A DNA stretch of 64,000 nucleotides, taken from positions 1 through 64,000 of the forward strand of contig NZ_BCSG01000004.1 in assembly GCF_001570745.1 (NCBI RefSeq), written 5' to 3'. Numbering within the stretch: position 1 is the stretch's first letter; each line of letters begins with the position of its first letter. The notes beneath the pieces were generated by a model, which ran no database searches, was not told the origin of the DNA, and saw nothing but the letters and a program-made list of their open reading frames with translations. Positions 1 through 64,000 of this stretch are shown here, one piece after another. Position numbers and translations under genes: made by a program. The stretch is from Alicyclobacillus mali NBRC 102425. GTDB taxonomy: Bacteria > Bacillota > Bacilli > Alicyclobacillales > Alicyclobacillaceae.

Positions 1-24
1 GTGCACATACAAGGGAGGAATTTC

Positions 25-1617
25 ATGGACAAGGGTATGCGCCGGGAGATCCAGCTCGTCGCGCTGACCATGACCGGGCTCGGGTCCATCATCGGCTCGG
101 GTTGGCTGTTCGGCGCGTGGAAGGCCGCCAAGGTCGCAGGTCCGGCCGCGATGGTCGCGTGGATCCTTGGCATGGCTGTCATTCTTCTCATCGGCCTGAC
201 CTACGCGGAGCTCGGCCCCATGTTCCCGCGATCCGGCGGCATGGTGCGCTACGCCCACTACTCGCACGGGTCGTTTGTCGGTTTTTTGTCCGGCTGGGCG
301 AACTGGATTGCCATTGCGTCCGTCATCCCCATTGAGGCGGAGGCTTCGATTCAGTACATGAGTTCGTGGCCTTGGCACTGGGCTCAGTGGACGCACCACC
401 TGTACGTCAACAAGACGCTCACGCCGCCCGGTCTGCTGCTGGCAGCCATCCTCGTCTTCATTTACTTTTTGCTGAATTACTGGACGGTGAAGCTGTTCGC
501 CCGTGCCAACACGCTCATCACCGTGTTCAAGTTCATCATTCCTACACTCACCGTGATTGGCCTCATCGCCGCTCATTTTGACACGCACAACTTCACGCAG
601 TACGGCGGGTTTGCGCCGAACGGGTGGGCGAGCGTGCTGACGGCCATCGCGACGTCCGGCGTTATCTTCGCGTTCAACGGCTTCCAGAGCCCCATCAATC
701 TGGCCGGCGAGGCGCGCAATCCGAGCCGGAACGTGCCGCTCGCCGTGATCGGCTCCGTTCTGCTCGCCGGCGTGATCTACCTGTGCCTCCAGGCGGCGTT
801 CATCGGATCGATGCCGGGCAGCCTGCTCAGCCACGGTTGGGCGAGCATCAACCTGAAGTCGCCGTTTGCCGATCTCGCCCTCGCCCTGAACGTGAACTGG
901 CTCGCCATCGTTCTCTTCCTGGACGCCTTCGTGTCGCCGTCCGGCACCGGTATCACGTACACGGCGACCACCGCGCGCATGGTTCACGGTATGGAGGCGA
1001 ATGGCTATTTCCCGAAGGTCTTCGGCCGGATCCATCCGCGTTACGGCGTGCCGCGCGCGGCGATGTGGCTGAATTTGGTCATCGCGTACATCTTCATGTT
1101 GATGTTCCGGGGCTGGGGCGAGCTTTCCGGCGTCATCTCCGTGGCAACCCTTATCTCTTACGTCACCGGGCCCATCGCAGTCATGGCGTTCCGCAACATG
1201 GGCGATCACGTCAAGCGCCCGGTGCGAGTCCCCGGGATGACCGTCATTGCTCCTATCGCGTTCATCTTCGCGTCGCTCATCCTCTATTGGGCGCAGTGGC
1301 CGCTGACGGGTGAGGTCATCATCGTGATCATCATCGGGTTGCCGGTGTATTTCTACTACATGGCGAAAGCGGGCTGGCGCGGTTTTGCAGAGCATTTCCG
1401 CCACGGGCTCTGGCTCATGGTGTACCTGCTCTGGATGGCCCTCATCTCGTTCCTCGGCAGCGGCAAGTTTGGCGGGATCGGCGTCCTGCCCTACGGCTGG
1501 GACATGGTGGTCGTGGCCGCGTCTGCGCTCGTCTTCTACCTGTGGGGCGTGCGCAGCGGATTTTCGAAGCCCAACTTTCCAGAGGGTGAAAACCCGCAGC
1601 TCGCGGACGCGGAGTGA
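25..1617 (+). CDS. APC-superfamily amino acid permease
   Basis: Predicted cytoplasmic-membrane amino acid transporter of about 530 residues with roughly 12 hydrophobic segments. The N-terminus carries the APC signature (GLGSIIGSGWLFG in the first helix, then a long helix ending in a TYAELGPMFPRSGG-type segment), as in amino acid:proton symporters; the length and pattern recall the Bacillus YveA-type aspartate permease, but substrate is not certain. An in-frame GTG lies at position 1, but AAGGGAGG at 11-18 sits 6 bases before the ATG at 25, which is taken as the start. The C-terminus is short and polar. A strong terminator follows directly, so the gene probably ends its transcript. Confidence 0.88.
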   Translation: MDKGMRREIQLVALTMTGLGSIIGSGWLFGAWKAAKVAGPAAMVAWILGMAVILLIGLTYAELGPMFPRSGGMVRYAHYSHGSFVGFLSGWANWIAIASVIPIEAEASIQYMSSWPWHWAQWTHHLYVNKTLTPPGLLLAAILVFIYFLLNYWTVKLFARANTLITVFKFIIPTLTVIGLIAAHFDTHNFTQYGGFAPNGWASVLTAIATSGVIFAFNGFQSPINLAGEARNPSRNVPLAVIGSVLLAGVIYLCLQAAFIGSMPGSLLSHGWASINLKSPFADLALALNVNWLAIVLFLDAFVSPSGTGITYTATTARMVHGMEANGYFPKVFGRIHPRYGVPRAAMWLNLVIAYIFMLMFRGWGELSGVISVATLISYVTGPIAVMAFRNMGDHVKRPVRVPGMTVIAPIAFIFASLILYWAQWPLTGEVIIVIIIGLPVYFYYMAKAGWRGFAEHFRHGLWLMVYLLWMALISFLGSGKFGGIGVLPYGWDMVVVAASALVFYLWGVRSGFSKPNFPEGENPQLADAE

Positions 1618-1631
1618 GTGCGGGCAAACAA

Positions 1632-1658
1632 GGGTGCCAGGTCACTGGCGCCCTTTTT
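1632..1658 (+). terminator. Rho-independent terminator after the permease
   Basis: GGGTGCCAG (1632-1640), loop GTCA and CTGGCGCCC (1645-1653) form a 9-bp stem with one G-T pair, followed by TTTTT. Confidence 0.9.
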
Positions 1659-1763
1659 CATGCGGTTTTCACGCGTTCGGATGCCTGTGAAGCAGGAGGA
1701 TGCTGAAGGCGTGTGGAATCGAATATCGAGCAACAGGGTGGCTCGGTGCAAAGGAGGATGCGT

Positions 1764-2645
1764 GTGGAGGTAAGTTCGACCGCCTCGCCTCAGGAGTACG
1801 AGACCATGCACCCGGCCATCGCGGGTGCGCTTCGTTTTGCCACGGTAGCGCAACGCGCTTGTTTGGATGACGTGGCCATACTCGTCGCGGATCGGACGCG
1901 CGTGAGAGGCGTCATTCCGGCGAGGTCGCTTGCCATCGAGGCGGCAGAGGGCTATGAGCTTCGGCCTGGAGATGGGCTTTATGAAGCGGTGCGAGAAGGG
2001 CGCGTGCACCGGGTTCGCCTGGACGACTCGGTGTTTGGCGTGCCGGTGGTGATGAACGCGGTGCCCATCTGTGGTGAGGGCGGCGAGGCTGTCGGCGCGT
2101 TTTGCGCGTGCGCCCCGGTGGATGCGGAGGAGCGCCTCGTCAGTCTGGCCACGACGCTCTCTTCGTCCGTGCAGCAGACGAGCGCGACGCTTCAGGAGAT
2201 GGCCGCGTCCATGCAGGTCCTGGCCACGAGCCTGGGCGACATCGCGCGTGAGTCGCGGTCCGTGCTGGAGGCGGTGCGGGATGTGCGGTCGATTTCGGAT
2301 GAGGTCCGGGAGATCGCAGACACGAGCCGTATCCTCGGTTTGAACGCCTCCATCGAGGCGTCGCGCGCGGGTGACGTCGGGCGCGGCTTTGCCGTGATCG
2401 CCCGAGAGATCCGGCGCTTGGCGGAAGGGGCGAGATCGCAGACGGACGTCATCGCGCAGAATACGCGCCGGATGGTGGAGATGCTTGAGGCGCTGAACGA
2501 AGCGATTGAGCGTGTCGACCGGGAGGCGGAAGCGCAGCGCGCGGCGGCGGAGGCCATGGCTTGCTCCATGCAGGAGGTCAGTCAGGTGGCGGTGGACCTC
2601 GTGGCGTTCGCCGAGCGGTTGGTTCGCCCAGACCGTCTCGAATGA
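1764..2645 (+). CDS. Soluble methyl-accepting chemotaxis-like protein
   Basis: About 293 residues. The C-terminal half is a chemoreceptor signalling domain: the hairpin-tip segment NASIEASRAGDVGRGFAVIA followed by REIRRLAE matches the conserved region that contacts CheA/CheW. No transmembrane segment is visible, so this is a cytoplasmic receptor; the N-terminal ~110 residues would be the sensing part and I do not recognise the domain. AAGGAGG at 1751-1757 is 6 bases before the GTG at 1764; an upstream in-frame GTG at 1713 (AGGAGG at 1694-1699, spacing 13) is less well placed. The receptor appears shortened compared with typical MCPs, with a small helical hairpin. No chemotaxis gene lies beside it. 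Confidence 0.82.
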   Translation: MEVSSTASPQEYETMHPAIAGALRFATVAQRACLDDVAILVADRTRVRGVIPARSLAIEAAEGYELRPGDGLYEAVREGRVHRVRLDDSVFGVPVVMNAVPICGEGGEAVGAFCACAPVDAEERLVSLATTLSSSVQQTSATLQEMAASMQVLATSLGDIARESRSVLEAVRDVRSISDEVREIADTSRILGLNASIEASRAGDVGRGFAVIAREIRRLAEGARSQTDVIAQNTRRMVEMLEALNEAIERVDREAEAQRAAAEAMACSMQEVSQVAVDLVAFAERLVRPDRLE

Positions 2646-2710
2646 TCGCGGTGCGGCGAGCGCGTGGCGATGCGACTCGCCAGTGATCGAACGGTGTCGA
2701 AAAGCCGGCG

Positions 2711-2739
2711 TGGACGAGATGTCTGAAATCCCATACAAT
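2711..2739 (+). promoter_or_regulatory. Sigma-A-like promoter for the DJ-1/PfpI gene
   Basis: TGGACG (2711-2716), a 17-base spacer and TACAAT (2734-2739) precede the gene at 2793. Match quality is good at -10 and 4/6 at -35. Confidence 0.55.
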
Positions 2740-2792
2740 GGAGTGGGACGCCGTGTGAGGCGTTCAATCGGAACGAGGAGAGGGATGTTCAG

Positions 2793-3344
2793 ATGGCCAA
2801 GAAGGTGCTGATCTTGGCGGGAGACGCCGTCGAAGCGCTGGAAATCTACTATCCTTACTATCGGCTCCTCGAGGAAGGGATCGACGCCGTCATCGCAGCG
2901 CCGAGCAAGAAAACGCTGAACACCGTCGTCCACGATTTCACGGGCTGGGACACCTATACAGAGAAACCGGGATACCTCATTCAGTCCCACGCGGCTTTCG
3001 CCGACATTCGGCCGGAGGAATTCGACGGCCTCATCTTGCCCGGCGGCCGGGCGCCGGAGTACATTCGCTTGAATGAACACGTGCCGCGCATCGTGGGCCA
3101 TTTTTTCGATGCCAACAAGCCAGTTGGCGCCATATGCCATGCCGCGCAGGTGCTCGAAGTGGTGCGAGACAAGCTTCAGGGGCGCACCATGACGGCGTAC
3201 ATCGCCTGCAAGCCGAGCGTGGAAGGGATGGGGGCGACGTACGCTTCCCAGACGCTGTGCGTGGAAGGAAATCTCGTCTCTGGGCACGCATGGCCGGATC
3301 TGCCTGGGTTTATGCGCGAGTTCCTGAAACTTCTGAACGCCTGA
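2793..3344 (+). CDS. DJ-1/PfpI family protein (class I glutamine amidotransferase-like)
   Basis: A 183-residue single-domain protein. It begins KKVLILAGDAVE, has the LILPGGRAPEYIR loop with the conserved acidic residue, and the nucleophile-elbow GAICHAAQVL with the conserved cysteine, the hallmarks of DJ-1/PfpI proteins. Family members act as glyoxalases/deglycases, chaperones or peptidases; the sequence does not decide among these. The residue after the Cys is His, as in PfpI/YhbO-like members. GAGGAGAGG lies shortly upstream of the ATG. It has its own promoter and a terminator immediately after, so it is probably monocistronic. Confidence 0.88.
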   Translation: MAKKVLILAGDAVEALEIYYPYYRLLEEGIDAVIAAPSKKTLNTVVHDFTGWDTYTEKPGYLIQSHAAFADIRPEEFDGLILPGGRAPEYIRLNEHVPRIVGHFFDANKPVGAICHAAQVLEVVRDKLQGRTMTAYIACKPSVEGMGATYASQTLCVEGNLVSGHAWPDLPGFMREFLKLLNA

Positions 3345-3352
3345 CGAAACAT

Positions 3353-3376
3353 GGCCGCCCGGTGGGGCGGCCTTTT
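3353..3376 (+). terminator. Terminator between convergent transcripts
   Basis: GGCCGCCC, loop GGTG, GGGCGGCC, then TTTT. It ends the DJ-1 gene and its stem may also stop the minus-strand five-gene array, whose last stop codon is at 3391. Confidence 0.85.
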
Positions 3377-3390
3377 GCTCTGCTTCGCGT

Positions 3391-3639
3391 TCAACACTGG
3401 ATTCCCCATGTTGGTTTGAAGTCCTGGTCGAAGATAAGCCCGTCGCACAGTTCGTAACTGTCGATATTCAGGTTGCGCGTGAACAAGTGCGCATTCCGGG
3501 AGCCCAGCACCGCGGCCTGGGCGGCGTTCGATTTCACGTGCGCGTCCCAGCCGCCGATGTTGATCTCGCCAATGAAGATGCCCGAGTTCTGTTGCGGTGT
3601 GTTGCTTAAGATCGCCTGAAACGCAATGACGGTAGGCAA
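3391..3639 (-). CDS. Array paralogue E: small protein of unknown function
   Basis: Fifth and last gene of a tandem minus-strand array of five paralogues. Start chosen as TTG at 3639 because the resulting protein (LPTVI...) has 82 residues and aligns end to end with the others; the SD is only GGGGG 6 bases upstream. A longer in-frame GTG at 3669 is possible but adds residues the paralogues lack. It keeps the family core NTPQQNSGIFIGEINIGGWDA and a C-terminal DSYELCDG...D.KP segment, but is the most divergent copy: it has H instead of N in the WDAN motif, plus two Cys. No signal peptide or membrane segment. Function unknown. Confidence 0.65.
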   Translation of the reverse strand: MPTVIAFQAILSNTPQQNSGIFIGEINIGGWDAHVKSNAAQAAVLGSRNAHLFTRNLNIDSYELCDGLIFDQDFKPTWGIQC

Positions 3640-3675
3640 GCGATGCCCCCCATTTCTGAACTGGTGCACGTGGCG

Positions 3676-3921
3676 TCAGAAATTCCACTCGTAATTGAAC
3701 TTCAGGTCCTGGTCGTGAATGACGCCGTCTAACACTTCGAAACTGTCGAACAGCGTATTGGTGCTGATGAGGACGTTGAACACCCCTGCGTCGAGCGCCT
3801 TGCCAGCGCCGTACTTTTGGTTGGCGTCCCAGCCGCCGATGTTGATCTGCCCGAGAAAAACGCCCGCGTTCTGTTGCGGCGTCATGGTGTTCAGCACGCC
3901 GCTCAGAATCAGCACTGGAAT
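3676..3921 (-). CDS. Array paralogue D: small protein, probable ATT start
   Basis: Fourth gene of the array, 81 residues. No ATG/GTG/TTG sits at the position where the paralogues start. An ATT codon (3919-3921) does, giving IPVLILSG, which lines up with MPSVILLG and MPSLIVIG of copies B and A; AAGGAGG ends 8 bases before it, ideal spacing. A GTG at 3915 is the conventional alternative but is 14 bases from the SD and removes two conserved residues. The core TPQQNAGVFLGQINIGGWDA and the C-terminal FDSFEVLDG motif are intact. Function unknown. Confidence 0.68.
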   Translation of the reverse strand: MPVLILSGVLNTMTPQQNAGVFLGQINIGGWDANQKYGAGKALDAGVFNVLISTNTLFDSFEVLDGVIHDQDLKFNYEWNF

Positions 3922-3952
3922 GGGAATCGCCTCCTTCGCCTCAAGGGCGCGT

Positions 3953-4207
3953 TTAGACGTTGCCTTCTACGTCAGGCTTCAGGCCGAGCGTATTCACCTG
4001 ACCGTCGATGAATTCGAAGCTGTCGAACAGCAGGCTCCAGATCTGCAGATTGTAGCTCATCACGTCATAGTTGCCGCTTTTTCCGGCCTGAAACTTCATG
4101 TTCGCGTCCCAGGCCCCGTTGTTGACCTGGCCGATGAAGGTGCCCGCGTTCTGCTGCGGTGTCATGGAGTTGTTGGCTCCGATAAAGACGAGCGCAGGAA
4201 TGGCCAT
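3953..4207 (-). CDS. Array paralogue C: small protein of unknown function
   Basis: Third gene of the array, 84 residues from the ATG at 4207. The SD (GGAGG in GGGGGAGGAG) leaves only 2 bases before this ATG, whereas an ATT at 4201-4199 is 8 bases away and would give IPALVFIG, matching the amino-termini of copies A, B and D; the ATG is kept as the conservative start. It has TPQQNAGTFIGQVNNGAWDAN in the core and FDSFEFIDG near the C-terminus. The middle segment between the two motifs is unrelated in sequence to the other copies but is of the same length. Function unknown. Confidence 0.68.
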   Translation of the reverse strand: MAIPALVFIGANNSMTPQQNAGTFIGQVNNGAWDANMKFQAGKSGNYDVMSYNLQIWSLLFDSFEFIDGQVNTLGLKPDVEGNV

Positions 4208-4246
4208 CTCCTCCCCCGTTGTGCGAGCGTCACGACGACGCCGTGC

Positions 4247-4495
4247 TCACACGTTGTTGCCGATGACGGGCTTGGCGTCCGCGTCGTTGATGGCGCCATC
4301 CACGACTTCAAAGCTATCCAGGTTCAGGTTGTAGAATCCGGGGCTCCAATTGAAGAAGCCGAATTCTCCGCCGTGCGCCTGACTCATTTTGCGGTTGGCG
4401 TCCCAGCCGGCAAAATTGTATTCGCCGACGAAAGCACCCGCGTTCTGCTGGGGCGTGTTCATCAATAGCGACCCGAGCAAGATGACGCTTGGCAT
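4247..4495 (-). CDS. Array paralogue B: small protein of unknown function
   Basis: Second gene of the array, 82 residues, ATG start with GGAGGAG 4-6 bases upstream. Sequence plan: hydrophobic start MPSVILLG, core NTPQQNAGAFVGEYNFAGWDA then NRK, an aromatic/Gly-rich centre, and LDSFEVVDGAINDADAKP near the C-terminus. It is closest to copy A in the WDANRKMS and EVVDGAIND segments, suggesting the most recent duplication. No catalytic motif is recognisable; the small size, aromatic/Asn/Gly content and tandem duplication suggest a structural role, which is inference only. Confidence 0.72.
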   Translation of the reverse strand: MPSVILLGSLLMNTPQQNAGAFVGEYNFAGWDANRKMSQAHGGEFGFFNWSPGFYNLNLDSFEVVDGAINDADAKPVIGNNV

Positions 4496-4536
4496 GTCAC
4501 TCCTCCGCCCTCGATTTGCCTGCCTCTTGGACCACG

Positions 4537-4785
4537 TTAACCGTTGGCGCCCACGGTGAGCTTGAAGTCCGTGTCGTTGATGGCTCCATCCACCACCTCG
4601 AAGTTGTCCACGTTGACATTCACCATGGCGGGCAGGAAGTTAAAGGCCCCATACGTGCCGCTGTACGCATTGGACATCTTGCGGTTGGCGTCCCAGCCGC
4701 CGACGTTGCCCTCGCCGAGAAAAATTCCAGCATTCTGAACGGCGGCATCTGCCGCGGCCGTGCCGATGACGATGAGAGAAGGCAT
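4537..4785 (-). CDS. Array paralogue A: small protein of unknown function (first of array)
   Basis: First gene of the five-gene array, 82 residues. AAGGAG is 7 bases before the ATG at 4785, the best initiation site in the array; an ORF extension upstream to 4971 lacks an SD and crosses a terminator. Family consensus from the five copies: QNaG.F.GeiN.GGWDAN.K, a variable ~20-residue middle, then D.FEv.DG.I.D.d.K. I do not recognise the family. A faint resemblance to GerPA/GerPF-type spore proteins (short, MP-start, C-terminal D..D...GN pattern) plus the SigE/SigK-like promoter upstream hints at a sporulation role, but this is weak. Confidence 0.72.
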   Translation of the reverse strand: MPSLIVIGTAAADAAVQNAGIFLGEGNVGGWDANRKMSNAYSGTYGAFNFLPAMVNVNVDNFEVVDGAINDTDFKLTVGANG

Positions 4786-4828
4786 GGACCGTCTCCTTCC
4801 ATGGGCGAGGACTCCGCACCCATGTGAC

Positions 4829-4858
4829 AGCGTATGCCTGAGGCGGTTGTCCGCATGC
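4829..4858 (-). promoter_or_regulatory. Possible SigE/SigK-type (mother-cell) promoter of the five-gene array
   Basis: On the minus strand CATACGCT (4829-4836) fits the CATANNNT -10 of Bacillus SigE/SigK; GCATGCG (4852-4858) lies 15 bases upstream and partly resembles the SigE -35 (KCATATT). The -10 is about 44 bases before the first array start. No good sigma-A promoter is visible here. The -35 is imperfect. Confidence 0.4.
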
Positions 4859-4873
4859 GGCGCTGCCTCAGGC
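4836..4873. repeat. 8-bp inverted repeat overlapping the array promoter
   Basis: GCCTGAGG (4836-4843) and CCTCAGGC (4866-4873) are perfect inverted copies separated by 22 bases, bracketing the candidate -35 and touching the -10. It could be an operator or chance in GC-rich DNA. Confidence 0.4.
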
Positions 4874-4893
4874 GTGATCACGAGGACGGGATC

Positions 4894-4922
4894 AAAAAAG
4901 CCCCGCGGGTCGGCCGCGGGGC
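4894..4922 (-). terminator. Terminator of the MFS transporter gene
   Basis: On the minus strand GCCCCGCGG, a short loop, CCGCGGGGC and TTTTTT form a strong terminator between the MFS gene (stop at 4931) and the array. It argues that the array has its own promoter. Confidence 0.9.
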
Positions 4923-4930
4923 CCGGCGTG

Positions 4931-6259
4931 TCAGTACTCAAGGGTGGAAGAACTCGCAACTGCGCCTTCAATCCGCCGCTGTTTGTCGGGCTGATGGAAG
5001 ATGAGCACGGCCAATACGGAGGTCGCGGCGAGCACGGCCATGAGCCAGAAGGCGCTCTTGAAGCTTCCCGTCGCGTTCACAATCCAGCCCGTGATGACCG
5101 GGGCGAGGAAGCCAGCCGCTGCGAAGAACGTGTCCATCACGCCGAGAGCGGTACCTGTGCGCTCTCGCATGAGGTCCACATTCATGGCGTAGAAGGTCGA
5201 ATTGGCGCTCATCCCAAAGCCCACCGCGAGGGTGATGAACACGATGGCCGTCGTGAGATCGTGCGTAAAGGTGAGCGGCACGACGCAGAGCGCGGAGAGC
5301 AGCTGCGAAATCCAGATGGGATACGATCTCGCCAGCCGCAAGCTTCCCGTCCGGCGCAGAATCCAGTCGGAGAGGTACCCGACGAGCCAAAGGAGAACGG
5401 TCGCAAGCGCCCAGGGCAAAATGGAAAACGCGCCGACGGACTTGAGATTCAGATGGTACTCGCTCTTCAGGTACGACGGAAGCCACGTCATGAAGAAGAA
5501 GAGATAATAGCCGAAGACGAAGAACGACCAGTTGTTTGCCATGAGCGTGCGGTTGACAAGAAGATACTTCCACAACGTTCCGGAGGACACGTGATGGGCC
5601 TGGCGAAAGCGCATCTCCTTGGCCGGCCGTGTGCGATCCACGGCCTCGGATGCTCGAATGTGCCGCAGTTCCTCGTCGTTCACATGGCGACTGTGCTCAG
5701 GAAAATCGCGGAACAGGAGAAACCAGACGGGCACCCAGAGGAGGCCCACCGCGCCGAGGATGATGAACATGCCTCGCCAGCTGACGCCGAGGATCAGCGA
5801 GGTCACGATTGGGGCGCCGATGGCGAGTGCCAGCGGGACAGCGACGAGCGAATTGGACAGCGCAATGGCTCGCTCGCGCGGTGACAACCAGTCGCCAACT
5901 GCTCGATTGACGGCTGGGAAGTTCGGCCCTTCCGCCACGCCGAGGAGAATGCGCATGAGGTAGATGATGGCGAACGAGGCCGCCACGCCTGTCAACCCGA
6001 TGGACAAGCTCCACAGGAGCGACGCGAAAAACAGGGCCCAGCGGGCGCCGACGTGATCGACCCAGATGCCACCGAAAAACGTGGTGATCATGTAGCCGAT
6101 GCCAAAGGCGCCGAGGATCATGCCGATCTGGCCGTCGTTCAGGTGCAGGACCTGCGCGATGTCGCCGATGGCGTACGAGATGGCGGAGCGGTCGATGTAA
6201 TTGACCACCGTGATGAAGAACAAAAGACCAATGATGACCCAGCGAAAGCGGGTGGCCAT
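4931..6259 (-). CDS. MFS transporter, anion:cation symporter (ACS) family
   Basis: 442 residues, twelve hydrophobic segments with a hydrophilic central loop around residues 190-235. The opening RWVIIGLLFFITVVNYIDRS with the D-R pair in helix 1, and the VAEGPNFPAVNR segment, are typical of the ACS family that imports hexuronates, glucarate/galactarate or related organic anions (GudP/ExuT/YybO-like). Substrate cannot be read from sequence; uptake of pectin-derived acids would fit the pectin locus at 41-49 kb, but that is inference. AAGGAGG stands shortly before the ATG at 6259. Monocistronic: its own promoter and a terminator directly after. Confidence 0.88.
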   Translation of the reverse strand: MATRFRWVIIGLLFFITVVNYIDRSAISYAIGDIAQVLHLNDGQIGMILGAFGIGYMITTFFGGIWVDHVGARWALFFASLLWSLSIGLTGVAASFAIIYLMRILLGVAEGPNFPAVNRAVGDWLSPRERAIALSNSLVAVPLALAIGAPIVTSLILGVSWRGMFIILGAVGLLWVPVWFLLFRDFPEHSRHVNDEELRHIRASEAVDRTRPAKEMRFRQAHHVSSGTLWKYLLVNRTLMANNWSFFVFGYYLFFFMTWLPSYLKSEYHLNLKSVGAFSILPWALATVLLWLVGYLSDWILRRTGSLRLARSYPIWISQLLSALCVVPLTFTHDLTTAIVFITLAVGFGMSANSTFYAMNVDLMRERTGTALGVMDTFFAAAGFLAPVITGWIVNATGSFKSAFWLMAVLAATSVLAVLIFHQPDKQRRIEGAVASSSTLEY

Positions 6260-6318
6260 GGCTCGAAAGCCTCCTTTCTTGTCTTTCCCTGCAAAAGATT
6301 GAGGGAGAAATCGATTTC

Positions 6319-6348
6319 ATTCTAAGGGCAGGACAGGGTAGGGCACAA
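6319..6348 (-). promoter_or_regulatory. Sigma-A-like promoter for the MFS transporter
   Basis: Minus strand TTGTGC (6343-6348), 18-base spacer, TAGAAT (6319-6324), about 60 bases before the ATG at 6259. Confidence 0.5.
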
Positions 6349-6355
6349 GTCTAGC

Positions 6356-7222
6356 TTACAGGAAGTCCCGGATGGCCCTTTCTAGCGTGGGAAACGCGAA
6401 GGAAAAGCCGAGATCGAGCGCGCGATGGGGAAGTACGCGCTGCCCCTCGAGGATGAGGCTGGCACGCTGGCCAAGCGCCAATCGCAGCGCGGCGCCTGGG
6501 ACGCGTGTGAGGTGGGGGCGGTGGAGCACCTCGGCGAGCGTGCGGGTGAAGTCGCGCATCTGGACGGGCTGAGGCGCGGTGGCGTTGAACGCGCCATCGA
6601 GTCGGGCGTCCGCGAGGACCCACGCGGCGAGTCGGGCGGCGTCGTCTGCGTGAATCCAGGAAATCCATTGATTGCCGCGCCCGAGTGTTCCTCCTAGCCC
6701 CATTTGAAACACGGGCCACATGAGCGGCAGCGCGCCTCCGTCTCGCCCGAGCACCATGCCAAATCGAAGAAAGGCCACGCGCGTGAGCGCGCGGAGGGGC
6801 TCGGCGGCCTGCTCCCAGGCCACGCACACCCTGGCCAGAAAGTCGCTGCCGGGAGGAGACGCCTCGGTGAACGCCTCCGTGAGCGACGAGCCATAATAGC
6901 CGACGGCCGATGCTTGCAAATACGCCGCGGGTTTGGCGGGCAAATCGTCAATTGCTGCGATCACGCCGCGGACCGTGTCGACGCGCGACCGGACGATTTC
7001 GCGCCGATAGGCCGCGCTCCAGCGCTTTTGGTTGAGCGAGGCGCCCGCAAGGTTGCAGATGGCGTAAGGTTCGCCGCGCTCGATGCTCCTGGCCAAGTGG
7101 GCGCGAAGGGCATCGGGGGTGTACGGTCGCCGCACGACGTCCGCAACGTGGCCTTGGCGTTCGAGTTCTTGCGTGACGTGGCGGCCGACGAACCCGGATC
7201 CGCCAAGGAGGTAGATGCGCAC
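6356..7222 (-). CDS. TIGR01777 family NAD(P)-binding epimerase-like protein
   Basis: 288 residues, an extended short-chain dehydrogenase/epimerase fold. RIYLLGGSGFVGRHV at the start is the GxxGxxG nucleotide-binding loop, NLAGASL follows strand 4 and GYYG supplies the tyrosine. The C-terminal VPGAALRLALG...ILEGQRVLPHRAL.LGF.F.FP is the signature of the TIGR01777 (YfcH/YfhF, formerly 'SulA-like') family, whose reaction is unknown. Start: GTG at 7222 with GGGGGG 8 bases upstream gives the usual family length; an in-frame ATG at 7261 adds 13 unconserved residues. Divergent from the DinB-fold gene. Confidence 0.87.
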   Translation of the reverse strand: MRIYLLGGSGFVGRHVTQELERQGHVADVVRRPYTPDALRAHLARSIERGEPYAICNLAGASLNQKRWSAAYRREIVRSRVDTVRGVIAAIDDLPAKPAAYLQASAVGYYGSSLTEAFTEASPPGSDFLARVCVAWEQAAEPLRALTRVAFLRFGMVLGRDGGALPLMWPVFQMGLGGTLGRGNQWISWIHADDAARLAAWVLADARLDGAFNATAPQPVQMRDFTRTLAEVLHRPHLTRVPGAALRLALGQRASLILEGQRVLPHRALDLGFSFAFPTLERAIRDFL

Positions 7223-7362
7223 GCGAATATCCCCCCGTACATGCACGATTCTCATTCGCATTGTAGCAAATGTTTCTTGTAGACGTGATCGCGCTACAAT
7301 GGAGGAGGACGCGCCGATGGAACTCAGAACTTTCCCGGCGACTCAGTGGGAGGGATCAACAC

Positions 7363-7806
7363 GTGCTGAAAGAGATGCAGGATCTCCACGATCTGTACGC
7401 GAAGGTCCACGCGACGATTCATCAAATGGTCGATGGCTTGACGGACGATCAGTGGGTCAAGAAGCCGGCGGACAATTTCAACAACATCGCATCCATTCTG
7501 CAACACACGCTCCTCGTGGAACGCCGCTTCTTCGCACAGTTGAAGGGTGAAGCGGCGGACATCGACGCGCGGGCGCCGTTTGTGGCGACGAGCTGGGATG
7601 TCGCGAAGATCAAGGAGATGTGGGCGGAAAATGAGCGGCTGGCCAGGGACGCGTTTGAGCACCTCACGGCTGAGGAGCTGGATCAGCCGGGCGCCAAGCT
7701 CGGTGTCGGCGAGGTGAACAAGCGTCAGCTCGCCGCTTATGCCATCGCGCACACGGCGCACCACCGCGGACAGATTCCGCTTGTGAAAAAGTTGCTCGAC
7801 CTCTGA
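7363..7806 (+). CDS. DinB-fold (DinB/YfiT-like) metal-dependent protein
   Basis: 147-residue four-helix DinB-superfamily protein. The metal-binding His pattern is visible: a His in ILQHTLLVERRFF and the C-terminal AIAHTAHHRGQIP motif. Family members include bacillithiol S-transferases and uncharacterised stress proteins; no substrate can be assigned. GGGAGGG lies 8 bases before the GTG at 7363; reading further upstream (7270) gives an Arg-rich extension lacking family similarity. A TACAAT box at 7295-7300 may belong to its promoter. A strong terminator follows. Confidence 0.82.
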   Translation: MLKEMQDLHDLYAKVHATIHQMVDGLTDDQWVKKPADNFNNIASILQHTLLVERRFFAQLKGEAADIDARAPFVATSWDVAKIKEMWAENERLARDAFEHLTAEELDQPGAKLGVGEVNKRQLAAYAIAHTAHHRGQIPLVKKLLDL

Positions 7807-7819
7807 GCGAAAGGCGGAT

Positions 7820-7855
7820 GGGCACATCGGCGAATGGCCGGTGTGTCCATTTTCT
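7820..7855 (+). terminator. Terminator after the DinB-fold gene
   Basis: GGGCACATCGGC (7820-7831), loop GAATG, GCCGGTGTGTCC (7837-7848): a 12-bp stem with two G-T pairs, followed by ATTTTCTT. Confidence 0.85.
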
Positions 7856-7911
7856 TGACTTGCGGAAAACATTTTCGGGCGCAGGATGTCCAGTTGTTAC
7901 ACATCTTCCCC

Positions 7912-7940
7912 TTTACACGGCCGCCGGTGCGTCGTACAAT
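7912..7940 (+). promoter_or_regulatory. Sigma-A promoter of the first binding-protein gene
   Basis: TTTACA (7912-7917), 17-base spacer, TACAAT (7935-7940). One of the best vegetative promoters in the window; about 62 bases from the end of the -10 to the leader GAGGGGG. Confidence 0.7.
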
Positions 7941-8008
7941 GGGCGTGTTTCTCTGAAATCTCGGTTTAAATGAGAGATTTCCAGAACATTGAGGGGGTTC
8001 GAGAGACT

Positions 8009-9745
8009 GTGAAAGGTCGTGGAAAAGGGATTGTCGCTGCAGGAATGGCGGCAGCCGTCGTTCTGGGCGTGGCTGGATGTGGCTCTTCCACCTCCAACCA
8101 AACTTCTTCTCATCCCGTTTCGAAATCGACGAGTGGCGGTGTCATCGAATATGCGGTCCAACCTGCCACGGATTTGAACTGGTTCCTTCCGCTCTTCACC
8201 GGGCCCACGGACACGCTGGCCAATGCGCAGCTCGTGTACCAGATGTTCGTTCCCCTGCTGCAGCTGAACAACAGCTACCAGATTGACTGGAAGAACTCCA
8301 TCGCCGACAAGGTCACCTACAACTCGTCCGGCACGGTCTATCACATTTACCTGAACCCGAAGTGGAAATGGTCGAACGGTCAACCGGTGACATCCACAGA
8401 TCTCCTCTTCACGTGGAACGTCATGAAGGCGGCCTGCGCGTCGAACGCACCCTCGCCATGGCCCTACGTTGGCGTGGGAACCGGCGACATTCCGAACGGC
8501 ATCAAGAGCGTTGTGGCGAACGGGCCGTATGAGGTGACGGTCACGCTCAACCAGCCCACGAACCAGCAGTGGTTCATATACAACGGCCTGATGCAGATGA
8601 CGCCGATGCCGGCGAAATACATGGACGTCAAGCAGAACATGACGGATGAGCTGAAGTATCTGGGCTCCAATGGGCCAAATATGATGTTTGACAAGGTCGT
8701 CGACGGCCCGTTCGAACCGGTGTATGCGAAGGATCGGCAGGAGTGGGTCCTGAAGCCGAACCCGATGTACGCGGGTCACAAGAGCACGCTCTCGAAGCTC
8801 ATCTTCCTGTACGAGGGTTCCAACGAGTCGGAACTCGCGGCGCTGCGCAGCGGCCAGGTGAACGTCGGCTACCTCGATCCGTCCGAATCCGCGGCCATAC
8901 CGCAGTTAAAGTCGTCTGGTTTCACCATTGCGCCCGAGTACATGTTTGCGGTCTTCTGGACGGAGATGAACATGTACCCCGCTTCGCCAAACTCGAAGAT
9001 CTTCAATCAGCTCTATGTCCGCCAGGCCCTGATGCAGGCCATCAACAACGACGAAATTGCGCAGCAGATTTACAAGGGGTACGCGGTGCCGCTCCATGGG
9101 CCCATTCCGTCCCAACCCAACACGCAGTTCTACGATCCGGCCGTGGCAAAGCTGTATCCTTACAATCCGTCTGCCGCGAAGAAACTGCTCGAGGACCACG
9201 GATGGCGGCTTGAAAACGGCGTGATGACAAACGGCAACCAGAAGATGAATTTCACCATGATCTACGCCACGGGCGTCGAGACAACGGTCCAAGAGGCAGA
9301 GTTGATTCAGCAGGAACTCGCTCAGATTGGCGTGAAGGTGTCCCTGAAGGGAATGCCGTTCGATCAACTGATTTCGCTCACGAGCAACCCGAAGGATACC
9401 AACTGGGATCTCGCGCTCGGTTCGGGCTGGATCTACAGCGGCCCCGGTTACTACCCATCCGGCGATGGCCTGTTTAACACCGGCGCGCCGAGTGGCACGG
9501 GCTACAGCAATTCGACCGAGGACGCGCTCATCAACGCGACGCACCAGCCATACAGCTCCACGGCTGAGACGATGAAACACTTCTATCAGTACGAGTACTA
9601 CACGGCGGAGCAGTTGCCAATGCTCTGGAACGTGAACAACGCGACCGTCGCCGTCATCGCGCCGAACGTCCAGAACGTGCTGCCGTACTACAACGGTGCG
9701 GTCGGCATTCCGGAGATGCAGTACTGGACGGTGTCGGGTCAGTGA
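8009..9745 (+). CDS. Peptide-type ABC substrate-binding lipoprotein (family 5), copy 1
   Basis: 578 residues. A signal peptide ends in a lipobox (VLGVAGCGSS), so the protein is anchored outside the membrane by the Cys. The rest is SBP family 5 (OppA/DppA-like): LNPKWKWSNGQPVTSTDLLFTWN is the typical 'W.NG.PVTA.D..F.W' region and the ligand-binding cleft residues follow. GAGGGGG is about 10 bases before the GTG at 8009. It is a close paralogue of the next gene over its whole length. No permease or ATPase accompanies either gene, so they must feed a transporter encoded elsewhere (possibly the opp operon at 28-34 kb) or act as sensors. Own promoter upstream. Confidence 0.88.
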   Translation: MKGRGKGIVAAGMAAAVVLGVAGCGSSTSNQTSSHPVSKSTSGGVIEYAVQPATDLNWFLPLFTGPTDTLANAQLVYQMFVPLLQLNNSYQIDWKNSIADKVTYNSSGTVYHIYLNPKWKWSNGQPVTSTDLLFTWNVMKAACASNAPSPWPYVGVGTGDIPNGIKSVVANGPYEVTVTLNQPTNQQWFIYNGLMQMTPMPAKYMDVKQNMTDELKYLGSNGPNMMFDKVVDGPFEPVYAKDRQEWVLKPNPMYAGHKSTLSKLIFLYEGSNESELAALRSGQVNVGYLDPSESAAIPQLKSSGFTIAPEYMFAVFWTEMNMYPASPNSKIFNQLYVRQALMQAINNDEIAQQIYKGYAVPLHGPIPSQPNTQFYDPAVAKLYPYNPSAAKKLLEDHGWRLENGVMTNGNQKMNFTMIYATGVETTVQEAELIQQELAQIGVKVSLKGMPFDQLISLTSNPKDTNWDLALGSGWIYSGPGYYPSGDGLFNTGAPSGTGYSNSTEDALINATHQPYSSTAETMKHFYQYEYYTAEQLPMLWNVNNATVAVIAPNVQNVLPYYNGAVGIPEMQYWTVSGQ

Positions 9746-9815
9746 GACTTGGCACACAAGTGTGAAGTTGTATTGAAGATCTGTTTAAAAAATGCGTGCA
9801 ATGCGCAATTGGACT

Positions 9816-9824
9816 TGCTATACT
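9816..9824 (+). promoter_or_regulatory. Extended -10 promoter before the second binding-protein gene
   Basis: TGCTATACT: TG (9816-9817), one base, TATACT (9819-9824). The -35 region is poor, compatible with an extended -10 promoter; the transcript would include the hairpin at 9856-9886. Confidence 0.5.
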
Positions 9825-9855
9825 AGTGGTGTCCTTGGTTCTACACCTGCTACTG

Positions 9856-9886
9856 GCCCGCATCGAGCGCTATGTTCGGTGCGGGC
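9856..9886 (+). promoter_or_regulatory. 12-bp stem-loop in the leader of the second binding-protein gene
   Basis: GCCCGCATCGAG (9856-9867) pairs with TTCGGTGCGGGC (9875-9886) with two G-T pairs and a 7-base loop, between promoter and SD; followed by ATTCTCT, not a true T-run. It could be a weak terminator/attenuator or an mRNA stabiliser. Confidence 0.5.
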
Positions 9887-9918
9887 ATTCTCTAGGCGTT
9901 TACAGGGAGGTACAAAGG

Positions 9919-11697
9919 GTGCGAAAAATGAGAAAACGAGCGCTTGTTTCTGCGGGTGCCGCAGTGGCTATTGTGCTTGGAGTTGCCGGATGCGGAACCT
10001 CCACGTCGAACAGCGCGTCGAACGCTACCAACAGCGCCACGACGAATACCACGACTACTACCACCACGACGGGGCAAGTTAATCCAGCTGGTGTCATCGA
10101 TTACGCGCTGCCGCCGCAGACGGACCTCAACTGGTTCCTTCCCATCTTCAACGCGGCCAATGATTCGCTGTACAACTCCCAAATTGTGGATCAGATGTAC
10201 ATCCCGATGCTGGTGCTGAACAATGACTACAGCATCAACTGGCAGGATTCCATCGCGAAGAACATCACGTACAACAAGCAAGGCACGGTCTATCACATTT
10301 TCTTGAATCCCAAATGGAAGTGGTCCAACGGCAAGCCGGTGACTTCCACGGACGTGCTTTTCACGTGGAACGTGATTAAGGCAGCGTCTGCTTCGAACGC
10401 ACCCAAGCCGTGGCCGTTTGTGGGCGTTGGCACCGGTGACATTCCGAACGGCGTGAAGAGCGTGGTGGCGAATGGCCCGTATGAGGTCACCATCACGTTG
10501 AACCAGCCGGCCAACCAGCAGTGGTTCATCTACAACGGCATTATCCAGCTCACGCCACTGCCTGCTGCTTATATGGACGTGAAGTCGAACATCACCGACG
10601 AGATCAAGTACCTGGGTGCCAATGCGACCAACATGATGTTCGACAAGGTCGTCGACGGTCCGTTCAAGCCGCTCCTGGCCAAGGATAAGCAGGAGTGGGT
10701 GATCGTCCCGAACTCGAGCTACGCGGGTCACAAGCCCCAGGTGAGCAAGGTTATCTTCCAGTACGAGGGCTCGAACGAGTCTGAGTTCGCGGCGCTGCGC
10801 AGCGGTCAGATCAACGTGGGCTATCTGGATCAGTCGCAGCTCGGTTCGGAGTCTGCGCTCACCTCGATGGGCGACACGGTGACGCCGGAATACGCATTCG
10901 GCATCTTCTGGATTGAGATGAACATGTACAAGGGCGCGCCGAACGCCAGCGTCTTCGATCAGTTGCCGGTCCGCCAGGCGCTCCAGATGGCGATTGACCG
11001 CCAGACCATGGTGAAAGACATCTACAAGGGCTTCGCGGTGCCTCTGTACGGGCCGATTCCGTCCCAGCCTGCGACGAAGTTTTACGATCCCGCCGAGAGC
11101 GGCCTCTACAACTTCAATCTCGCGAAGGCGAAGCAGACGCTGGAGAGCGCTGGCTGGCATCTGAAGAACGGCGTCATGACCAATGCAAATGGCCAGACGC
11201 TTAACTTGACCATGATGTATGTCACCGGCAACGAATCGACGCAGCAGGAGGCGGAACTCGTCCAGCAGGACTTCGCGCAGATCGGCGTGAAGGTGCAGCT
11301 CAAGGGCGAGCCGTTCTCGCAGTTCATTTCCATTACCTCTGACCCGAGCAATCACTCCTGGGACCTCGCGCTTGGCTCCGGCTGGGTGTACAACGGTCCT
11401 GGCTTCTATCCGTCTGGCGAAGGTCTGTTCAACACCGGCGCACCGAGCGGCACGGGCTTCAGCGATCCGAAGGAGGATCAGCTGATCAATGCCACGCATC
11501 AGCCGTATTCGACCGATGCTCAGACGATGCAGGTGTTCGACGAGTACGAGATGTACACGGCAAAGGTCCTGCCGTTCCTGTGGACGGTCAATCCGGCCAC
11601 GCTCGTCGTGGTGGCTCCGCACGTGCAGGGCGTGCTGCAGCACCTGAACGCGGCGGACGGCCTGCCCGAGATGCAGTACTGGTATGTGACGAAGTGA
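9919..11697 (+). CDS. Peptide-type ABC substrate-binding lipoprotein (family 5), copy 2
   Basis: 592 residues, lipoprotein signal with lipobox VLGVAGCGTS, followed by a Ser/Thr/Asn-rich linker that is longer than in copy 1 and then a family-5 binding domain nearly identical in plan to copy 1 (KWKWSNGKPVTSTDVLFTWN, FVGVGTGDIPNG, ATHQPYS shared). AGGGAGG at 9904-9910 is 8 bases before the GTG at 9919; the ATG at 9928 is too far from it. The pair arose by tandem duplication. Transcribed from its own leader; the terminator after it is strong. Ligand unknown, most likely peptides by family. Confidence 0.88.
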   Translation: MRKMRKRALVSAGAAVAIVLGVAGCGTSTSNSASNATNSATTNTTTTTTTTGQVNPAGVIDYALPPQTDLNWFLPIFNAANDSLYNSQIVDQMYIPMLVLNNDYSINWQDSIAKNITYNKQGTVYHIFLNPKWKWSNGKPVTSTDVLFTWNVIKAASASNAPKPWPFVGVGTGDIPNGVKSVVANGPYEVTITLNQPANQQWFIYNGIIQLTPLPAAYMDVKSNITDEIKYLGANATNMMFDKVVDGPFKPLLAKDKQEWVIVPNSSYAGHKPQVSKVIFQYEGSNESEFAALRSGQINVGYLDQSQLGSESALTSMGDTVTPEYAFGIFWIEMNMYKGAPNASVFDQLPVRQALQMAIDRQTMVKDIYKGFAVPLYGPIPSQPATKFYDPAESGLYNFNLAKAKQTLESAGWHLKNGVMTNANGQTLNLTMMYVTGNESTQQEAELVQQDFAQIGVKVQLKGEPFSQFISITSDPSNHSWDLALGSGWVYNGPGFYPSGEGLFNTGAPSGTGFSDPKEDQLINATHQPYSTDAQTMQVFDEYEMYTAKVLPFLWTVNPATLVVVAPHVQGVLQHLNAADGLPEMQYWYVTK

Positions 11698-11711
11698 GTG
11701 AAGAATGCAAG

Positions 11712-11740
11712 GCGCCTGCCCTCGTGGCAGGCGCTTTTTT
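11712..11740 (+). terminator. Terminator after the second binding-protein gene
   Basis: GCGCCTGCC, loop CTCGT, GGCAGGCGC, TTTTTT: perfect 9-bp stem. Confidence 0.95.
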
Positions 11741-11807
11741 AGTGCGCCCGGCATGGGCGCGCGCGTTCTGCTCCGTGGCGCATGCTTCAGTGAGTGGGTC
11801 CTGACAC

Positions 11808-11837
11808 TTGTGTTGCATAACATTGTTATGTTACGAT
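11808..11837 (+). promoter_or_regulatory. Promoter with dyad in its spacer (MerR-type layout) for the bactofilin operon
   Basis: TTGTGT (11808-11813) and TACGAT (11832-11837) are separated by 18 bases, and that spacer holds the perfect dyad CATAAC-ATT-GTTATG (11816-11830). MerR-family regulators bind just such dyads inside long spacers; the first gene of the operon encodes a protein with a MerR-like N-terminal DNA-binding domain, so autoregulation is a natural inference. Confidence 0.55.
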
Positions 11838-11860
11838 GGCGTCGTCGGAGATGATGTTCA

Positions 11861-12484
11861 ATGGACGAGGAACTGATCTCGAAAAAGGAGTTACTCGATC
11901 TCGCCCGAATTTCCTACGGCCAATTGTACCGCTGGAAGCGAAAGAAGCTCATCCCGGAGGAGTGGTTCATCCGCAAGGCCACATTCACCGGCCAGGAGAC
12001 CTTCTTTCCCCGCGACAAGATTCTCAGTCGCATCGAGCAGATTAAACAGTGGAAGGAAGACGTTCCGCTCGACGAACTGGCGAAGCGCCTTTCGCCGGCG
12101 GGCGTCGAGATTGAGCGGGCTGGAGAAGACCTCGTGCGCCTCGGGATTGTGGGCGATCTCGCCTGGCGCCTCTATGCCGACGCGGTTCCGAACGTCCGCA
12201 TCTTGGCATTTCCGGACATCGTTTGCGTATACCTCGTGCACGAGGCGCTGGAGAGCGGCCAGGTCAGCCTGGACGAGGCGCGGCAGCTCACCGCCGCATA
12301 CCCTCGTTTCGTAACAGTGTTTCGTGACATGCAGATGTGCGTCGATCTCGTCCGCAAACTCGGCGTCGGGACCTGGCTGGCGCGCGCGCCAAACGCCGAG
12401 ATCGCGCTTGATCCGCAGGCCAACGTCGCGTTCTCCGTCGATGTGGCAAGCGCTGTGGAACAGCTGAAGCTGAGGCTGATGTGA
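11861..12484 (+). CDS. yhbD: YhbD-like protein with MerR-like HTH (DUF4004)
   Basis: 207 residues. The first ~55 residues (ISKKELLDLARISYGQLYRW, then KRKKLIPEEWFIRK) form a MerR-like winged helix-turn-helix; the remainder is helical and corresponds to the YhbD/DUF4004 region. In Bacillus subtilis yhbD precedes two bactofilin genes (yhbE, yhbF), the same order as here, which supports orthology. The stop overlaps the next reading frame (ATGTGA), so the three genes are likely one operon. Probable role: transcriptional regulator of the bactofilin operon, inferred from the HTH and from a dyad in the operon promoter. Confidence 0.85.
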   Translation: MDEELISKKELLDLARISYGQLYRWKRKKLIPEEWFIRKATFTGQETFFPRDKILSRIEQIKQWKEDVPLDELAKRLSPAGVEIERAGEDLVRLGIVGDLAWRLYADAVPNVRILAFPDIVCVYLVHEALESGQVSLDEARQLTAAYPRFVTVFRDMQMCVDLVRKLGVGTWLARAPNAEIALDPQANVAFSVDVASAVEQLKLRLM

Positions 12485-12519
12485 AAGTGACCATGGTCAA
12501 ATCGGGGAGGGGATCGCAT

Positions 12520-13215
12520 ATGCCTGATGATTTGGAGGTGTCCGGTCGCACGTCGATGGGCGGCGGGACGTATGGGCGGGTCGAGGTCAACGGCATGGCC
12601 AAGATGCAGGGGGACATCGCCTGCGAGACGTGTGAAGTCAATGGGAGCGGGCAGGTCGACGGCAACCTGCGGGTCGAGGGCCGACTCGAGGTGAACGGCC
12701 GCATGTCCGTGGATGGGGCCGTTTGGGCGGGCGTGTTTGAGGTAAACGGGCTGTGCGACGTGGACGGCAACTGCGAGGTGGCGGAGCAGGCCGAAGTGTC
12801 GGGCATGGCGCGCATCCAGGGTGCCCTGCGCGCGGGCGTCCTGAAGATTGGCGGGCGTGTCAAGGTGGAGGGGCCCATCGAGGCGGAGCGCGTCCACGTG
12901 ACGGGCAATCTGCACTGCGGGGCGCTGATGAACGCGGACGTGATCGAGTTTGAGTTGATGGGCAAGTCCAAAGTGCGGGAGATTGGCTGCTCGTCGCTCA
13001 CGGCGGCGGTTGGAAGCGGGGGATGGTTTTCGAAGCCGAGGCTCGAGGCGGAGACGATTGAAGGGGATCACATCGAGGTGGAGGCGGTGCTGGCGCGCCG
13101 GATCCGGGGAGACGTGGTGGTCATCGGCGACGATTGCCGGGTCGATCGCGTCGAGTACCGCACGTCGTTCGAGCGGCGCGGTTCGGCCGTGATCGGCGAA
13201 GCGGTGCAGATCTGA
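12520..13215 (+). CDS. bacE: Bactofilin-like polymer-forming protein, first copy (YhbE/BacE-like)
   Basis: 231 residues, built from short hydrophobic/Gly repeats (VEVNGMAKMQGDI, CEVNGSGQVDGNL, LEVNGRMSVDGAV...) of the kind that stack into the bactofilin right-handed beta-helix. Such proteins polymerise without nucleotide; in B. subtilis BacE/BacF are needed for flagellar hook-basal-body assembly. GGGGAGGGG lies 7 bases before the ATG at 12520; a GTG at 12481 overlapping the yhbD stop is in frame but lacks a spaced SD. It is longer than classical bactofilins (~150), with a C-terminal extension containing a second beta-rich segment. Confidence 0.83.
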   Translation: MPDDLEVSGRTSMGGGTYGRVEVNGMAKMQGDIACETCEVNGSGQVDGNLRVEGRLEVNGRMSVDGAVWAGVFEVNGLCDVDGNCEVAEQAEVSGMARIQGALRAGVLKIGGRVKVEGPIEAERVHVTGNLHCGALMNADVIEFELMGKSKVREIGCSSLTAAVGSGGWFSKPRLEAETIEGDHIEVEAVLARRIRGDVVVIGDDCRVDRVEYRTSFERRGSAVIGEAVQI

Positions 13216-13228
13216 GGGGGCGACGGAG

Positions 13229-13903
13229 ATGGGAGACGGGGCGAAGCCGAAGCTGACGGTGATGGGCCAGTCCTCCGCGGCGGGTGGCGACTTTGGGCGC
13301 GTGCGGATCATGGGGCAGGCGGTCGTCAAAGGGCCACTCACCTGTGAGCACCTCCGCGTGATGGGCGAGCTTGAAGCGAGGGCGGACGTGTCGGCGGAGG
13401 CGGCGACCATTATGGGCCAGGCGACCTGTCGAGGCGATGTGACCGCCGCCAAGCTGCAGGTGATGGGGGCGCTCGAATGTGACGGGCACTTGTCTGCGGG
13501 AGTATTCAAGACGGCGGGCGAGGTCGTCGTCCGTGGAAACTGCGGCGCCGATCGCGCCCTCATTCGCGGTGCGCTGACCGTTGAGGGCCTGTTCTCCGCG
13601 GACGAGGCCCGGTTTCGGCTGCACGGCCCGTACCGGGTGCGCGAGATGGGGATGGGTCGGCTCACCGTGGAGCTGCCGCGGTATCTCTGGAAATCGTCGA
13701 TGCGCAGGCACGGGACGCTCGAGGCGGACGTCATTGAGGCGGACGAGGTCCACCTCGTTCACACCCGCGCCCGCGTGGTGCGGGCGCAGGTGGTGCGGCT
13801 TGGCCCAGGATGCGAGATTGAATGCGTGGAATATGGTCAGTCGTACGACGCGCACCCGGACGCCAAGGTGGGGCGGGTCATCGACGCGGGTAGGCCTGAA
13901 TAA
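13229..13903 (+). CDS. bacF: Bactofilin-like polymer-forming protein, second copy (YhbF/BacF-like)
   Basis: 224 residues, paralogous to the preceding protein: repeating VMGQSSAAGG, IMGQAVVKGPL, VMGELEARADV, IMGQATCRGDV and VMGALECDGHL units followed by the same C-terminal layout (FRLHGPYRVREMG, ...DVIEADEVHLVHTRARVVRA). Here the repeat unit is 'xMGx' instead of 'VNGx' as in the first copy, showing divergence after duplication. GAGGGGG overlaps the previous stop and the ATG is 13 bases downstream of that stop. The pair probably copolymerises; flagellar genes are not in the window, so any motility link comes from the B. subtilis homologues only. Confidence 0.83.
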   Translation: MGDGAKPKLTVMGQSSAAGGDFGRVRIMGQAVVKGPLTCEHLRVMGELEARADVSAEAATIMGQATCRGDVTAAKLQVMGALECDGHLSAGVFKTAGEVVVRGNCGADRALIRGALTVEGLFSADEARFRLHGPYRVREMGMGRLTVELPRYLWKSSMRRHGTLEADVIEADEVHLVHTRARVVRAQVVRLGPGCEIECVEYGQSYDAHPDAKVGRVIDAGRPE

Positions 13904-13919
13904 CGCGAGGAGGGTTTGT

Positions 13920-15452
13920 GTGCAGGCGGATCGGACTTCGAACCAAGGGCTCGTGGTGCTGGCCTTGCTCTTGGGCATCTTTGTCGCGGCTATGGACAAC
14001 ACGATTGTGGCCACCGCGACGGGCAACATCGTGGCGCACTTGGGCGGCCTCGAGCAGATTGTGTGGATCACGGCGGCGTACATGCTGACGGAGATGGCCG
14101 GGATGCCCATCTTTGGAAAGTTGTCCGACATGTACGGGCGCAAGCGGTTTTTCATGTTTGGCATCGCGGCGTTTCTCATCGGCTCCATCCTGTGTGGGAC
14201 GGCGCAGAACATGACCGAACTCGCCATCTACCGCGCAATTCAGGGGATTGGCGGCGGTGCGCTGATGCCCATTGCGTTCACCATCATCTTTGACGTGGTG
14301 CCGCCGAAGGAGCAGGGCAAGTTCTCGGGGCTCTTTGGCGCGGTCTTCGGCATGGCGAGCATCTTCGGCCCGCTTCTCGGCGCGTACATCACTCAGCACT
14401 GGTCGTGGCGGATCGTCTTCTACATCAACGTGCCGATTGGTGTTGTCGCGTTCCTGCTCATCCTGTTCGCGTACCGCGAGTCGGCGCGGCACGGCCGGCA
14501 GGCCATTGACTGGCTCGGCATCTTCACGCTGGTGCCCGGCGTGACGGCGCTCACGTTCGCGCTGGAATTCGGCGGACAGACGTATCCGTGGAACTCCGCG
14601 CCCATCCTGGCCGGTTTCGCCGTTTCCGCGGCGCTCCTCGCGCTCTTTTTCGCCGTGGAGTTGCGCGCCAAGGAGCCCGTGGTCTCGCTTCACCTCTTTC
14701 GAAAGCGATCCTTCGCCGTCTCGAATGTGGCGGGCATCTTGAGCGGCAGCGCGTACATCGTCGCGGTGGTGTGGGTGCCGATTTACGTGCAGGGCGTGCG
14801 CGGCGGATCGCCCATCGATGCGGGTCTGTTTCTCCTGCCGATGATGGTCGGATCGTCCGTGACCGCGGCGATGGCGGGGCGCTTCGCAGGCCGCGCGCCT
14901 TATCGCACCGTGCTCTTGCCGTTCGCCATCGTCTTCGGCGCCGGCATCGCGCTTCTTCTCGGGCTCCGGGCCGATACGCCGACGTGGCGCGTGACTCTCG
15001 ACATGGCCGTGGTGGGGCTTGGCATCGGGCCATTCTTCTCCGTCACCGGCATGGCCGCGATGGGCGATCTCGACGCGCAAAACCGCGGCGCGGGCAGTTC
15101 CACGAACAGCTTCGTCCGCGAACTCGGCATGACAGTCGGGATTGTGATCTACGGCGCGATTCAGAAGCACGCGTTCGCCCATCAGGTGGCCGAGGCGTTT
15201 CAGGGCGTTCCTCAGGCGCGCGCGTTCAGCCACATGGATCCTCGCGCCATCATGTCGCCTGAGACGCGCGAGCACATGCCCGGCTTTGTGCTGCAGAAGC
15301 TCACAGACGCGCTGAATCAGTCCATTCACTCTGCGTTCCTTTGGGATCTCGTTCCGTGTGTGCTGACCGTGGTGGCGGTGTGGATGTTTGGGACATCTCG
15401 CTTTCGGGCGCCGGCCTGGTCCAACGCTCCGAGCGGCGAGACGGTGGAGTGA
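13920..15452 (+). CDS. MFS drug:H+ antiporter, DHA2 family (14 TMS, EmrB/QacA-like)
   Basis: 510 residues with about 14 membrane helices. MDNTIVATATGNIVAHLGG in helix 1 corresponds to the 'LDxTIVNVALP' motif of DHA2 exporters and GKLSDMYGRKRFFMFG is the MFS loop 2-3 motif. Predicted proton-driven efflux of lipophilic compounds. The start is GTG at 13920, 5 bases after AGGAGGG; the frame is open much further upstream within the bactofilin gene but without a start signal. It lies 16 bases after bacF, so it may be cotranscribed with it, and 27 bases before another MFS gene. Confidence 0.86.
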   Translation: MQADRTSNQGLVVLALLLGIFVAAMDNTIVATATGNIVAHLGGLEQIVWITAAYMLTEMAGMPIFGKLSDMYGRKRFFMFGIAAFLIGSILCGTAQNMTELAIYRAIQGIGGGALMPIAFTIIFDVVPPKEQGKFSGLFGAVFGMASIFGPLLGAYITQHWSWRIVFYINVPIGVVAFLLILFAYRESARHGRQAIDWLGIFTLVPGVTALTFALEFGGQTYPWNSAPILAGFAVSAALLALFFAVELRAKEPVVSLHLFRKRSFAVSNVAGILSGSAYIVAVVWVPIYVQGVRGGSPIDAGLFLLPMMVGSSVTAAMAGRFAGRAPYRTVLLPFAIVFGAGIALLLGLRADTPTWRVTLDMAVVGLGIGPFFSVTGMAAMGDLDAQNRGAGSSTNSFVRELGMTVGIVIYGAIQKHAFAHQVAEAFQGVPQARAFSHMDPRAIMSPETREHMPGFVLQKLTDALNQSIHSAFLWDLVPCVLTVVAVWMFGTSRFRAPAWSNAPSGETVE

Positions 15453-15479
15453 CGTCAAATCCAGTGAGGAGAGAGCGCG

Positions 15480-16727
15480 ATGTTGCGGGTATTCCGATGG
15501 CCGGCGTTCACCTCGGTCTGGCTGGGGCAGGTCCTGTCACAGCTCGGCACGCAGTTGTTTTTCATCATGGCGTACTGGGAAGTTCAGCTCCGCTCGCCGT
15601 ATCTGTTGTCCGCCGCGGGCCTGGCCCTGACACTTCCCAACCTCCTGTCGGTGGTGGGCGGCAGCTTCGTCGATCGCTGGGACGCCCGGTACGTGATGCT
15701 TTGGACAGATCTCGCTCGCGCCTCGGTCTCGCTCTTCGGCGCCCTCGTGTACGCCCTTTGGCCCCACGCGTTTGTGGCGGTCACGCTTGTCATCCTGGCC
15801 GCGCACGGCCTCGGAGGGAGTCTGTTTGGGCCGGCGGAGAACGTGATCCTGCCGCGCCTGGTGCCCGACGAGGATCTGACGGCGGCCAATGGTCTGGTCA
15901 TGACGACGTCGCGATTGGCGCTGTCCGTCGGGTCGGCCATCGGCGGCGCATCGCTCGCTGCCATCGGCATCCCTTGGATCGCGGCCATCGACGGCCTGAG
16001 CTTTCTCGCAAGTGCCGCTGCCGTGGCGAACGTCATTCGCCTGTGGCGGCGCGAGGGCCGGATCTGGCGGGATGGCGCGGCGGAACCGAGGCCGAAGGCT
16101 TCTGTGGTCTCGCAGGTGATGGAAGGCTGGCGCGCCGTCGGGCGCATTCGCTGGTACGTGGCCGTCCTGCCCCTCATCGTGCTCCTGAACTTCTTCTTTG
16201 CAGGCGTGGACGTGCTGTTGTCGGTGTGGACGCACCGCGTGCTGCACGGAGGCGCTCTCCAATTCGGCGCCATCAACGCGGCGCTGTCGCTCGGACAGTT
16301 GCTCGGGAGCCTGTTCGCGGGACTCGCCGCGCGGATGAGCGCGCGCACCGGACTTCTCACCTTCGGCGCCCTGACGTCCTTTGCAATGCTCATCTTCAGC
16401 TTCTCCCGCTTGGTGTGGCTCTCGCTCGCGATGAATTTTGTGCTGGGCGTGTCGCTCGCCATCATCAACGCCATCGGCTTTGCCCTGATGCAGCGCGCGA
16501 TTCCTGGGGAGGTGCGGGGCCGCGCGTTTGGCCTCATCTACTCGTTCGCGGGCGTGGCCGTCCCGCTTGCGTCCGCGCTCGCCGGCGCTTCGTTGCACGT
16601 GGTCCCCGTCGCGGCGTGGATGTGGCTCTGTTCCGCCGCCTGTGCCGCGCTCACCATCGGCTGGTGGCGCGTCGCGCCGAAAGGCACCGCCGGTGGTCCC
16701 TCGGCAGATGTGGCGTCGAACGCATGA
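15480..16727 (+). CDS. MFS exporter (MFS_3 / MefA-like)
   Basis: 415 residues, about 12 hydrophobic segments. The N-terminus FRWPAFTSVWLGQVLSQLGT resembles the 'FRxLWxGQxxSxLG' opening of the MFS_3 group (macrolide MefA, enterobactin EntS-like exporters), and SFVDRWDARYVM replaces the loop 2-3 motif in the same way. Predicted efflux pump with unknown substrate. GAGGAGAGAG stands before the ATG at 15480. Together with the DHA2 gene just upstream it forms an apparent two-exporter unit. Confidence 0.82.
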   Translation: MLRVFRWPAFTSVWLGQVLSQLGTQLFFIMAYWEVQLRSPYLLSAAGLALTLPNLLSVVGGSFVDRWDARYVMLWTDLARASVSLFGALVYALWPHAFVAVTLVILAAHGLGGSLFGPAENVILPRLVPDEDLTAANGLVMTTSRLALSVGSAIGGASLAAIGIPWIAAIDGLSFLASAAAVANVIRLWRREGRIWRDGAAEPRPKASVVSQVMEGWRAVGRIRWYVAVLPLIVLLNFFFAGVDVLLSVWTHRVLHGGALQFGAINAALSLGQLLGSLFAGLAARMSARTGLLTFGALTSFAMLIFSFSRLVWLSLAMNFVLGVSLAIINAIGFALMQRAIPGEVRGRAFGLIYSFAGVAVPLASALAGASLHVVPVAAWMWLCSAACAALTIGWWRVAPKGTAGGPSADVASNA

Positions 16728-16761
16728 TGCCCTGCGATTGGTGCAAACAGGCCCTCCGACC

Positions 16762-16770
16762 TGATATACT
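16762..16770 (+). promoter_or_regulatory. Extended -10 promoter for ppaC
   Basis: TGATATACT: TG (16762-16763), one base, TATACT (16765-16770), 42 bases before the ATG. No clear -35. Confidence 0.5.
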
Positions 16771-16811
16771 GGATTCGAATGTTTACAAAATCGCTTGGAG
16801 GAGTCGGCTGC

Positions 16812-17741
16812 ATGGCGAAGCGCTTGATTTTCGGCCATCGAAATCCAGATACCGACGCGATCACGTCCGCGATCGCATACGCTCACCTGAAGCGCGAACT
16901 GGGGGAGGACGTGGAGCCCGTTGCGCTCGGCGAGCCCAATCCTGAGACGCAGTTCGTCCTGAGCCACTTCGGCGTGGCCGCGCCGCGCGTGGTCGAAAGC
17001 GTGGCGGGAGAAGTGGGCGAGGTCATCCTGGTGGATCACAACGAGCGCCAGCAGAGCGCGCTGGACGTCGACCAGGTGAAGGTGGTCGAGGTCATTGATC
17101 ACCACCGCATCGCGAACTTCGAGACGGCGGATCCGCTTTACTATCGCGCGGAGCCGGTCGGGTGCACGGCCACCATTCTCAACAAGCTGTACAAGGAGAA
17201 GAACGTGTCCATCCCGCGCCACGTGGCCGGCATCATGCTCTCCGCCATCATCTCGGACACGTTGCTGCTCAAATCGCCGACATGCACGGAAGAGGACGTG
17301 AAGGCGGCGCGCGAGCTCGCCGAGCTGGCCGGCGTGAAGCTGGAGGAGTACGGCCTTCAGATGCTCAAGGCGGGCGCGGATCTCAGCCAGAAGACGGTCG
17401 GCGAACTTCTGACCCTGGACGCGAAGGAGTTCCAGATGGGGAACCACAAGGTCGAGATCGCCCAGGTCAATGCGGTGGACGTGAACGACGTGCTCGCCAA
17501 GAAGGCCGAGATCCTGCAGGCCATCGAGAAGAAGATCGCCGAAAAGGGCCTGGATCTGTTCTTCTTCGTCGTGACGGACATCTTGAACAACGACTCGGTC
17601 GGCCTGGCACTTGGAAGCGCGGCGCACGCAGTCGAAGAGGCGTACGGCGTGACGCTTGAGGAGCATCAGGCCTTGTTGAAGGGCGTCGTCTCGCGCAAGA
17701 AGCAGATTGTGCCGGTCCTGACGGAGGCGCTCTCGAAGTAA
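16812..17741 (+). CDS. ppaC: Manganese-dependent inorganic pyrophosphatase (family II)
   Basis: 309 residues, the family-II size. Hydrolyses PPi to two phosphates in the cytoplasm, pulling biosynthetic reactions forward. DHH-type motifs are intact: GHRNPDTD with His9, Asp13 and Asp15, VDHN with Asp75, and IDHHR with His97, all metal ligands of the Bacillus enzyme; the C-terminal DHHA2 domain ends in SRKKQIVP, whose Arg/Lys bind substrate. GGAGG precedes the ATG at 16812; the reading frame opens at 16779 but without an SD. A terminator separates it from the thiamine operon. Confidence 0.96.
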
Positions 17742-17805
17742 GTCTGCAAAAACTCAGATAGCTGCCGATGCGGCGGCGCGTTTGCGAGGTTCAGACTGGA
17801 AACCT

Positions 17806-17837
17806 GCCGTGCCCGATGGGGTACGGCTTTTCTTTTT
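17806..17837 (+). terminator. Terminator between ppaC and the thiazole operon
   Basis: GCCGTGCCC, loop GATG, GGGTACGGC (one G-T pair), then TTTTCTTTTT. It ends only 13 bases before tenI, so the thiazole operon must start within this region, or this hairpin doubles as a leader attenuator. No TPP-riboswitch core was recognised. Confidence 0.85.
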
Positions 17838-17849
17838 GGAGATGACAGC

Positions 17850-18542
17850 ATGACCCATGTGCTCCATGTGTTGAGTGATCGCGCCCGCGGCGCAAAGGTT
17901 CCGCTCGAAGACGCGCTGTGGCTCGCGGCGTTAGGCGGGGCCGACGTGATCCAGGTCCGGGAGAAGAAGGCGCCGGCTCTCGCGGTGTTCGAATTCGCGT
18001 GTGCGCTTTTGGCGCGAATTCGCGAGGCGGGATCGAACGCGCGCGTGTTGGTGAACGATCGCCTGGACGTGGCAATGGCGGCGGGCGCGGACGGCGTGCA
18101 TCTGGCGGCCAAGTCGCTGCCGGTGGCGGTCGCGCGCGAGGTGGTCAAGCGGGCGGGCGGCGGGCTTGTCGTCGGCTGTTCCGTGCATTCGCTCGAGGAA
18201 GCGAAGGCCGCCGAGGCCGCGGGCGCGGACTACGTCACGTTCGGTCACATTTTCCCGACCGCGTCTCACCCGGGACTGCCGCCAAAGGGCGTGCGTGAGC
18301 TCGCCCGGGTGGTCGAGGCGCTGTCCATCCCGGTGGTGGCGATTGGCGGCATTGACGCGGGAAACGTGGGCGAGGTGTTGGCGACCGGCGCGAGCGGCGT
18401 GGCCGTGATCGGCGCGGTGGTGGAGGCCGCGGATCCGCGTGCGGCCGCGGCGAGGCTCAAAGAGGCCATGGCGAGATCGCCCGTGGCGCCCAAGGTCCCG
18501 TTTCCGACGCTGGAGGGGGGAATGCGGCGTGCGCGCGTATGA
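17850..18542 (+). CDS. tenI: Thiazole tautomerase TenI (ThiE-like fold)
   Basis: 230 residues, TIM-barrel of the ThiE/TenI family. It is called TenI, not thiamine-phosphate synthase, because DYVTFGHIFPTASHPGLPPKG matches the TenI 'DYV.FGHVF.T' region, with His133 at the position of the catalytic tautomerase histidine, where ThiE has DY.G.GP...T; and because the order tenI-thiO-thiS-thiG-thiF is that of Bacillus. TenI isomerises the thiazole product of ThiG to the aromatic carboxylate. ThiE activity would have to be encoded elsewhere. TTTTTGGAGATG provides the SD before the ATG. Its end overlaps thiO by 14 bases. Confidence 0.8.
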   Translation: MTHVLHVLSDRARGAKVPLEDALWLAALGGADVIQVREKKAPALAVFEFACALLARIREAGSNARVLVNDRLDVAMAAGADGVHLAAKSLPVAVAREVVKRAGGGLVVGCSVHSLEEAKAAEAAGADYVTFGHIFPTASHPGLPPKGVRELARVVEALSIPVVAIGGIDAGNVGEVLATGASGVAVIGAVVEAADPRAAAARLKEAMARSPVAPKVPFPTLEGGMRRARV

Positions 18543-19686
18543 CGCCGTGGTGGTGGGCGGCGGCGCGATTGGCATGGCGGCGGCGCGGGCGCTGGCGCGC
18601 GAGGGGCTGTCCGTGGCCGTGGTCGATCGCGGCCGACTGGGGGGCGAGGCCTCGAGCGCGGCCGCGGGGATGCTCGGCGCGCAGCTCGAGGCGCATGCGC
18701 CAGACGCGTTTTACGCGCTGTGCCGCGAGAGCCGCGCGATGTACCCGGAGTTTGCAGCGGCGCTCCTTGAGGAGACCGGCATTGACGTCGAGTGGGTGGA
18801 GAATGGAATTGTGCAGCTCGCGCGCTCCGAGGGCGCGGCCACGCAACTGAAGGAGCGGATGAACTGGCAGCGCGCGGCTGGCGATGAGGCCGTTTGGCTG
18901 GAACCCAGGGAGGTGCGCGAGCTCGAGCGCGGCGTGGCGGGCGATGTGCTCGGCGCCCTCTACCTGCCGCGCGACGGGAACGTGCACGCGCCGAGGCTCA
19001 GCGCGGCGCTGCGGGCGTGTGTGGCCAGCGCGTGCGACGTCTACGAGGGCGAGGAGGTGCTGCGCGTCGAGCGCGATGGTGAGCGCTGGCGCGTCCGGGG
19101 CGCGCGAGAGGTGTACGCGGCGGATTGTGTCGTCGTTGCGGCGGGCGCGTGGGCCTCTCCTCTGCTTCGCGCGCTCGGGGTTCCGCTCGAGGTGCGCCCG
19201 GTGAAGGGGCAGATGCTCGCCGCCCGCCCTCCGCGCGGCGCTGGGCTGCGCCGCACCGTCTACGACGCCGGAACGTACCTGGTGCCCAAGCGGGACGGAA
19301 CGGTCGTGATCGGCGCGACGGAAGAGCCGGACGCCGGTTACGACAAGCGCAACACCGTGGATGGGCTCGCTGCACTCGCGGCAAGGGCGCTCGACGCGGT
19401 GCCCGGCCTTCGCGGCGGCGAGTGGCTGCGCGCCTGGAGCGGGCTTCGCCCGCGCCTCGCGGGGGAATCGGCCGATCCGGTCATCGGGCCGTGGCCCGGC
19501 GCGGAGGGGCTTGTTCTCGCCGTGGGCCACTTTCGCAACGGCGTGTTGCTCGCGCCCATCACGGGCCGCATCGTGGCGAGCGCTGCGCTCGGCCGCGCGC
19601 CCGAGGATCTGTGGTTGCCGTTTTGGCCGCCAACGCGCTTCTCGGCCTTTGGAGGTGAGGTGCGTGCGGATACGCTTGAACGGTAA
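18529..19686 (+). CDS. thiO: Glycine oxidase ThiO
   Basis: 385 residues, FAD-dependent D-amino-acid-oxidase family. YDAVVVGGGAIGMAAARALA is the Rossmann FAD-binding motif, SSAAAGMLGAQ contacts flavin, and the C-terminal GHFRNGVLLAPITG is the second FAD signature. It oxidises glycine to dehydroglycine (imine) used by ThiG in thiazole formation, an oxygen-dependent route. Start: GTG at 18529, 8 bases after GGAGGGGGG; it lies inside the tenI 3' end. The 3' end overlaps thiS by 23 bases, indicating translational coupling. Unusually Arg/Ala-rich codons reflect the locally very high GC. Confidence 0.92.
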   Translation: MRAYDAVVVGGGAIGMAAARALAREGLSVAVVDRGRLGGEASSAAAGMLGAQLEAHAPDAFYALCRESRAMYPEFAAALLEETGIDVEWVENGIVQLARSEGAATQLKERMNWQRAAGDEAVWLEPREVRELERGVAGDVLGALYLPRDGNVHAPRLSAALRACVASACDVYEGEEVLRVERDGERWRVRGAREVYAADCVVVAAGAWASPLLRALGVPLEVRPVKGQMLAARPPRGAGLRRTVYDAGTYLVPKRDGTVVIGATEEPDAGYDKRNTVDGLAALAARALDAVPGLRGGEWLRAWSGLRPRLAGESADPVIGPWPGAEGLVLAVGHFRNGVLLAPITGRIVASAALGRAPEDLWLPFWPPTRFSAFGGEVRADTLER

Positions 19687-19864
19687 GGACGTCTCCCTTC
19701 CGGACGGCATGACGCTGCGCGATCTCGTCCGCCACTACGATCTCGACGGCGAGCCGGTTGCCATCGAGCGGAACGGCCAGATTGTGGACCGGCAGGCGTT
19801 CGAAGCCGAAGTGATTCAGGAGGGCGACGTCATCGAGATGGTGCGATTTGTCGGCGGCGGTTGA
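19664..19864 (+). CDS. thiS: Sulfur carrier protein ThiS
   Basis: 66 residues, ubiquitin-like fold: RIRLNGKDVSL, TLRDLVRHYDLDGEPVAIERNG, GDVIEMVRFVGGG. The C-terminal Gly-Gly is present for adenylation by ThiF and thiocarboxylate formation; ThiS-COSH donates sulfur to ThiG. The frame is open far upstream, but GTG at 19664 with GGAGGTGAGG just before it gives the exact family length. It overlaps thiO. Confidence 0.94.
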   Translation: MRIRLNGKDVSLPDGMTLRDLVRHYDLDGEPVAIERNGQIVDRQAFEAEVIQEGDVIEMVRFVGGG

Positions 19865-20716
<852 letters not shown>

Positions 20717-20731
20717 AAGGAAGGCCGCGCC

Positions 20732-21763
20732 ATGACGGATTTTGACTTCAAGGACCGATACTCGCGCCAGATTCGCTTTCGGCACATCGGCGAGGCGGGA
20801 CAGGCGCGCATCTCGCAAGCTCGCGTGGCCGTGGTGGGGCTCGGCGCACTCGGGACCGCGAGCGCCGCGCAGCTCGCGCGCGCCGGCGTGGGCTATCTGC
20901 GCCTCATCGACCGGGACGTCGTCGAGCCGTCGAATCTGCAGCGCCAGTTGCTCTACACCGAGGAGGACGCCCGGAACGCCACGCCGAAGGCCATTGCGGC
21001 GCGCAACGCGCTTGCGGCCGCCAACAGCGGCATCACCGTCGAAGCCGTGGTGGACGATCTCGACGCCTCGAACGCGGAGCACCTGCTCGCCGACGTGGAC
21101 GTCGTGATCGACGGAAGCGACAACTTCGAGGTCCGGTATTTGGTGAACGAAGTCGCGGTCAAGCACAACATCCCGTGGGCCTACGCAGGCGCGGTGGAGG
21201 CGCATGGCACGAGCGCGTTTCTGCGCCCCGGCCGGACGCCGTGCCTCGTGTGCCTGCTGGGCCACGGTGCCCGCGTGGGACACGACACGTGCGACACGGT
21301 CGGCGTCATCTCGCCCATTGTGCAGTGGATGGCGTCGTACCAGGTGGCGGAGGTGCTCAAGTACCTCTCGGGCCGCGAGGACGCCTTGTCGAACGCCATC
21401 CTGCAGGCCGACGTCTGGCATACCGACGTGCGCCTCATCCGCATGGGCGGGCCGAAGCCAGACTGCTCTTGTTGTGGGCGAAGGGAATTTGCATCCCTCG
21501 GCGCGGGCCGCCGGGCGCTCTCCGTCACCTTCTGCGGCCGCCAGACCATTCAGGTGCGGCCTCAGGAGGACGTGGCGCTCTCGCTTCCAGCGCTCGCGGA
21601 ACGCCTGCGGCCGCTTGGCACCGTGCGCGCGAACGAGGCCCTGTTGCAATTTGAGACGGAGGGCGTCGCGCTCACCGTGTTCTCCAACGGCCGGGCGCTG
21701 GTGCACGGCACGGACGATCCCGCCCGCGCCCGTTCGCTTTACGCGCAGTACATCGGCATGTGA
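20732..21763 (+). CDS. thiF: ThiS adenylyltransferase ThiF (MoeB/HesA family)
   Basis: 343 residues, E1-like. RYSRQIRFRHIGEAGQ, VVGLGALGTASAAQLARAGVG (ATP-binding), and RDVVEPSNLQRQLLY (the catalytic Arg region) are typical. A Cys pair in TPCLVCLLG and another in CSCC form the zinc site. It activates ThiS with ATP before sulfur transfer. Length matches Bacillus ThiF; the C-terminal ~80 residues after the zinc site are a small extra domain as in MoeB-type proteins. AAGGAAGG precedes the ATG. Last gene of the thiazole operon; only 3 bases separate its stop from that of the convergent gene. Confidence 0.92.
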   Translation: MTDFDFKDRYSRQIRFRHIGEAGQARISQARVAVVGLGALGTASAAQLARAGVGYLRLIDRDVVEPSNLQRQLLYTEEDARNATPKAIAARNALAAANSGITVEAVVDDLDASNAEHLLADVDVVIDGSDNFEVRYLVNEVAVKHNIPWAYAGAVEAHGTSAFLRPGRTPCLVCLLGHGARVGHDTCDTVGVISPIVQWMASYQVAEVLKYLSGREDALSNAILQADVWHTDVRLIRMGGPKPDCSCCGRREFASLGAGRRALSVTFCGRQTIQVRPQEDVALSLPALAERLRPLGTVRANEALLQFETEGVALTVFSNGRALVHGTDDPARARSLYAQYIGM

Positions 21764-21766
21764 TGC

Positions 21767-22759
21767 CTAGAGCGGCAGCGTCAACTGAACGTAGCGGGAA
21801 CCGGTCGCGGTATCCCCTGGTTCCGCGCGCGCAAGTCTTGCCGTCTGCGCGGCCGGCTCGGCCTCGCGCGAGTCTGCGAACGTCTGTCGCGGCGCAAGAC
21901 CGGCCATCCGCCTGGCGAGATCTTCTATCGCGTACAGCCGCTCGGCGTACGCGCGCGACGGATAGGCGCGGCCCGCGTACAGGCGTTCATATCTGGGGAC
22001 CATCGCCGGGTACGCGCGCTTGAGGACCGAGAAGAACCACGGCTTGACCTCGGGGGCGAGCCGCAGCGGCGACACCATGACACCCGTGGCGCCTGCCGCT
22101 CGGGCGGCCTGCATCACCGCGGCGATGGAGTCGGCGTCGTCCGTCAGGTAGGGGAGCACGGGCGCGATGAAGGCGCTCACGGGAATCCCGGCTTGCGCCA
22201 GCTGTTCCATCGCGCGCAGCCGGACGGCGGGCGGCGGCGTAGCCGGCTCGAACGCCCGCCAGATCTCGCCATCCAGCGTGTGCAAGCTCATGTGCACGCC
22301 CTCCAGCCTGGCGCTTCGCAGAAGGTCGAGATCCCGCAGCACGAGTGGCGATCTCGTCGTGATGCTGAACCGGACGCCGTACCGGATGAGGATCTCGAGG
22401 CACTGGCGCGTGATGCGGAAGCGCGCTTCGGCCGACTGATACGGGTCCGTCGCGGTGCCGATGGCCACGGTGCCGAGCGAAGCGGCCATCCGCTCGAGGT
22501 TCCCGCCCGCGCGCGCGAGCCGCGCTGCGAGTTCCGCCTCGAGAATGGCAGGCAGATCTCGCTTCACGTGGATGCGCGAGCGAAACGCGTCGTCCGCGCT
22601 GTACCCGAGATATTCGTGCGTGCCTCGCGCATAGCAGAAGGCGCAACCGTGTCCGCAGCCTCGATACGGATTGAGCGACCATGCAAAGGGCATGCTCGCC
22701 GCTCGAACCGGGTTCAGCGCCCGTTTCACGTTCAGATGAAAGAACTTCGGCGCCTCCAT
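21767..22759 (-). CDS. Radical SAM protein, Rv2578c/SPL-like family
   Basis: 330 residues. NPYRGCGHGCAFCYARGTHEYL contains a C-x3-C-x2-C cluster motif of the radical-SAM type, as in the Rv2578c/spore-photoproduct-lyase-like group. GTATDPYQSAEARFRITRQ follows as in that family. The reaction is unknown. The start ATG at 22759 has GAGGGGG 9 bases upstream; an in-frame ATG at 22801 adds 14 residues without SD. Its C-terminal ~40 residues are Ala/Glu-rich and variable. Convergent with thiF and divergent from the nad operon. Confidence 0.83.
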   Translation of the reverse strand: MEAPKFFHLNVKRALNPVRAASMPFAWSLNPYRGCGHGCAFCYARGTHEYLGYSADDAFRSRIHVKRDLPAILEAELAARLARAGGNLERMAASLGTVAIGTATDPYQSAEARFRITRQCLEILIRYGVRFSITTRSPLVLRDLDLLRSARLEGVHMSLHTLDGEIWRAFEPATPPPAVRLRAMEQLAQAGIPVSAFIAPVLPYLTDDADSIAAVMQAARAAGATGVMVSPLRLAPEVKPWFFSVLKRAYPAMVPRYERLYAGRAYPSRAYAERLYAIEDLARRMAGLAPRQTFADSREAEPAAQTARLARAEPGDTATGSRYVQLTLPL

Positions 22760-22927
22760 CCTGCCATTCCCCCTCAGCACGACCTGCCCAGAACCGAACA
22801 TATGTTCTTACTCGAGTATATCGCGGCATCCCTCGTTTCGCAAGTCCCGCGCAATTTCCAGGTGAAACGCCACTCTGTGTGTGCTAGTGTATATACAGTT
22901 GGTTAGACAGGCGGTTGACAGTGGATT

Positions 22928-22952
22928 CGCGCCTCGCGTTGGGCGAGGCGCG
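22928..22952 (+). promoter_or_regulatory. 10-bp stem-loop just before the nadC ribosome binding site
   Basis: CGCGCCTCGC (22928-22937) and GCGAGGCGCG (22943-22952) pair perfectly with a 5-base loop; AGGAGG starts two bases later. It could influence nad translation or protect the mRNA end. Upstream (22889-22896) is the palindrome GTATATAC in an AT-richer patch that may hold the promoter. Confidence 0.5.
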
Positions 22953-22963
22953 CAGGAGGAGGC

Positions 22964-23818
22964 GTGAGGGCGATGTGGCTCGACGTGGTGACGCGCGATC
23001 TCGTCCGCCTCGCGCTCGCGGAAGACCTAGGCCGGGGCGATCTGACGACCGAAGCGGTCATCCCAGCGGATGCGACGGCCCGCGCGAGCGTGTGGATCAA
23101 AGAACCGTCCAGGGTGTGCGGCACGGACGTCGCCGCATGGGTGTTTCATGCGGTGGATCCGACGCTCCGGGTCACAGTGGCATGCGCGGACGGGATCGAT
23201 CTCGACGGACCTCAAATCGTGATGCGGGTGGAGGGCGCGGCGCGGGCCATCCTCGGCGCGGAGCGCACGGCGCTCAATTTTCTTTCCCGCTTGACGGGCA
23301 TTGCCACCGCGGCGCGCGACGCCGTCCGCGAGATCGAGGGGACAAAGGCGCGCATCCTGGACACGCGGAAGACCACGCCCGGATGGCGGGCGCTCGAAAA
23401 GTACGCCGTGCGCGTGGGAGGCGCCTGGAATCACAGGTTTGCGCTCGACGACATGGTGCTCATCAAGGATAACCACATCGCCATCGCCGGCGGCGTCGGC
23501 GAGGCCGTCTCGCGCGCCAAGGCGCGGGCGGGGTTTGCCCACAAGATTGAAGTGGAGGTCGAATCCCTGGATCAGCTGGAGGAGGCCATGGCTGCGGGCG
23601 CCGACGTGGTGCTCCTCGACAACATGGATCTCGAGATCATGCGCGAGGCGGTGCGCCGCACCGGGGGCCGCGTGCCACTCGAGGCGTCGGGCAACATGCG
23701 CCCGGGGCGGCTGAGGGCCGTGGCGGAGACGGGCGTCGACTTCATCTCCATGAGCCACATCACCATGCGCGCCCAGGCCGTGGACGTGGGGCTCGATATC
23801 GACGTGGAACTCGCGTAA
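22964..23818 (+). CDS. nadC: Quinolinate phosphoribosyltransferase NadC
   Basis: 284 residues, converts quinolinate and PRPP to nicotinate mononucleotide with CO2 release. Motifs: EDLGRGDLTTEAVIP, ERTALNFLSRLTGIAT, ILDTRKTTPGWRALEKYAVR (active-site Arg/Lys), and EVEVESLDQ with VLLDNMD. GTG at 22964 follows AGGAGGAGG closely; ATG at 22973 is an alternative with 10-base spacing. First gene of nadC-nadB-nadA, a different order from the nadB-nadC-nadA of Bacillus, with 15 bases to nadB. Confidence 0.94.
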   Translation: MRAMWLDVVTRDLVRLALAEDLGRGDLTTEAVIPADATARASVWIKEPSRVCGTDVAAWVFHAVDPTLRVTVACADGIDLDGPQIVMRVEGAARAILGAERTALNFLSRLTGIATAARDAVREIEGTKARILDTRKTTPGWRALEKYAVRVGGAWNHRFALDDMVLIKDNHIAIAGGVGEAVSRAKARAGFAHKIEVEVESLDQLEEAMAAGADVVLLDNMDLEIMREAVRRTGGRVPLEASGNMRPGRLRAVAETGVDFISMSHITMRAQAVDVGLDIDVELA

Positions 23819-23833
23819 AGGGGGCTTATCGGC

Positions 23834-25345
23834 ATGGAAGCGGCAGGCGTCGTGATCGTCGGAGCCGGGATCGCAGGGCTTAGCGCCGCGCTCGCTTCGG
23901 CGGAGGCCGAGGACGTGTGCGTCATCGCGGGGGAAGGGCCGCGCACGTCGAGCTCAGCGCGGGCGCAGGGGGGGCTTGCGGCCGCGCTCAGCGAGGGTGA
24001 CGATCCGGCACTGCACGCCGCAGACACGCTGCGCGCGGGTGCCGGGCTATGCGACGCCCAGCGGGTGCGCGAATTGACCGAAGAAGCGCCGGGTGTCGTC
24101 GCGTGGCTCGCACAGTTCGGGGTTCCGTTCGATCGCGACTCGTCCGGGCGGCTCGCCCTGGGCCGGGAAGGCGGCCACACGAGAGAGCGCATCGTCCACG
24201 CGGGCGGAGACGCCACCGGGCACTTCATCACCGAAGCGCTTTGGCAGGCGGCCGCGCGCCATCCGCGGATCGAAATCCGTCGGGAGCACTGCGTGGGCAT
24301 TGCGCAGGACGCGACGGGGCGGGCCGTCGGCGTGTGGACCTGGGACGGGGCTCGTCAACGATTTGTCGCGGCTCGGCGCGCCGTGGGGCTCGCCACGGGC
24401 GGGGTGGGCGCCCTCTTCGGCCGCACGTCGAATCCACCGAGCGCGGTGGGCGCAGGCGTCGCGCTCGCCTATCACGCGGGCGCCACGCTCGCGAATCTCG
24501 AGTTTGTGCAGTTTCATCCGACGCTGTGGCTTGGGCGGGATGGCGAAGCGATGCTTCTCTCCGAGGCGCTGCGCGGCGCGGGCGCGGTGCTCGTCACGGA
24601 GGGCGGTCCGCCGCTTTTTGCCGATCCGGCGGACAACCTCCGCACGCGGGACGTGGTCGCGCTCGCCATCGCGAGGGCGGAGGCGGAAGGCCATCGGGTC
24701 TATCTCGACGCGACGCAGGTTCGGGACGTCGCGGCGCGCTTCCCGTCCATCGCGGCTCGGCTTCGCCGCGCCGGCCTGGACCTCGCTTCGCAGCCCATTC
24801 CTGTGACGCCTGGCGCGCACTTTCTCATGGGCGGCGTCGAGGCCGATCTCGCCGGGCGCACTTCGGTCCCAGGGCTCTTCGCACTCGGTGAAACGGCGTG
24901 CACGGGCGTGCACGGGGCCAATCGGCTGGCGAGCAACTCGCTGCTCGAGTGTGTCGTCATGGGGCGGCGATTTGGGAAAGCCGTTCGGGAGGAGCCACTT
25001 GCCTGCACGTACACTCCAGAAGAACCCACGTGGCTTCTTCATCCAGAGCAAGACGAGGCTGCGCTCCCCGAACTCGCCCCCGTCCTGTGGCGATCCGTCG
25101 GGCTCGTGCGCGACGAGTCGGGGCTGCGGGCGGCGCTCGTGGAGCTTGAAGGCATGGCGGACCGATATCCCGGTTCTGGGGCGGTGCTGGCTGCGTCGCT
25201 CATCGCGCGCTCGGCGCTGTGGAGAAGGGAGAGCCGAGGCAGTCACGTGCGAATGGACGCGCCGGCGCCCGTTCAGGCCTACGCGCGCCCAAGCGGAATG
25301 TGCAAGGCGCATCGGGCTGCGACGTCTGTGGCGATCACGACCTGA
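23834..25345 (+). CDS. nadB: L-aspartate oxidase NadB
   Basis: 503 residues, FAD flavoprotein of the succinate-dehydrogenase/fumarate-reductase family that oxidises L-aspartate to iminoaspartate. VIVGAGIAGLSAALASAEAE is the FAD-binding site, SSARAQGGLAAAL the flavin loop, HTRERIVHAGGD and EFVQFHPT are family-specific, and ALGETACTGVHGANRLASNSL closes the active site. AAGGGGGC lies before the ATG. The product is unstable and is passed to NadA, encoded directly after it with 12 bases between them. Confidence 0.94.
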   Translation: MEAAGVVIVGAGIAGLSAALASAEAEDVCVIAGEGPRTSSSARAQGGLAAALSEGDDPALHAADTLRAGAGLCDAQRVRELTEEAPGVVAWLAQFGVPFDRDSSGRLALGREGGHTRERIVHAGGDATGHFITEALWQAAARHPRIEIRREHCVGIAQDATGRAVGVWTWDGARQRFVAARRAVGLATGGVGALFGRTSNPPSAVGAGVALAYHAGATLANLEFVQFHPTLWLGRDGEAMLLSEALRGAGAVLVTEGGPPLFADPADNLRTRDVVALAIARAEAEGHRVYLDATQVRDVAARFPSIAARLRRAGLDLASQPIPVTPGAHFLMGGVEADLAGRTSVPGLFALGETACTGVHGANRLASNSLLECVVMGRRFGKAVREEPLACTYTPEEPTWLLHPEQDEAALPELAPVLWRSVGLVRDESGLRAALVELEGMADRYPGSGAVLAASLIARSALWRRESRGSHVRMDAPAPVQAYARPSGMCKAHRAATSVAITT

Positions 25346-25357
25346 GGGGGAATGCAT

Positions 25358-26320
25358 GTGCTGGAGACGAAGGTGGAACGCCAAGGTTTGGTCGACGAAA
25401 TTATGGCGTGGAAGAAAAAGCGGAACGCCCTGATCCTGGCGCACAACTATGAGCTGCCGGAAATTCAGGACATTGCGGATGTGCTGGGGGACTCGCTCGC
25501 GCTCGCGCGCGCTGCGATGCGCGCCGATGCCGACGTGATCGTGCTCTGCGGCGTCCACTTCATGGCGGAGACGGCGGCCATCCTCAACCCGGACAAGACG
25601 GTGCTGTTGCCTGATCCGAACGCGGGCTGTTCGCTGGCGGATTCCATCACGGCGGACGAGCTGCGCGCGTGGAAAGCGGAGCACCCGGGCGCCGTGGTGG
25701 TCTCCTACGTCAACACGTCGGCGGACGTGAAGGCGGAGAGCGACTACTGTTGCACGTCTTCGAACGCCGTGCAGGTGGTCCAGAGCATTCCCGAAGATCG
25801 AGAGATCCTGTTTCTGCCTGACATGTTTCTCGGGTCGTACGTGAAGCGGGTGACTGGGCGAGAGAACCTGCACATCTGGATGGGCGAATGTCACGTTCAC
25901 GCGGGCATCCGGCCGCACGACATCGAGGCGACGCTCTCGGCTCATCCCGATGCGGAACTCCTGATTCACCCAGAGTGCGGTTGCTCTACCTCGAACATGT
26001 ACCTGCTGGCTGAGGGACAACTGCCTGCGGATCGCACGCACGTTCTGTCGACCAGCGGCATGCTTGAGCGCGCTCGCGAATCCGACAAGCGCTCCTTCAT
26101 CGTGGCGACAGAGGTCGGCATCTTGCACCAGATGGAGCGCCAAAACCCAGACAAGACGTTCATCCCGGCGAACCGCGCTGCGGTCTGCCCGTTCATGAAG
26201 ATGATCACGCTCGAGAAGGTGCGGGACGCGCTTGCCCGGCTTGAGACGGTCATCTCCGTGCCGGCTGACGTGGCGGATCGCGCGCGAGTCGCCATTGAGC
26301 GCATGGTGGCCATCGGCTGA
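25358..26320 (+). CDS. nadA: Quinolinate synthase NadA
   Basis: 320 residues. Condenses iminoaspartate with dihydroxyacetone phosphate using a [4Fe-4S] cluster. The three cluster Cys are visible: [19 protein letters not shown] and AAVCPFMKM; also [23 protein letters not shown] and [22 protein letters not shown] at 25344-25350 is 7 bases before GTG 25358 but only one base before ATG 25352, so GTG is preferred. Completes de novo NAD synthesis with NadB and NadC. The next gene, cel9A, begins 73 bases downstream behind a hairpin. Confidence 0.94.
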
Positions 26321-26351
26321 AGAGGCCGAGGCAGGTATCGCCAGGCGGGGC

Positions 26352-26393
26352 GTCGAATCCTCTCTCCTGCAAACCGGTGGGAGGGGATTCGAC
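26352..26393 (+). promoter_or_regulatory. Hairpin that sequesters the cel9A ribosome binding site
   Basis: GTCGAATCCTCTCTC (26352-26366) pairs with GGGAGGGGATTCGAC (26379-26393) over 15 bp, two of them G-T, with a 12-base loop. The right arm contains the SD GGGAGGGG and its last base abuts the ATG at 26394. There is no T-run, so it is not a terminator. Translational control, perhaps temperature- or antisense-dependent, is inferred. Confidence 0.65.
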
Positions 26394-28007
26394 ATGCCGT
26401 CGCGCGTGTCCAAATCGATTTTTTGTAATCAAGTTGGCTATCTGACCAGCGGCGACAAGCGCTTTTGGATCCAGGCTCGCGAGGCTCAGCCGTTCGCGCT
26501 GCACACCCCGGATGGGCAGGCCGTGTTCGCGGGCCTGACGAAGCCCGTGGGTGGGGATTGGTGCGTCGGCGATTTTACCGCGCTTCGCGTGCCGGGAACC
26601 TACGCCTTGACGGTGGGGTCCCTCGAGGCGCGGGTCGTTGTGCACCGCCGCGCGTATGGCGACGTGCTCGAAGCCATGTTGCGCTTCTTCGACTATCAGC
26701 TCTGCGGCGTCGCGCTGCCAGAAGAGGAAGCGGGCCCATGGGCGCATGCTCCTTGCCATACGAGCGACGCCAAGGTGTTGGGCACGGAGCGCGCCGTGGC
26801 CTGCCCAAGCGGTTGGCACGACGCTGGCGATTACGGCAAATACACGGTTCCCGCCGCCAAGGCCGTCGCGGATCTTCTTCTCGCTCACGAGTACTTCCCG
26901 GCGGCGCTTGCGCACGTCCGCCCCATGCGCTCAGTCCACCGGGAACCTCATCTGCCGCCGGCGCTCGAGGTGGCGCGCGAGGAGATTGCCTGGCTTCTCA
27001 CCATGCAGGATCCTGCGACAGGCGGCGTGTACCACAAAGTCAGCACGCCTTCCTTTCCGCCGCTCGACACCCGCCCCGAAGACGACACTGCGCCGCTTAT
27101 CATGAGCCCCATCTCCTACGCTGCCACGGCCACGTTTTGTGCCGCCATGGCGCATGCCGCCCTGGTGTACCGCGCCCACGATCCGGCCCTCGCCTCGTGC
27201 TGCACAGACGCCGCCCAGCGCGCGTATGCGTGGCTCAGCGAACACGAGATGCGGCCGTTTCGCAATCCCGATGGGATTTTCACGGGCGAATACGGCGACA
27301 GGGAACTCCGCGACGAGCTGTTGTGGGCGTCCAGCGCCATGCTACGCATGACCGGCGATTCCGCGTGGGCGCGTGTGTGCGAGCCGCTCCTCGATCTCGA
27401 CCTGCTGTGGGAACTGGGATGGGCGGACGTGGCGCTCTACGGCGTGATGGAATACCTGCGCGCCCCCAGCGCCGCCGTGTCGGGCGATGTGCGAAGCAAG
27501 GTGAAAAGTCGCCTTCTCCGCGAACTCGACGCGCTCGCCGCCATGGCAGAGTCGCATCCCTTCGGCATTCCCATGCGGGACGAGGATTTCATCTGGGGCA
27601 GCAATATGGTGCTTTTGAACCGCGCCATGGCGTTCCTGCTGGCCGAAGGCGTCGGTGTCCTTCATCCCGCCGCACATACGGTGGCACAGCGCGCCGCGGA
27701 CTACCTGTTTGGCGCGAATCCGCTTGGTCAGTGCTACGTCACGGGCTTTGGCCAACAGCCCGTGCGCCAACCTCATCATCGCCCGTCCGTCGCGGATGAT
27801 GTGGACGATCCCGTCCCAGGCATGGTGGCTGGCGGGCCAAACCGGAACCTGCAGGACGAGATCGCCCGCGCGAAGCTTGCGGGGAGACCGGCGATGACAG
27901 CGTACATGGATCACCAGGACAGCTATTCCACGAACGAAGTGGCCATCTATTGGAACTCCCCGGCGGTGTTTGTTGTCGCAGGGCTGCTGGAGGCTGGCGG
28001 CAGATGA
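26394..28007 (+). CDS. cel9A: Glycoside hydrolase family 9 endoglucanase Cel9A
   Basis: 537 residues, exactly the length I recall for Alicyclobacillus acidocaldarius Cel9A. An N-terminal immunoglobulin-like domain (NQVGYLTSGDKRFW...VPGTYAL) is followed by the (alpha/alpha)6 catalytic domain. WHDAGDYGKY holds Asp143 and Asp146, and TNEVAIYW holds the acid Glu515; HHRPS is the third GH9 signature. It cleaves beta-1,4-glucans. There is no signal peptide, so the enzyme is predicted intracellular and would act on imported cello-oligosaccharides. The position behind nadA suggests possible cotranscription, but functional linkage to NAD synthesis is not evident. Confidence 0.95.
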   Translation: MPSRVSKSIFCNQVGYLTSGDKRFWIQAREAQPFALHTPDGQAVFAGLTKPVGGDWCVGDFTALRVPGTYALTVGSLEARVVVHRRAYGDVLEAMLRFFDYQLCGVALPEEEAGPWAHAPCHTSDAKVLGTERAVACPSGWHDAGDYGKYTVPAAKAVADLLLAHEYFPAALAHVRPMRSVHREPHLPPALEVAREEIAWLLTMQDPATGGVYHKVSTPSFPPLDTRPEDDTAPLIMSPISYAATATFCAAMAHAALVYRAHDPALASCCTDAAQRAYAWLSEHEMRPFRNPDGIFTGEYGDRELRDELLWASSAMLRMTGDSAWARVCEPLLDLDLLWELGWADVALYGVMEYLRAPSAAVSGDVRSKVKSRLLRELDALAAMAESHPFGIPMRDEDFIWGSNMVLLNRAMAFLLAEGVGVLHPAAHTVAQRAADYLFGANPLGQCYVTGFGQQPVRQPHHRPSVADDVDDPVPGMVAGGPNRNLQDEIARAKLAGRPAMTAYMDHQDSYSTNEVAIYWNSPAVFVVAGLLEAGGR

Positions 28008-28057
28008 TCGAGGGCCAGGCAGGTGCTTAAAAAGACAAGGATCGCCTAAGTAGACTA

Positions 28058-28094
28058 TTGATTTTGGCATGTCTCAATCTTATGTTTGAGACAT
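28058..28094 (+). promoter_or_regulatory. opp operon promoter with overlapping 9-bp inverted repeat
   Basis: TTGATT (28058-28063), 17-base spacer, TATGTT (28081-28086). A perfect dyad ATGTCTCAA (28069-28077) / TTGAGACAT (28086-28094) brackets the -10, as expected for a repressor operator. No T-run follows, so it is not a terminator. Confidence 0.5.
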
Positions 28095-28118
28095 CAGCCA
28101 AATCGTTTTGTTTCATAG

Positions 28119-28164
28119 CAAATCGATTTGTGCGCCTTGATTCCAGTCTGTGAGTTTGGAATCA
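28119..28164. repeat. Two further dyads in the opp leader
   Basis: CAAATCGATTTG (28119-28130) is a perfect 12-bp palindrome; TGATTCCA (28138-28145) and TGGAATCA (28157-28164) form an 8-bp inverted repeat with 11-base loop. Both lie downstream of the candidate promoter, in the ~190-base untranslated leader. Confidence 0.5.
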
Positions 28165-28285
28165 GGGGGGTGAGGTACGCGTCCAGGCCTGGGCGGTGCA
28201 CGAATGGTAAGAAGTCGCATGGGGGTCTCTGAAAGCGTTCTCGAAGCTGCTGGAACGCAAGACGCGGAGAGAAGGAGTGACGAAC

Positions 28286-30397
28286 GTGGCCAAGCGGAAA
28301 CTCAGAAAGTGGCATGTGCCCGTCGCGGTCCTCGTGGCGAGCGGAGGACTGGTGGGATGCGCGACATCGGGGCAGAATCACAGCACCACGTCGAGCAGCG
28401 GTGCGGCTTCGGCCGTTCCCGTGCGGGCTGCGAGCGCCGGCAACGGAACCGTGACCATCACGTATCCTTCGCCGCCGGGTATCTCGTCCCTGGATCCGTC
28501 GCAGTGGGCTGCGCAGATTCTGGTGGACCAGGGGACCATTCTGGAAGGGCTCTATGGGTACAATCAGCAGAATCAGATTGTGCCGAAGATTGCGTCGGGC
28601 TATTCTCTTTCTAAGGACGGTCTCACCTGGACCATCTATCTGCGCCACGATGCGCGCTGGTCCAACGGGGATCCTGTCACGGCGCAGGATTTCTACTATG
28701 CGTGGATGCGCCAGTTGAACCCGGCCAACTCACAGGCACAGCTCTGGGCGAGCGTGCTCAACAATGTGAAGAACGCCTATCAGTATCACTCGGGCGCGGT
28801 CCCGGCCAGCCAGGTGGGCATCAAGGTCATCAATAATTATGAGTTGCAGATCACAACCACCACGCCGCACTACATCCTCGGTGAGTTGGCGGTGTCCGCG
28901 TCAATGCCGCTGGATCCCAAGGTGGTCAACGCGCACCCGACGAATTGGTACTTGCCGCAATACTTCGTCGGCGACGGCCCATACGTCGTGAAATCGTTTA
29001 CGCCGAACGGGACCATCACGCTGGTGCCCAATCCCAAGTACGTCGGGCACGCGGGCGAGGTGAACCACGGGAACGCGAAGGTCATCAACCTGGTGCCAGG
29101 TACCACCGTGGCCGTTGAGGACTACATGGCGGGCAAACTGGACGTCGCGCTCGTCGGATCGCCGTCCGACTTGCAGTACATCAAGACGCACAACCTGAGC
29201 AGCCAGCTCCACGTCACGCCCGATTACAGCATCGAGTATCTGGAATGGGATCACTCGGCCGATCCGTCTCCCTACTACAATCCCAAGGTGCGGGAGGCCA
29301 TCGCGATGGCCATGCAGCGCCAGCCCATCGTCCAGGACGTGCTGGACGGAATGGGCGGCGTGACCAACACGTTCGCGACGCCTGGCTGGCCAGCTGCCAA
29401 ATACGAAAAGGGCTTGCCGGAGAACGTGACCGAAGCCAAGAAACTCCTGGCACAAGCCGGCTATCCAAACGGCAAGGGACTGCCCGTCCTGTACCTGTAC
29501 GCACCGGTGCCGGACGTGAACCAGCAGGGCGTGCCGGTCGCGGAGGCCGTCTCACAGGAGCTGCAACAGAATCTCGGCATCCAAACGAAGATTATCCAGG
29601 AAAATCAGACGGACTACAGCGCGCTGGTCTGGGAGGGGCCGCTTAAGGGGATCCAGCCGGGCTTTGTGGTTGCGGCAGGCGCCGTTAACTGGTTCGAGCC
29701 TGCAAATATGGACATCCAAGCGAGCCAGGGCATCTACTTCCCGGGCGATTACGGCTGGACGGTCCAACAGGTGCAGCATGTGCTGCCTTGGTACAACTCG
29801 CCCTACGATCCGGCTTCCGTCGCCAAGTACGGCAATCCGCAGGATCCGAACACCGGTGTGAGCTGGAACGACTGGCTGCCTCTCCAGAACGAAGTGCAGA
29901 AGGACATCGCCATCATCAACAAGTGGACGAAGGAGCAGCCCGCCCAGTGGCAGGCCATCCTGAATCCGCCTGGCACGCCCTCCCTGCAGCAGCAGTGGAA
30001 CCAAATTGTGCAGCAGTGGAAGAGTGCCAAGACGGCGAGCGCCAAGCACGCGGCATTCGTTCTCGCGTGGGAGTTCGTCGCGCCGGAGTCCGCCACCACA
30101 ACACTCGGCGGTACGAACACGGGCGCGCTCGACGTGCAGGCCTGGTGGGACACGAACGAGTCTCAGCAAGAGCGCGAGTGGCGGATGTGGCAGGCTTACG
30201 AGCAGAACAGCATGACCTCGTCGCAGGCCGCGGTGTGGGCTGGCAAGCTCGTCACGTCGCTTGAACAGCAGGCATGGGTCATTCCGCTTTACTACAACGA
30301 GACGTTCTACCTCGAGAAGCCGTGGGTGACTGGCGCGCAACCGAACCCGTGGGCTTGGGGCAACTTCTATCAGTTCCAGTATCTCTCCACCAAGTGA
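28286..30397 (+). CDS. oppA: Oligopeptide ABC transporter substrate-binding lipoprotein OppA
   Basis: 703 residues. Lipoprotein signal with lipobox GGLVGCATSG, Ser/Thr-rich linker, then an SBP family-5 domain: ISSLDPSQWAAQILVDQGTILEGLYGY and RHDARWSNGDPVTAQDFYYAW are characteristic of OppA. It captures peptides outside the membrane for the permease encoded downstream. It is longer than typical OppA (~550-600) because of an insertion in the C-terminal half (around residues 480-620, rich in Gln/Trp). AAGGAG is 8 bases before GTG 28286; the earlier GTG at 28277 overlaps the SD. Confidence 0.9.
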   Translation: MAKRKLRKWHVPVAVLVASGGLVGCATSGQNHSTTSSSGAASAVPVRAASAGNGTVTITYPSPPGISSLDPSQWAAQILVDQGTILEGLYGYNQQNQIVPKIASGYSLSKDGLTWTIYLRHDARWSNGDPVTAQDFYYAWMRQLNPANSQAQLWASVLNNVKNAYQYHSGAVPASQVGIKVINNYELQITTTTPHYILGELAVSASMPLDPKVVNAHPTNWYLPQYFVGDGPYVVKSFTPNGTITLVPNPKYVGHAGEVNHGNAKVINLVPGTTVAVEDYMAGKLDVALVGSPSDLQYIKTHNLSSQLHVTPDYSIEYLEWDHSADPSPYYNPKVREAIAMAMQRQPIVQDVLDGMGGVTNTFATPGWPAAKYEKGLPENVTEAKKLLAQAGYPNGKGLPVLYLYAPVPDVNQQGVPVAEAVSQELQQNLGIQTKIIQENQTDYSALVWEGPLKGIQPGFVVAAGAVNWFEPANMDIQASQGIYFPGDYGWTVQQVQHVLPWYNSPYDPASVAKYGNPQDPNTGVSWNDWLPLQNEVQKDIAIINKWTKEQPAQWQAILNPPGTPSLQQQWNQIVQQWKSAKTASAKHAAFVLAWEFVAPESATTTLGGTNTGALDVQAWWDTNESQQEREWRMWQAYEQNSMTSSQAAVWAGKLVTSLEQQAWVIPLYYNETFYLEKPWVTGAQPNPWAWGNFYQFQYLSTK

Positions 30398-30411
30398 TGG
30401 TAGCGAAACAG

Positions 30412-30435
30412 GCCCGCGGGCTTTCGCCCGCGGGT
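30412..30435 (+). other. Intercistronic stem-loop after oppA
   Basis: GCCCGCGGGC (30412-30421), loop TTT C, GCCCGCGGG: strong stem without T-run between oppA and oppB. Such structures stabilise the binding-protein message or trim downstream expression. Confidence 0.65.
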
Positions 30436-30455
30436 GCGTGGAAGGGAGGCCTGCG

Positions 30456-31421
30456 ATGTTTTACGTGAAATTTCTCGCCAAGCGCTTCGTGGCCATTGTC
30501 ATCACGCTGGCGGCCGTGATTGCCATCTCGTACATCATGATGTACTACTCGCCAGGAGGCTTCATGAACACCACGCAGCTCGCGTCGGCTCTCGCGCCGC
30601 TGGCCGCTCAGGATCCCGCCGCATATCAGAAGCTGATGGAGCAATTTCAGAGCCGCTACGGACTCAACCTGCCCCTGTGGAGACAGGTGCTCCAGTACGA
30701 ATGGCACACTTTCACCTTCAACTTTGGTAATTCAATGCAGAATCCGACGCTCAGCATCGTGTCGCAGCTGAAGGGCGCGCTGCCCATCAGTGTGTTTCTC
30801 GCGTTCGGTTCAGTTGTGGTGTCGGTCGTGATCGGCATTCCCATGGGAGTCATCGCTGCGCTCAAGCGGAACTCGTGGGTCGACTATCTCGTGACGACCT
30901 TGTCCATGTTTGGCCAGGCCATCCCTTCGTTCGTGCTTGCGGTCATTTTCGTTCTTATCTTTGGCGTCGTGTGGCAGAACGTTCTTCCTGTCACGGGGTG
31001 GGGCACACCTGCCGATGCGGTCTTGCCCGTTTTGTCGCTTGCCGCTGGAAACATCGGCGTCGTCGCCCGATACATGCGAGGAAGCCTGATTGAGACCATG
31101 CGCCAGGACTTCATCCGGACCGCCAAGGCGAAAGGCGTGAAGTACTGGGCACTGGTGATCCGTCATGGCGTTCGCAACTCGCTCACCGCGCTCATCACCG
31201 TGATCGGGCCCCAATTTGCCTTCACGGTTGTCGGGACCGTTTGGGTCGAGAACATCTTCGCCATTCCGGGGCTGGGCAAGGTCATCTCGACAGCGTTCAC
31301 CAACTTCGATTTCCCCATGGCCATCACGGCGGTCTTCATCTTGGGCGGGACCATCATGCTCACGAACCTGGTGGTCGACCTCATCTATTCTTGGATGGAT
31401 CCACGGGTGAAGCTGCAGTGA
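30456..31421 (+). CDS. oppB: Oligopeptide ABC transporter permease OppB
   Basis: 321 residues, about six membrane helices. The N-terminus (FYVKFLAKRFVAIVITLAAV) and the EAA loop (FIRTAKAKGVKYWALVIRHGVRN) identify the OppB/DppB type of permease. It forms the channel with OppC; the EAA loop docks on the ATPases. ATG at 30456 follows GGGAGG by 6 bases. Middle of the oppABCDF operon. Confidence 0.94.
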   Translation: MFYVKFLAKRFVAIVITLAAVIAISYIMMYYSPGGFMNTTQLASALAPLAAQDPAAYQKLMEQFQSRYGLNLPLWRQVLQYEWHTFTFNFGNSMQNPTLSIVSQLKGALPISVFLAFGSVVVSVVIGIPMGVIAALKRNSWVDYLVTTLSMFGQAIPSFVLAVIFVLIFGVVWQNVLPVTGWGTPADAVLPVLSLAAGNIGVVARYMRGSLIETMRQDFIRTAKAKGVKYWALVIRHGVRNSLTALITVIGPQFAFTVVGTVWVENIFAIPGLGKVISTAFTNFDFPMAITAVFILGGTIMLTNLVVDLIYSWMDPRVKLQ

Positions 31422-31457
31422 ACCATCGTTTGCAGTAGAAGGACGGGAGGGATGATC

Positions 31458-32348
31458 GTGGCCATCGCGGTAACCCAGCCTCAGGCGCCGGCGCGACAAG
31501 CGAGGCGCAACTCACCGATGTATCGCGCCTGGCAGCGGTACCGAAAGAATTGGTTCGCCGTGGCCGGGCTCATTTGGGTCGTCATTTTTTTCATCATCGG
31601 GATCATCGGCCCGTGGATCGCGCCGTACAGCTACACATATGCTGATTTTCTCCATATGCACTCGGGGCCCTCGTGGCAGCACTGGTTCGGCACGGATACG
31701 GTCGGATACGACGTGTTTAGCCAAATTCTCTACAGCATTCGCTATGCCCTCGAAATTGCGCTCGGGGCCACGTGCGTCAGTTTTTTGATTGGCGTCATCT
31801 TGGGGCTCTGGGCAGGGCTTGCCGGCGGCATCATTGACGTGATCGTCATGCGCGCTGTGGACTTCATGTTCGCCCTGCCGTCGTTCTTCTTCGCTCTGAT
31901 TCTGATGGTGCTTCTGGGAAAGGGCATCTTTCCGATGATCCTGGCCATCGGCGTGCCGGGCTGGGCGGGATATGCCCGCCTCATCCGCTCGCTCGTGCTC
32001 GCCATGCGCAACGGCGAGATGGTGGAAGCCGCAAGGGCACTTGGGGCGTCGCAGTGGCACATCGCGCGCAGGTACATGTTCCCGAACGTCGTGGGCAGCA
32101 TGGTCGTCTCGCTCGCCTTCGGCATTCCTTACGATCTCACGGCGCAAGCGGGCCTGAGCATCGTCGGCATGGGGCTGAATCCACCGATGCCGTCGTTTGG
32201 GAACATGCTCGCCCAGGCTGGCGCGAACATCCTCGGCTTTCCCTGGCTTCTCTATTTTCCGGCTGGTGTGTTCGCCATCACGCTGCTATCGTTTCTGTTT
32301 GTCGCAGACGGCCTGCAGGAAGCGTTTAACCCGAAAGGAGGCGTGTGA
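31458..32348 (+). CDS. oppC: Oligopeptide ABC transporter permease OppC
   Basis: 296 residues, with the OppC-type N-terminus (MYRAWQRYRKNWFAVAGLIW) and HWFGTDTVGYDVFSQILYSIR typical of DppC/OppC 'GTDxxGRDxxSRxxxG'. The EAA loop reads VEAARALGASQWHIARRYMFPN. Note Y-D instead of R-D in the 'GTD..GRD' motif. GTG 31458 lies 6 bases from GGGAGGG; the ATG at 31452 touches the SD and is less likely. Its stop overlaps the SD of oppD. Confidence 0.93.
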   Translation: MAIAVTQPQAPARQARRNSPMYRAWQRYRKNWFAVAGLIWVVIFFIIGIIGPWIAPYSYTYADFLHMHSGPSWQHWFGTDTVGYDVFSQILYSIRYALEIALGATCVSFLIGVILGLWAGLAGGIIDVIVMRAVDFMFALPSFFFALILMVLLGKGIFPMILAIGVPGWAGYARLIRSLVLAMRNGEMVEAARALGASQWHIARRYMFPNVVGSMVVSLAFGIPYDLTAQAGLSIVGMGLNPPMPSFGNMLAQAGANILGFPWLLYFPAGVFAITLLSFLFVADGLQEAFNPKGGV

Positions 32349-32350
32349 CG

Positions 32351-33337
32351 GTGTCACAGCCGCTCTTGTCAATTGAGGATCTGCGCGTCGAGTTCGATCG
32401 CGGCGAGGACACAGTCTACGCCGTCAACGGGGTGAGCTTTTCCATCGCAGAAGGCGAGACGCTCGGCATTGTCGGCGAAAGCGGCTCCGGCAAGTCCGTC
32501 ACGCTCATGTCGGCCATCGGCCTGATCCGTGAGAACGGGCGCATCCGCTCGGGCCGGGCGATGTTTCAGGGAACGGACCTCTTGAAGCTATCGGAGCGAC
32601 AGCTCGAGGATATTCGCGGCCGGGAGATCGGCGTCGTGTTTCAGGATCCGATGACCAGTCTCAATCCGGTCATGCGGATTGGGGATCAGATCATGGAGGC
32701 GATGCTCGCTCACCATTTCTGCAGTCACCGTGAGGCGTTTGAGCGCACGCTGCAGCTTCTGCACGAGATGGGCATTCCCGAGCCAAAAGCCCGGTTTCGC
32801 AACTATCCGCACGAGTTTTCGGGTGGCATGCGCCAACGCATCATGATTGCGATTGCTCTGGCCTGCGAGCCGCAACTGCTCATTGCGGACGAGCCGACGA
32901 CTGCGCTCGACGTGACGGTGCAGATGCAAATCCTCGCATTGCTGCAGGAGCAGCGGCGCAAGCGGAACATGTCGGTTGCCATCATCACACACGACTTTGG
33001 CGTCGCCACGAATTTTTGCGACCGGATCATCGTGCTATACGCCGGTCAGATCATGGAAGTCGCAGATACAGGGACGTTCTTGCGGGAGTCCGCTCATCCG
33101 TACACTGTCGGGCTGAAACACTCCATCATCGAGATAGGTCACCGGGCGAGACCGCTTCAGCCCATCCCTGGAATGGCGCCGACCATCACGGAGATGCCGC
33201 ACAGCTGCTCGTTTGCGTCGCGGTGCCCGTTTGCTGCGGAGCGGTGCCGGAGTGAATTGCCGCAGCTCAGGGAAATAGGCTCGGGGCATTGGGTTGCGTG
33301 TCATCGGGCGGAGGAGGTGCTGGCGGATGTCATCTGA
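32351..33337 (+). CDS. oppD: Oligopeptide ABC transporter ATPase OppD
   Basis: 328 residues. Walker A GESGSGKS, Q-loop FQDPMTSLNP, signature FSGGMRQR, Walker B LLIADEPTTALD, H-loop ITHDF, and the C-terminal oligopeptide-transporter extension with the Cys-rich CSFASRCPFAAERC segment, which may bind an iron-sulfur cluster as proposed for Opp ATPases. AAAGGAGG at 32334-32341 is 9 bases before GTG 32351; GTG 32345 is closer than optimal. The 3' end overlaps oppF by 11 bases. Confidence 0.94.
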   Translation: MSQPLLSIEDLRVEFDRGEDTVYAVNGVSFSIAEGETLGIVGESGSGKSVTLMSAIGLIRENGRIRSGRAMFQGTDLLKLSERQLEDIRGREIGVVFQDPMTSLNPVMRIGDQIMEAMLAHHFCSHREAFERTLQLLHEMGIPEPKARFRNYPHEFSGGMRQRIMIAIALACEPQLLIADEPTTALDVTVQMQILALLQEQRRKRNMSVAIITHDFGVATNFCDRIIVLYAGQIMEVADTGTFLRESAHPYTVGLKHSIIEIGHRARPLQPIPGMAPTITEMPHSCSFASRCPFAAERCRSELPQLREIGSGHWVACHRAEEVLADVI

Positions 33338-34283
33338 GGCGCTGCTCGAGGTGCACGAGGTGTCAAAGCGGTTTCGCGTGCAAGGCCGCGATCTCCACGC
33401 CGTGGAGAAGGTATCGTTCCAGCTTGAACGTGGCCAGACGTTCGGGCTCGTCGGCGAAAGCGGCTCCGGCAAGTCCACCCTTGGTCGCTTGGTGCTAAAA
33501 TTGCTCGAAGCGACCGAGGGCCGTATCGTCTACCAGGGGAAGGACATCACGCGCCTCACGCAGAAACAGATGCGGCCGCTCCGGCAGGAGATGCAAATCA
33601 TCTTTCAGGATCCCATGGCGAGCATGAGCCCGCGTATGACCATTGGCATGGCCATTGAAGACGCGATGGTCATTCATAAAATGGGCACCAAGGAGGAGCG
33701 GCACAAGAAAGTTGACGAACTGCTTGAGCGGGTAGGGCTTCCGCGGGAAGTGAAGTGGGCTTATCCTCACGAACTGTCGGGCGGGCAGCTTCAGCGCGTC
33801 GGGATCGCGCGCGCGTTGTCGCTCAATCCGAAACTGGTCATCTGCGACGAGCCCATCTCGGCGCTCGACGTCTCGATTCAGGTCCAGGTGATTCAACTCC
33901 TGCGAGAACTGCAGCGGGACTACGACCTGACCTACATTTTTATATCGCACAACCTGGCGGTCGTGGAATATCTGAGCGATGTCGTGGCCGTGCTCTATCT
34001 CGGCGAGGTGGTGGAACAGGCGCCCGCGGAGGAGCTGTTCTCGCGGCCGACGCATCCCTATACACAGGTGCTGATCCAGTCCATTCTAAAAATGCCCGGC
34101 AGTATGGAGGAACGGCAAGCGCTCACGCCCATTCAGGGCGAAATTCCGTCGCCATTTAATCCGCCAAAAGGGTGCCCCTTTCATCCCCGCTGCCCCCTGG
34201 CCGTCGACCGGTGCCGGACAACGAAACCCGAACGCCGAAACATCGGGCCAAACCACGCCGTGGCTTGCCACCTTGCCACCTGA
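33327..34283 (+). CDS. oppF: Oligopeptide ABC transporter ATPase OppF
   Basis: 318 residues. Walker A GESGSGKST, FQDPMASMSPRMTIG, signature LSGGQLQRVGIARAL, Walker B LVICDEPISALD, ISHNLAVV, and the C-terminal GCPFHPRCPLAVDRC motif shared with OppD. OppD and OppF form the ATPase heterodimer. ATG at 33327 is 9 bases after GGAGGAGG, inside oppD. Last gene of the operon. Confidence 0.94.
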   Translation: MSSEALLEVHEVSKRFRVQGRDLHAVEKVSFQLERGQTFGLVGESGSGKSTLGRLVLKLLEATEGRIVYQGKDITRLTQKQMRPLRQEMQIIFQDPMASMSPRMTIGMAIEDAMVIHKMGTKEERHKKVDELLERVGLPREVKWAYPHELSGGQLQRVGIARALSLNPKLVICDEPISALDVSIQVQVIQLLRELQRDYDLTYIFISHNLAVVEYLSDVVAVLYLGEVVEQAPAEELFSRPTHPYTQVLIQSILKMPGSMEERQALTPIQGEIPSPFNPPKGCPFHPRCPLAVDRCRTTKPERRNIGPNHAVACHLAT

Positions 34284-34291
34284 TAACTCAC

Positions 34292-34334
34292 GTGACGCGA
34301 GGAGCGCGCGTTCGTCTGGCGTTCCTCGCATCAC
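34292..34334. terminator. Bidirectional stem-loop between oppF and the HAD gene
   Basis: GTGACGCGAGGAGCG (34292-34306) and CGTTCCTCGCATCAC (34320-34334) pair in 14 of 15 positions with a 13-base loop; it includes the stop codon of the convergent HAD gene. No T-run on either side, so its termination efficiency is uncertain. Confidence 0.55.
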
Positions 34335-35005
34335 CCTCCTGCTTCAGGTGCGCGTTTCGAGAGCGACACGAGAAATGTGCGCCAATCCATTCCGTGCAAA
34401 CTGCTCTGGAATCGACAGCCTTCTGGAAATGACATGTGCTCCGTGACCGCGTTCGGAACACACAGCACGTGAAGGCCCGCGGCCAACGCGGCCCGTGCGC
34501 CGTTCGGCGAGTCTTCGATGGCGAGCGCTTCCGCAGGCTTCACCCCCAGGCGCCGACAAGCCACCTCATACAGCTCAGGATGGGGTTTGACCTCGCGGAC
34601 GTCGTCAGCTGTCGCGATGGCGTCGAAAAAGGGCTGGATGCCGTACTTCGACAGCAACGGCTCGACGTACGCGCGCCGCGAACTCGTGGCAAGGCCGATG
34701 GCCATGCCGAGCTGTTTGAGTTCATGGAGCGCCGTGCGCACCCCAGGGCGAAGAGGCTCTTCGTCCAGCAGCCTCCGATATTCCAACTCCACCGCGCGCT
34801 CCGCGTCCCCTGGGTGCACAGATGCATCCGAATCGCACAAGTGCTGGATTGGGTCGAACGCGTCGCCGTGGGTCCCTACGGTTTGGGCGTACAGATGAAA
34901 CGGGAATTCCCTGCCATGCTGCCGGTACAATCCGGCGTAGGCCTCGTACCATGCCCGTTCGGTATCGACCAGGGTCCCGTCAAAGTCGAAGATGACCGCT
35001 CTCAT
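34331..35005 (-). CDS. HAD-superfamily phosphatase (beta-phosphoglucomutase/PGP-like, subfamily IA)
   Basis: 224 residues. FDFDGTLVDTERAW is HAD motif I with the nucleophilic and acid Asp, LATSS motif II, VKPHPELY motif III Lys region, and AIEDSPNGARAALAAG motif IV with the ED acid pair. A helical cap sits between motifs I and II. It hydrolyses or transfers phosphate on a small molecule; specificity unknown. AGGAGG is 5-6 bases before the ATG at 35005. Convergent with the opp operon, divergent from amt. Confidence 0.88.
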   Translation of the reverse strand: MRAVIFDFDGTLVDTERAWYEAYAGLYRQHGREFPFHLYAQTVGTHGDAFDPIQHLCDSDASVHPGDAERAVELEYRRLLDEEPLRPGVRTALHELKQLGMAIGLATSSRRAYVEPLLSKYGIQPFFDAIATADDVREVKPHPELYEVACRRLGVKPAEALAIEDSPNGARAALAAGLHVLCVPNAVTEHMSFPEGCRFQSSLHGMDWRTFLVSLSKRAPEAGG

Positions 35006-35165
35006 ACGGACCTCCTGAAGGCTGTCGTCGCTTGGAGTATAACACGGGCATGGGAGGTCAGGCAGGTGTGCAACCGAGTCCAGTCGGGGTATTGAATGAA
35101 AGTGATTGCGTTAATAAAAATAACTTAAATGAGTGAAATCGCTTCGCGAAATCCCTGTGTCAGAA

Positions 35166-35233
35166 TGTTATCTTTTAATACGTTAGAATAGCTAACATTT
35201 TTCGTTGACGCCTCTTCCGCCTGCGTGTATCGT
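35166..35233 (+). promoter_or_regulatory. amt promoter with TnrA/GlnR-type box
   Basis: CGTTAGAATAGCTAACA (35181-35197) matches the Bacillus TnrA/GlnR box TGTNA-N7-TNACA except for the first base, with a further TGTTA half-site at 35166-35170. A sigma-A promoter follows: TTGACG (35205-35210), 17 bases, TATCGT (35228-35233). The box centre is about 50 bases upstream of the expected transcription start, the geometry used by TnrA to activate. Nitrogen-limitation activation is inferred. Confidence 0.6.
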
Positions 35234-35269
35234 TATAAAAAAATTCACGCAAAGGAGTGGGCAGAGAAG

Positions 35270-36682
35270 ATGCTCAGAACACGGTGGAAGTGGCTTCTGT
35301 CCGCAACGGCTGGGCTCGGCGCCGCTTTGATTCCTGCGACTTGCTTTGCTGCGACAACGGCACCCCCGGTCAATTCGGGCGACGAGGCCTGGATTCTCGC
35401 TTCCTCGGCCCTTGTGCTTCTCATGACACCAGGGCTTGCCTTCTTCTACGGAGGCCTGGTGCGGACGAAGAACGTGATTACGACCATGCTGCAGGTGGTG
35501 GCTGTCATCCTGGTGGTGTCTCTGCAGTGGGTCATCGTCGGGTACAGCTTGGCGTTCGGTCCTGACTTTCACCACATCATTGGCAACCTGAGTTGGTTCA
35601 TGATGCGCGGCGTGGGTGCAGCGCCGGACTCGGATTACGCGCCGACCATACCCAACATGCTCTATTCCATTTTCCAAATGATGTTCGCCATCATCACGCC
35701 GGCACTGATCGTGGGAGGGCTGGCAGAGCGAGTGCGTTTCGCTTCGTTTGTGGTGTTCATTGTGCTATGGGCGACATTGATTTACGATCCGCTGGCGCAC
35801 TGGGTCTGGGGTGCAGGCGGCTGGCTGCACAACCTCGGCGTCCTTGACTTCGCGGGGGGCACCGTGGTGCACATCTCGTCCGGTGTGGCCGGTCTCATGG
35901 CCGCGCTATACCTCGGGCGCCGCGCGGAACATGGCACTGGTGAAATCAAGGCGCACAATGTGCCTTTCGTCCTTTTGGGGACCGCGCTCTTGTGGTTCGG
36001 CTGGTTCGGATTCAACGCGGGCAGCGCGGTTGCGGCCAACTTCCTTTCGGCGGAGGCGTTTCTTGCGACCAACACGGCTACGGCGGCTGCTGCGGTGGGC
36101 TGGATGATTGTGGAGAAGTTGCGGACTGGGCACGTCACCCTGGTTGGCGCCTGCGCCGGTGCGGTCGCGGGGCTGGTGGCCATCACGCCGGCGGCTGGCT
36201 TTGTCTCACCGGGTTACTCCATCGTTCTCGGCTTGCTCGGCGGCGCGTTCTGTTACCTCGCCTCCACCTTCATGAAGGCAAAGCTCGGCTACGACGACGC
36301 GCTCGACGCGTTCGGCGGCCACGGCATCGGCGGAACGTGGGGCGCCATCGCCACGGGGCTATTCGCCTCCACCGCCGTGAACCCGTCGGGAGCAAACGGC
36401 CTTGTCCACGGCAATCCGCATCAGGTGCTGCTTCAGCTTATCGGCGTCGCGAGCACGTGGGCGTTCTCGGGTCTCGGCAGCCTTGTCTTGCTCTGGATTG
36501 TCGACAAGGTCATGGGCCTGCGCGTGACGAAGGAAGAGGAAATCATGGGGCTCGATCTCGCCCTGCACGCGGAATCCGCATATCCGGAGACGCTCACGGC
36601 GTCGGAACTGCCGAAGTATTTCGGCGCCAACGTGACGCCGCTTCTCAAGGAGTCTCCGCTTGAGCACGGAACTCAGAACTAA
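35270..36682 (+). CDS. amt: Ammonium transporter Amt
   Basis: 470 residues with a cleavable-looking N-terminal segment (WLLSATAGLGAALIPATCFAA) and 11 membrane helices. Motifs: LMTPGLAFFYGGLVRTKN, MMFAIITPALIVGGLAERVRF, HWVWGAGGWL, DFAGGTVVHISSGVAGL (pore His), and DDALDAFGGHGIGGTWG (second pore His). Imports ammonium/ammonia at low concentration. No glnK/PII gene follows, unlike many amt loci; instead a glutamine synthetase paralogue ends at the same place on the other strand, the stop codons overlapping. ATG chosen at 35270, 12 bases after AAAGGAG; an upstream GTG (35225) lacks an SD. Confidence 0.94.
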   Translation: MLRTRWKWLLSATAGLGAALIPATCFAATTAPPVNSGDEAWILASSALVLLMTPGLAFFYGGLVRTKNVITTMLQVVAVILVVSLQWVIVGYSLAFGPDFHHIIGNLSWFMMRGVGAAPDSDYAPTIPNMLYSIFQMMFAIITPALIVGGLAERVRFASFVVFIVLWATLIYDPLAHWVWGAGGWLHNLGVLDFAGGTVVHISSGVAGLMAALYLGRRAEHGTGEIKAHNVPFVLLGTALLWFGWFGFNAGSAVAANFLSAEAFLATNTATAAAAVGWMIVEKLRTGHVTLVGACAGAVAGLVAITPAAGFVSPGYSIVLGLLGGAFCYLASTFMKAKLGYDDALDAFGGHGIGGTWGAIATGLFASTAVNPSGANGLVHGNPHQVLLQLIGVASTWAFSGLGSLVLLWIVDKVMGLRVTKEEEIMGLDLALHAESAYPETLTASELPKYFGANVTPLLKESPLEHGTQN

Positions 36683-37947
36683 AGCGTGAGGTACTGTTCC
36701 CGTTCCCAGACGTGGACGGTCCGCGCATAGGCCTCCCATTCGAGCCGCTTGGCCTCCAGGAAGTGGTGCATGGCGTGATCGCCGAGCGCCGCCTGGAGGC
36801 ACTCGTCTTGTTCGAGCGCATCAAGCGCGTCCCGCAGCGTTTCGGGCAGTGCGGCGACGCGCCGCAGAAACCGCTGTTCTTCCGACCATATCTCCGGCCG
36901 TTCGTCGAGCCGATTCGGCAGGGGCATCGCCTGTTCGATCCCGTCCGATCCTGCGGCGAGCGCGCAGGCGATGGCGAGGTACGGATTCGCGGACGCGTCG
37001 GGCGCCCGCCATTCCCATGCGCTGCCCACTGCGCGCAAGTAGGGGGCCGGGTGGCGGTCGGACCAGCCGACGAATCCGGGCGCTTCGCTTCCGCCGAGGC
37101 GCTTGTAGCTGTTCACCGTCGGACTGGCGATGGCGGAGAGCCCACGCGCATGCTCCAAGATCCCTGCGGCAAAGCTGGCGCCTCGCGACACGTCGGCCTC
37201 TTCGCCGGCGGGGGCGAAGGTGAGGTGCAGGCCGGAGCCAGGATGGTCCGTGAACGGCTTCGGCATGAAGGACGCCGTGAACCCGAACCGGGCGGCTTCG
37301 CGCCGGATGGCGAGCTTCGCTGTGATGATGGCGTCCGCGGCCGGGATCGGCGGCAGCGGGGCGAGATCGATCTCATATTGATGCGGCGCAGCTTCGTGGT
37401 GAATTTGGGTCGCGGGAATGCCCGCCTCGGACAGCCCTTCAGCTATCAAACGAAGGCAACGCGCGGCAAAGTCAGAGGAGGGTGCGTCGAAGTAGCGGGC
37501 GGGATCGCGGAGATGCGCGTCTTCCAAGCGCTCGCCCTGCGGGAGCAAAAAGAACTCCAGTTCGGCTGACACCAGCATCTCCGGCGCGCCGGCTGCCGCG
37601 GCTCTCGCCGCCGCCCGAGCCAAGATTCGGCGCGGGTCACCCGCAAACGGCAGGCCGTCCGGGAGCACGACATCGCAAATGAGGCGCAGTGCGCGTCCGC
37701 CGAATGCGGAGCGCCATCTGCAGGCTGTCGCGAGGTCGGGCACGAGGCGCATGTCGGACTCTTCCCCTCGGGCAAATCCTTCGACGGACGATCCGTCAAA
37801 GTTCACGCCGCGGTCGAGGACGTCTGCCAGTCGGCTTGAGGGGATGGAGACGGCTTTCACCGCGCCCATCAAGTCGGTGAACTGGAGCTGCACGGTGTCG
37901 ATGCGCTCGGCCTCGAGTTGCTGAAGCAGTGAAACAACACTTGACAT
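36679..37947 (-). CDS. Glutamine synthetase family protein (GSI-like paralogue)
   Basis: 422 residues. Clear GSI relative: NFDGSSVEGFARGEESDM, the Glu-rich ELEFFL, IHHEAAPHQYEIDL, GSGLHLT with the catalytic His, TVNSYKRLG, and the C-terminal TVHVWEREQYLTL resembling Bacillus GlnA. It is about 20 residues shorter, and the segment that in GlnA reads RIPASRG before the VEVRS strand is shortened to YLRAVGSAWEWR, altering the substrate-binding loop. It may be a true glutamine synthetase or a paralogue acting on another amine. GGTGG is the only SD before ATG 37947. Divergent from a GlnD/GlnE-like nucleotidyltransferase and convergent with amt. Confidence 0.85.
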   Translation of the reverse strand: MSSVVSLLQQLEAERIDTVQLQFTDLMGAVKAVSIPSSRLADVLDRGVNFDGSSVEGFARGEESDMRLVPDLATACRWRSAFGGRALRLICDVVLPDGLPFAGDPRRILARAAARAAAAGAPEMLVSAELEFFLLPQGERLEDAHLRDPARYFDAPSSDFAARCLRLIAEGLSEAGIPATQIHHEAAPHQYEIDLAPLPPIPAADAIITAKLAIRREAARFGFTASFMPKPFTDHPGSGLHLTFAPAGEEADVSRGASFAAGILEHARGLSAIASPTVNSYKRLGGSEAPGFVGWSDRHPAPYLRAVGSAWEWRAPDASANPYLAIACALAAGSDGIEQAMPLPNRLDERPEIWSEEQRFLRRVAALPETLRDALDALEQDECLQAALGDHAMHHFLEAKRLEWEAYARTVHVWEREQYLTL

Positions 37948-38051
37948 GATGAGCCACCACCCGGACGATATTCTGGATTGATCATAAAGCACGAAATCTC
38001 GAAAATCTAGCAATCATCGCATGGACGAGCGCCTAGGGCGGAGGGATGGAC

Positions 38052-39083
38052 GTGATGGTGCCGGGGTGCGTCACGAACGCGGGCGACATTCGGGAGCGCG
38101 GAGAGGAGTTGCAACGGGCATGGTGCGAGGCTGTCCTTGGCGATGACAGCCCGCCGGACGACACCGCGGGGTTTCGGCGCTGGTTCGAAGGGTATCAGGT
38201 TCAGCGTCGCGCCTTCGTGCTCGCCGGCTGGGCGGAAACCGTGCCGCCGGACGTCCGGCGGCACGCGCGTCTCGTGGCGCTAGGGTCGCTTGCGCGCGGC
38301 GAGGATCTGCCGCAGAGCGATCTCGACTTTGCGCTCGTCACCGCCGCGGACCTTCGGCTCCCCGACGCGGCTCCGGACATCGAGCGGTTCGTGCGCTGGA
38401 TGGGCCCGATGGGTTTCTCGCCCTGCATGGGCAACGTGATGGGCGCCAATCCGCGCTGGTTCGGCCCTGCAGGCGCATGGACGGCGCGCATCCAGTCGTA
38501 CGTTGATTTTCCGGACTGGGCCAACGTTCGCTACCTGTACATGACGGTGGACGCGCTGCCGCTTGAAGATGCGCCGGACTGGGCACCCGTTGCGGCGCGG
38601 GTGCGCGATGTCATCGCGGGATCGGCATTCATGAAGTGGCAGATGGCGCACCTCGGCATTCGCGGGACGGTCGGATTTCGCGCCTTGCGCGGCGTGCGCT
38701 GGGAGGCCGGCGGCGCGGGTGTGGCCTTCCACGTCAAGGACAGGTTCCTCGCGCCTATGGTCCACGCGCTTCGCTTGCTCAGCTTGCATCATGGGGTCGA
38801 CGCGCTCGGCTCGGTCGATCGCGCCGCGTCGCTTGGCCGCCTCGGCGCCCTCGAAGACTTGCAGCCGGAGGCGATTGTCCGTGCGCTCTGGTTTGGATGG
38901 CGGCTGCGGGCGCGCCACCACGCGGAGTGCTGGCTCAGGGGTCAGCGGGACGCCGTCGATCTCGTCCCTCGGTCGAGTTTGTCTCGCGCCTGGCAGGAAG
39001 CGCTTCAGGAGCATTTGCGCGCGGCCCAAGCCCTCGAGCATCTGGTGTGTCGACGATTTCCGAAACCGAGGGGATCGCGATGA
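38052..39083 (+). CDS. DUF294-type nucleotidyltransferase (GlnD/GlnE-like catalytic motif)
   Basis: 343 residues. ALGSLARGEDLPQSDLDFAL is the nucleotidyltransferase motif G-S-x8-D-x-D seen in GlnD, GlnE and DUF294 proteins; a helical C-terminal domain (residues ~190-330) matches the DUF294_C region by position. No CBS domains are present, which many homologues have. The substrate is unknown; family relatives modify PII or glutamine synthetase. SD GGAGGG (38040-38045) favours GTG 38052 or ATG 38055 over the ATG at 38046 that touches it. The stop overlaps the next gene's ATG, a tight pairing also common for DUF294/DnaQ-type genes in other bacteria. Confidence 0.8.
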   Translation: MMVPGCVTNAGDIRERGEELQRAWCEAVLGDDSPPDDTAGFRRWFEGYQVQRRAFVLAGWAETVPPDVRRHARLVALGSLARGEDLPQSDLDFALVTAADLRLPDAAPDIERFVRWMGPMGFSPCMGNVMGANPRWFGPAGAWTARIQSYVDFPDWANVRYLYMTVDALPLEDAPDWAPVAARVRDVIAGSAFMKWQMAHLGIRGTVGFRALRGVRWEAGGAGVAFHVKDRFLAPMVHALRLLSLHHGVDALGSVDRAASLGRLGALEDLQPEAIVRALWFGWRLRARHHAECWLRGQRDAVDLVPRSSLSRAWQEALQEHLRAAQALEHLVCRRFPKPRGSR

Positions 39084-39736
39084 GGTGGTTTTTCTCCCTC
39101 CGGAGAGACGCGCCTCTCGGCCCGGAACCTGCGCCGGTCTGGGAGCGGACCCTCGGCGACGCGCCTTACTTCGTGCTTGACCTCGAGACGTCCGGTTTTT
39201 CCCCGGTGCGCGACAAGATCCTATCTGTCGCCTGCGCCACGTTTTCCGGGTGGAGCAGCGAGCCCGACGAGAGCTTCTACGCCATCGTGCGCCATGACGA
39301 CGTCGCGGACGTCCCCCCGCACATTTGGGAGCTGACCGGCCTCACGCCACAGGCCGTGCGGGGCGGCGAGCCGCTTGAGGCCGCGCTTCGCCGCGCGCTG
39401 GAGCTCGGCGCAGGCCGCGTCTGGGTGGCCCACCACGTCCGGCACGATCTCGGCTTTTTGCAGCGCGCGACCGACGCCTTGTGGCGACTCCGGCTGCGGC
39501 CCATCGCGATGGATACGGCGGTCGTGGGCCAGGTGCTCGCGCGGGCCTCGAGGCCCCTGACGCTCGACGAGGCGTGCGAATGGCTCGGCATTTCCGTTGA
39601 CGGCCGCCACCGGGCGGACGCGGATGTGCGCATGACCGCGGCCGTCTGGCGGAAGGAGATGGAGCTTTGCAGGCGGCTCGGGCTGCAGACGGTGAAGGAC
39701 GTGATCGACTGGGTGAGCGCGCGCGCCACCGGGTGA
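39080..39736 (+). CDS. DnaQ-like 3'-5' exonuclease (DEDDh)
   Basis: 218 residues. FVLDLETSGFSP contains the first D and E, WVAHHVRHDLGFLQR the second D, and HRADADVRMT the final H and D of the DEDDh exonuclease family (DNA polymerase III epsilon-like). Stand-alone epsilon-like proteins act in proofreading, repair or RNA trimming; no specific role can be fixed. ATG at 39080 overlaps the preceding TGA (ATGA), with GAGGGG 5 bases upstream. The N-terminal 25 residues precede the fold and are basic/Pro-rich. Confidence 0.87.
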   Translation: MRWFFSLRRDAPLGPEPAPVWERTLGDAPYFVLDLETSGFSPVRDKILSVACATFSGWSSEPDESFYAIVRHDDVADVPPHIWELTGLTPQAVRGGEPLEAALRRALELGAGRVWVAHHVRHDLGFLQRATDALWRLRLRPIAMDTAVVGQVLARASRPLTLDEACEWLGISVDGRHRADADVRMTAAVWRKEMELCRRLGLQTVKDVIDWVSARATG

Positions 39737-39799
39737 TGGAACGTCCGGCAAGAGGTATACTCGAATGGGAAACGCCTTTCGGCATCAGGAGGTGCGAGG

Positions 39800-40279
39800 A
39801 TGGACGAGCAAGCGAAGAAGACGGCGCTCCGCCACATCACGTACGGGCTCTACGTCATCGGCACAAAAATCGGAGAGGATGACGTCAATGCGTTCACAGG
39901 CAACTGGGTGACGCAGGCATCTTTCCAGCCGCCGCTTGTGGCGATTGGCGTGAAGAAGGGCACCACGTCGTGCGACGGCATCCTTGAGAGCCGCGTGTTC
40001 TCGGTGAACGTCCTGGAGAGTGGGCAGAAGGATCTCGCTTTCAAGTTCTTCAAGCCCCTGAAGCGCGTGGGGAACAAGTTTGAGGACGTCGAATTCTACA
40101 CGTCGACGACCGGAAGCCCCATCCTGCGCGACGCGCTCTCCTGGTTCGAGTGCCGCGTGACGGATGTCGTGGACCGGGGAGATCACACGCTCATCGTGGG
40201 CGAGGTCGTGGACGCCGGGGTGCACCGCGACGGCAAGCCGCTCACGCTCGCCGAGACGGGGCTTTTCTACGGGGGTTGA
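39800..40279 (+). CDS. FMN-binding flavin reductase-like protein
   Basis: 159 residues, split-barrel flavin-reductase domain: LRHITYGLYVIGTKIGEDDVNA, GNWVTQASFQPPLVAIGVKKGTTS and FSVNVLESGQKDLAFKFF are typical of the family that binds FMN and reduces it with NAD(P)H or serves as a flavoredoxin/rubredoxin-type partner. No monooxygenase partner lies adjacent. AGGAGG is 7 bases before the ATG at 39800. Monocistronic between hairpins, convergent with the LacI-type regulator. Confidence 0.88.
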   Translation: MDEQAKKTALRHITYGLYVIGTKIGEDDVNAFTGNWVTQASFQPPLVAIGVKKGTTSCDGILESRVFSVNVLESGQKDLAFKFFKPLKRVGNKFEDVEFYTSTTGSPILRDALSWFECRVTDVVDRGDHTLIVGEVVDAGVHRDGKPLTLAETGLFYGG

Positions 40280-40284
40280 GCCCG

Positions 40285-40306
40285 GCGGGCGCGCCTTGGC
40301 GCCCGC
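40285..40306. other. Stem-loop between convergent genes
   Basis: GCGGGCGC, loop GCCTTG, GCGCCCGC; no T-run. Likely a weak shared terminator for the flavin reductase gene and the regulator gene. Confidence 0.5.
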
Positions 40307-40308
40307 GT

Positions 40309-41508
<1,200 letters not shown>

Positions 41509-41510
<2 letters not shown>

Positions 41511-41537
41511 GATATCCGAAAGGAACTGTGCTACCTT
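41509..41537 (+). promoter_or_regulatory. Promoter of the pectin-locus operon
   Basis: TTGATA (41509-41514), 17-base spacer, extended -10 TGC-TACCTT (41532-41537). Lies between operator sites 2 and 3. Confidence 0.45.
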
Positions 41538-41560
41538 TTAGCAACAACGGGATGAGGTCA

Positions 41561-41575
41561 ACTAACAACGTGGTT
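41561..41575. promoter_or_regulatory. LacI-type operator, site 3
   Basis: ACTAACAACGTGGTT matches site 1 at 12 of 15 positions. It lies about 20 bases downstream of the expected transcription start, where a repressor would block elongation. Confidence 0.55.
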
Positions 41576-41598
41576 AATACGAGGGGTGACGGACGGCC

Positions 41599-42927
41599 AT
41601 GACCAACTATTGCATTGTCGGTCTCGGATCGCGCGGTATCTCGATGTTCGGGCGCGATCTCGTCACGCATTACCGTGACGTCGCGCGCATCACGGGGCTT
41701 TGCGACCGCAACGAGGGGCGCGTCCGGTATGCACAGGAGGTCCTGGGCAAGGACATTCCGGGCTTCACGGATTTCGACGAGATGCTGGACAACGTCGAAT
41801 GCGACTGCGTCATCGTCACGACGATGGACGCGACGCACGACCATTTTATCGTGAAAGCGCTTGAGCGAGGCAAGGACGTGATCACCGAAAAGCCCATGAC
41901 CATCGATGCGGAGCGGTGCCGCAGGATTCTGGATGCCGAGCGGCGCAGCGGCAGGACGGTCCGCGTCACGTTCAACTATCGATACGCGCCATATAAGACC
42001 GAGATCAAGCGGCTGTTGCAGGAGGGCATCATCGGCGAAGTCCATTCGGTGGAGTTTCGCTGGTACCTCGACACCGTGCACGGCGCGGACTACTTCCGGC
42101 GCTGGCACGCGGAGAAGAAGAACTCCGGCGGCCTGTTTGTTCACAAGGCGACGCACCACTTCGACCTCATCAACTGGTGGCTGGGCCTCGAGCCCCAGGA
42201 GGTCGTGGCCATGGGATCGCGCCATTACTACCTGCCGGATCGCATGCCGGGCCACGGCGAGCGCTGCGCCACGTGCCAGGTGACGGACCGCTGTCCGTTC
42301 TACCTCGATCTCGGCCGCGACGACACCCTGAACGCGCTCTACAAACAGGCGGAGGCCTATGACGGGTACCACCGCGATCAGTGCGTGTTCTCCGAGCGCA
42401 TCGACATTGAGGATACGATGGGGGCGCTCATCCGCTATCCGAATGGCGTGCAGGCGACGTACATGCTCACCGCGGCCACGCCGTTTGAAGGATGGCAGGT
42501 GGCGTTCAACGGCAGCAAGGGCCGGCTGGAGGCGTTCGAGCCCGAGTTCTTCATCACCGAGGAGGACGCGACGGACTTCGCGCGGAGGAGCTCGAAGGAC
42601 GTTCGCCGCACGGTGGACTGGCGGTTTGGCGATCCGTCGTCCGCCGAAGAGGTGCGCGAGCTGGAAATCCGCTTCTATCCCCTCTTTGGCGGCGTTCAGG
42701 TGTTCCGCGTGCCGCATGTGCGCGAGGGTCACGGCGGCGGCGACAGGCGCCTGAAGGACCACCTGTTCCGCGGCGTGGACAGCGATCCGTACGGCCACGT
42801 GGCCGGATCGCGCGCGGGAGCCATGTCCATCCTCATCGGCGTGGCGGCGAATCTCTCGATGGCCACCGGGCAGTTCGTGCGCATCGCGGATCTGTTGGGC
42901 GAAAGCGCGCCGGTCGGCGTCCGGTGA
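41599..42927 (+). CDS. Gfo/Idh/MocA family oxidoreductase
   Basis: 442 residues. Rossmann N-terminus (YCIVGLGSRGISMFG), VIVTTMDATHDHFIVKALERGKD and the EKPM motif with the catalytic Lys identify the glucose-fructose-oxidoreductase/inositol-dehydrogenase family; the C-terminal alpha/beta domain carries HKATHHFDLINWWLG, the 'GG.hD.g.H..D' region. A Cys-rich insert (ERCATCQVTDRCPF, residues ~228-241) may bind a metal and is typical of one subgroup. It probably oxidises a pectin-derived sugar or acid with NAD(P). First gene of the operon; SD GAGGGGTG is rather far (11 bases) from the ATG. Confidence 0.88.
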   Translation: MTNYCIVGLGSRGISMFGRDLVTHYRDVARITGLCDRNEGRVRYAQEVLGKDIPGFTDFDEMLDNVECDCVIVTTMDATHDHFIVKALERGKDVITEKPMTIDAERCRRILDAERRSGRTVRVTFNYRYAPYKTEIKRLLQEGIIGEVHSVEFRWYLDTVHGADYFRRWHAEKKNSGGLFVHKATHHFDLINWWLGLEPQEVVAMGSRHYYLPDRMPGHGERCATCQVTDRCPFYLDLGRDDTLNALYKQAEAYDGYHRDQCVFSERIDIEDTMGALIRYPNGVQATYMLTAATPFEGWQVAFNGSKGRLEAFEPEFFITEEDATDFARRSSKDVRRTVDWRFGDPSSAEEVRELEIRFYPLFGGVQVFRVPHVREGHGGGDRRLKDHLFRGVDSDPYGHVAGSRAGAMSILIGVAANLSMATGQFVRIADLLGESAPVGVR

Positions 42928-42944
42928 TGAGGGAGGGAAGCCTG

Positions 42945-43823
42945 GTGTCGCGGGGGGCGGCAAGCGAACGAGTCGAGTGCCTCGCTCGGCTGCTCGGCCT
43001 GGAGCGATCAGTGAAGCCGAGGAGGCTGTGCCAACTCGTGGCGGATCGCGAAGTCCACGTGCTGCTGCCCGAGGGAACGGCGCCCGCGGGCGGCTATCCC
43101 ACCGCGGTGTTGATCCATGGCCATTCTCCGCTCGGCTACGATTACTTCCGCAGTGCGAACGAGGTGTACGTCAAGGGAAGACCTGTTGCGGAACTGCTGC
43201 GGGACGCGGGTTTTGCCGTGGTGCTCCCGTCCTTGCGTGGCTTTGGCGCCACGATGGACCCGGCCGATCGCGCCCTGGGACTGGAGCACAGCTGTGAGCG
43301 GTTCGCGCGGCAGCGACTGCTCGTCGGCCGGACGCTCCTCGGCGATCGCGTCCGAGATCTGATAGAGCTCCTGGACGCGATGGAGATGGACGGGCGCTTC
43401 GACATGGAGAGCCTTGTCACGGCGGGATTTTCAGGCGGCGGCACGGCCGCGCTGTTTCACGCGGCGTGTGATTCGCGGGTCCCCCACCTGATCCTCCTGT
43501 CGGCGATGTGCACCGCACGCTATTCGCTCCTTGCCACGCGGCACTGCCTGTGTAACTACGTACCGGATCTTCTCAACTTCGGCGATTGGGGGGATGTGGC
43601 GGCACTCGTGGCGCCGCGGCGCCTGACCATTGTGCATGGCGAACGCGACGGCGTGTTTCCGTTCGAAGGTGCGCGTGCAGCGTTTACGGCCGTCAAAACG
43701 GCGTACGAGGCCTTGGGCATGACAAATGGGGCGGTGTTTCTTGCACAACCTGGGGGTCATGAGCCGTATCCGGAGGTTTTGTGGCAGTTGATGGGTGTCG
43801 GTCTCAAGCGCGCAACAACGTGA
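42945..43823 (+). CDS. Alpha/beta hydrolase (acetyl esterase/dienelactone hydrolase-like)
   Basis: 292 residues. AVLIHGHSPLGYDYF supplies the oxyanion loop, TAGFSGGGTAALFHAA the nucleophile elbow (Ser in GFSGGG), GERDGVFPFEGA the acid Asp, and QPGGHEPYP the catalytic His. No signal peptide: cytoplasmic. In this operon a role in removing acetyl or methyl groups from imported pectin oligomers is plausible. GTG 42945 lies 7 bases from GGGAGGG; ATG 42927 overlapping the previous stop is in frame but lacks an SD. Confidence 0.82.
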   Translation: MSRGAASERVECLARLLGLERSVKPRRLCQLVADREVHVLLPEGTAPAGGYPTAVLIHGHSPLGYDYFRSANEVYVKGRPVAELLRDAGFAVVLPSLRGFGATMDPADRALGLEHSCERFARQRLLVGRTLLGDRVRDLIELLDAMEMDGRFDMESLVTAGFSGGGTAALFHAACDSRVPHLILLSAMCTARYSLLATRHCLCNYVPDLLNFGDWGDVAALVAPRRLTIVHGERDGVFPFEGARAAFTAVKTAYEALGMTNGAVFLAQPGGHEPYPEVLWQLMGVGLKRATT

Positions 43824-43840
43824 AACGAGGAGGAATCCGC

Positions 43841-45163
43841 ATGCGAAAAAAGAGATGGACATGGACGGCGAGCGCCGCGGCTGCGCTGGTGTTGGCGGGC
43901 TGCGGGACCGCGGCGCAGGGCGGTTCGAGCGGGTCGCAAGCCGGGCAGGCCGCGGGAAACGCAGACTCGAAGCCGGTGGTCACGCTCACCTTCGGCTTCT
44001 GGGGCGATGCGAAGGAAGAGGCGGTCACGCTGGCCGCGGTGAAAGCGTTTGAGAAGGCGTATCCGAACATTCACATCCAGACGGAATTCGGAGGACCGTT
44101 CAACCAATACTTCACGAAGCTGTCCACCGAGGTCGCGGGCGGCAACGCGCCGGACATAATGCAGATGGATTATGACTACATCGAAGCGTATGCAAAGGAA
44201 GGTCAACTGCTTAACCTGAAGGGCGCCAAGGGCATCAATCTCTCCACCATCAGCCCAAGCGTTCTGAAGAGCGGCTACATCGACGGCGGATTGTATGGCA
44301 TCCCGAATGCAATTGATTGTTACAGTATGATTTACGATCAGAACGCCTTTGCAAAAGCAGGGTATCATGGGCAGCGCGTGTCATGGGGACAGTGGGCCGC
44401 AATTCTCGAGAAGGTCCACAAACTTACAGGAAAGTGGGCTGAGGATGACGACGAAAACTGGCAGACCTTTGGATACTGGGCGCGTCAGCAAGGTCAACAC
44501 CTGTACAACGCTTCCGGAACCAAGCTCGGATTTGCCCAGAGCACGCTTGTGTCTTATCTGAACTACTGGGCAAATCTGCGCAGGGAAGGAGCTGTGCCCC
44601 CTGGAACGGTGACGTCCCTCATTAAACAAGCCGCTGATCCCACAGATCCCATGGTACCTGGAAAATCTCTAGCGGAGATGACCTGGGATGCCTATATTGT
44701 GAGTTTCCAAAGTGAGATGACCAAGCCTCTTGGTATGGCCTTGCCGCCATATCAGCCAGGCGGGCCGGAGGGACTCTATTTAAAGCCGAGTCAGTTCTGG
44801 AGTATCTACTCCAAGACGAAGTATCCGCAGCAGGCGGAGCTCTTCGTGAACTTTCTGCTGAACAACGTTTCTGCCGGAAAAGCTCTCGGCTTGGATCGCG
44901 GAATTCCAGTGTCATCGACTGTTCGAGCTGCGCTGCAAAAAGCTGGTTTGTCGCGTCCTGAGCAACAGGAGTTCACACTGACAGATCAGGCGCTTAAGGT
45001 GGCCACGCCGATCGATCCTCCGCCACCGCAGCCGAACAAGGAGATCGACCAGGATTTCGGGAACATGGTCCAGGCTGTGCAATACGGCAAGGAGACGGCT
45101 CAGCAAGGCGCCGAACAGTTTATGCAGGAGGCGAACGATCTCCTGCAGAACGGCGGTGAATGA
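43841..45163 (+). CDS. Sugar ABC transporter substrate-binding lipoprotein (CUT1, SBP family 1)
   Basis: 440 residues. Lipoprotein signal with lipobox LVLAGCGTAA; the mature part has VTLTFGFWGDAKEE, FEKAYPNIHIQTEFGG, GNAPDIMQMDYDYI and IPNAIDCYSMIYDQ, typical of extracellular sugar-binding proteins. Given the downstream GH28 enzyme it likely binds oligogalacturonides. ACGAGGAGG is 8 bases before the ATG. The central part of the gene (roughly 44280-44960) is visibly less GC-rich than its ends and its neighbours, suggesting a recombined segment. Confidence 0.9.
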   Translation: MRKKRWTWTASAAAALVLAGCGTAAQGGSSGSQAGQAAGNADSKPVVTLTFGFWGDAKEEAVTLAAVKAFEKAYPNIHIQTEFGGPFNQYFTKLSTEVAGGNAPDIMQMDYDYIEAYAKEGQLLNLKGAKGINLSTISPSVLKSGYIDGGLYGIPNAIDCYSMIYDQNAFAKAGYHGQRVSWGQWAAILEKVHKLTGKWAEDDDENWQTFGYWARQQGQHLYNASGTKLGFAQSTLVSYLNYWANLRREGAVPPGTVTSLIKQAADPTDPMVPGKSLAEMTWDAYIVSFQSEMTKPLGMALPPYQPGGPEGLYLKPSQFWSIYSKTKYPQQAELFVNFLLNNVSAGKALGLDRGIPVSSTVRAALQKAGLSRPEQQEFTLTDQALKVATPIDPPPPQPNKEIDQDFGNMVQAVQYGKETAQQGAEQFMQEANDLLQNGGE

Positions 45164-45178
45164 CGTCTCCGAGGACGG

Positions 45179-45199
45179 GGCCCGGCGCAACGCCGGGCC
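45179..45199 (+). other. Intercistronic stem-loop after the sugar-binding protein gene
   Basis: GGCCCGGCG, loop CAA, CGCCGGGCC: perfect 9-bp stem, no T-run, between binding protein and permease genes, in the same position as the hairpin after oppA. Confidence 0.7.
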
Positions 45200-45222
45200 A
45201 TTCCGGAAAGCGGGGTGATCGC

Positions 45223-46155
45223 GTGGCTGTGGCAACCTCGACCAAAGCCAATGTCCAAGCGAACGGCGAGGCCGCGAAGGCCGTGCGGCCGCGCAACGAG
45301 AAGGTCGCCTATCTGTTTCTGAGCCCATGGATCTTCGGCCTGGTGGTCTTTTCGCTCGGGCCCATCCTGGTCTCGCTCTACCTTTCGTTTACCAACTACA
45401 ATCTTTTGCAGCCGCCCAAATGGATAGGTCTTGAGAACTACGTGCACATGTTCACGCAGAGCCAGTTGTTTGCCACTTCGCTCGTGGACACGCTGGAGTA
45501 CATCTTGATCTCGGTGCCCATCAAGATGGTGGTCGCCCTCGCCATCGCTCTGCTCCTCAGTCTCGAGGTCAAAGGCATCGGCGTGTACCGGACCGTGTAC
45601 TACGTTCCGTCGCTCATCGGCACGAGCGTCGCTGTCGCCTACCTGTGGCAACAGATGTTTGGGCCCGACGGTCTCATCAACAAAGGCCTGGCGCTCGTCG
45701 GCATTCACGGGCCCAATTGGCTCGCCGAACCACGCACGGCCCTGTTCACGCTCGCCATGCTGCAGGCTTGGCAGTTCGGTTCGGCGATGATGATCTTCGT
45801 GGCAGGACTGAAGCAGATTCCCGAGTCGCTGTATGAGGCCGCCATCGTGGACGGCGCGGGCCGCCTGTATCGGTTCTTTCGCATCACCATTCCCATGTTG
45901 TCGCCGGTCATTTTCTTCAACTTGATCATGTCCATCATCAATGGGTTCACCCAGTTCACGCAGGGATACATCGTCACGGACGGTGGGCCGCTGAACGCGA
46001 CGCTGTTTTTCGCGCTCTACCTGTACGAGGAGGCCTTTAACTTCCAGAACATGGGCTACGCGTCGGCGCTGGCCTGGTTCCTCCTGGTGTTGGTGGGCGT
46101 GCTGACGTTCCTGGTGTTCAGGTTCGGAAGTCGCTACGTGTACTACGAGTCCTGA
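45223..46155 (+). CDS. Sugar ABC transporter permease, MalF/UgpA type
   Basis: 310 residues, six membrane helices. YLFLSPWIFGLVVFSLGPIL is the typical CUT1 permease start; the EAA loop reads ESLYEAAIVDGAGRLYRFFRITIPML. GTG 45223 after GCGGGGTGATC is preferred; the frame reaches back to an ATG at 45160 overlapping the previous stop, but that would place a hairpin inside the coding sequence. Partner of the next permease. Confidence 0.92.
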   Translation: MAVATSTKANVQANGEAAKAVRPRNEKVAYLFLSPWIFGLVVFSLGPILVSLYLSFTNYNLLQPPKWIGLENYVHMFTQSQLFATSLVDTLEYILISVPIKMVVALAIALLLSLEVKGIGVYRTVYYVPSLIGTSVAVAYLWQQMFGPDGLINKGLALVGIHGPNWLAEPRTALFTLAMLQAWQFGSAMMIFVAGLKQIPESLYEAAIVDGAGRLYRFFRITIPMLSPVIFFNLIMSIINGFTQFTQGYIVTDGGPLNATLFFALYLYEEAFNFQNMGYASALAWFLLVLVGVLTFLVFRFGSRYVYYES

Positions 46156-46174
46156 GGGAAAGGAGGAGAGGACT

Positions 46175-47020
46175 GTGACTGGAACCATCCGTACGAGGCG
46201 CGGAATGGTGCTCGCACACGCCGTGCTCGTGATTATCGGATTTTTCCTCATCTATCCTGTTCTCTGGATGGTGTTTGGCTCATTCAAGCCGACCAACGAG
46301 ATCTTCTCCAGCGCGTCGTTCTGGCCCAAGCACTGGACGTTCGCGAATTATCCGCAAGGTTGGAATGCCATTCCTGGCCTGCCGTTTGGCACGTTCATTC
46401 TTCATTCGCTGTTGGTGTCGTGCCTGGTGTCTGTTGGCACTGTCATCTCGTCCGCAGTGATTGCGTTCGGGTTCGCGCGCTTCACGTTTCGAGGGAAATC
46501 CATTCTGTTTGGCATCATGATGATCACGATGATGCTGCCGACGCAGGTCACGCTCATTCCCCAGTACGCGATGTTTCACTATCTGGGCTGGATCAACACG
46601 TATTATCCGCTCATCGTGCCCGCGTTCTTTGGTAGCCCGTTCTTCATCTTTCTCATCGTGCAATTCATCCGGGGGTTGCCCAAAGAATTGGACGAGGCTG
46701 CGAAAATCGACGGCTGCAATGCCTTCACGCTGTTTGTGCGCGTCATTCTGCCGCTCATCGTGCCGGCACTCATCACCACCGCCATCTTCAGCTTTATCTG
46801 GTGCTGGGACGACTTTTTCTCTCAGCTCATCTACCTGAATTCGGCGCAGAAGTTCACGGTGCCGCTTGGGTTGGAGTCGCTCGCGAACGCCGTCGCGCAG
46901 GAGGAGTGGGGGCCGCTGTTCGCCATGTCCACCGTTTCGCTCATTCCGCTCTTCCTCATCTTTTTCTTCCTGCAGAAGTACGTCGTCCGCGGCATCGCCA
47001 CCACGGGCCTGCGCGGATGA
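46175..47020 (+). CDS. Sugar ABC transporter permease, MalG/UgpE type
   Basis: 281 residues, six helices; YPVLWMVFGSFKPTNEIFS in the first periplasmic region and KELDEAAKIDGCNAFTLFVRVILPL as EAA loop define the CUT1 MalG-like permease. Translation starts at GTG 46175 behind AAAGGAGG. No ATP-binding subunit is encoded in the operon; CUT1 importers in Gram-positives often share an MsmK/UgpC-type ATPase encoded elsewhere. Confidence 0.93.
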   Translation: MTGTIRTRRGMVLAHAVLVIIGFFLIYPVLWMVFGSFKPTNEIFSSASFWPKHWTFANYPQGWNAIPGLPFGTFILHSLLVSCLVSVGTVISSAVIAFGFARFTFRGKSILFGIMMITMMLPTQVTLIPQYAMFHYLGWINTYYPLIVPAFFGSPFFIFLIVQFIRGLPKELDEAAKIDGCNAFTLFVRVILPLIVPALITTAIFSFIWCWDDFFSQLIYLNSAQKFTVPLGLESLANAVAQEEWGPLFAMSTVSLIPLFLIFFFLQKYVVRGIATTGLRG

Positions 47021-47041
47021 CCGCGAAAGGAGGTGAAATGC

Positions 47042-48568
47042 GTGGCCAGGTGGAAACGTAGTCTCTCGGCAGGCGCGAGCCTCGCGCTGGTCGCGGCCGC
47101 CGCCACCGGTTGGACCGCTCACGCGCGCTTCGCCCAGGCCGACAACGTGGCCGACCTCGTCGCGCAGACGGGCGATCTCGACGCTTCTCTCGCCCAGGTC
47201 CTGCACGGCGCGCCGTTCGCCATGCTCGTCCCGCCGTTGCCGAACATCGTGCCCCGCGTCTACGACATCACCGAGTACGGCGCGAAGCCGGGCATCGGGC
47301 AGGTCAACACGGAGGCCATTCAAGCGGCCATCGACGCAGCCAGCCAACACGGCGGCGGCATCGTCGACATTCCGCCGGGCTATTGGGTCACGGGCCCCAT
47401 CGTGCTCAAGAGCCACGTCGATCTCAACGTGGAGTCCGGCGCCCAGCTCCAGTTTTCGGGCGATCACGACCTGTATCCGCTCGTCCCGAGCGGGAGCTCC
47501 TACACCGTTCAATCGCCCATCAGCGCGACGGACGCGGTGGATGTCGCCATCACGGGTCACGGCGTGATCGACGGTGCCGGCAACACGTGGCGGCCGGTGG
47601 AGAAGTCGAAGCTCTCGGCGGATCAGTGGAATGCGCTCGTGGCGTCGGGTGGCGTCGTGACGCCAGACGGAAGCACCTGGTGGCCGACGGCGCAGGGTGC
47701 AAACGCCCAGGCGTATATCAAGGCGCATCCGAACATGACCTATCTGGACTACCTGCAGGTGAAGGACTACCTGCGGCCGTACATGGTGTACTTCCAGGGG
47801 TGCCAAGGCGTGTGGCTCCAGGGCGTCACCTTTGAAAATTCGCCGTTTGCGACTGTGAAGGTGAACACCTCGAAGGATGTCGTCATCGACGATGTGAACA
47901 TCCGCAACCCGTGGTACGGGCAGAACACGGACGGAATCGACGTCTCGGCCGATGACAAGGTCGTCTTGTATCGCGACGTGATCGACACGGGGGACGACGG
48001 CATCGCATTGGAGTCGAGCGGGAATGACGCTGCGGGGGTGTTCAACGAGCAGGACGTCGTCGTGGCGGACTGCATCGTGCACAACGGCCACAGCGGCTTC
48101 GCCGTCGGCAGTTACACGGACGGCGGCATCCGGGACGTCTGGGTCACGGGCGACGTGTACGACGGCACGGAGTCGGGCCTGCGCTTCAAGAGCGGCGTGG
48201 GCAAGGGTGGGCTGGTGGAGGACATCTACATGGATCACATCGTCATGCGGGACATCAGTGGAGCCGCCATCACCTTCGACGACGGGTATGTGGACAACGG
48301 GGCGGACACGTCTTCGCTTCAGGCGCCCGGGCCAAACTCGTACGTGCCGCAGTTTGAGAACATGACCATTTCCAACGTGAGCTGCGAGTACGCGGGCCAG
48401 TCCATCTACATGAATGGCCTGCCGAACGCACCCATCTCGAACATCACGCTGAGCGACGTCAGCATCACGGCAGACCAGCAGCCGCAGATTCAGAACACCT
48501 CGAACCTTGTGGAGAATCAGGTGCAGATCCAGTCGGGCGTGACGATGCTCGGCGAGATTCCGCACTGA
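47042..48568 (+). CDS. Secreted glycoside hydrolase family 28 (polygalacturonase-like)
   Basis: 508 residues. A signal peptide (KRSLSAGASLALVAAAATGW) is followed by a right-handed beta-helix. GH28 motifs: GQNTDGID (NTD), DTGDDGIAL (the catalytic Asp pair), GHSGFAVGS (GHG-like, with Ser in place of the second Gly), and GLRFKSG (RIK-like). The pattern is closest to bacterial exo-acting or oligogalacturonide enzymes. It would degrade pectin outside the cell and deliver products to the ABC importer encoded just upstream. AAAGGAGG is 8 bases before GTG 47042; GTG 47033 overlaps the SD. Last gene of the operon, terminator follows. Confidence 0.9.
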   Translation: MARWKRSLSAGASLALVAAAATGWTAHARFAQADNVADLVAQTGDLDASLAQVLHGAPFAMLVPPLPNIVPRVYDITEYGAKPGIGQVNTEAIQAAIDAASQHGGGIVDIPPGYWVTGPIVLKSHVDLNVESGAQLQFSGDHDLYPLVPSGSSYTVQSPISATDAVDVAITGHGVIDGAGNTWRPVEKSKLSADQWNALVASGGVVTPDGSTWWPTAQGANAQAYIKAHPNMTYLDYLQVKDYLRPYMVYFQGCQGVWLQGVTFENSPFATVKVNTSKDVVIDDVNIRNPWYGQNTDGIDVSADDKVVLYRDVIDTGDDGIALESSGNDAAGVFNEQDVVVADCIVHNGHSGFAVGSYTDGGIRDVWVTGDVYDGTESGLRFKSGVGKGGLVEDIYMDHIVMRDISGAAITFDDGYVDNGADTSSLQAPGPNSYVPQFENMTISNVSCEYAGQSIYMNGLPNAPISNITLSDVSITADQQPQIQNTSNLVENQVQIQSGVTMLGEIPH

Positions 48569-48588
48569 CAGACAGAGACCAGGCAGAA

Positions 48589-48621
48589 GGCCGAGGGGCA
48601 GTCGCCGCGCTCGGCCTTTTT
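48589..48621 (+). terminator. Terminator of the pectin operon
   Basis: GGCCGAG (48589-48595), 14-base loop, CTCGGCC (48610-48616), TTTTT. Confidence 0.85.
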
Positions 48622-48669
48622 CCATGCGACGATAGCCGAACGGGCGCGCCCGGCGCCATCGCGCCGCCC

Positions 48670-49752
48670 TCATTTCACGTGAATGAACGTGACCAGTCCT
48701 CCCATCATGTCGACCTCGTCGTCGGGATTCATCATGTGATCGAGAATGTGACAGTGAAACATCCAGTCTCCGCGCACGTCGGCGGGAAATTCGATATCGG
48801 CCGTCTCGCCCGGCGCGATGGCGAGCACGTTCATCGGGCGCGGAACGGGCAGCGGGTGCCCATCTTCCGCCAGGAGCCAAAAGGTCGTCTCGTGCACGTG
48901 CATGGCGTGATAACACATGCTGCTCGCGTTCACGATGCGCAGCACGACGCGGCTTCCGTACGGCACGGTCAGTTGGGGCGCGTTGGGATACGGTTTCCCG
49001 TCCAGGCCGAATGCGTTCTCGGTGGTCGATCCGTCCACCATCCACGCGTCGATCTCGTACAGCGCGTCCACCTTGGCGAAAGGGTAGAGGGGTCCGCGCG
49101 CCGGATCGACCAGAAGCACCCCGTGCAGGCCCTGATCAATTTCGCTCGCCATGTCGGTGCCGCTCTCGTACAGGTGCGTGCCGACCATGTCCGGCGTCAC
49201 CGTGAAACTGTACAACCGCTCGCCGCCCGGCGGGACGGGCCGCTCGGTCACGCCGCCGATGCCGAGTTGCGACGCCGGCAGCGGGAGACCCGGGAAGTTC
49301 AGGGTGGTGGGTTCATTCAGTTCGTTCTTCAGCAGGATTTGGACGCGATCGCCGACGCGCACCCGGATGACAGGGCCCGGCACCTGACCGTTGTATCCGC
49401 ACGCGACGACCGACTTGCCCGGATACAGGTACCAGTTCACCTCGCTCGCGACGAGCGTGAACCGCTTGATGCCTCCGGGCAGCATTTGCGGAGTCATGCC
49501 CTGCTCGTCCATGACCCGGTCGGCGTCTGCGTTTTGTTCGCGAATGAGAGCAGGGGTGATGGACAGCGGGCCCGCGTCGGGAACGCCTTCCGGCACGGGG
49601 AGCGATCCCATGGTGCTCGTCGGCGCCATGGACATGCTCGTGGACGCCACCTTGGCGCCCGCGCGCAGGACGGGCGACGCGTGGACCCAGGCGAGGGCGA
49701 GCGACGCGCAGGCGCCGAGTGCTGCAACCAGAGCTGGGACGGTTCGGCGCAT
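48670..49752 (-). CDS. Two-domain multicopper oxidase-like protein keeping only C-terminal copper motifs
   Basis: 360 residues with an N-terminal signal-like segment (VPALVAALGACASLALAW). Two cupredoxin domains. The C-terminal domain has HAMHVH (282-287) and HCHILDHM (333-340): both C-terminal multicopper-oxidase motifs, including the type-1 Cys334 and His339. The N-terminal domain has lost its copper motifs: NFPG (152-155) stands where HxHG should be, and HLYESG (193-198) in place of HxxHSH. Alone it cannot build a trinuclear centre. An insertion after HCHILDH displaces the usual axial Met. AGGAGG is 6 bases before ATG 49752; 11 bases separate it from the upstream complementary gene, so the two are cotranscribed and coupled. 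Confidence 0.88.
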   Translation of the reverse strand: MRRTVPALVAALGACASLALAWVHASPVLRAGAKVASTSMSMAPTSTMGSLPVPEGVPDAGPLSITPALIREQNADADRVMDEQGMTPQMLPGGIKRFTLVASEVNWYLYPGKSVVACGYNGQVPGPVIRVRVGDRVQILLKNELNEPTTLNFPGLPLPASQLGIGGVTERPVPPGGERLYSFTVTPDMVGTHLYESGTDMASEIDQGLHGVLLVDPARGPLYPFAKVDALYEIDAWMVDGSTTENAFGLDGKPYPNAPQLTVPYGSRVVLRIVNASSMCYHAMHVHETTFWLLAEDGHPLPVPRPMNVLAIAPGETADIEFPADVRGDWMFHCHILDHMMNPDDEVDMMGGLVTFIHVK

Positions 49753-49763
49753 GGTCCACCTCC

Positions 49764-50843
49764 TCACGGGGTCACGTGGATGAGCGTCATCATGCCACCC
49801 ACGGGGTCCACGGTGTCATTCGGATTGATGAGCGAGCTCGCCACAGTGTCGTAAAACGGGAAGGTGCCGGTTTGATCCGCAGTGAACTCCACATCCACCG
49901 TTTCGCTCGGTGCGATGGACACGACGCTGACCGTCTGCGGATCCGGCTGCGGCTGACCGTCCTGCGCCACAATCTTCACATCATACCCATCGATGGTCAT
50001 CGCGTGGAACGTCTCCGCACATGCGTTGACAATTCGCATGTACACCGTCGTGCCGCGTTTCACCGTCAGCTGCGGCGTGTCCGGATACGCCTTACCGTTG
50101 ATCAGAAACGTGTTCTCGCTGTCCGATCCGTCCTGCTTACCCGCGCCAAGCACAAACAGGACGTCGCGCACGCGGCGCATGGACGGCGGGGGCGTTTTGG
50201 GATCGACGATGATCACGCCGTTCAATCCTGCGTCCACCTGATAGTCGTCGTCGTAGTGGCTGTGGTACCAGTGCGTGCCGATCATCTGACTTGTCACGGT
50301 GAACCGGTAGACAAAGGTGCCGCCCGGCTGAATCGGGGGCTCGGGAAAGCCCGGCACCCCGTCCATGTCGTTTGGGACCGCCATTCCGTGCCAATGGATG
50401 GTCGTGGGTTCGGGCAGATCGTTGTGCACGACGATCTCGACGCGATCGCCGACGCGCACGCGGATGAGCGGCCCGGGGACCTGCCCGTTGTGGCCCCACG
50501 CCCACAGGTTCACGTTTCGGTAAAAGTTCCAACCGAACTTGGATGCGGTGAGCGTGAATTGCTTGACGCCGCCGGGCAGGATGCGCGGGGTGAGCGCGAC
50601 CTCGTTCATCAGGTTGACAGCGTCCCGGTCTTCTTGTAGGATTTGGGCATTCGTCAGAACGGGCGGGGGCGTGGGCGGCGGGCCGTCGTCGCTCGTTGCG
50701 TTCTGCATGGCCATCGAAGCGGCTCCGTTTGCAATCTGGGCGTCGGCGCGATGCAGCGCGGCCTCTCCGATGCCAGCCAGGGACACGGCCCCGAAGCCCC
50801 ACATGGCTGCCCAAACGGCTCGACGCAGGCGTCTGTTTCTCAA
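49764..50843 (-). CDS. Two-domain multicopper oxidase-like protein keeping only N-terminal copper motifs
   Basis: 359 residues, start TTG 50843 eight bases after GGGGAGG; the frame reaches back to 51110 without a better SD. An exported protein: an Arg-rich N-terminus (RRLRRAVWAAMWGFGAVSLAG), possibly Tat-like. The N-terminal cupredoxin domain has HWHG (150-153) and HWYHSH (191-196), both N-terminal multicopper-oxidase motifs. The C-terminal domain lacks the others: HAMTID (280-285) replaces HxxHxH and FYDTVAS (330-336) replaces HCHxxxH, removing the type-1 Cys. Paralogous to the downstream gene over its full length, with exactly the reciprocal motif loss. Most likely a subunit of a hetero-oligomeric laccase-like enzyme. 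Confidence 0.88.
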   Translation of the reverse strand: MRNRRLRRAVWAAMWGFGAVSLAGIGEAALHRADAQIANGAASMAMQNATSDDGPPPTPPPVLTNAQILQEDRDAVNLMNEVALTPRILPGGVKQFTLTASKFGWNFYRNVNLWAWGHNGQVPGPLIRVRVGDRVEIVVHNDLPEPTTIHWHGMAVPNDMDGVPGFPEPPIQPGGTFVYRFTVTSQMIGTHWYHSHYDDDYQVDAGLNGVIIVDPKTPPPSMRRVRDVLFVLGAGKQDGSDSENTFLINGKAYPDTPQLTVKRGTTVYMRIVNACAETFHAMTIDGYDVKIVAQDGQPQPDPQTVSVVSIAPSETVDVEFTADQTGTFPFYDTVASSLINPNDTVDPVGGMMTLIHVTP

Positions 50844-50948
50844 GGGATGGGCCTCCCCTCGCAGGTCTCTGAGGGTATGATGAAGCCTGCATATGAAGAA
50901 AAGGCCCCGTTTTTGTGAAAGCCACGTAAAAATTGAGGGGGACGGAAC

Positions 50949-51179
50949 ATGTGGTGGCTCCGAGGATTTGGAGCGTCGCATGCGTTTTCGAGAGGTTTCT
51001 TTTCTCATAGCTATGGCTACGGTTACGGAGGTTATGGCCTGGGTCACATGTTTGTGAACGGGCTGGTGCACGGGCTCGGCTTTGGCATCGGCTACGGCAT
51101 TGCGCGCCACATCCCGTTCACGCTCATTCTCGTCATCGCCATCGTCGCGCTGGTGTGGTGGCTGGCCCGCAGGCGGTGA
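50949..51179 (+). CDS. Small Gly/Tyr-rich membrane protein
   Basis: 76 residues: an aromatic/Gly-rich N-terminal half (FFSHSYGYGYGGYGLGHMFVNG) and a C-terminal hydrophobic helix (FTLILVIAIVALVWWLARRR) with a basic tail. GAGGGGG is 7 bases before the ATG, so it is likely real. No family recognised. It shares a ~105-base divergent region with the paired oxidase genes. Its His/Tyr/Gly content might suit a surface or metal-associated role, but this is speculation. Confidence 0.72.
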   Translation: MWWLRGFGASHAFSRGFFSHSYGYGYGGYGLGHMFVNGLVHGLGFGIGYGIARHIPFTLILVIAIVALVWWLARRR

Positions 51180-51181
51180 GA

Positions 51182-51209
51182 ACGCCCCAGCCGGTCAGGG
51201 CTGGGGCGT
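51182..51209. terminator. Stem-loop between convergent genes
   Basis: ACGCCCCAGCC, loop GGTCAG, GGCTGGGGCGT: perfect 11-bp stem without long T-run; on the minus strand it is followed by TCTC. Probably terminates both neighbours. Confidence 0.65.
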
Positions 51210-51292
51210 GTCGCCGTGCCCGGCACGGGAGGTGGCCAGGCGGTGAAGGTCCGCTCCGGGGGCCACTTCCGGCGAGTGGTCACGAGATTCGC

Positions 51293-52996
51293 TCAGGACG
51301 GCAGTTTGGCTTCCAGATGGCGTAGCACGTCTCGGATGCGCGGTACCACGTCCGCCAGCGTCGATTCTTCGAAGGGTGAGCGCAGGCCCGCTTCGCTGAC
51401 CAGTTCCAGGAACGAGCGGCTGCCCCCCAGTCCGCAGAGGCGCAGATACGACTCCCACGCCTCGGCGGAATTCTCCTGCATCCAGAGGAAATACTGCAGC
51501 GCGCACACCTGCGCGAGCGCGTAGTCGATGTAGTAAAAAGGGTAGTTGTAGATATGGAGCTGGCGCTGCCACAGGCCGCCTTCCTCCAGGTACGGCATTC
51601 CCTCGTAAAATTCATCGCCCCGGTTCATGTAGATGCGCTCCAGTTCCCGCCACTTGGCCTTGCGATCGGCAGGCGTCATCTCCGGGCGCTCGTACACGGC
51701 GTGCTGAAACTCGTCGACCGCGGCCATGTACGCGATGGACACCACGGAATCCGCCAGGTGCGTGTAAAAGAACTTGTCCGCGTCCTCCTGGAAGAAGAGC
51801 GGCATCCACTTCCAAGTGAAGAACTCCATGCTCATCGAGTCGATCTCGGCTGCCTCCGATGTGGGGAAGAAATACTCGGGCAGTTTCATGTTGCGCGACT
51901 GATACGCTTGAAATGCGTGCCCGGCCTCGTGCGTGAGGACGGTCACGTCGCCCAGGGTGCCGTTGAAATTGGCGAAAATGAACGGCGCCTTCAAGTTGGG
52001 GATGAAGGTGCAGTAGCCGCCCACGCGCTTGCCCTCGCGGCTCAAGAGATCCATCAGTTCGCTGTCGAGCATGTACTGAAAGAACGCGTCCGTTTCCAGG
52101 GACAGCTCCTTGTACATGCGCCTGCCGTTCTCCAGGATGAAGTTGGGATCGCCCTTCGGTTTGGCGTTGCCATCCCGATACCAGAGGTTGGTGTCGTAGA
52201 TGCGCAGGGACGATAGGCCGAGGCGTTCGCGCTGTTTGTCGCGAATCTCGGCGGCGAGTGGCACGATGTGTTTCCGAATGGCCTCGCGGAACGCCGCCGT
52301 TTCCTGCGGGCCGTAGTCCGTGCGGTTCATGCGATCGTAGCCCATCTGCACAAAGTTTTCGTATCCAAGCTTCTGTGCCATGGCCGTGCGCATGCGGACG
52401 AGATCGTCGTACATCTCGTCGAACGCATCGCCGTGCTCCGCGAAAAAGCCGAACATCGCGCGCACGGCGTTTTGCCGGGTCTCGCGGTCGGGCGATTCCG
52501 TGAACTTCCCCATCTGGCTCAGGTTGTACGTCTCGCCGCCGAACGGAATGCGGGCGCTCGCCACGAGTTGGTTGTAATCCGTCACGCGCGCGTTGACCTG
52601 CTGCATGTCTTCCACGATTTCATCGCCGAACGATCTCGTCTGCACCTCCGCGAGCCGGAACCACTGACCGCCGAGGCGCTCCTCCAGCGCCTTGCGATGG
52701 GGCGAGGCGATGAGCGCCCTGCGGAGCCGAGTCTCGAGCGCTTCCATCTCCGGAGATGCCTCGTCAAAAAACGCTTTCTCCGCCCGGTAAAACTCGTCCC
52801 GCGTGTCCAAGGAATTGCGGATGTACGCGAGTTCAAACATGGTCTGGAAGTCCATGCGCAGTCGATTCACTTCCTGCAGTGCGTCGAGCGCGGCTTCCGG
52901 CGTGGTGGAAGCCTCGAATTCGTCGATGAGCCGCTGGACGTCGTGTTTCAGCGCCGCCAAATCCGGCCGCTGATACTTGATCTCGGAGAACTTCAT
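51293..52996 (-). CDS. M3-family oligoendopeptidase (PepF-like)
   Basis: 567 residues, cytoplasmic zinc peptidase. VLTHEAGHAFQAYQSR contains the HExxH zinc motif and SEAAEIDSMSMEFFTW supplies the third Glu ligand; the all-helical N-terminal lobe closes a deep channel that admits only short peptides. It probably degrades peptides taken up by Opp-type importers or produced in the cell. GGGAGAGG is 6 bases before the ATG at 52996; an upstream ATG (53041) lacks an SD. Length and the FIFANFNGTLGDV segment fit the TIGR02289 group of M3 peptidases. Confidence 0.93.
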   Translation of the reverse strand: MKFSEIKYQRPDLAALKHDVQRLIDEFEASTTPEAALDALQEVNRLRMDFQTMFELAYIRNSLDTRDEFYRAEKAFFDEASPEMEALETRLRRALIASPHRKALEERLGGQWFRLAEVQTRSFGDEIVEDMQQVNARVTDYNQLVASARIPFGGETYNLSQMGKFTESPDRETRQNAVRAMFGFFAEHGDAFDEMYDDLVRMRTAMAQKLGYENFVQMGYDRMNRTDYGPQETAAFREAIRKHIVPLAAEIRDKQRERLGLSSLRIYDTNLWYRDGNAKPKGDPNFILENGRRMYKELSLETDAFFQYMLDSELMDLLSREGKRVGGYCTFIPNLKAPFIFANFNGTLGDVTVLTHEAGHAFQAYQSRNMKLPEYFFPTSEAAEIDSMSMEFFTWKWMPLFFQEDADKFFYTHLADSVVSIAYMAAVDEFQHAVYERPEMTPADRKAKWRELERIYMNRGDEFYEGMPYLEEGGLWQRQLHIYNYPFYYIDYALAQVCALQYFLWMQENSAEAWESYLRLCGLGGSRSFLELVSEAGLRSPFEESTLADVVPRIRDVLRHLEAKLPS

Positions 52997-53126
52997 CAAG
53001 GACCTCTCCCACTCGTCAGAAATGTTCGTCCGCTCAAGCATACCATAAATGGGCGTATCCGAATGACGCGAGCCGTGCTACACTGGTGCCACAAGTGCCC
53101 GATTTGCGATGTGATAGGAGATGACT

Positions 53127-55067
53127 ATGAAAGCGTTATCTTCTGATGAACGATGGGAAACGCCCTCCATCTATCTTCTGAACGTCACTCTCTACACGCG
53201 GTTCCACGAGACGCTTGCGCTCTTTCCGGCGAGTGTGCCGGTATTCGCAAACGCCAAGGTGCAGGAGCGGTACGGGGCAGCCCTCGGGACGCGGCGGATC
53301 GGCGTGATCGACGCGGAGAGGCCCATCACGCTTAAGCCGCTCATGGAGGCGCTGTCCACGGGTGCGGTGCTCGTCGCGCTGGACACGGATCAGCGGGGAT
53401 TTCAGGCTGTCGCCCGCTACGCGACGGAGCGCCGTATCCCGGTCATTCCTGTGTACGGTCATTCGCTCGTCATCGACGAGGAACACCCGCTTCCGTTCGA
53501 CGACCCGCGCTCGGCGCTCGACACCCTGCAGGACTTTCTGCTCCAAAGTTACATGGGGCCTCGCGCTGCGGCGTCGGTCAACCTGTTCGACGAGCTGGTG
53601 CAGTCCGCGTCGTATTACGGGGACGATCGCGTCATCGTCAAGGACATGATGGGCAGCGCGCGGTATCGCGACGTGCTGCTCCAAAGCTACGTGCTCGGCA
53701 CCGCGCTTCGCCGGACGATTCAGCGCCAACGCGTCGGGGTCATGCTCCCGAACTCGGTGGGCCACGTCGTGGTCCTGTTCGCGATGTTTTACGCAGGGCT
53801 CACTCCGGTGATGCTCAACTACTCGAGCGGGGTGCAGACGGTCGTCGACGCGTGTGAGACCGCGGGTGTCGATACCATCCTGACGTCCCGCGAGTTCATC
53901 GAGAAGGGGCAACTGCAGGAGCTGGAGCAGGCGCTCACGGCGAGGTACAAGCTCCATTACATGGAGGACGTGCGCAAGCAGATTGGGCTTGGCGCGAAGC
54001 TCGCCGGTTTGTGGGCGTTCCGCCGCAAGCGCCCGGCGCATCCCGGATCCAACGAGATTATCCTCTTCACCTCGGGAAGCGAGTATCGCCCGCGCGGAGT
54101 GATGCTCTCGCACGGGAACATCTACGCCAACGTCCAACAGACCAGGTCCGTGATCGATTTTGGCACCGAAGACCGCATGCTGAACGCGATGCCGATGTTT
54201 CACTCGTTCGGGCTGACGGCGGGGGCGCTGCTTCCACTCATCGCAGGCATCCAGGTCTATCTGTATCCGTCGCCGCTTCACTATAAGCGTATCCCCGAGA
54301 TCTGTGGGCAGGAGCAGTCGACCATCCTGTTTGGCACGTCGTCGTTCCTCGAGAAGTACGGGCAGAACGCGACGCCTGAGCAGTTTGCGCATCTCCGCTA
54401 CGCCGTGGCTGGCGCGGAACGGCTCAAGCCGGAGGTGGAGCAGGCGTGGCTCCAGAAGTTTGGGCTTCAGATCATGCAGGGCTACGGCGCCACCGAGACC
54501 TCGCCCATCATGTCCCTGGACACCCCCATCAACCACAAGCAGGCGTCGGTCGGGCGGTTCTTGCCGGGCATTCGCTATCGGCTGGAGCCCGTCGACGGGA
54601 TCGAGCAAGGGGGACTGTTGCACGTGCAGGGGCCCAACGTGATGAAGGGCTATTTGGTTCACGGGGAGGGCTTCGTGGAACAGACGGGCTGGTACAACAC
54701 GGGGGACGTCGTCGACGTGGACGAGGACGGCTTCGTGACCATTGTGGGCCGGCTCAAGCGGTTTGCGAAAATCGCGGGCGAGATGATCTCACTCAACCTG
54801 GTGGAGCAACTGGCGGCGCGCGCGTATGGCGATCCGGCCTTTGCAGCCGTCTCCATTCCGGATCCGGCGCGCGGGGAGCGCATCGTGCTCGTCACCACCC
54901 ATAAGGGTCTGACGCTCGCGCCCATCCGCGATCTCGTCGATCGCATGGGCTACTCGCGCATGCACGTGCCGGCGGAGATAAGGGTCATCGAGGAATTCCC
55001 GCTCCTCGGCAGCGGGAAGACAGACTACGTGACGCTGAAGGCGGTGGTGGAGAAGGGGCGCGCGTGA
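53127..55067 (+). CDS. aas: Aas-like acyl-ACP synthetase with degenerate acyltransferase domain
   Basis: 646 residues. Residues ~180-646 are an AMP-forming acyl synthetase: ILFTSGSEYRPRGV (P-loop), MPMFHSFGLTAG, LFGTSSFLEKYGQ, QGYGATETSPI, GWYNTGDV and GRLKRFAKIAGEMISL, closely following E. coli Aas. The first ~150 residues align in outline with the PlsC acyltransferase half of Aas (VIDAERPITLKPLMEAL) but lack the HX4D box, and FPEGR is replaced by ALDTDQ, so acyltransferase activity is probably lost. Predicted role: activation of fatty acids, perhaps long or omega-cyclic ones, on ACP. AGGAG is 6 bases before ATG 53127; ATG 53121 touches it. Confidence 0.85.
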   Translation: MKALSSDERWETPSIYLLNVTLYTRFHETLALFPASVPVFANAKVQERYGAALGTRRIGVIDAERPITLKPLMEALSTGAVLVALDTDQRGFQAVARYATERRIPVIPVYGHSLVIDEEHPLPFDDPRSALDTLQDFLLQSYMGPRAAASVNLFDELVQSASYYGDDRVIVKDMMGSARYRDVLLQSYVLGTALRRTIQRQRVGVMLPNSVGHVVVLFAMFYAGLTPVMLNYSSGVQTVVDACETAGVDTILTSREFIEKGQLQELEQALTARYKLHYMEDVRKQIGLGAKLAGLWAFRRKRPAHPGSNEIILFTSGSEYRPRGVMLSHGNIYANVQQTRSVIDFGTEDRMLNAMPMFHSFGLTAGALLPLIAGIQVYLYPSPLHYKRIPEICGQEQSTILFGTSSFLEKYGQNATPEQFAHLRYAVAGAERLKPEVEQAWLQKFGLQIMQGYGATETSPIMSLDTPINHKQASVGRFLPGIRYRLEPVDGIEQGGLLHVQGPNVMKGYLVHGEGFVEQTGWYNTGDVVDVDEDGFVTIVGRLKRFAKIAGEMISLNLVEQLAARAYGDPAFAAVSIPDPARGERIVLVTTHKGLTLAPIRDLVDRMGYSRMHVPAEIRVIEEFPLLGSGKTDYVTLKAVVEKGRA

Positions 55068-55075
55068 TGCGCCCC
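55055..55075. other. Stem-loop over the aas stop codon
   Basis: GGGGCGC (55055-55061) and GCGCCCC (55069-55075) flank the TGA; only 15 bases separate the two convergent genes. No T-run. Confidence 0.4.
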
Positions 55076-55082
55076 TCGTCCA

Positions 55083-56270
55083 TCAGGCGGCCTGGCGGAC
55101 GGCCTCGCTCCTATGGCGGCGGATATGGGCTCTGCGGCCCACCACGTAGGACACCACCGGGATCTTCATCAGGATGTACGCGGCGAGCATCGAGGAGAAG
55201 TAGCTGAACAAGACGGCGACGGGCAACAGCGCGTAGTGAAGCCACATGGGAATGCCTCGGCCGTCGAGATCGTCCATCACGACCTCCATCGCGTACAGCG
55301 GAAACGGTTGAATGAGGTAGATGCCGAACGAGGTCTGGGAAGCCACGCGCACGAACCGCGAGAAGGCTCGCCATCCGGGCAGATCCTTGCGCTTGGACCA
55401 TGCCATGCCCGCGTACCAAAAGGCGCAGGTCACCATGAGGCTGTACGGGACCATGATGGGTTGCAGGACGAGTTCGGCGTCGTCCTCGCCGTCGTGCAGA
55501 ACCAATCGCTCCAGGAAATAGTGTCCGAACAGGATGCCGAGCGAAGCGGCAAGTGTGACAAAGAGCGCCTTGCGGTGGCGTTCCATCCACGCTGCCACCT
55601 GATCATAGTGGCACGCCAAGACGCCGCCCGCGACGAACCAGAACTGGTACATCAGCAGATTTCGATCTCGGTACGTGTACAGGTCGTACAGCCACTTGGG
55701 CCAACCGTTGGGCGTGAGGGTGTCGAACACGTTTTGGTTGAGCCACATGAGGCAGATTTCGAGTACAAAGCTCGCCACAAGAATATGAACGTGATACTTG
55801 GTCGCCTTGCGAACACCGTGAAGCAGGAGCGGGAAGATCAGGTAGAGCTGCATGGAGACCACGAGAAAATACAGGAAGAACATGTTTCCGGTGAGAAGGT
55901 TGTGGATGATGGCAGGGACCAAGTTGGACCATGTCCATGAGAATCCTGGCGTCAACAGCGCGACGAACGCGATGTAGGCGAGGGTCCAAACCACGTATGG
56001 AATCACGATGAGTTGGAATCGCTTGCGCCAGAAAGGAAGCGGATGGAACGGGTCCTGCTGAAGATACGTGGTGAAGAGCACGAGGCCCGTGACAAACATG
56101 AACGTCTCGCGGGTGAAGTGCGTCGCCGTGATGAGCGCGCCGAGCGTGTAAAAGCCTGGCGTGCCATCGCTGTTGAGCACATTAAAAAAGGACAGCGTGT
56201 GCACGGTGAGCACGCCGAGAATGACAAACGCCCGCATCAAGTCGATCTCGTCCAAATAACGCTTCCCCAC
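55083..56270 (-). CDS. Acyltransferase-3 (OafA/OatA-type) membrane protein
   Basis: About 395 residues, roughly ten membrane helices. LDEIDLMRAFVILGVLTVHT is the acyltransferase_3 entry motif (R-A and the catalytic His), followed by the second conserved region FTRETFMFVTGLVLF. Such proteins transfer acetyl or other acyl groups to sugars of surface polymers or lipids across the membrane. GTG 56270 (10 bases from AAGGGGG) or GTG 56276 (4 bases) are the likely starts; the frame runs on to 56441 through a Ser/Arg-rich stretch without SD. Convergent with the aas gene. Confidence 0.82.
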   Translation of the reverse strand: MGKRYLDEIDLMRAFVILGVLTVHTLSFFNVLNSDGTPGFYTLGALITATHFTRETFMFVTGLVLFTTYLQQDPFHPLPFWRKRFQLIVIPYVVWTLAYIAFVALLTPGFSWTWSNLVPAIIHNLLTGNMFFLYFLVVSMQLYLIFPLLLHGVRKATKYHVHILVASFVLEICLMWLNQNVFDTLTPNGWPKWLYDLYTYRDRNLLMYQFWFVAGGVLACHYDQVAAWMERHRKALFVTLAASLGILFGHYFLERLVLHDGEDDAELVLQPIMVPYSLMVTCAFWYAGMAWSKRKDLPGWRAFSRFVRVASQTSFGIYLIQPFPLYAMEVVMDDLDGRGIPMWLHYALLPVAVLFSYFSSMLAAYILMKIPVVSYVVGRRAHIRRHRSEAVRQAA

Positions 56271-56407
56271 GAGCACCTTGCCCCCTTGTGTCTCTCGCAA
56301 CTCACCACATTGTATCCGATCCGCCTCGAACTTGTTTCGAAAGCTGGAGGCAGGCGCGTCAGGGCATTCAGGTGCGCCCCTGGCGGAGCGCCTTTGCTGC
56401 TCCATCC

Positions 56408-57352
56408 TCACGGTTCCAGGCGAGGCGCGGGAGGTGGCCACACGCCGGGCGAGCTGAGCAATGTCTGCTCGCGATGAGACGCAGGGGCGACGTAAAACAC
56501 CTCGAAACCTCCCGTCTCTGGGTTTGGGCTCGAGGGCACGGACATGATGAGGTTGTCGTCCACCATGTATCCGCCTTCGGAAGGCGTGAGGCGGGGTGCG
56601 CGCCCGTTGACCGTCTCCGGGACAAAGGTCAGAGTCCCGTAATTCGCGAGCGCCGACACGCGGCCGCGAATCTCAGGGGCCTCCTGGATCCATTCCGCCG
56701 ATGCCCCTGGGCCTTGATATGGCTGCGCGAGGGTGAATTGCTCGTTCTGCGAGAGGTCGTCGAGCGTGATGACCCACCTGCCGCGGGTGCCGCGGTGAAT
56801 GCGCGCGTACATGGCGTCGCCCGGCGCGATGGCCATGCTTGGGATGATGATTTCGGTGGGGTGAATGGGGCGTATTTCCCACCAGGCGAAATACTGAGGG
56901 TGTCCGTCAACGTAGTTCTGCTCTGTGCCCACCTGAATCAGGTCGTTGTTGCTGAATCCATCAATGCCGATCCACGTCGAGGAGTAGGAGTTCTTACCCG
57001 AGGGATTGACTGCAGGGACGACCCAACTGCCCGAGATGTCCCAATAGTGCCCTGCAGTGAGCGCGTAGCCCGACCAATTCAGGGTTGCCCACCCGAGGTC
57101 CGCGACGGAAAGGGCGCCACCCGGGCCGCGCGGCGATGCGTCCGTCGAAAGGACGGAATGAACCGAGGCCGCGCGGGAGCGGGCGCCTGGAGCTTGCGAT
57201 GAAGGATGATCTCCTGAGGAGACTTCCAGTATCGTAAGGCTTGCGGAAGCGGCTGCCGCGGAAGCACACGCCACCAGAGCGATTTTGCAGCACAAGGGTT
57301 TCTCGGAATTCTCAGAAGCCAGCAGGTGAAGCGTTTTCTTCGCGGTGCGCAC
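56408..57352 (-). CDS. Secreted acid peptidase, family G1 (eqolisin-like)
   Basis: About 314 residues. Signal sequence (CKIALVACASAAAASASL), a ~45-residue Ser/Pro/Arg-rich propeptide-like stretch, then the G1 beta-sandwich: TLNWSGYALTAG, GSWVVPAV, STWIGIDGFSNNDLIQVGTE with the catalytic Gln (Q140), YFAWWEIRP, and SAEWIQEAPEI with the catalytic Glu region. G1 enzymes are active at very acid pH; bacterial members are known from Alicyclobacillus, which fits an acidophile. The start is uncertain: GTG 57352 behind GGTGAT is chosen, ATG 57382 is possible. A long AT-rich inverted repeat lies upstream. Confidence 0.87.
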   Translation of the reverse strand: MRTAKKTLHLLASENSEKPLCCKIALVACASAAAASASLTILEVSSGDHPSSQAPGARSRAASVHSVLSTDASPRGPGGALSVADLGWATLNWSGYALTAGHYWDISGSWVVPAVNPSGKNSYSSTWIGIDGFSNNDLIQVGTEQNYVDGHPQYFAWWEIRPIHPTEIIIPSMAIAPGDAMYARIHRGTRGRWVITLDDLSQNEQFTLAQPYQGPGASAEWIQEAPEIRGRVSALANYGTLTFVPETVNGRAPRLTPSEGGYMVDDNLIMSVPSSPNPETGGFEVFYVAPASHREQTLLSSPGVWPPPAPRLEP

Positions 57353-57435
57353 GTCATCATCACCCGGCGTCTCATGTGGCACAGGCGCGGACCTTCCACT
57401 GGTCGCGAGTCCTGCAGTTCCAACATACGAGGGGA

Positions 57436-57465
57436 ATCCTCAAAATTTCATCAAATTTTGAGGAT
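57436..57465. repeat. Perfect 13-bp inverted repeat with 4-base loop
   Basis: ATCCTCAAAATTT (57436-57448), CATC, AAATTTTGAGGAT (57453-57465). It is located in the 320-base region between the divergent G1 peptidase gene and the small exporter gene, in otherwise GC-rich DNA. No T-run. It could be an operator acting on either gene. The rest of 57353-57672 shows no credible gene. Confidence 0.7.
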
Positions 57466-57672
57466 CCGGCCCGGGGTGTGTTTGCGCATGGACGCGGGGC
57501 GAGCGCCGTACACATGCAAATGGACCAAGCCGGATCGCTCGATGGGCGTTTGAGGTACAATGCACGCAGAAGGCGCATCGGTTCCTCCTCTCGGTCTTCC
57601 GCGCTTGTCGCGTCGCATCCTCTGCGCTGCAAGACGTCTCCTCGCCCGATCACGCCTGGGAGGTGTGAAAGC

Positions 57673-58212
57673 TTGACGCGTTCGTTGACCTCCATGGTGG
57701 CTCGGCTCCCGTTCTGGCGACTCATGCTCTACGGCGCCCTGACCTCCTTTCTCTTTTTTGCCGGAAGTCTTGCGCTGGGATTCAGCCAAGGCCGCGTCTG
57801 GCCGACACTATCGCTCATCGGCACGTCCATCGTGCTGGAGGCGCAGCCCGCGGCGGCGGCCAGCATTCCGCTCGGGTTCGATCCGCCGACAGGCGCGGGC
57901 ATCTCGATCCTCGCCAACATGATTGCCGTCCCCATCCTCATGGTGGGGTTTCGGCAGATGATGCATAGGTTTCGCTTTTTGCGCAGGCGGATGGAAAAAG
58001 CCGAGGCGCTCTCGCGCAAATACGGAAAGTTCGGCGTCTGGGTCCTGGCGCCTCTGTGTCCATTGCTCGGAGCGTACGCGTGCCTCGCGATCGGCAACAT
58101 CTTGCGGTGGAGCCCGCTGCGAGTGCTTGCAGCCGTCGTCATGGGCATGGTGGGGTCTGCATTCGCCATCTCGTACGGCGGATTTGCGCTGTTAAGGCTG
58201 ATTCACCTTTGA
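57673..58212 (+). CDS. Small multidrug export-type membrane protein (COG2426-like)
   Basis: 179 residues with about four to five hydrophobic segments. RLPFWRLMLYGALTSFLFFAG opens the membrane part; the GKFGVWVLAPLCPLLGAYACLA region and the final hydrophobic helix (AVVMGMVGSAFAISYGG) resemble the 'small multi-drug export protein' family. Function is poorly known and the name should not be taken as evidence of drug efflux. TTG 57673 is 7 bases after GGGAGGTG; the frame is open upstream to 57241 without another SD. Confidence 0.7.
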   Translation: MTRSLTSMVARLPFWRLMLYGALTSFLFFAGSLALGFSQGRVWPTLSLIGTSIVLEAQPAAAASIPLGFDPPTGAGISILANMIAVPILMVGFRQMMHRFRFLRRRMEKAEALSRKYGKFGVWVLAPLCPLLGAYACLAIGNILRWSPLRVLAAVVMGMVGSAFAISYGGFALLRLIHL

Positions 58213-58521
58213 TTGCCTCGGCGGCGCATGCGCTCGTCCGCGCCTGCATATACAACATCGAGGGCTTCTGCACCGGGTGTGCGCGCCGCCTCACACAGGC
58301 AGGTCGGACGAAGTGTTCCAAATTGCTTGTTTGGTACCACGAAAAGTTCCGCAGCGCAATTGCAGTTCCACACCTGACTTTGGTACGCTTTCAGATAAGA
58401 TCAGGCTTTATAAATTCATGATGCGGAACCCATTGAAGATGAGGGGGTGTGAGCGCGCGGATTTGCCTGTGCAAAACGTCCTGAGGCGGAGGCGTCAGTT
58501 TCACACTCTGGTGTAATCGAG
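58213..58521 (+). other. Intergenic region before dxs
   Basis: 309 bases without a convincing gene. An AT-richer patch at 58370-58420 (TTGGTA at 58380, TTTATAAATT around 58407) may contain the dxs operon promoter, but no -35/-10 pair with proper spacing was found. GTGTGA (58447-58452) and TCACAC (58501-58506) could pair near the dxs start. Confidence 0.4.
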
Positions 58522-60417
58522 GTGTTGACTACGTTACTCGATTCCATTCACGACCCAAAAGACCTGAAAAAGCTCAGCGAGTCGCAGTTGGTGACGTTGG
58601 CTCAGGAAATTCGCGACTTTCTCGTCACGTCGATTTCGAGGACCGGCGGGCATTTTGGCGCCAACATGGGCGTCGTGGAACTGACCATCGCGCTGCACCG
58701 CGTGTTTGACAGCCCTCGAGACAAGATCATCTGGGACGTCGGCCATCAGGGATACGTGCACAAGATCCTCACGGGCCGCAAGGACATGTTCCCGACGCTG
58801 CGCAAACTGGGCGGCTTGGCAGGATTCCTGAAGCGGTCCGAGAGCGAGCATGACCCATTTGGGGCGGGCCACTCGTCCACGAGCATCTCGGCAGCTCTCG
58901 GCATGGCCGTCGCGCGGGATCTGCGCAACGAGGATTACCACGTCATCGCCGTGATCGGTGATGGGGCGCTCACGGGGGGCATGGCGATGGAGGCCATGAA
59001 CCACGCGGGCGATCTCGGCACCGATCTCATCGTCATTTTGAACGACAATGAGATGTCCATCTCCAATAACGTCGGCGCGGTGTCGAAGTACCTCACCCGG
59101 CTTCGGTCCGATCCGAACTACGCGCGCGCCAAGCAGGACATCGACCACCTTCTGAGCCACCTGAGCAACGTTGGCCAGAAGGTGACGAAGGTGCTGGATC
59201 GCGCCATGGAGGCGGCGCGGCACATGATCCTGCCCATCACGCCGTTTGAGGGCTTCGGCTTCAAGTACATCGGGCCCATCGATGGGCACGATCTGCGCCA
59301 GCTCATTCCGGTCCTGGAGCGGGTGAAGGAACTCGAAGGCCCGATTCTGCTCCACGTCCTCACGGAGAAGGGCAAGGGGTATCCGCAAGCGGAGAACTCG
59401 GAGGACAAGTGGCACGCGTGGCCGAGCGCGGCCAAGCCGAATCAGGCGCCCTCTTACACCAGCGTGTTTGCGCAGACGGTCGCGGAGATGGCGAGAAGGG
59501 ACGAGCGGCTGGTCGTCGTCACGCCCGCCATGCTGTCGGGCAGCGGTCTCGTGAAGTTCCAGAAGGAGTTTCCGACGCGCACGTTCGACGTCGGCATCGC
59601 GGAGCAGCACGCGGCGACGTTTTGCGCGGGGCTTGCGGCAGCAGGCAAGCGGCCGATCTTCGCCGTCTACTCCACGTTCCTGCAGCGAGCATACGATCAG
59701 ACCATCCACGACATCTGCATTCAGAACCTTCCTGTCGTGTTTGCGGTCGATCGCGCCGGGATCGTCGGGCCGGACGGAGAGACGCACCAGGGCGTCTTCG
59801 ACGTCGCCTACCTGCGCACGGTGCCGAACATGTCCATCATGATGCCGAAGGACGAGAACGAACTTCGCCACATGCTGTTCACCGCCGCGCAGCACGACGG
59901 GCCGGTGGCCGTGCGGTACCCGCGCGCGGACGGCGTCGGCGTGCCGATGGACGAACCCCTGCACGCGCTGCCCTGGGGGAAAGCCGAGGTGCTGCGCGAA
60001 GGCCGTCATCTCACCATCGTGGCGCTGGGGACGATGGTGGCCGAGGCGATGAAGGCCGCGGAACGCCTCGCTGCCAAGCACCAGATCGAGGCGACGGTCG
60101 TGAACCTGCGCTTCGTGAAGCCGCTCGACGAGGAGCTGTTGCTCAGTCTGGCGAAGGCGGGCAAGCCCATCCTCACCGTGGAGGAGGCGTCGCTCGCCGG
60201 CGGGATGGGATCGGCTGTGGCCGAGCTGCTGGCCGACCGCGGCGCCATGGTGCCGATGCGCCGAAAAGGCGTGCCGGATCAGTTTATCGAGCACGGCGGG
60301 CGCGACGAAGTTCTGCATCGGCTGGGCCTGGACGCGGACGGAATTGTGGAGGACGCGCTGGAACTCGCGCGCCAATCCGGTCAGGTGCCGCAAGCGCTGA
60401 ATCGGGTTGGCACGTGA
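58522..60417 (+). CDS. dxs: 1-deoxy-D-xylulose-5-phosphate synthase Dxs
   Basis: 631 residues, thiamine-diphosphate enzyme joining pyruvate and glyceraldehyde 3-phosphate to DXP, first step of the MEP isoprenoid pathway and precursor for thiazole. GHQGYVHKILTGR, AVIGDGALTGGMAMEAMNHAG (ThDP motif), LHVLTEKGKGYPQAE, FDVGIAEQHAATFCAGLA and VTVV-type C-terminal LTVEEASLAGGMGSAV are present. The start is GTG 58522 or TTG 58525; the SD (GAGG) is weak. First gene of a run with fni and the hpn genes. Its cofactor and one product route connect it with the thiamine operon at 17.8-21.8 kb. Confidence 0.95.
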   Translation: MLTTLLDSIHDPKDLKKLSESQLVTLAQEIRDFLVTSISRTGGHFGANMGVVELTIALHRVFDSPRDKIIWDVGHQGYVHKILTGRKDMFPTLRKLGGLAGFLKRSESEHDPFGAGHSSTSISAALGMAVARDLRNEDYHVIAVIGDGALTGGMAMEAMNHAGDLGTDLIVILNDNEMSISNNVGAVSKYLTRLRSDPNYARAKQDIDHLLSHLSNVGQKVTKVLDRAMEAARHMILPITPFEGFGFKYIGPIDGHDLRQLIPVLERVKELEGPILLHVLTEKGKGYPQAENSEDKWHAWPSAAKPNQAPSYTSVFAQTVAEMARRDERLVVVTPAMLSGSGLVKFQKEFPTRTFDVGIAEQHAATFCAGLAAAGKRPIFAVYSTFLQRAYDQTIHDICIQNLPVVFAVDRAGIVGPDGETHQGVFDVAYLRTVPNMSIMMPKDENELRHMLFTAAQHDGPVAVRYPRADGVGVPMDEPLHALPWGKAEVLREGRHLTIVALGTMVAEAMKAAERLAAKHQIEATVVNLRFVKPLDEELLLSLAKAGKPILTVEEASLAGGMGSAVAELLADRGAMVPMRRKGVPDQFIEHGGRDEVLHRLGLDADGIVEDALELARQSGQVPQALNRVGT

Positions 60418-60454
60418 CGACAGGCGGGCTGGCGGACGGAAAGAGGGAGGCCGT

Positions 60455-61540
60455 ATGACGTTGACGCGCGACGTCCGGCAGCGGCGCAAGGTCGAGCACG
60501 TGCACGCCGTTCAATCGCTCGGCGATCCGGCGGGCGTCTCGAACGGTTTTGAGTGCGTTTCGCTCTTGCCCTGCTCCGCGCCGGAGGTGGCCTGGGGCGA
60601 CGTGTCCCTGGCCACCGAACTCTGCGGCAAGCGCCTGGAATCCCCGATCATCATCAACGCGATGACGGGCGGCGCCGACGAGGTGTATGACATCAATCGT
60701 AAGCTCGCACAGGCTGCAAAGCGCTTTGGCCTGGCCATGGCGCTTGGCTCCGCTTCAGCTGGTCTTTCCTCGCCGGAGGTGGCCTACACGTACCGCGTCG
60801 TGCGGGAGATCCATCAGGACGGCGTCGTGATCGCCAACGTGGGCATGGGCACCGGGGTGGAGCGCGCGCGGAAGGCCGTCGAGCTGGTGCGGGCAGATCT
60901 TCTTCAGGTCCATTTCAATGCTGCGCAGGAGCTGTTCATGGCGGAGGGAGATCGCGACTTTCGAGGGGCGCTCCCTGCGCTCGCGGAGGTTGCACAGGGC
61001 GTGGGTGTGCCCGTCATTGCCAAGGAAGTGGGGCAAGGCATCTCGGCGGAGGATGCCGTCCGGTTTGCGGACGCCGGCGCGCGCGCCATCGACGTGGGCG
61101 GCCTTGGCGGGACGAACTTCATTGCGGTCGAGGCTTGGCGACGGGGCGCCGAGATCGACGAATTCTGGCACCAATGGGGGCTGCCGACGGCCGCATCGCT
61201 CTGCGAAGTGAAGGCGGTGCTCGGGGACCGTGCGGACGTCATTGCCTCCGGGGGCATTCGCACGGCGCTCGACGTCGCGAAGGCCATGGCGCTTGGCGCG
61301 AGCGCGGTCGGCATCGCGGGGCCGCTCGTCCGCCTGGTGACGCAGCCCAACGTAGAAGAGCAACTAAATCGTTTTATCGAAGAGATGCACTTCGGGCTGC
61401 GCGCCCTGCTCGTGCTCACAGGCTGCCGCAATTTCTCCGACTTGCGCGGCAAGCCCGTCGTCGTCCTGGGATGGCTGAGGGAATGGCTCGAGGCGCGGGG
61501 GCTGAAAGCGTGGGTGGACGCGCGGGGGCGCGTGACCTGA
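60455..61540 (+). CDS. fni: Isopentenyl-diphosphate delta-isomerase, type 2 (FMN)
   Basis: 361 residues. Interconverts IPP and DMAPP using FMN and NADPH, in the cytoplasm. RKVEHVHAVQS, PIIINAMTGG, GLAMALGSASAGL, VIANVGMGTG, LQVHFNAAQELFMAEGDRDF and IAKEVGQGISAEDA, followed by DVGGLGGTNF, are type-2 IDI motifs. ATG 60455 lies 4 bases after GAGGGAGG; 37 bases separate it from dxs. Balances precursors for squalene and hopene synthesis. Confidence 0.95.
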   Translation: MTLTRDVRQRRKVEHVHAVQSLGDPAGVSNGFECVSLLPCSAPEVAWGDVSLATELCGKRLESPIIINAMTGGADEVYDINRKLAQAAKRFGLAMALGSASAGLSSPEVAYTYRVVREIHQDGVVIANVGMGTGVERARKAVELVRADLLQVHFNAAQELFMAEGDRDFRGALPALAEVAQGVGVPVIAKEVGQGISAEDAVRFADAGARAIDVGGLGGTNFIAVEAWRRGAEIDEFWHQWGLPTAASLCEVKAVLGDRADVIASGGIRTALDVAKAMALGASAVGIAGPLVRLVTQPNVEEQLNRFIEEMHFGLRALLVLTGCRNFSDLRGKPVVVLGWLREWLEARGLKAWVDARGRVT

Positions 61541-61557
61541 GGCGCAAGCGCCTTGTG

Positions 61558-61614
61558 AGGCCATTTGCGATCGCGTCAAACCAGGGATATCCTTTCCTTT
61601 AGATGGCCTTTTTT
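61558..61614 (+). terminator. Possible terminator, with overlapping promoter, between fni and hpnH
   Basis: AGGCCAT (61558-61564) and ATGGCCT (61603-61609) followed by TTTTTT form a terminator-like stem with a long 38-base loop. Within the loop TTGCGA (61565-61570), 17 bases, TATCCT (61588-61593) reads as a promoter for hpnH. hpnH may therefore be transcribed partly independently. Confidence 0.45.
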
Positions 61615-61658
61615 CTACGTATTCATGTGTCGAATCGGATTGAGGAGGAGGGATTGGC

Positions 61659-62669
61659 ATGGCGCGACAGTCGTTCTCCGCAACGGTCGACATGGTGAAG
61701 TACCTGGCGAAAAACCGAGTCAAGGGAATCAAGCGGTATCCGATGGTCCTCATGCTCGAGCCGACGGAGCTGTGCAACCTGACCTGCACGGGATGCGGGA
61801 AGATCCGGCAGAGCCCGGACGTCCTCAAGATGCGGATGACCGCAGAGGACTGCTTCAAGGCCATCGACGAATGTGGTGCGCCCGCCGTGTCCATCGCGGG
61901 CGGCGAGCCGCTCGTGCACCCGGAGATTGTCGAGATTGTCAACGGCATGCTGGAGCGGCGGAAGCTCGTCATGCTTTGCACCAACGGCATTCTGCTGCAT
62001 CGGGTCCTCGACAAGCTGAAACCTCACCCAAACTTCACCTTTGTGTTCCATCTCGACGGCAAGCGCGAACACCACGACAAGATGGTGGAGCGCAAGGGCG
62101 TCTTCGACATCGTGATGAAGGGCATCAAAGCGGCGAAGGAGCGCGGATTCCGCGTCGCAACCAACACCACGCTTTACAAGGGCGCGAGTGCCCAGGATAC
62201 GGCAGAGCTCCTGTTGGAGCTCATGGACATGGGCGTCGACAACTGCATCGTGTCGCCGGCGTTCACGTACGAAGAGGTGGATCCGTCGAACAGCGACATT
62301 TTTCTGCACCGCAAGGAAGTGCACCAGCTCGTCCAGGACATCATGGCGCGCTGCGGGGATCGCATCCGCTTTTACGACACGCCCATCTACTTCGACTTCC
62401 TGCAGGGCAAGCGGGAATTGCGCTGCACGCCGTGGGCAATGCCGAACCGCAACCCGAAGGGCTGGAAAGGCCCCTGCTACCTGTTGACGGATGAGCACTA
62501 CGACACGTTCCAGGAGATGATGGAGAAGACCAACTGGGACGAGTTCGGCTACGGCGAGAATCCCCGCTGTGCGAGCTGCATGATGCACTCGGGCTACGAG
62601 ATGGCGGCGCTCAAGGCCCTCACGCCGAGCGACACCTGGCGCCTGGTTCGGTGGTTCTTCGCCTCGTGA
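61659..62669 (+). CDS. hpnH: Adenosyl-hopene transferase HpnH (radical SAM)
   Basis: 336 residues, full family length. LEPTELCNLTCTGCGKIRQS contains the CxxxCxxC cluster (Cys39, 43, 46); VSIAGGEPLVHPEI, FHLDGKREHHDKMV and FDFLQGKRELRCTPW are strongly conserved in HpnH. It attaches the 5'-deoxyadenosyl group to hopene (diploptene), the first step to C35 bacteriohopanepolyols. The C-terminal CASCMMHSGYE adds further Cys. GAGGAGGAGGG is before the ATG. Its stop overlaps the next start (GTGA). Confidence 0.96.
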   Translation: MARQSFSATVDMVKYLAKNRVKGIKRYPMVLMLEPTELCNLTCTGCGKIRQSPDVLKMRMTAEDCFKAIDECGAPAVSIAGGEPLVHPEIVEIVNGMLERRKLVMLCTNGILLHRVLDKLKPHPNFTFVFHLDGKREHHDKMVERKGVFDIVMKGIKAAKERGFRVATNTTLYKGASAQDTAELLLELMDMGVDNCIVSPAFTYEEVDPSNSDIFLHRKEVHQLVQDIMARCGDRIRFYDTPIYFDFLQGKRELRCTPWAMPNRNPKGWKGPCYLLTDEHYDTFQEMMEKTNWDEFGYGENPRCASCMMHSGYEMAALKALTPSDTWRLVRWFFAS

Positions 62670-63292
62670 GCCTGCTCGTCGTCACCGCGCTCGGGTTTGA
62701 GCGCGCGGCGTTTGACTATCTGGCGCGCCGCCCCGGCTGGCGCGTCGCTTCGACGGGCGTGGGGCCGGTTCGCGCAGCGGATGGGCTCGCGCGGCTCGTC
62801 CGGGCGGAGCGACCAGCGCTCATTGTCGGCACAGGGGTGTGCGGCGCGCTTGATGCCGCGCTTCGCCTTGGCGATCTCGTCCTGCCGGCGGAGGCGGTGA
62901 CGCCGGACGGCTCCCGCGCGCCGCTTGCCCTCGACGAGCGGCTGTGCGAACTCGCCCGGCGCTTCGCCGATGCCCACGGCGGATCGGCGCAGATCGGCGG
63001 TCGCATCGTGTCGGTCGAGCGCATCGCCTCCACGCCGGCGGACAAGCGCGAACTGGCCCGCCGGTCCGAGGCGTCGGCGGTCGATCAGGAGACGTTCGCG
63101 TGGGCACGCGTGGCCCGCGAGGCGGGCATTCCGTTTGTCGTCGTCCGCGTGGTGCTGGACGAGGCCGGCGAAGCCCTCGCCTCGTGGCGGCCGTCCACGT
63201 GGCGAAGCGCGCTGTGTCTGCCCGCGCGCGCACTCCAGGCGCGCCGCACGCTTCGCGCTTTCGGGAGGGAATGGCCTTGCTGGCGTTCGTGA
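62666..63292 (+). CDS. hpnG: HpnG-like adenosylhopane nucleosidase/phosphorylase
   Basis: 208 residues, purine-nucleoside-phosphorylase fold: LLVVTALGFERAAF, STGVGPVRAADGLARL, GTGVCGALDAALRLGDLVLP and SEASAVDQETFAWARVA (the active-site Asp/Glu region). HpnG removes adenine from adenosylhopane to give ribosylhopane or its phosphate. It is divergent, but its position directly between hpnH and hpnA supports the call. GTG 62666 is coupled to the hpnH stop. Confidence 0.85.
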   Translation: MSLLVVTALGFERAAFDYLARRPGWRVASTGVGPVRAADGLARLVRAERPALIVGTGVCGALDAALRLGDLVLPAEAVTPDGSRAPLALDERLCELARRFADAHGGSAQIGGRIVSVERIASTPADKRELARRSEASAVDQETFAWARVAREAGIPFVVVRVVLDEAGEALASWRPSTWRSALCLPARALQARRTLRAFGREWPCWRS

Positions 63293-64000
63293 CCGGGGGA
63301 TCCGGCTTTGTGGGCTATCACGTCGCCCGGGTGCTGATCGAACACGGCCACCGCGTGCGCGCATTGGTGCGCGATCCCGGCCGCGCCCCGCACCTTCAGG
63401 CGCTCGGCGCGGAGATGATCCAGGGCGATCTCGCCACCGGCGAAGGCTTGCGCGCCGGGATCGACGGCTGCGACGCCGTGTTTCACGTGGCGGCGCACTA
63501 CTCGCTCGATCCGCGCGATGACGCGCTCATGTACGCGGCGAACGTCGAGGGGACGCGCCGCGTGCTCGAGGCGGTCCGCGAGGCGGGTGGCCCGCGGCTC
63601 GTCTACACGAGTTCCACCGCCGCGGTCAAGCTGAGACACGACGGCCAGCCCTCGACCGAAGCGGACGGCTTCAACGATCCCGACCGCGTCGTGAGCACGT
63701 ACAAGCGCACCAAGGTGCTCGCCGAGCGCCTCGTCATGCAGGCGGCCGCGGAGGGGATGGACGTGGTCATCGTCAATCCGTCCACGCCGGTCGGCCCGTA
63801 CGATGTGAAGCCGACGCCGACGGGCCGCATTGTGCTCGATACCATGCTCGGCAGGATGCCTGGCTACGTGGAGACGGGGCTGAACCTTGTGGCGGTCGAG
63901 GACGTGGCCATCGGGCACCTGCTCGCGTATGAGAGGGGACGCGCGGGCGAGCGGTACATTCTCGGCAATCGGAACATGCACTTCGGGGAGTTGGTCCGGC
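63277..64000 (+). CDS. hpnA: HpnA-like NAD-dependent sugar epimerase/dehydratase, cut by window end
   Basis: The first ~241 residues are present. Extended SDR: FVTGGSGFVGYHVARVL (NAD-binding), VFHVAAHYSLDPRDD, YTSSTAAVKLRHDG, and the YKRTKVLAE catalytic Tyr-Lys. VNPSTPVGPYDVKPTPTG, then GYVETGLNLVAVEDVA, are typical of hopanoid-associated HpnA. Start: TTG 63277 with GGGAGGG 7 bases upstream fits better than ATG 63271, only 1 base away; it overlaps hpnG by 16 bases. Likely acts on the side-chain sugar or an aldehyde of hopanoids. The gene continues beyond 64000. Confidence 0.9.
   Translation, partial: MLAFVTGGSGFVGYHVARVLIEHGHRVRALVRDPGRAPHLQALGAEMIQGDLATGEGLRAGIDGCDAVFHVAAHYSLDPRDDALMYAANVEGTRRVLEAVREAGGPRLVYTSSTAAVKLRHDGQPSTEADGFNDPDRVVSTYKRTKVLAERLVMQAAAEGMDVVIVNPSTPVGPYDVKPTPTGRIVLDTMLGRMPGYVETGLNLVAVEDVAIGHLLAYERGRAGERYILGNRNMHFGELVR

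Follow-up and report, generated by a model that had tools for sequence, protein, structure and literature searches.

A candidate heteromeric two-domain multicopper oxidase with complementary copper-ligand halves on two coupled genes

In the two-domain laccases SLAC and Ssl1, the trinuclear copper cluster sits between domain 1 of one molecule and domain 2 of an adjacent one (PMC3527528), and it is bound by eight His, four per domain (PMC3600357). The six-domain proteins ceruloplasmin and hephaestin keep one trinuclear junction of several, the others having lost ligands after duplication (PMC3600357). Evolutionary schemes for multicopper proteins comprise forms with two, three and six domains, and they suppose that copper sites multiplied by duplication were then lost, leaving a single trinuclear site (PMC3600357). 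Alicyclobacillus oxidases have been listed as laccase-like genes, in passages that make no mention of complementary loss (PMC9296663). In the open-licence literature we found no description of a heteromeric two-domain or four-domain multicopper oxidase; an earlier description may exist elsewhere.

Here we describe two genes, A and B, in a 64,000-nucleotide stretch of Alicyclobacillus mali DNA (the window). Their products resemble the small laccases SLAC, EpoA, Ssl1 and SgfSL, which have type-1 copper in domain 2, in possessing two cupredoxin domains per chain and the same ligand motifs. The known small laccases, however, are homo-oligomers with both halves of the ligand set in every chain, whereas A and B carry one half each. 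By far the best explanation, and very probably the correct one, is that A and B are two exported subunits of a single heteromeric two-domain multicopper oxidase.

Complementary ligand sets in two coupled genes

Translation yields 359 amino acids for A, read from a TTG start at 50843 with a ribosome-binding-like AGGGGAGG upstream, and 360 for B, read from an ATG, in agreement with the earlier note, which had described adjacent, co-oriented, full-length paralogues of these sizes (Table 1). Eleven bases separate the stop codon of A from the start codon of B, and the junction reads TGA GGAGG TGGACC ATG. The two genes are tightly coupled, the ribosome-binding site of B starting directly after the stop of A. 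Cu-oxidase_3 (PF07732) and Cu-oxidase_2 (PF07731) match both proteins and cover both domains in Pfam, and both proteins can be aligned across both domains to two-domain oxidases of known structure. An AlphaFold2 model of A built from a 37-row alignment has a pLDDT of 93.7 and a pTM of 0.92, and in it the ligand-less domain 2 folds as well as domain 1. The best PDB matches of this model in Foldseek are the two-domain oxidases 3g5w, 2zwn and 3gdc, which are fold neighbours of the small-laccase type, and the dodecameric 7rab, with TM of 0.80-0.83 over the query. A is thus confidently modelled as a two-domain fold, and two cupredoxin domains per chain are indicated by Pfam for both proteins and by the model for A.

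Table 1. Coordinates of genes, ligand motifs and related loci
Feature	Location	Strand
Gene A, exported subunit resembling two-domain multicopper oxidases; ligands kept in domain 1 and missing from domain 2	49764..50843	minus
A domain 1 HWHG, residues 150-153 (type-2 and type-3 His)	50385..50396	minus
A domain 1 HWYHSH, residues 191-196 (two type-3 His in HSH)	50256..50273	minus
A domain 2 HAMTID, residues 280-285, replacing HxxHxH (Thr for the type-2 His, Asp for the type-3 His)	49989..50006	minus
A domain 2 YDTVASS, residues 331-337, replacing HCHxxxH (without the type-1 Cys, the second type-1 His and the two type-3 His)	49833..49853	minus
A stop codon TGA, then at once GGAGG ribosome-binding site of B (TGAGGAGGTGGACCATG)	49753..49766	minus
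Gene B, exported subunit resembling two-domain multicopper oxidases; ligands missing from domain 1, trinuclear and type-1 ligands kept in domain 2	48670..49752	minus
B domain 1 NFPG, residues 152-155, in place of HxHG	49288..49299	minus
B domain 1 HLYESG, residues 193-198, in place of HWYHSH	49159..49176	minus
B domain 2 HAMHVH, residues 282-287 (type-1, type-2, type-3 His)	48892..48909	minus
B domain 2 HCHILDH, residues 333-339 (type-3 His, type-1 Cys, type-3 His, type-1 His)	48736..48756	minus
Fused four-domain oxidase, one 820-residue chain, another genus	G028:C51:5388-7847 (L092:3389-5848)	minus (L092)
ZIP fusion	L058:7592-9415	minus
ZIP fusion	L094:3440-5284	
ZIP fusions	L098, L099, L100, L101	
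PF04185 genes	L055:4430-6076; L056:4196-5842; L057:7652-9292; L049:8084-9922; L050:5049-6584; L051:8-1948; L097:4200-5981	

All four domain-1 trinuclear His are kept in A, from which the domain-2 set is absent; B shows the reverse, and the only type-1 copper site of the pair is in B. Neither chain therefore holds the full set of eight trinuclear His and a type-1 site. The translations bear out, to the residue, the motifs and positions that the earlier note had given for both proteins. That note had also remarked on an insertion after HCHILDH in B. The insertion is present, but it is not special to B, as full-motif relatives share it (for example, HCHILDHTMNPGDEVDDMGG in G033). Because G033 and the ZIP fusions described below carry it, the insertion before the axial Met is ancestral. 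The likely axial ligand is the Met before GG.

Distribution, selection and descent of the pair

Whole-genome searches covered 41 genomes of the family, 15 of them from the genus. The A-B pair was found in eight of the 15 genus genomes and in three genomes from two other genera of the same family (G021, G022 and G035). Samples of 400 class genomes and 399 phylum genomes added a single further pair, in a genome of another family (G290), and otherwise held full-set genes among those examined. As G290 is the only one of 17 genomes of its genus with the pair, it probably acquired the genes by horizontal transfer. The adjacency and reciprocal motif loss first seen in the window are thus both conserved in 12 genomes representing four genera and two families. 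Neither A without B nor B without A was found among the 41 family genomes. In one genus member (G012:C11; L054:4865-5748), internally deleted, truncated remnants of A and B lie side by side, and both genes have been lost together. Nor did the relatives yield a homologue of either gene alone with a full motif set, which the earlier note had regarded as evidence against its reading; the full-set genes form separate outgroup lineages.

Across the 12 pairs, A retains the domain-1 His at 48 of 48 positions and B the domain-2 ligands at 84 of 84, so that the small-laccase ligand set is complete by sequence in every pair when A domain 1 (4 His) is combined with B domain 2 (4 trinuclear His plus the type-1 His, Cys and His). 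The opposite domains keep few trinuclear His (5/48 in A domain 2, where the type-1 Cys is never present, and 6/48 in B domain 1). One "lost" trinuclear His persists in some relatives, namely the FHDT-type His of A in 5/12 and the first His of HxQG in B in 6/12, and the loss consequently amounts to three or four of the four trinuclear His per dead domain. In all 12 orthologues A retains the initial His of HxxHxH, which occupies a type-1 ligand position. All 21 intact single-unit relatives scored carry all 11 scored ligands; set beside the split conserved in 12 of 12 pairs, this indicates that the pattern is more than chance.

Both genes are under strong purifying selection, including in their ligand-less domains. 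Between species, where dS is unsaturated, Nei-Gojobori dN/dS is 0.035-0.16 in each of the four domains. Mean identity over six distant pairs is 60-61% for the "dead" domains and 64-68% for the live ones, and the live domains are nearer than their dead counterparts to the full-set relative G033 (domain 1, 0.65 for A and 0.53 for B; domain 2, 0.56 for B and 0.44 for A). The low dN/dS and the identity kept in the dead domains show that A and B are both functional. The broken remnant of both genes in G012 speaks for a rival account in which the genes are relics of a duplicated oxidase drifting towards pseudogenes, or the split is a sequencing error. Such degeneration is exceedingly improbable and is already refuted by the conservation data, given intact frames in 12 genomes from separate assemblies and dead domains that remain about 60% identical across distant pairs; we rejected pseudogene or strain decay on the basis of the dN/dS values and the pattern conserved in 12 genomes.

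An IQ-TREE tree computed without any of the ligand columns recovers A and B as one clade each (100/99 in both cases). A third clade consists of full-set oxidases fused to a ZIP transporter; just outside falls the G033 full-set gene, which is unfused. The simplest reading places one ancestral duplication, and the reciprocal loss after it, ahead of the family's radiation, in a tree that settles no branching order among A, B and the ZIP-fused clade. The closest sequence relatives, about 45-53% identical, are the full-motif two-domain oxidases of Bacilli, both ZIP-fused and unfused (G001, G028:C29, G033, G078, G097, G106 and G112). They share the A/B-type insertion before the axial Met and differ from A and B in having all 11 scored ligands in one chain and no half-set partner gene. 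The fusions themselves, found in several Bacilli, are about 600 amino acids long and combine a full-motif two-domain multicopper oxidase with a membrane transporter domain resembling the ZIP family, a part identified by visual inspection in G001.

Proposed assembly and a fused counterpart

By analogy with known two-domain laccases, we infer that the trinuclear copper cluster would form where domain 1 of one subunit meets domain 2 of the next. A is limited to the domain-1 half, and B to the domain-2 half plus the type-1 copper; an active junction would accordingly pair B domain 2 with A domain 1. Junctions between two A subunits, between two B subunits, or between A domain 2 and B domain 1 would be dead, and A alone or B alone would be inactive. 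The type-1 copper of B would draw electrons from the substrate and hand them via the HCH bridge to the shared cluster, where O2 would be reduced to water. The substrate may be cuprous copper, as the Met-rich segments of some B proteins would suggest, or phenols, as the family would suggest. An assembly would hold at least one B-to-A junction, and could be AB, A2B2 or a mixed trimer. The simple trimer pictured in the earlier note needs revision, because neither A and B in a 1:1 ratio nor two-unit chains by themselves can complete a ring of three. The arrangements to consider are a dimer, A2B2 and a mixed trimer that has a single active site.

The complete type-1 site of B could also serve alone as an electron-transfer centre, and A and B might then act separately as copper proteins with no oxidase function: B could carry electrons in the manner of a type-1 cupredoxin or bind copper, A could be a scaffold or metal-binding protein, and the trinuclear His halves could bind other metals. 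We consider this unlikely, as it leaves unexplained the invariant His of A domain 1 and B domain 2 (12/12) and the vanished complementary sets, together with the strict co-occurrence of the genes and the independent fused copy described below. Replacement of the lost ligands is consistent, with the type-2 His changed to Thr and the type-3 His to Asp in all 12 A proteins, as if the dead interface had been selected. One interpretation is that A and B form a structural or regulatory heteromer in which the ligand-poor faces matter, for example by leaving one regulated site per ring, in an otherwise ordinary laccase. We think this very improbable as a separate account, and it refines the heteromeric oxidase explanation instead of opposing it.

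The fused copy is a single chain in one genome with a fragmented assembly (G028:C51), in which an N-terminal plastocyanin-like domain precedes two two-domain oxidase units, giving four oxidase cupredoxin domains. Unit 1 keeps HWHG and YHAH, has HPLSLD and is without HCHxxxH; unit 2 has HWQG and YRAE and keeps HPMHLH and HCHIVDH. The split has the same order and the same kinds of substitution as in A and B, HxHG becoming HxQG and HxxHxH becoming Hxx[TS]xD (HAMTLD or HPLSLD). Both units belong to a clade of plastocyanin-linked two-domain oxidases (100/100) whose other eight members are full-set. As this subfamily differs from that of A and B, the split has at least two origins. Between the two units pN is 0.27 and pS 0.78, so they are not an assembly duplicate, and constraint can be seen. 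In plasmid searches, two-domain oxidases matched both halves of the fusion among the top matches listed. AlphaFold2 gave a poor model of the fusion (pLDDT 51.6, pTM 0.35), and mixed alignments stacked both halves on one half of it. This independent case is stronger support for a heteromeric oxidase than the earlier note had.

Compared with established structures, the fusion resembles laccase (intact domains 1 and 3) and ceruloplasmin (domains 1 and 6) in that its first and last oxidase domains hold the ligands. The units of ceruloplasmin and hephaestin, which share with the proposed A-B assembly the retention of one junction out of several, are fused in one six-domain chain, whereas A and B are two chains of two domains each and the G028:C51 product has four; six tandem cupredoxin domains of the ceruloplasmin type occur in none of them. 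The MnxEFG manganese oxidase complex is also a multicopper oxidase working with other small subunits, as proposed here for A and B, and differs in that MnxG alone carries the trinuclear site. Judged from sequence, A and B are inferred to be an obligate hetero-oligomer. More broadly, we think it probable that the coupled genes and the fused four-domain chain represent a further multicopper oxidase architecture, an obligate heteromer of complementary, half-active two-domain chains with two or more origins through duplication and reciprocal loss of ligands. Such an architecture would be a surviving example of the intermediates proposed to link homomeric two-domain forms with single-chain multi-domain forms such as ceruloplasmin. 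Site loss can here be observed in separate genes as well as within a four-domain fusion, so co-expression can directly test the step that leads from a homomeric to a heteromeric ring. Mixing could serve to control the activity of such a likely obligate two-component oxidase, and a laccase annotation is misleading for either gene on its own.

Genomic context and Met-rich segments

Outside the window's species group, each of the seven pairs, which span two families, has a phosphoesterase gene (PF04185) immediately upstream of A (Table 1). Within that species group, the homologous gene (61-63% identical) is located elsewhere, for example at G000:C11:47314-48585. Some B proteins have Met-rich segments or an N-terminal membrane segment, a hint of copper handling at the cell surface. 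The B protein of G290 ends in a long tail of Met-Ser repeats (MSSMSSMSS...; L097:8707-8887), characteristic of Met-rich segments that bind copper.
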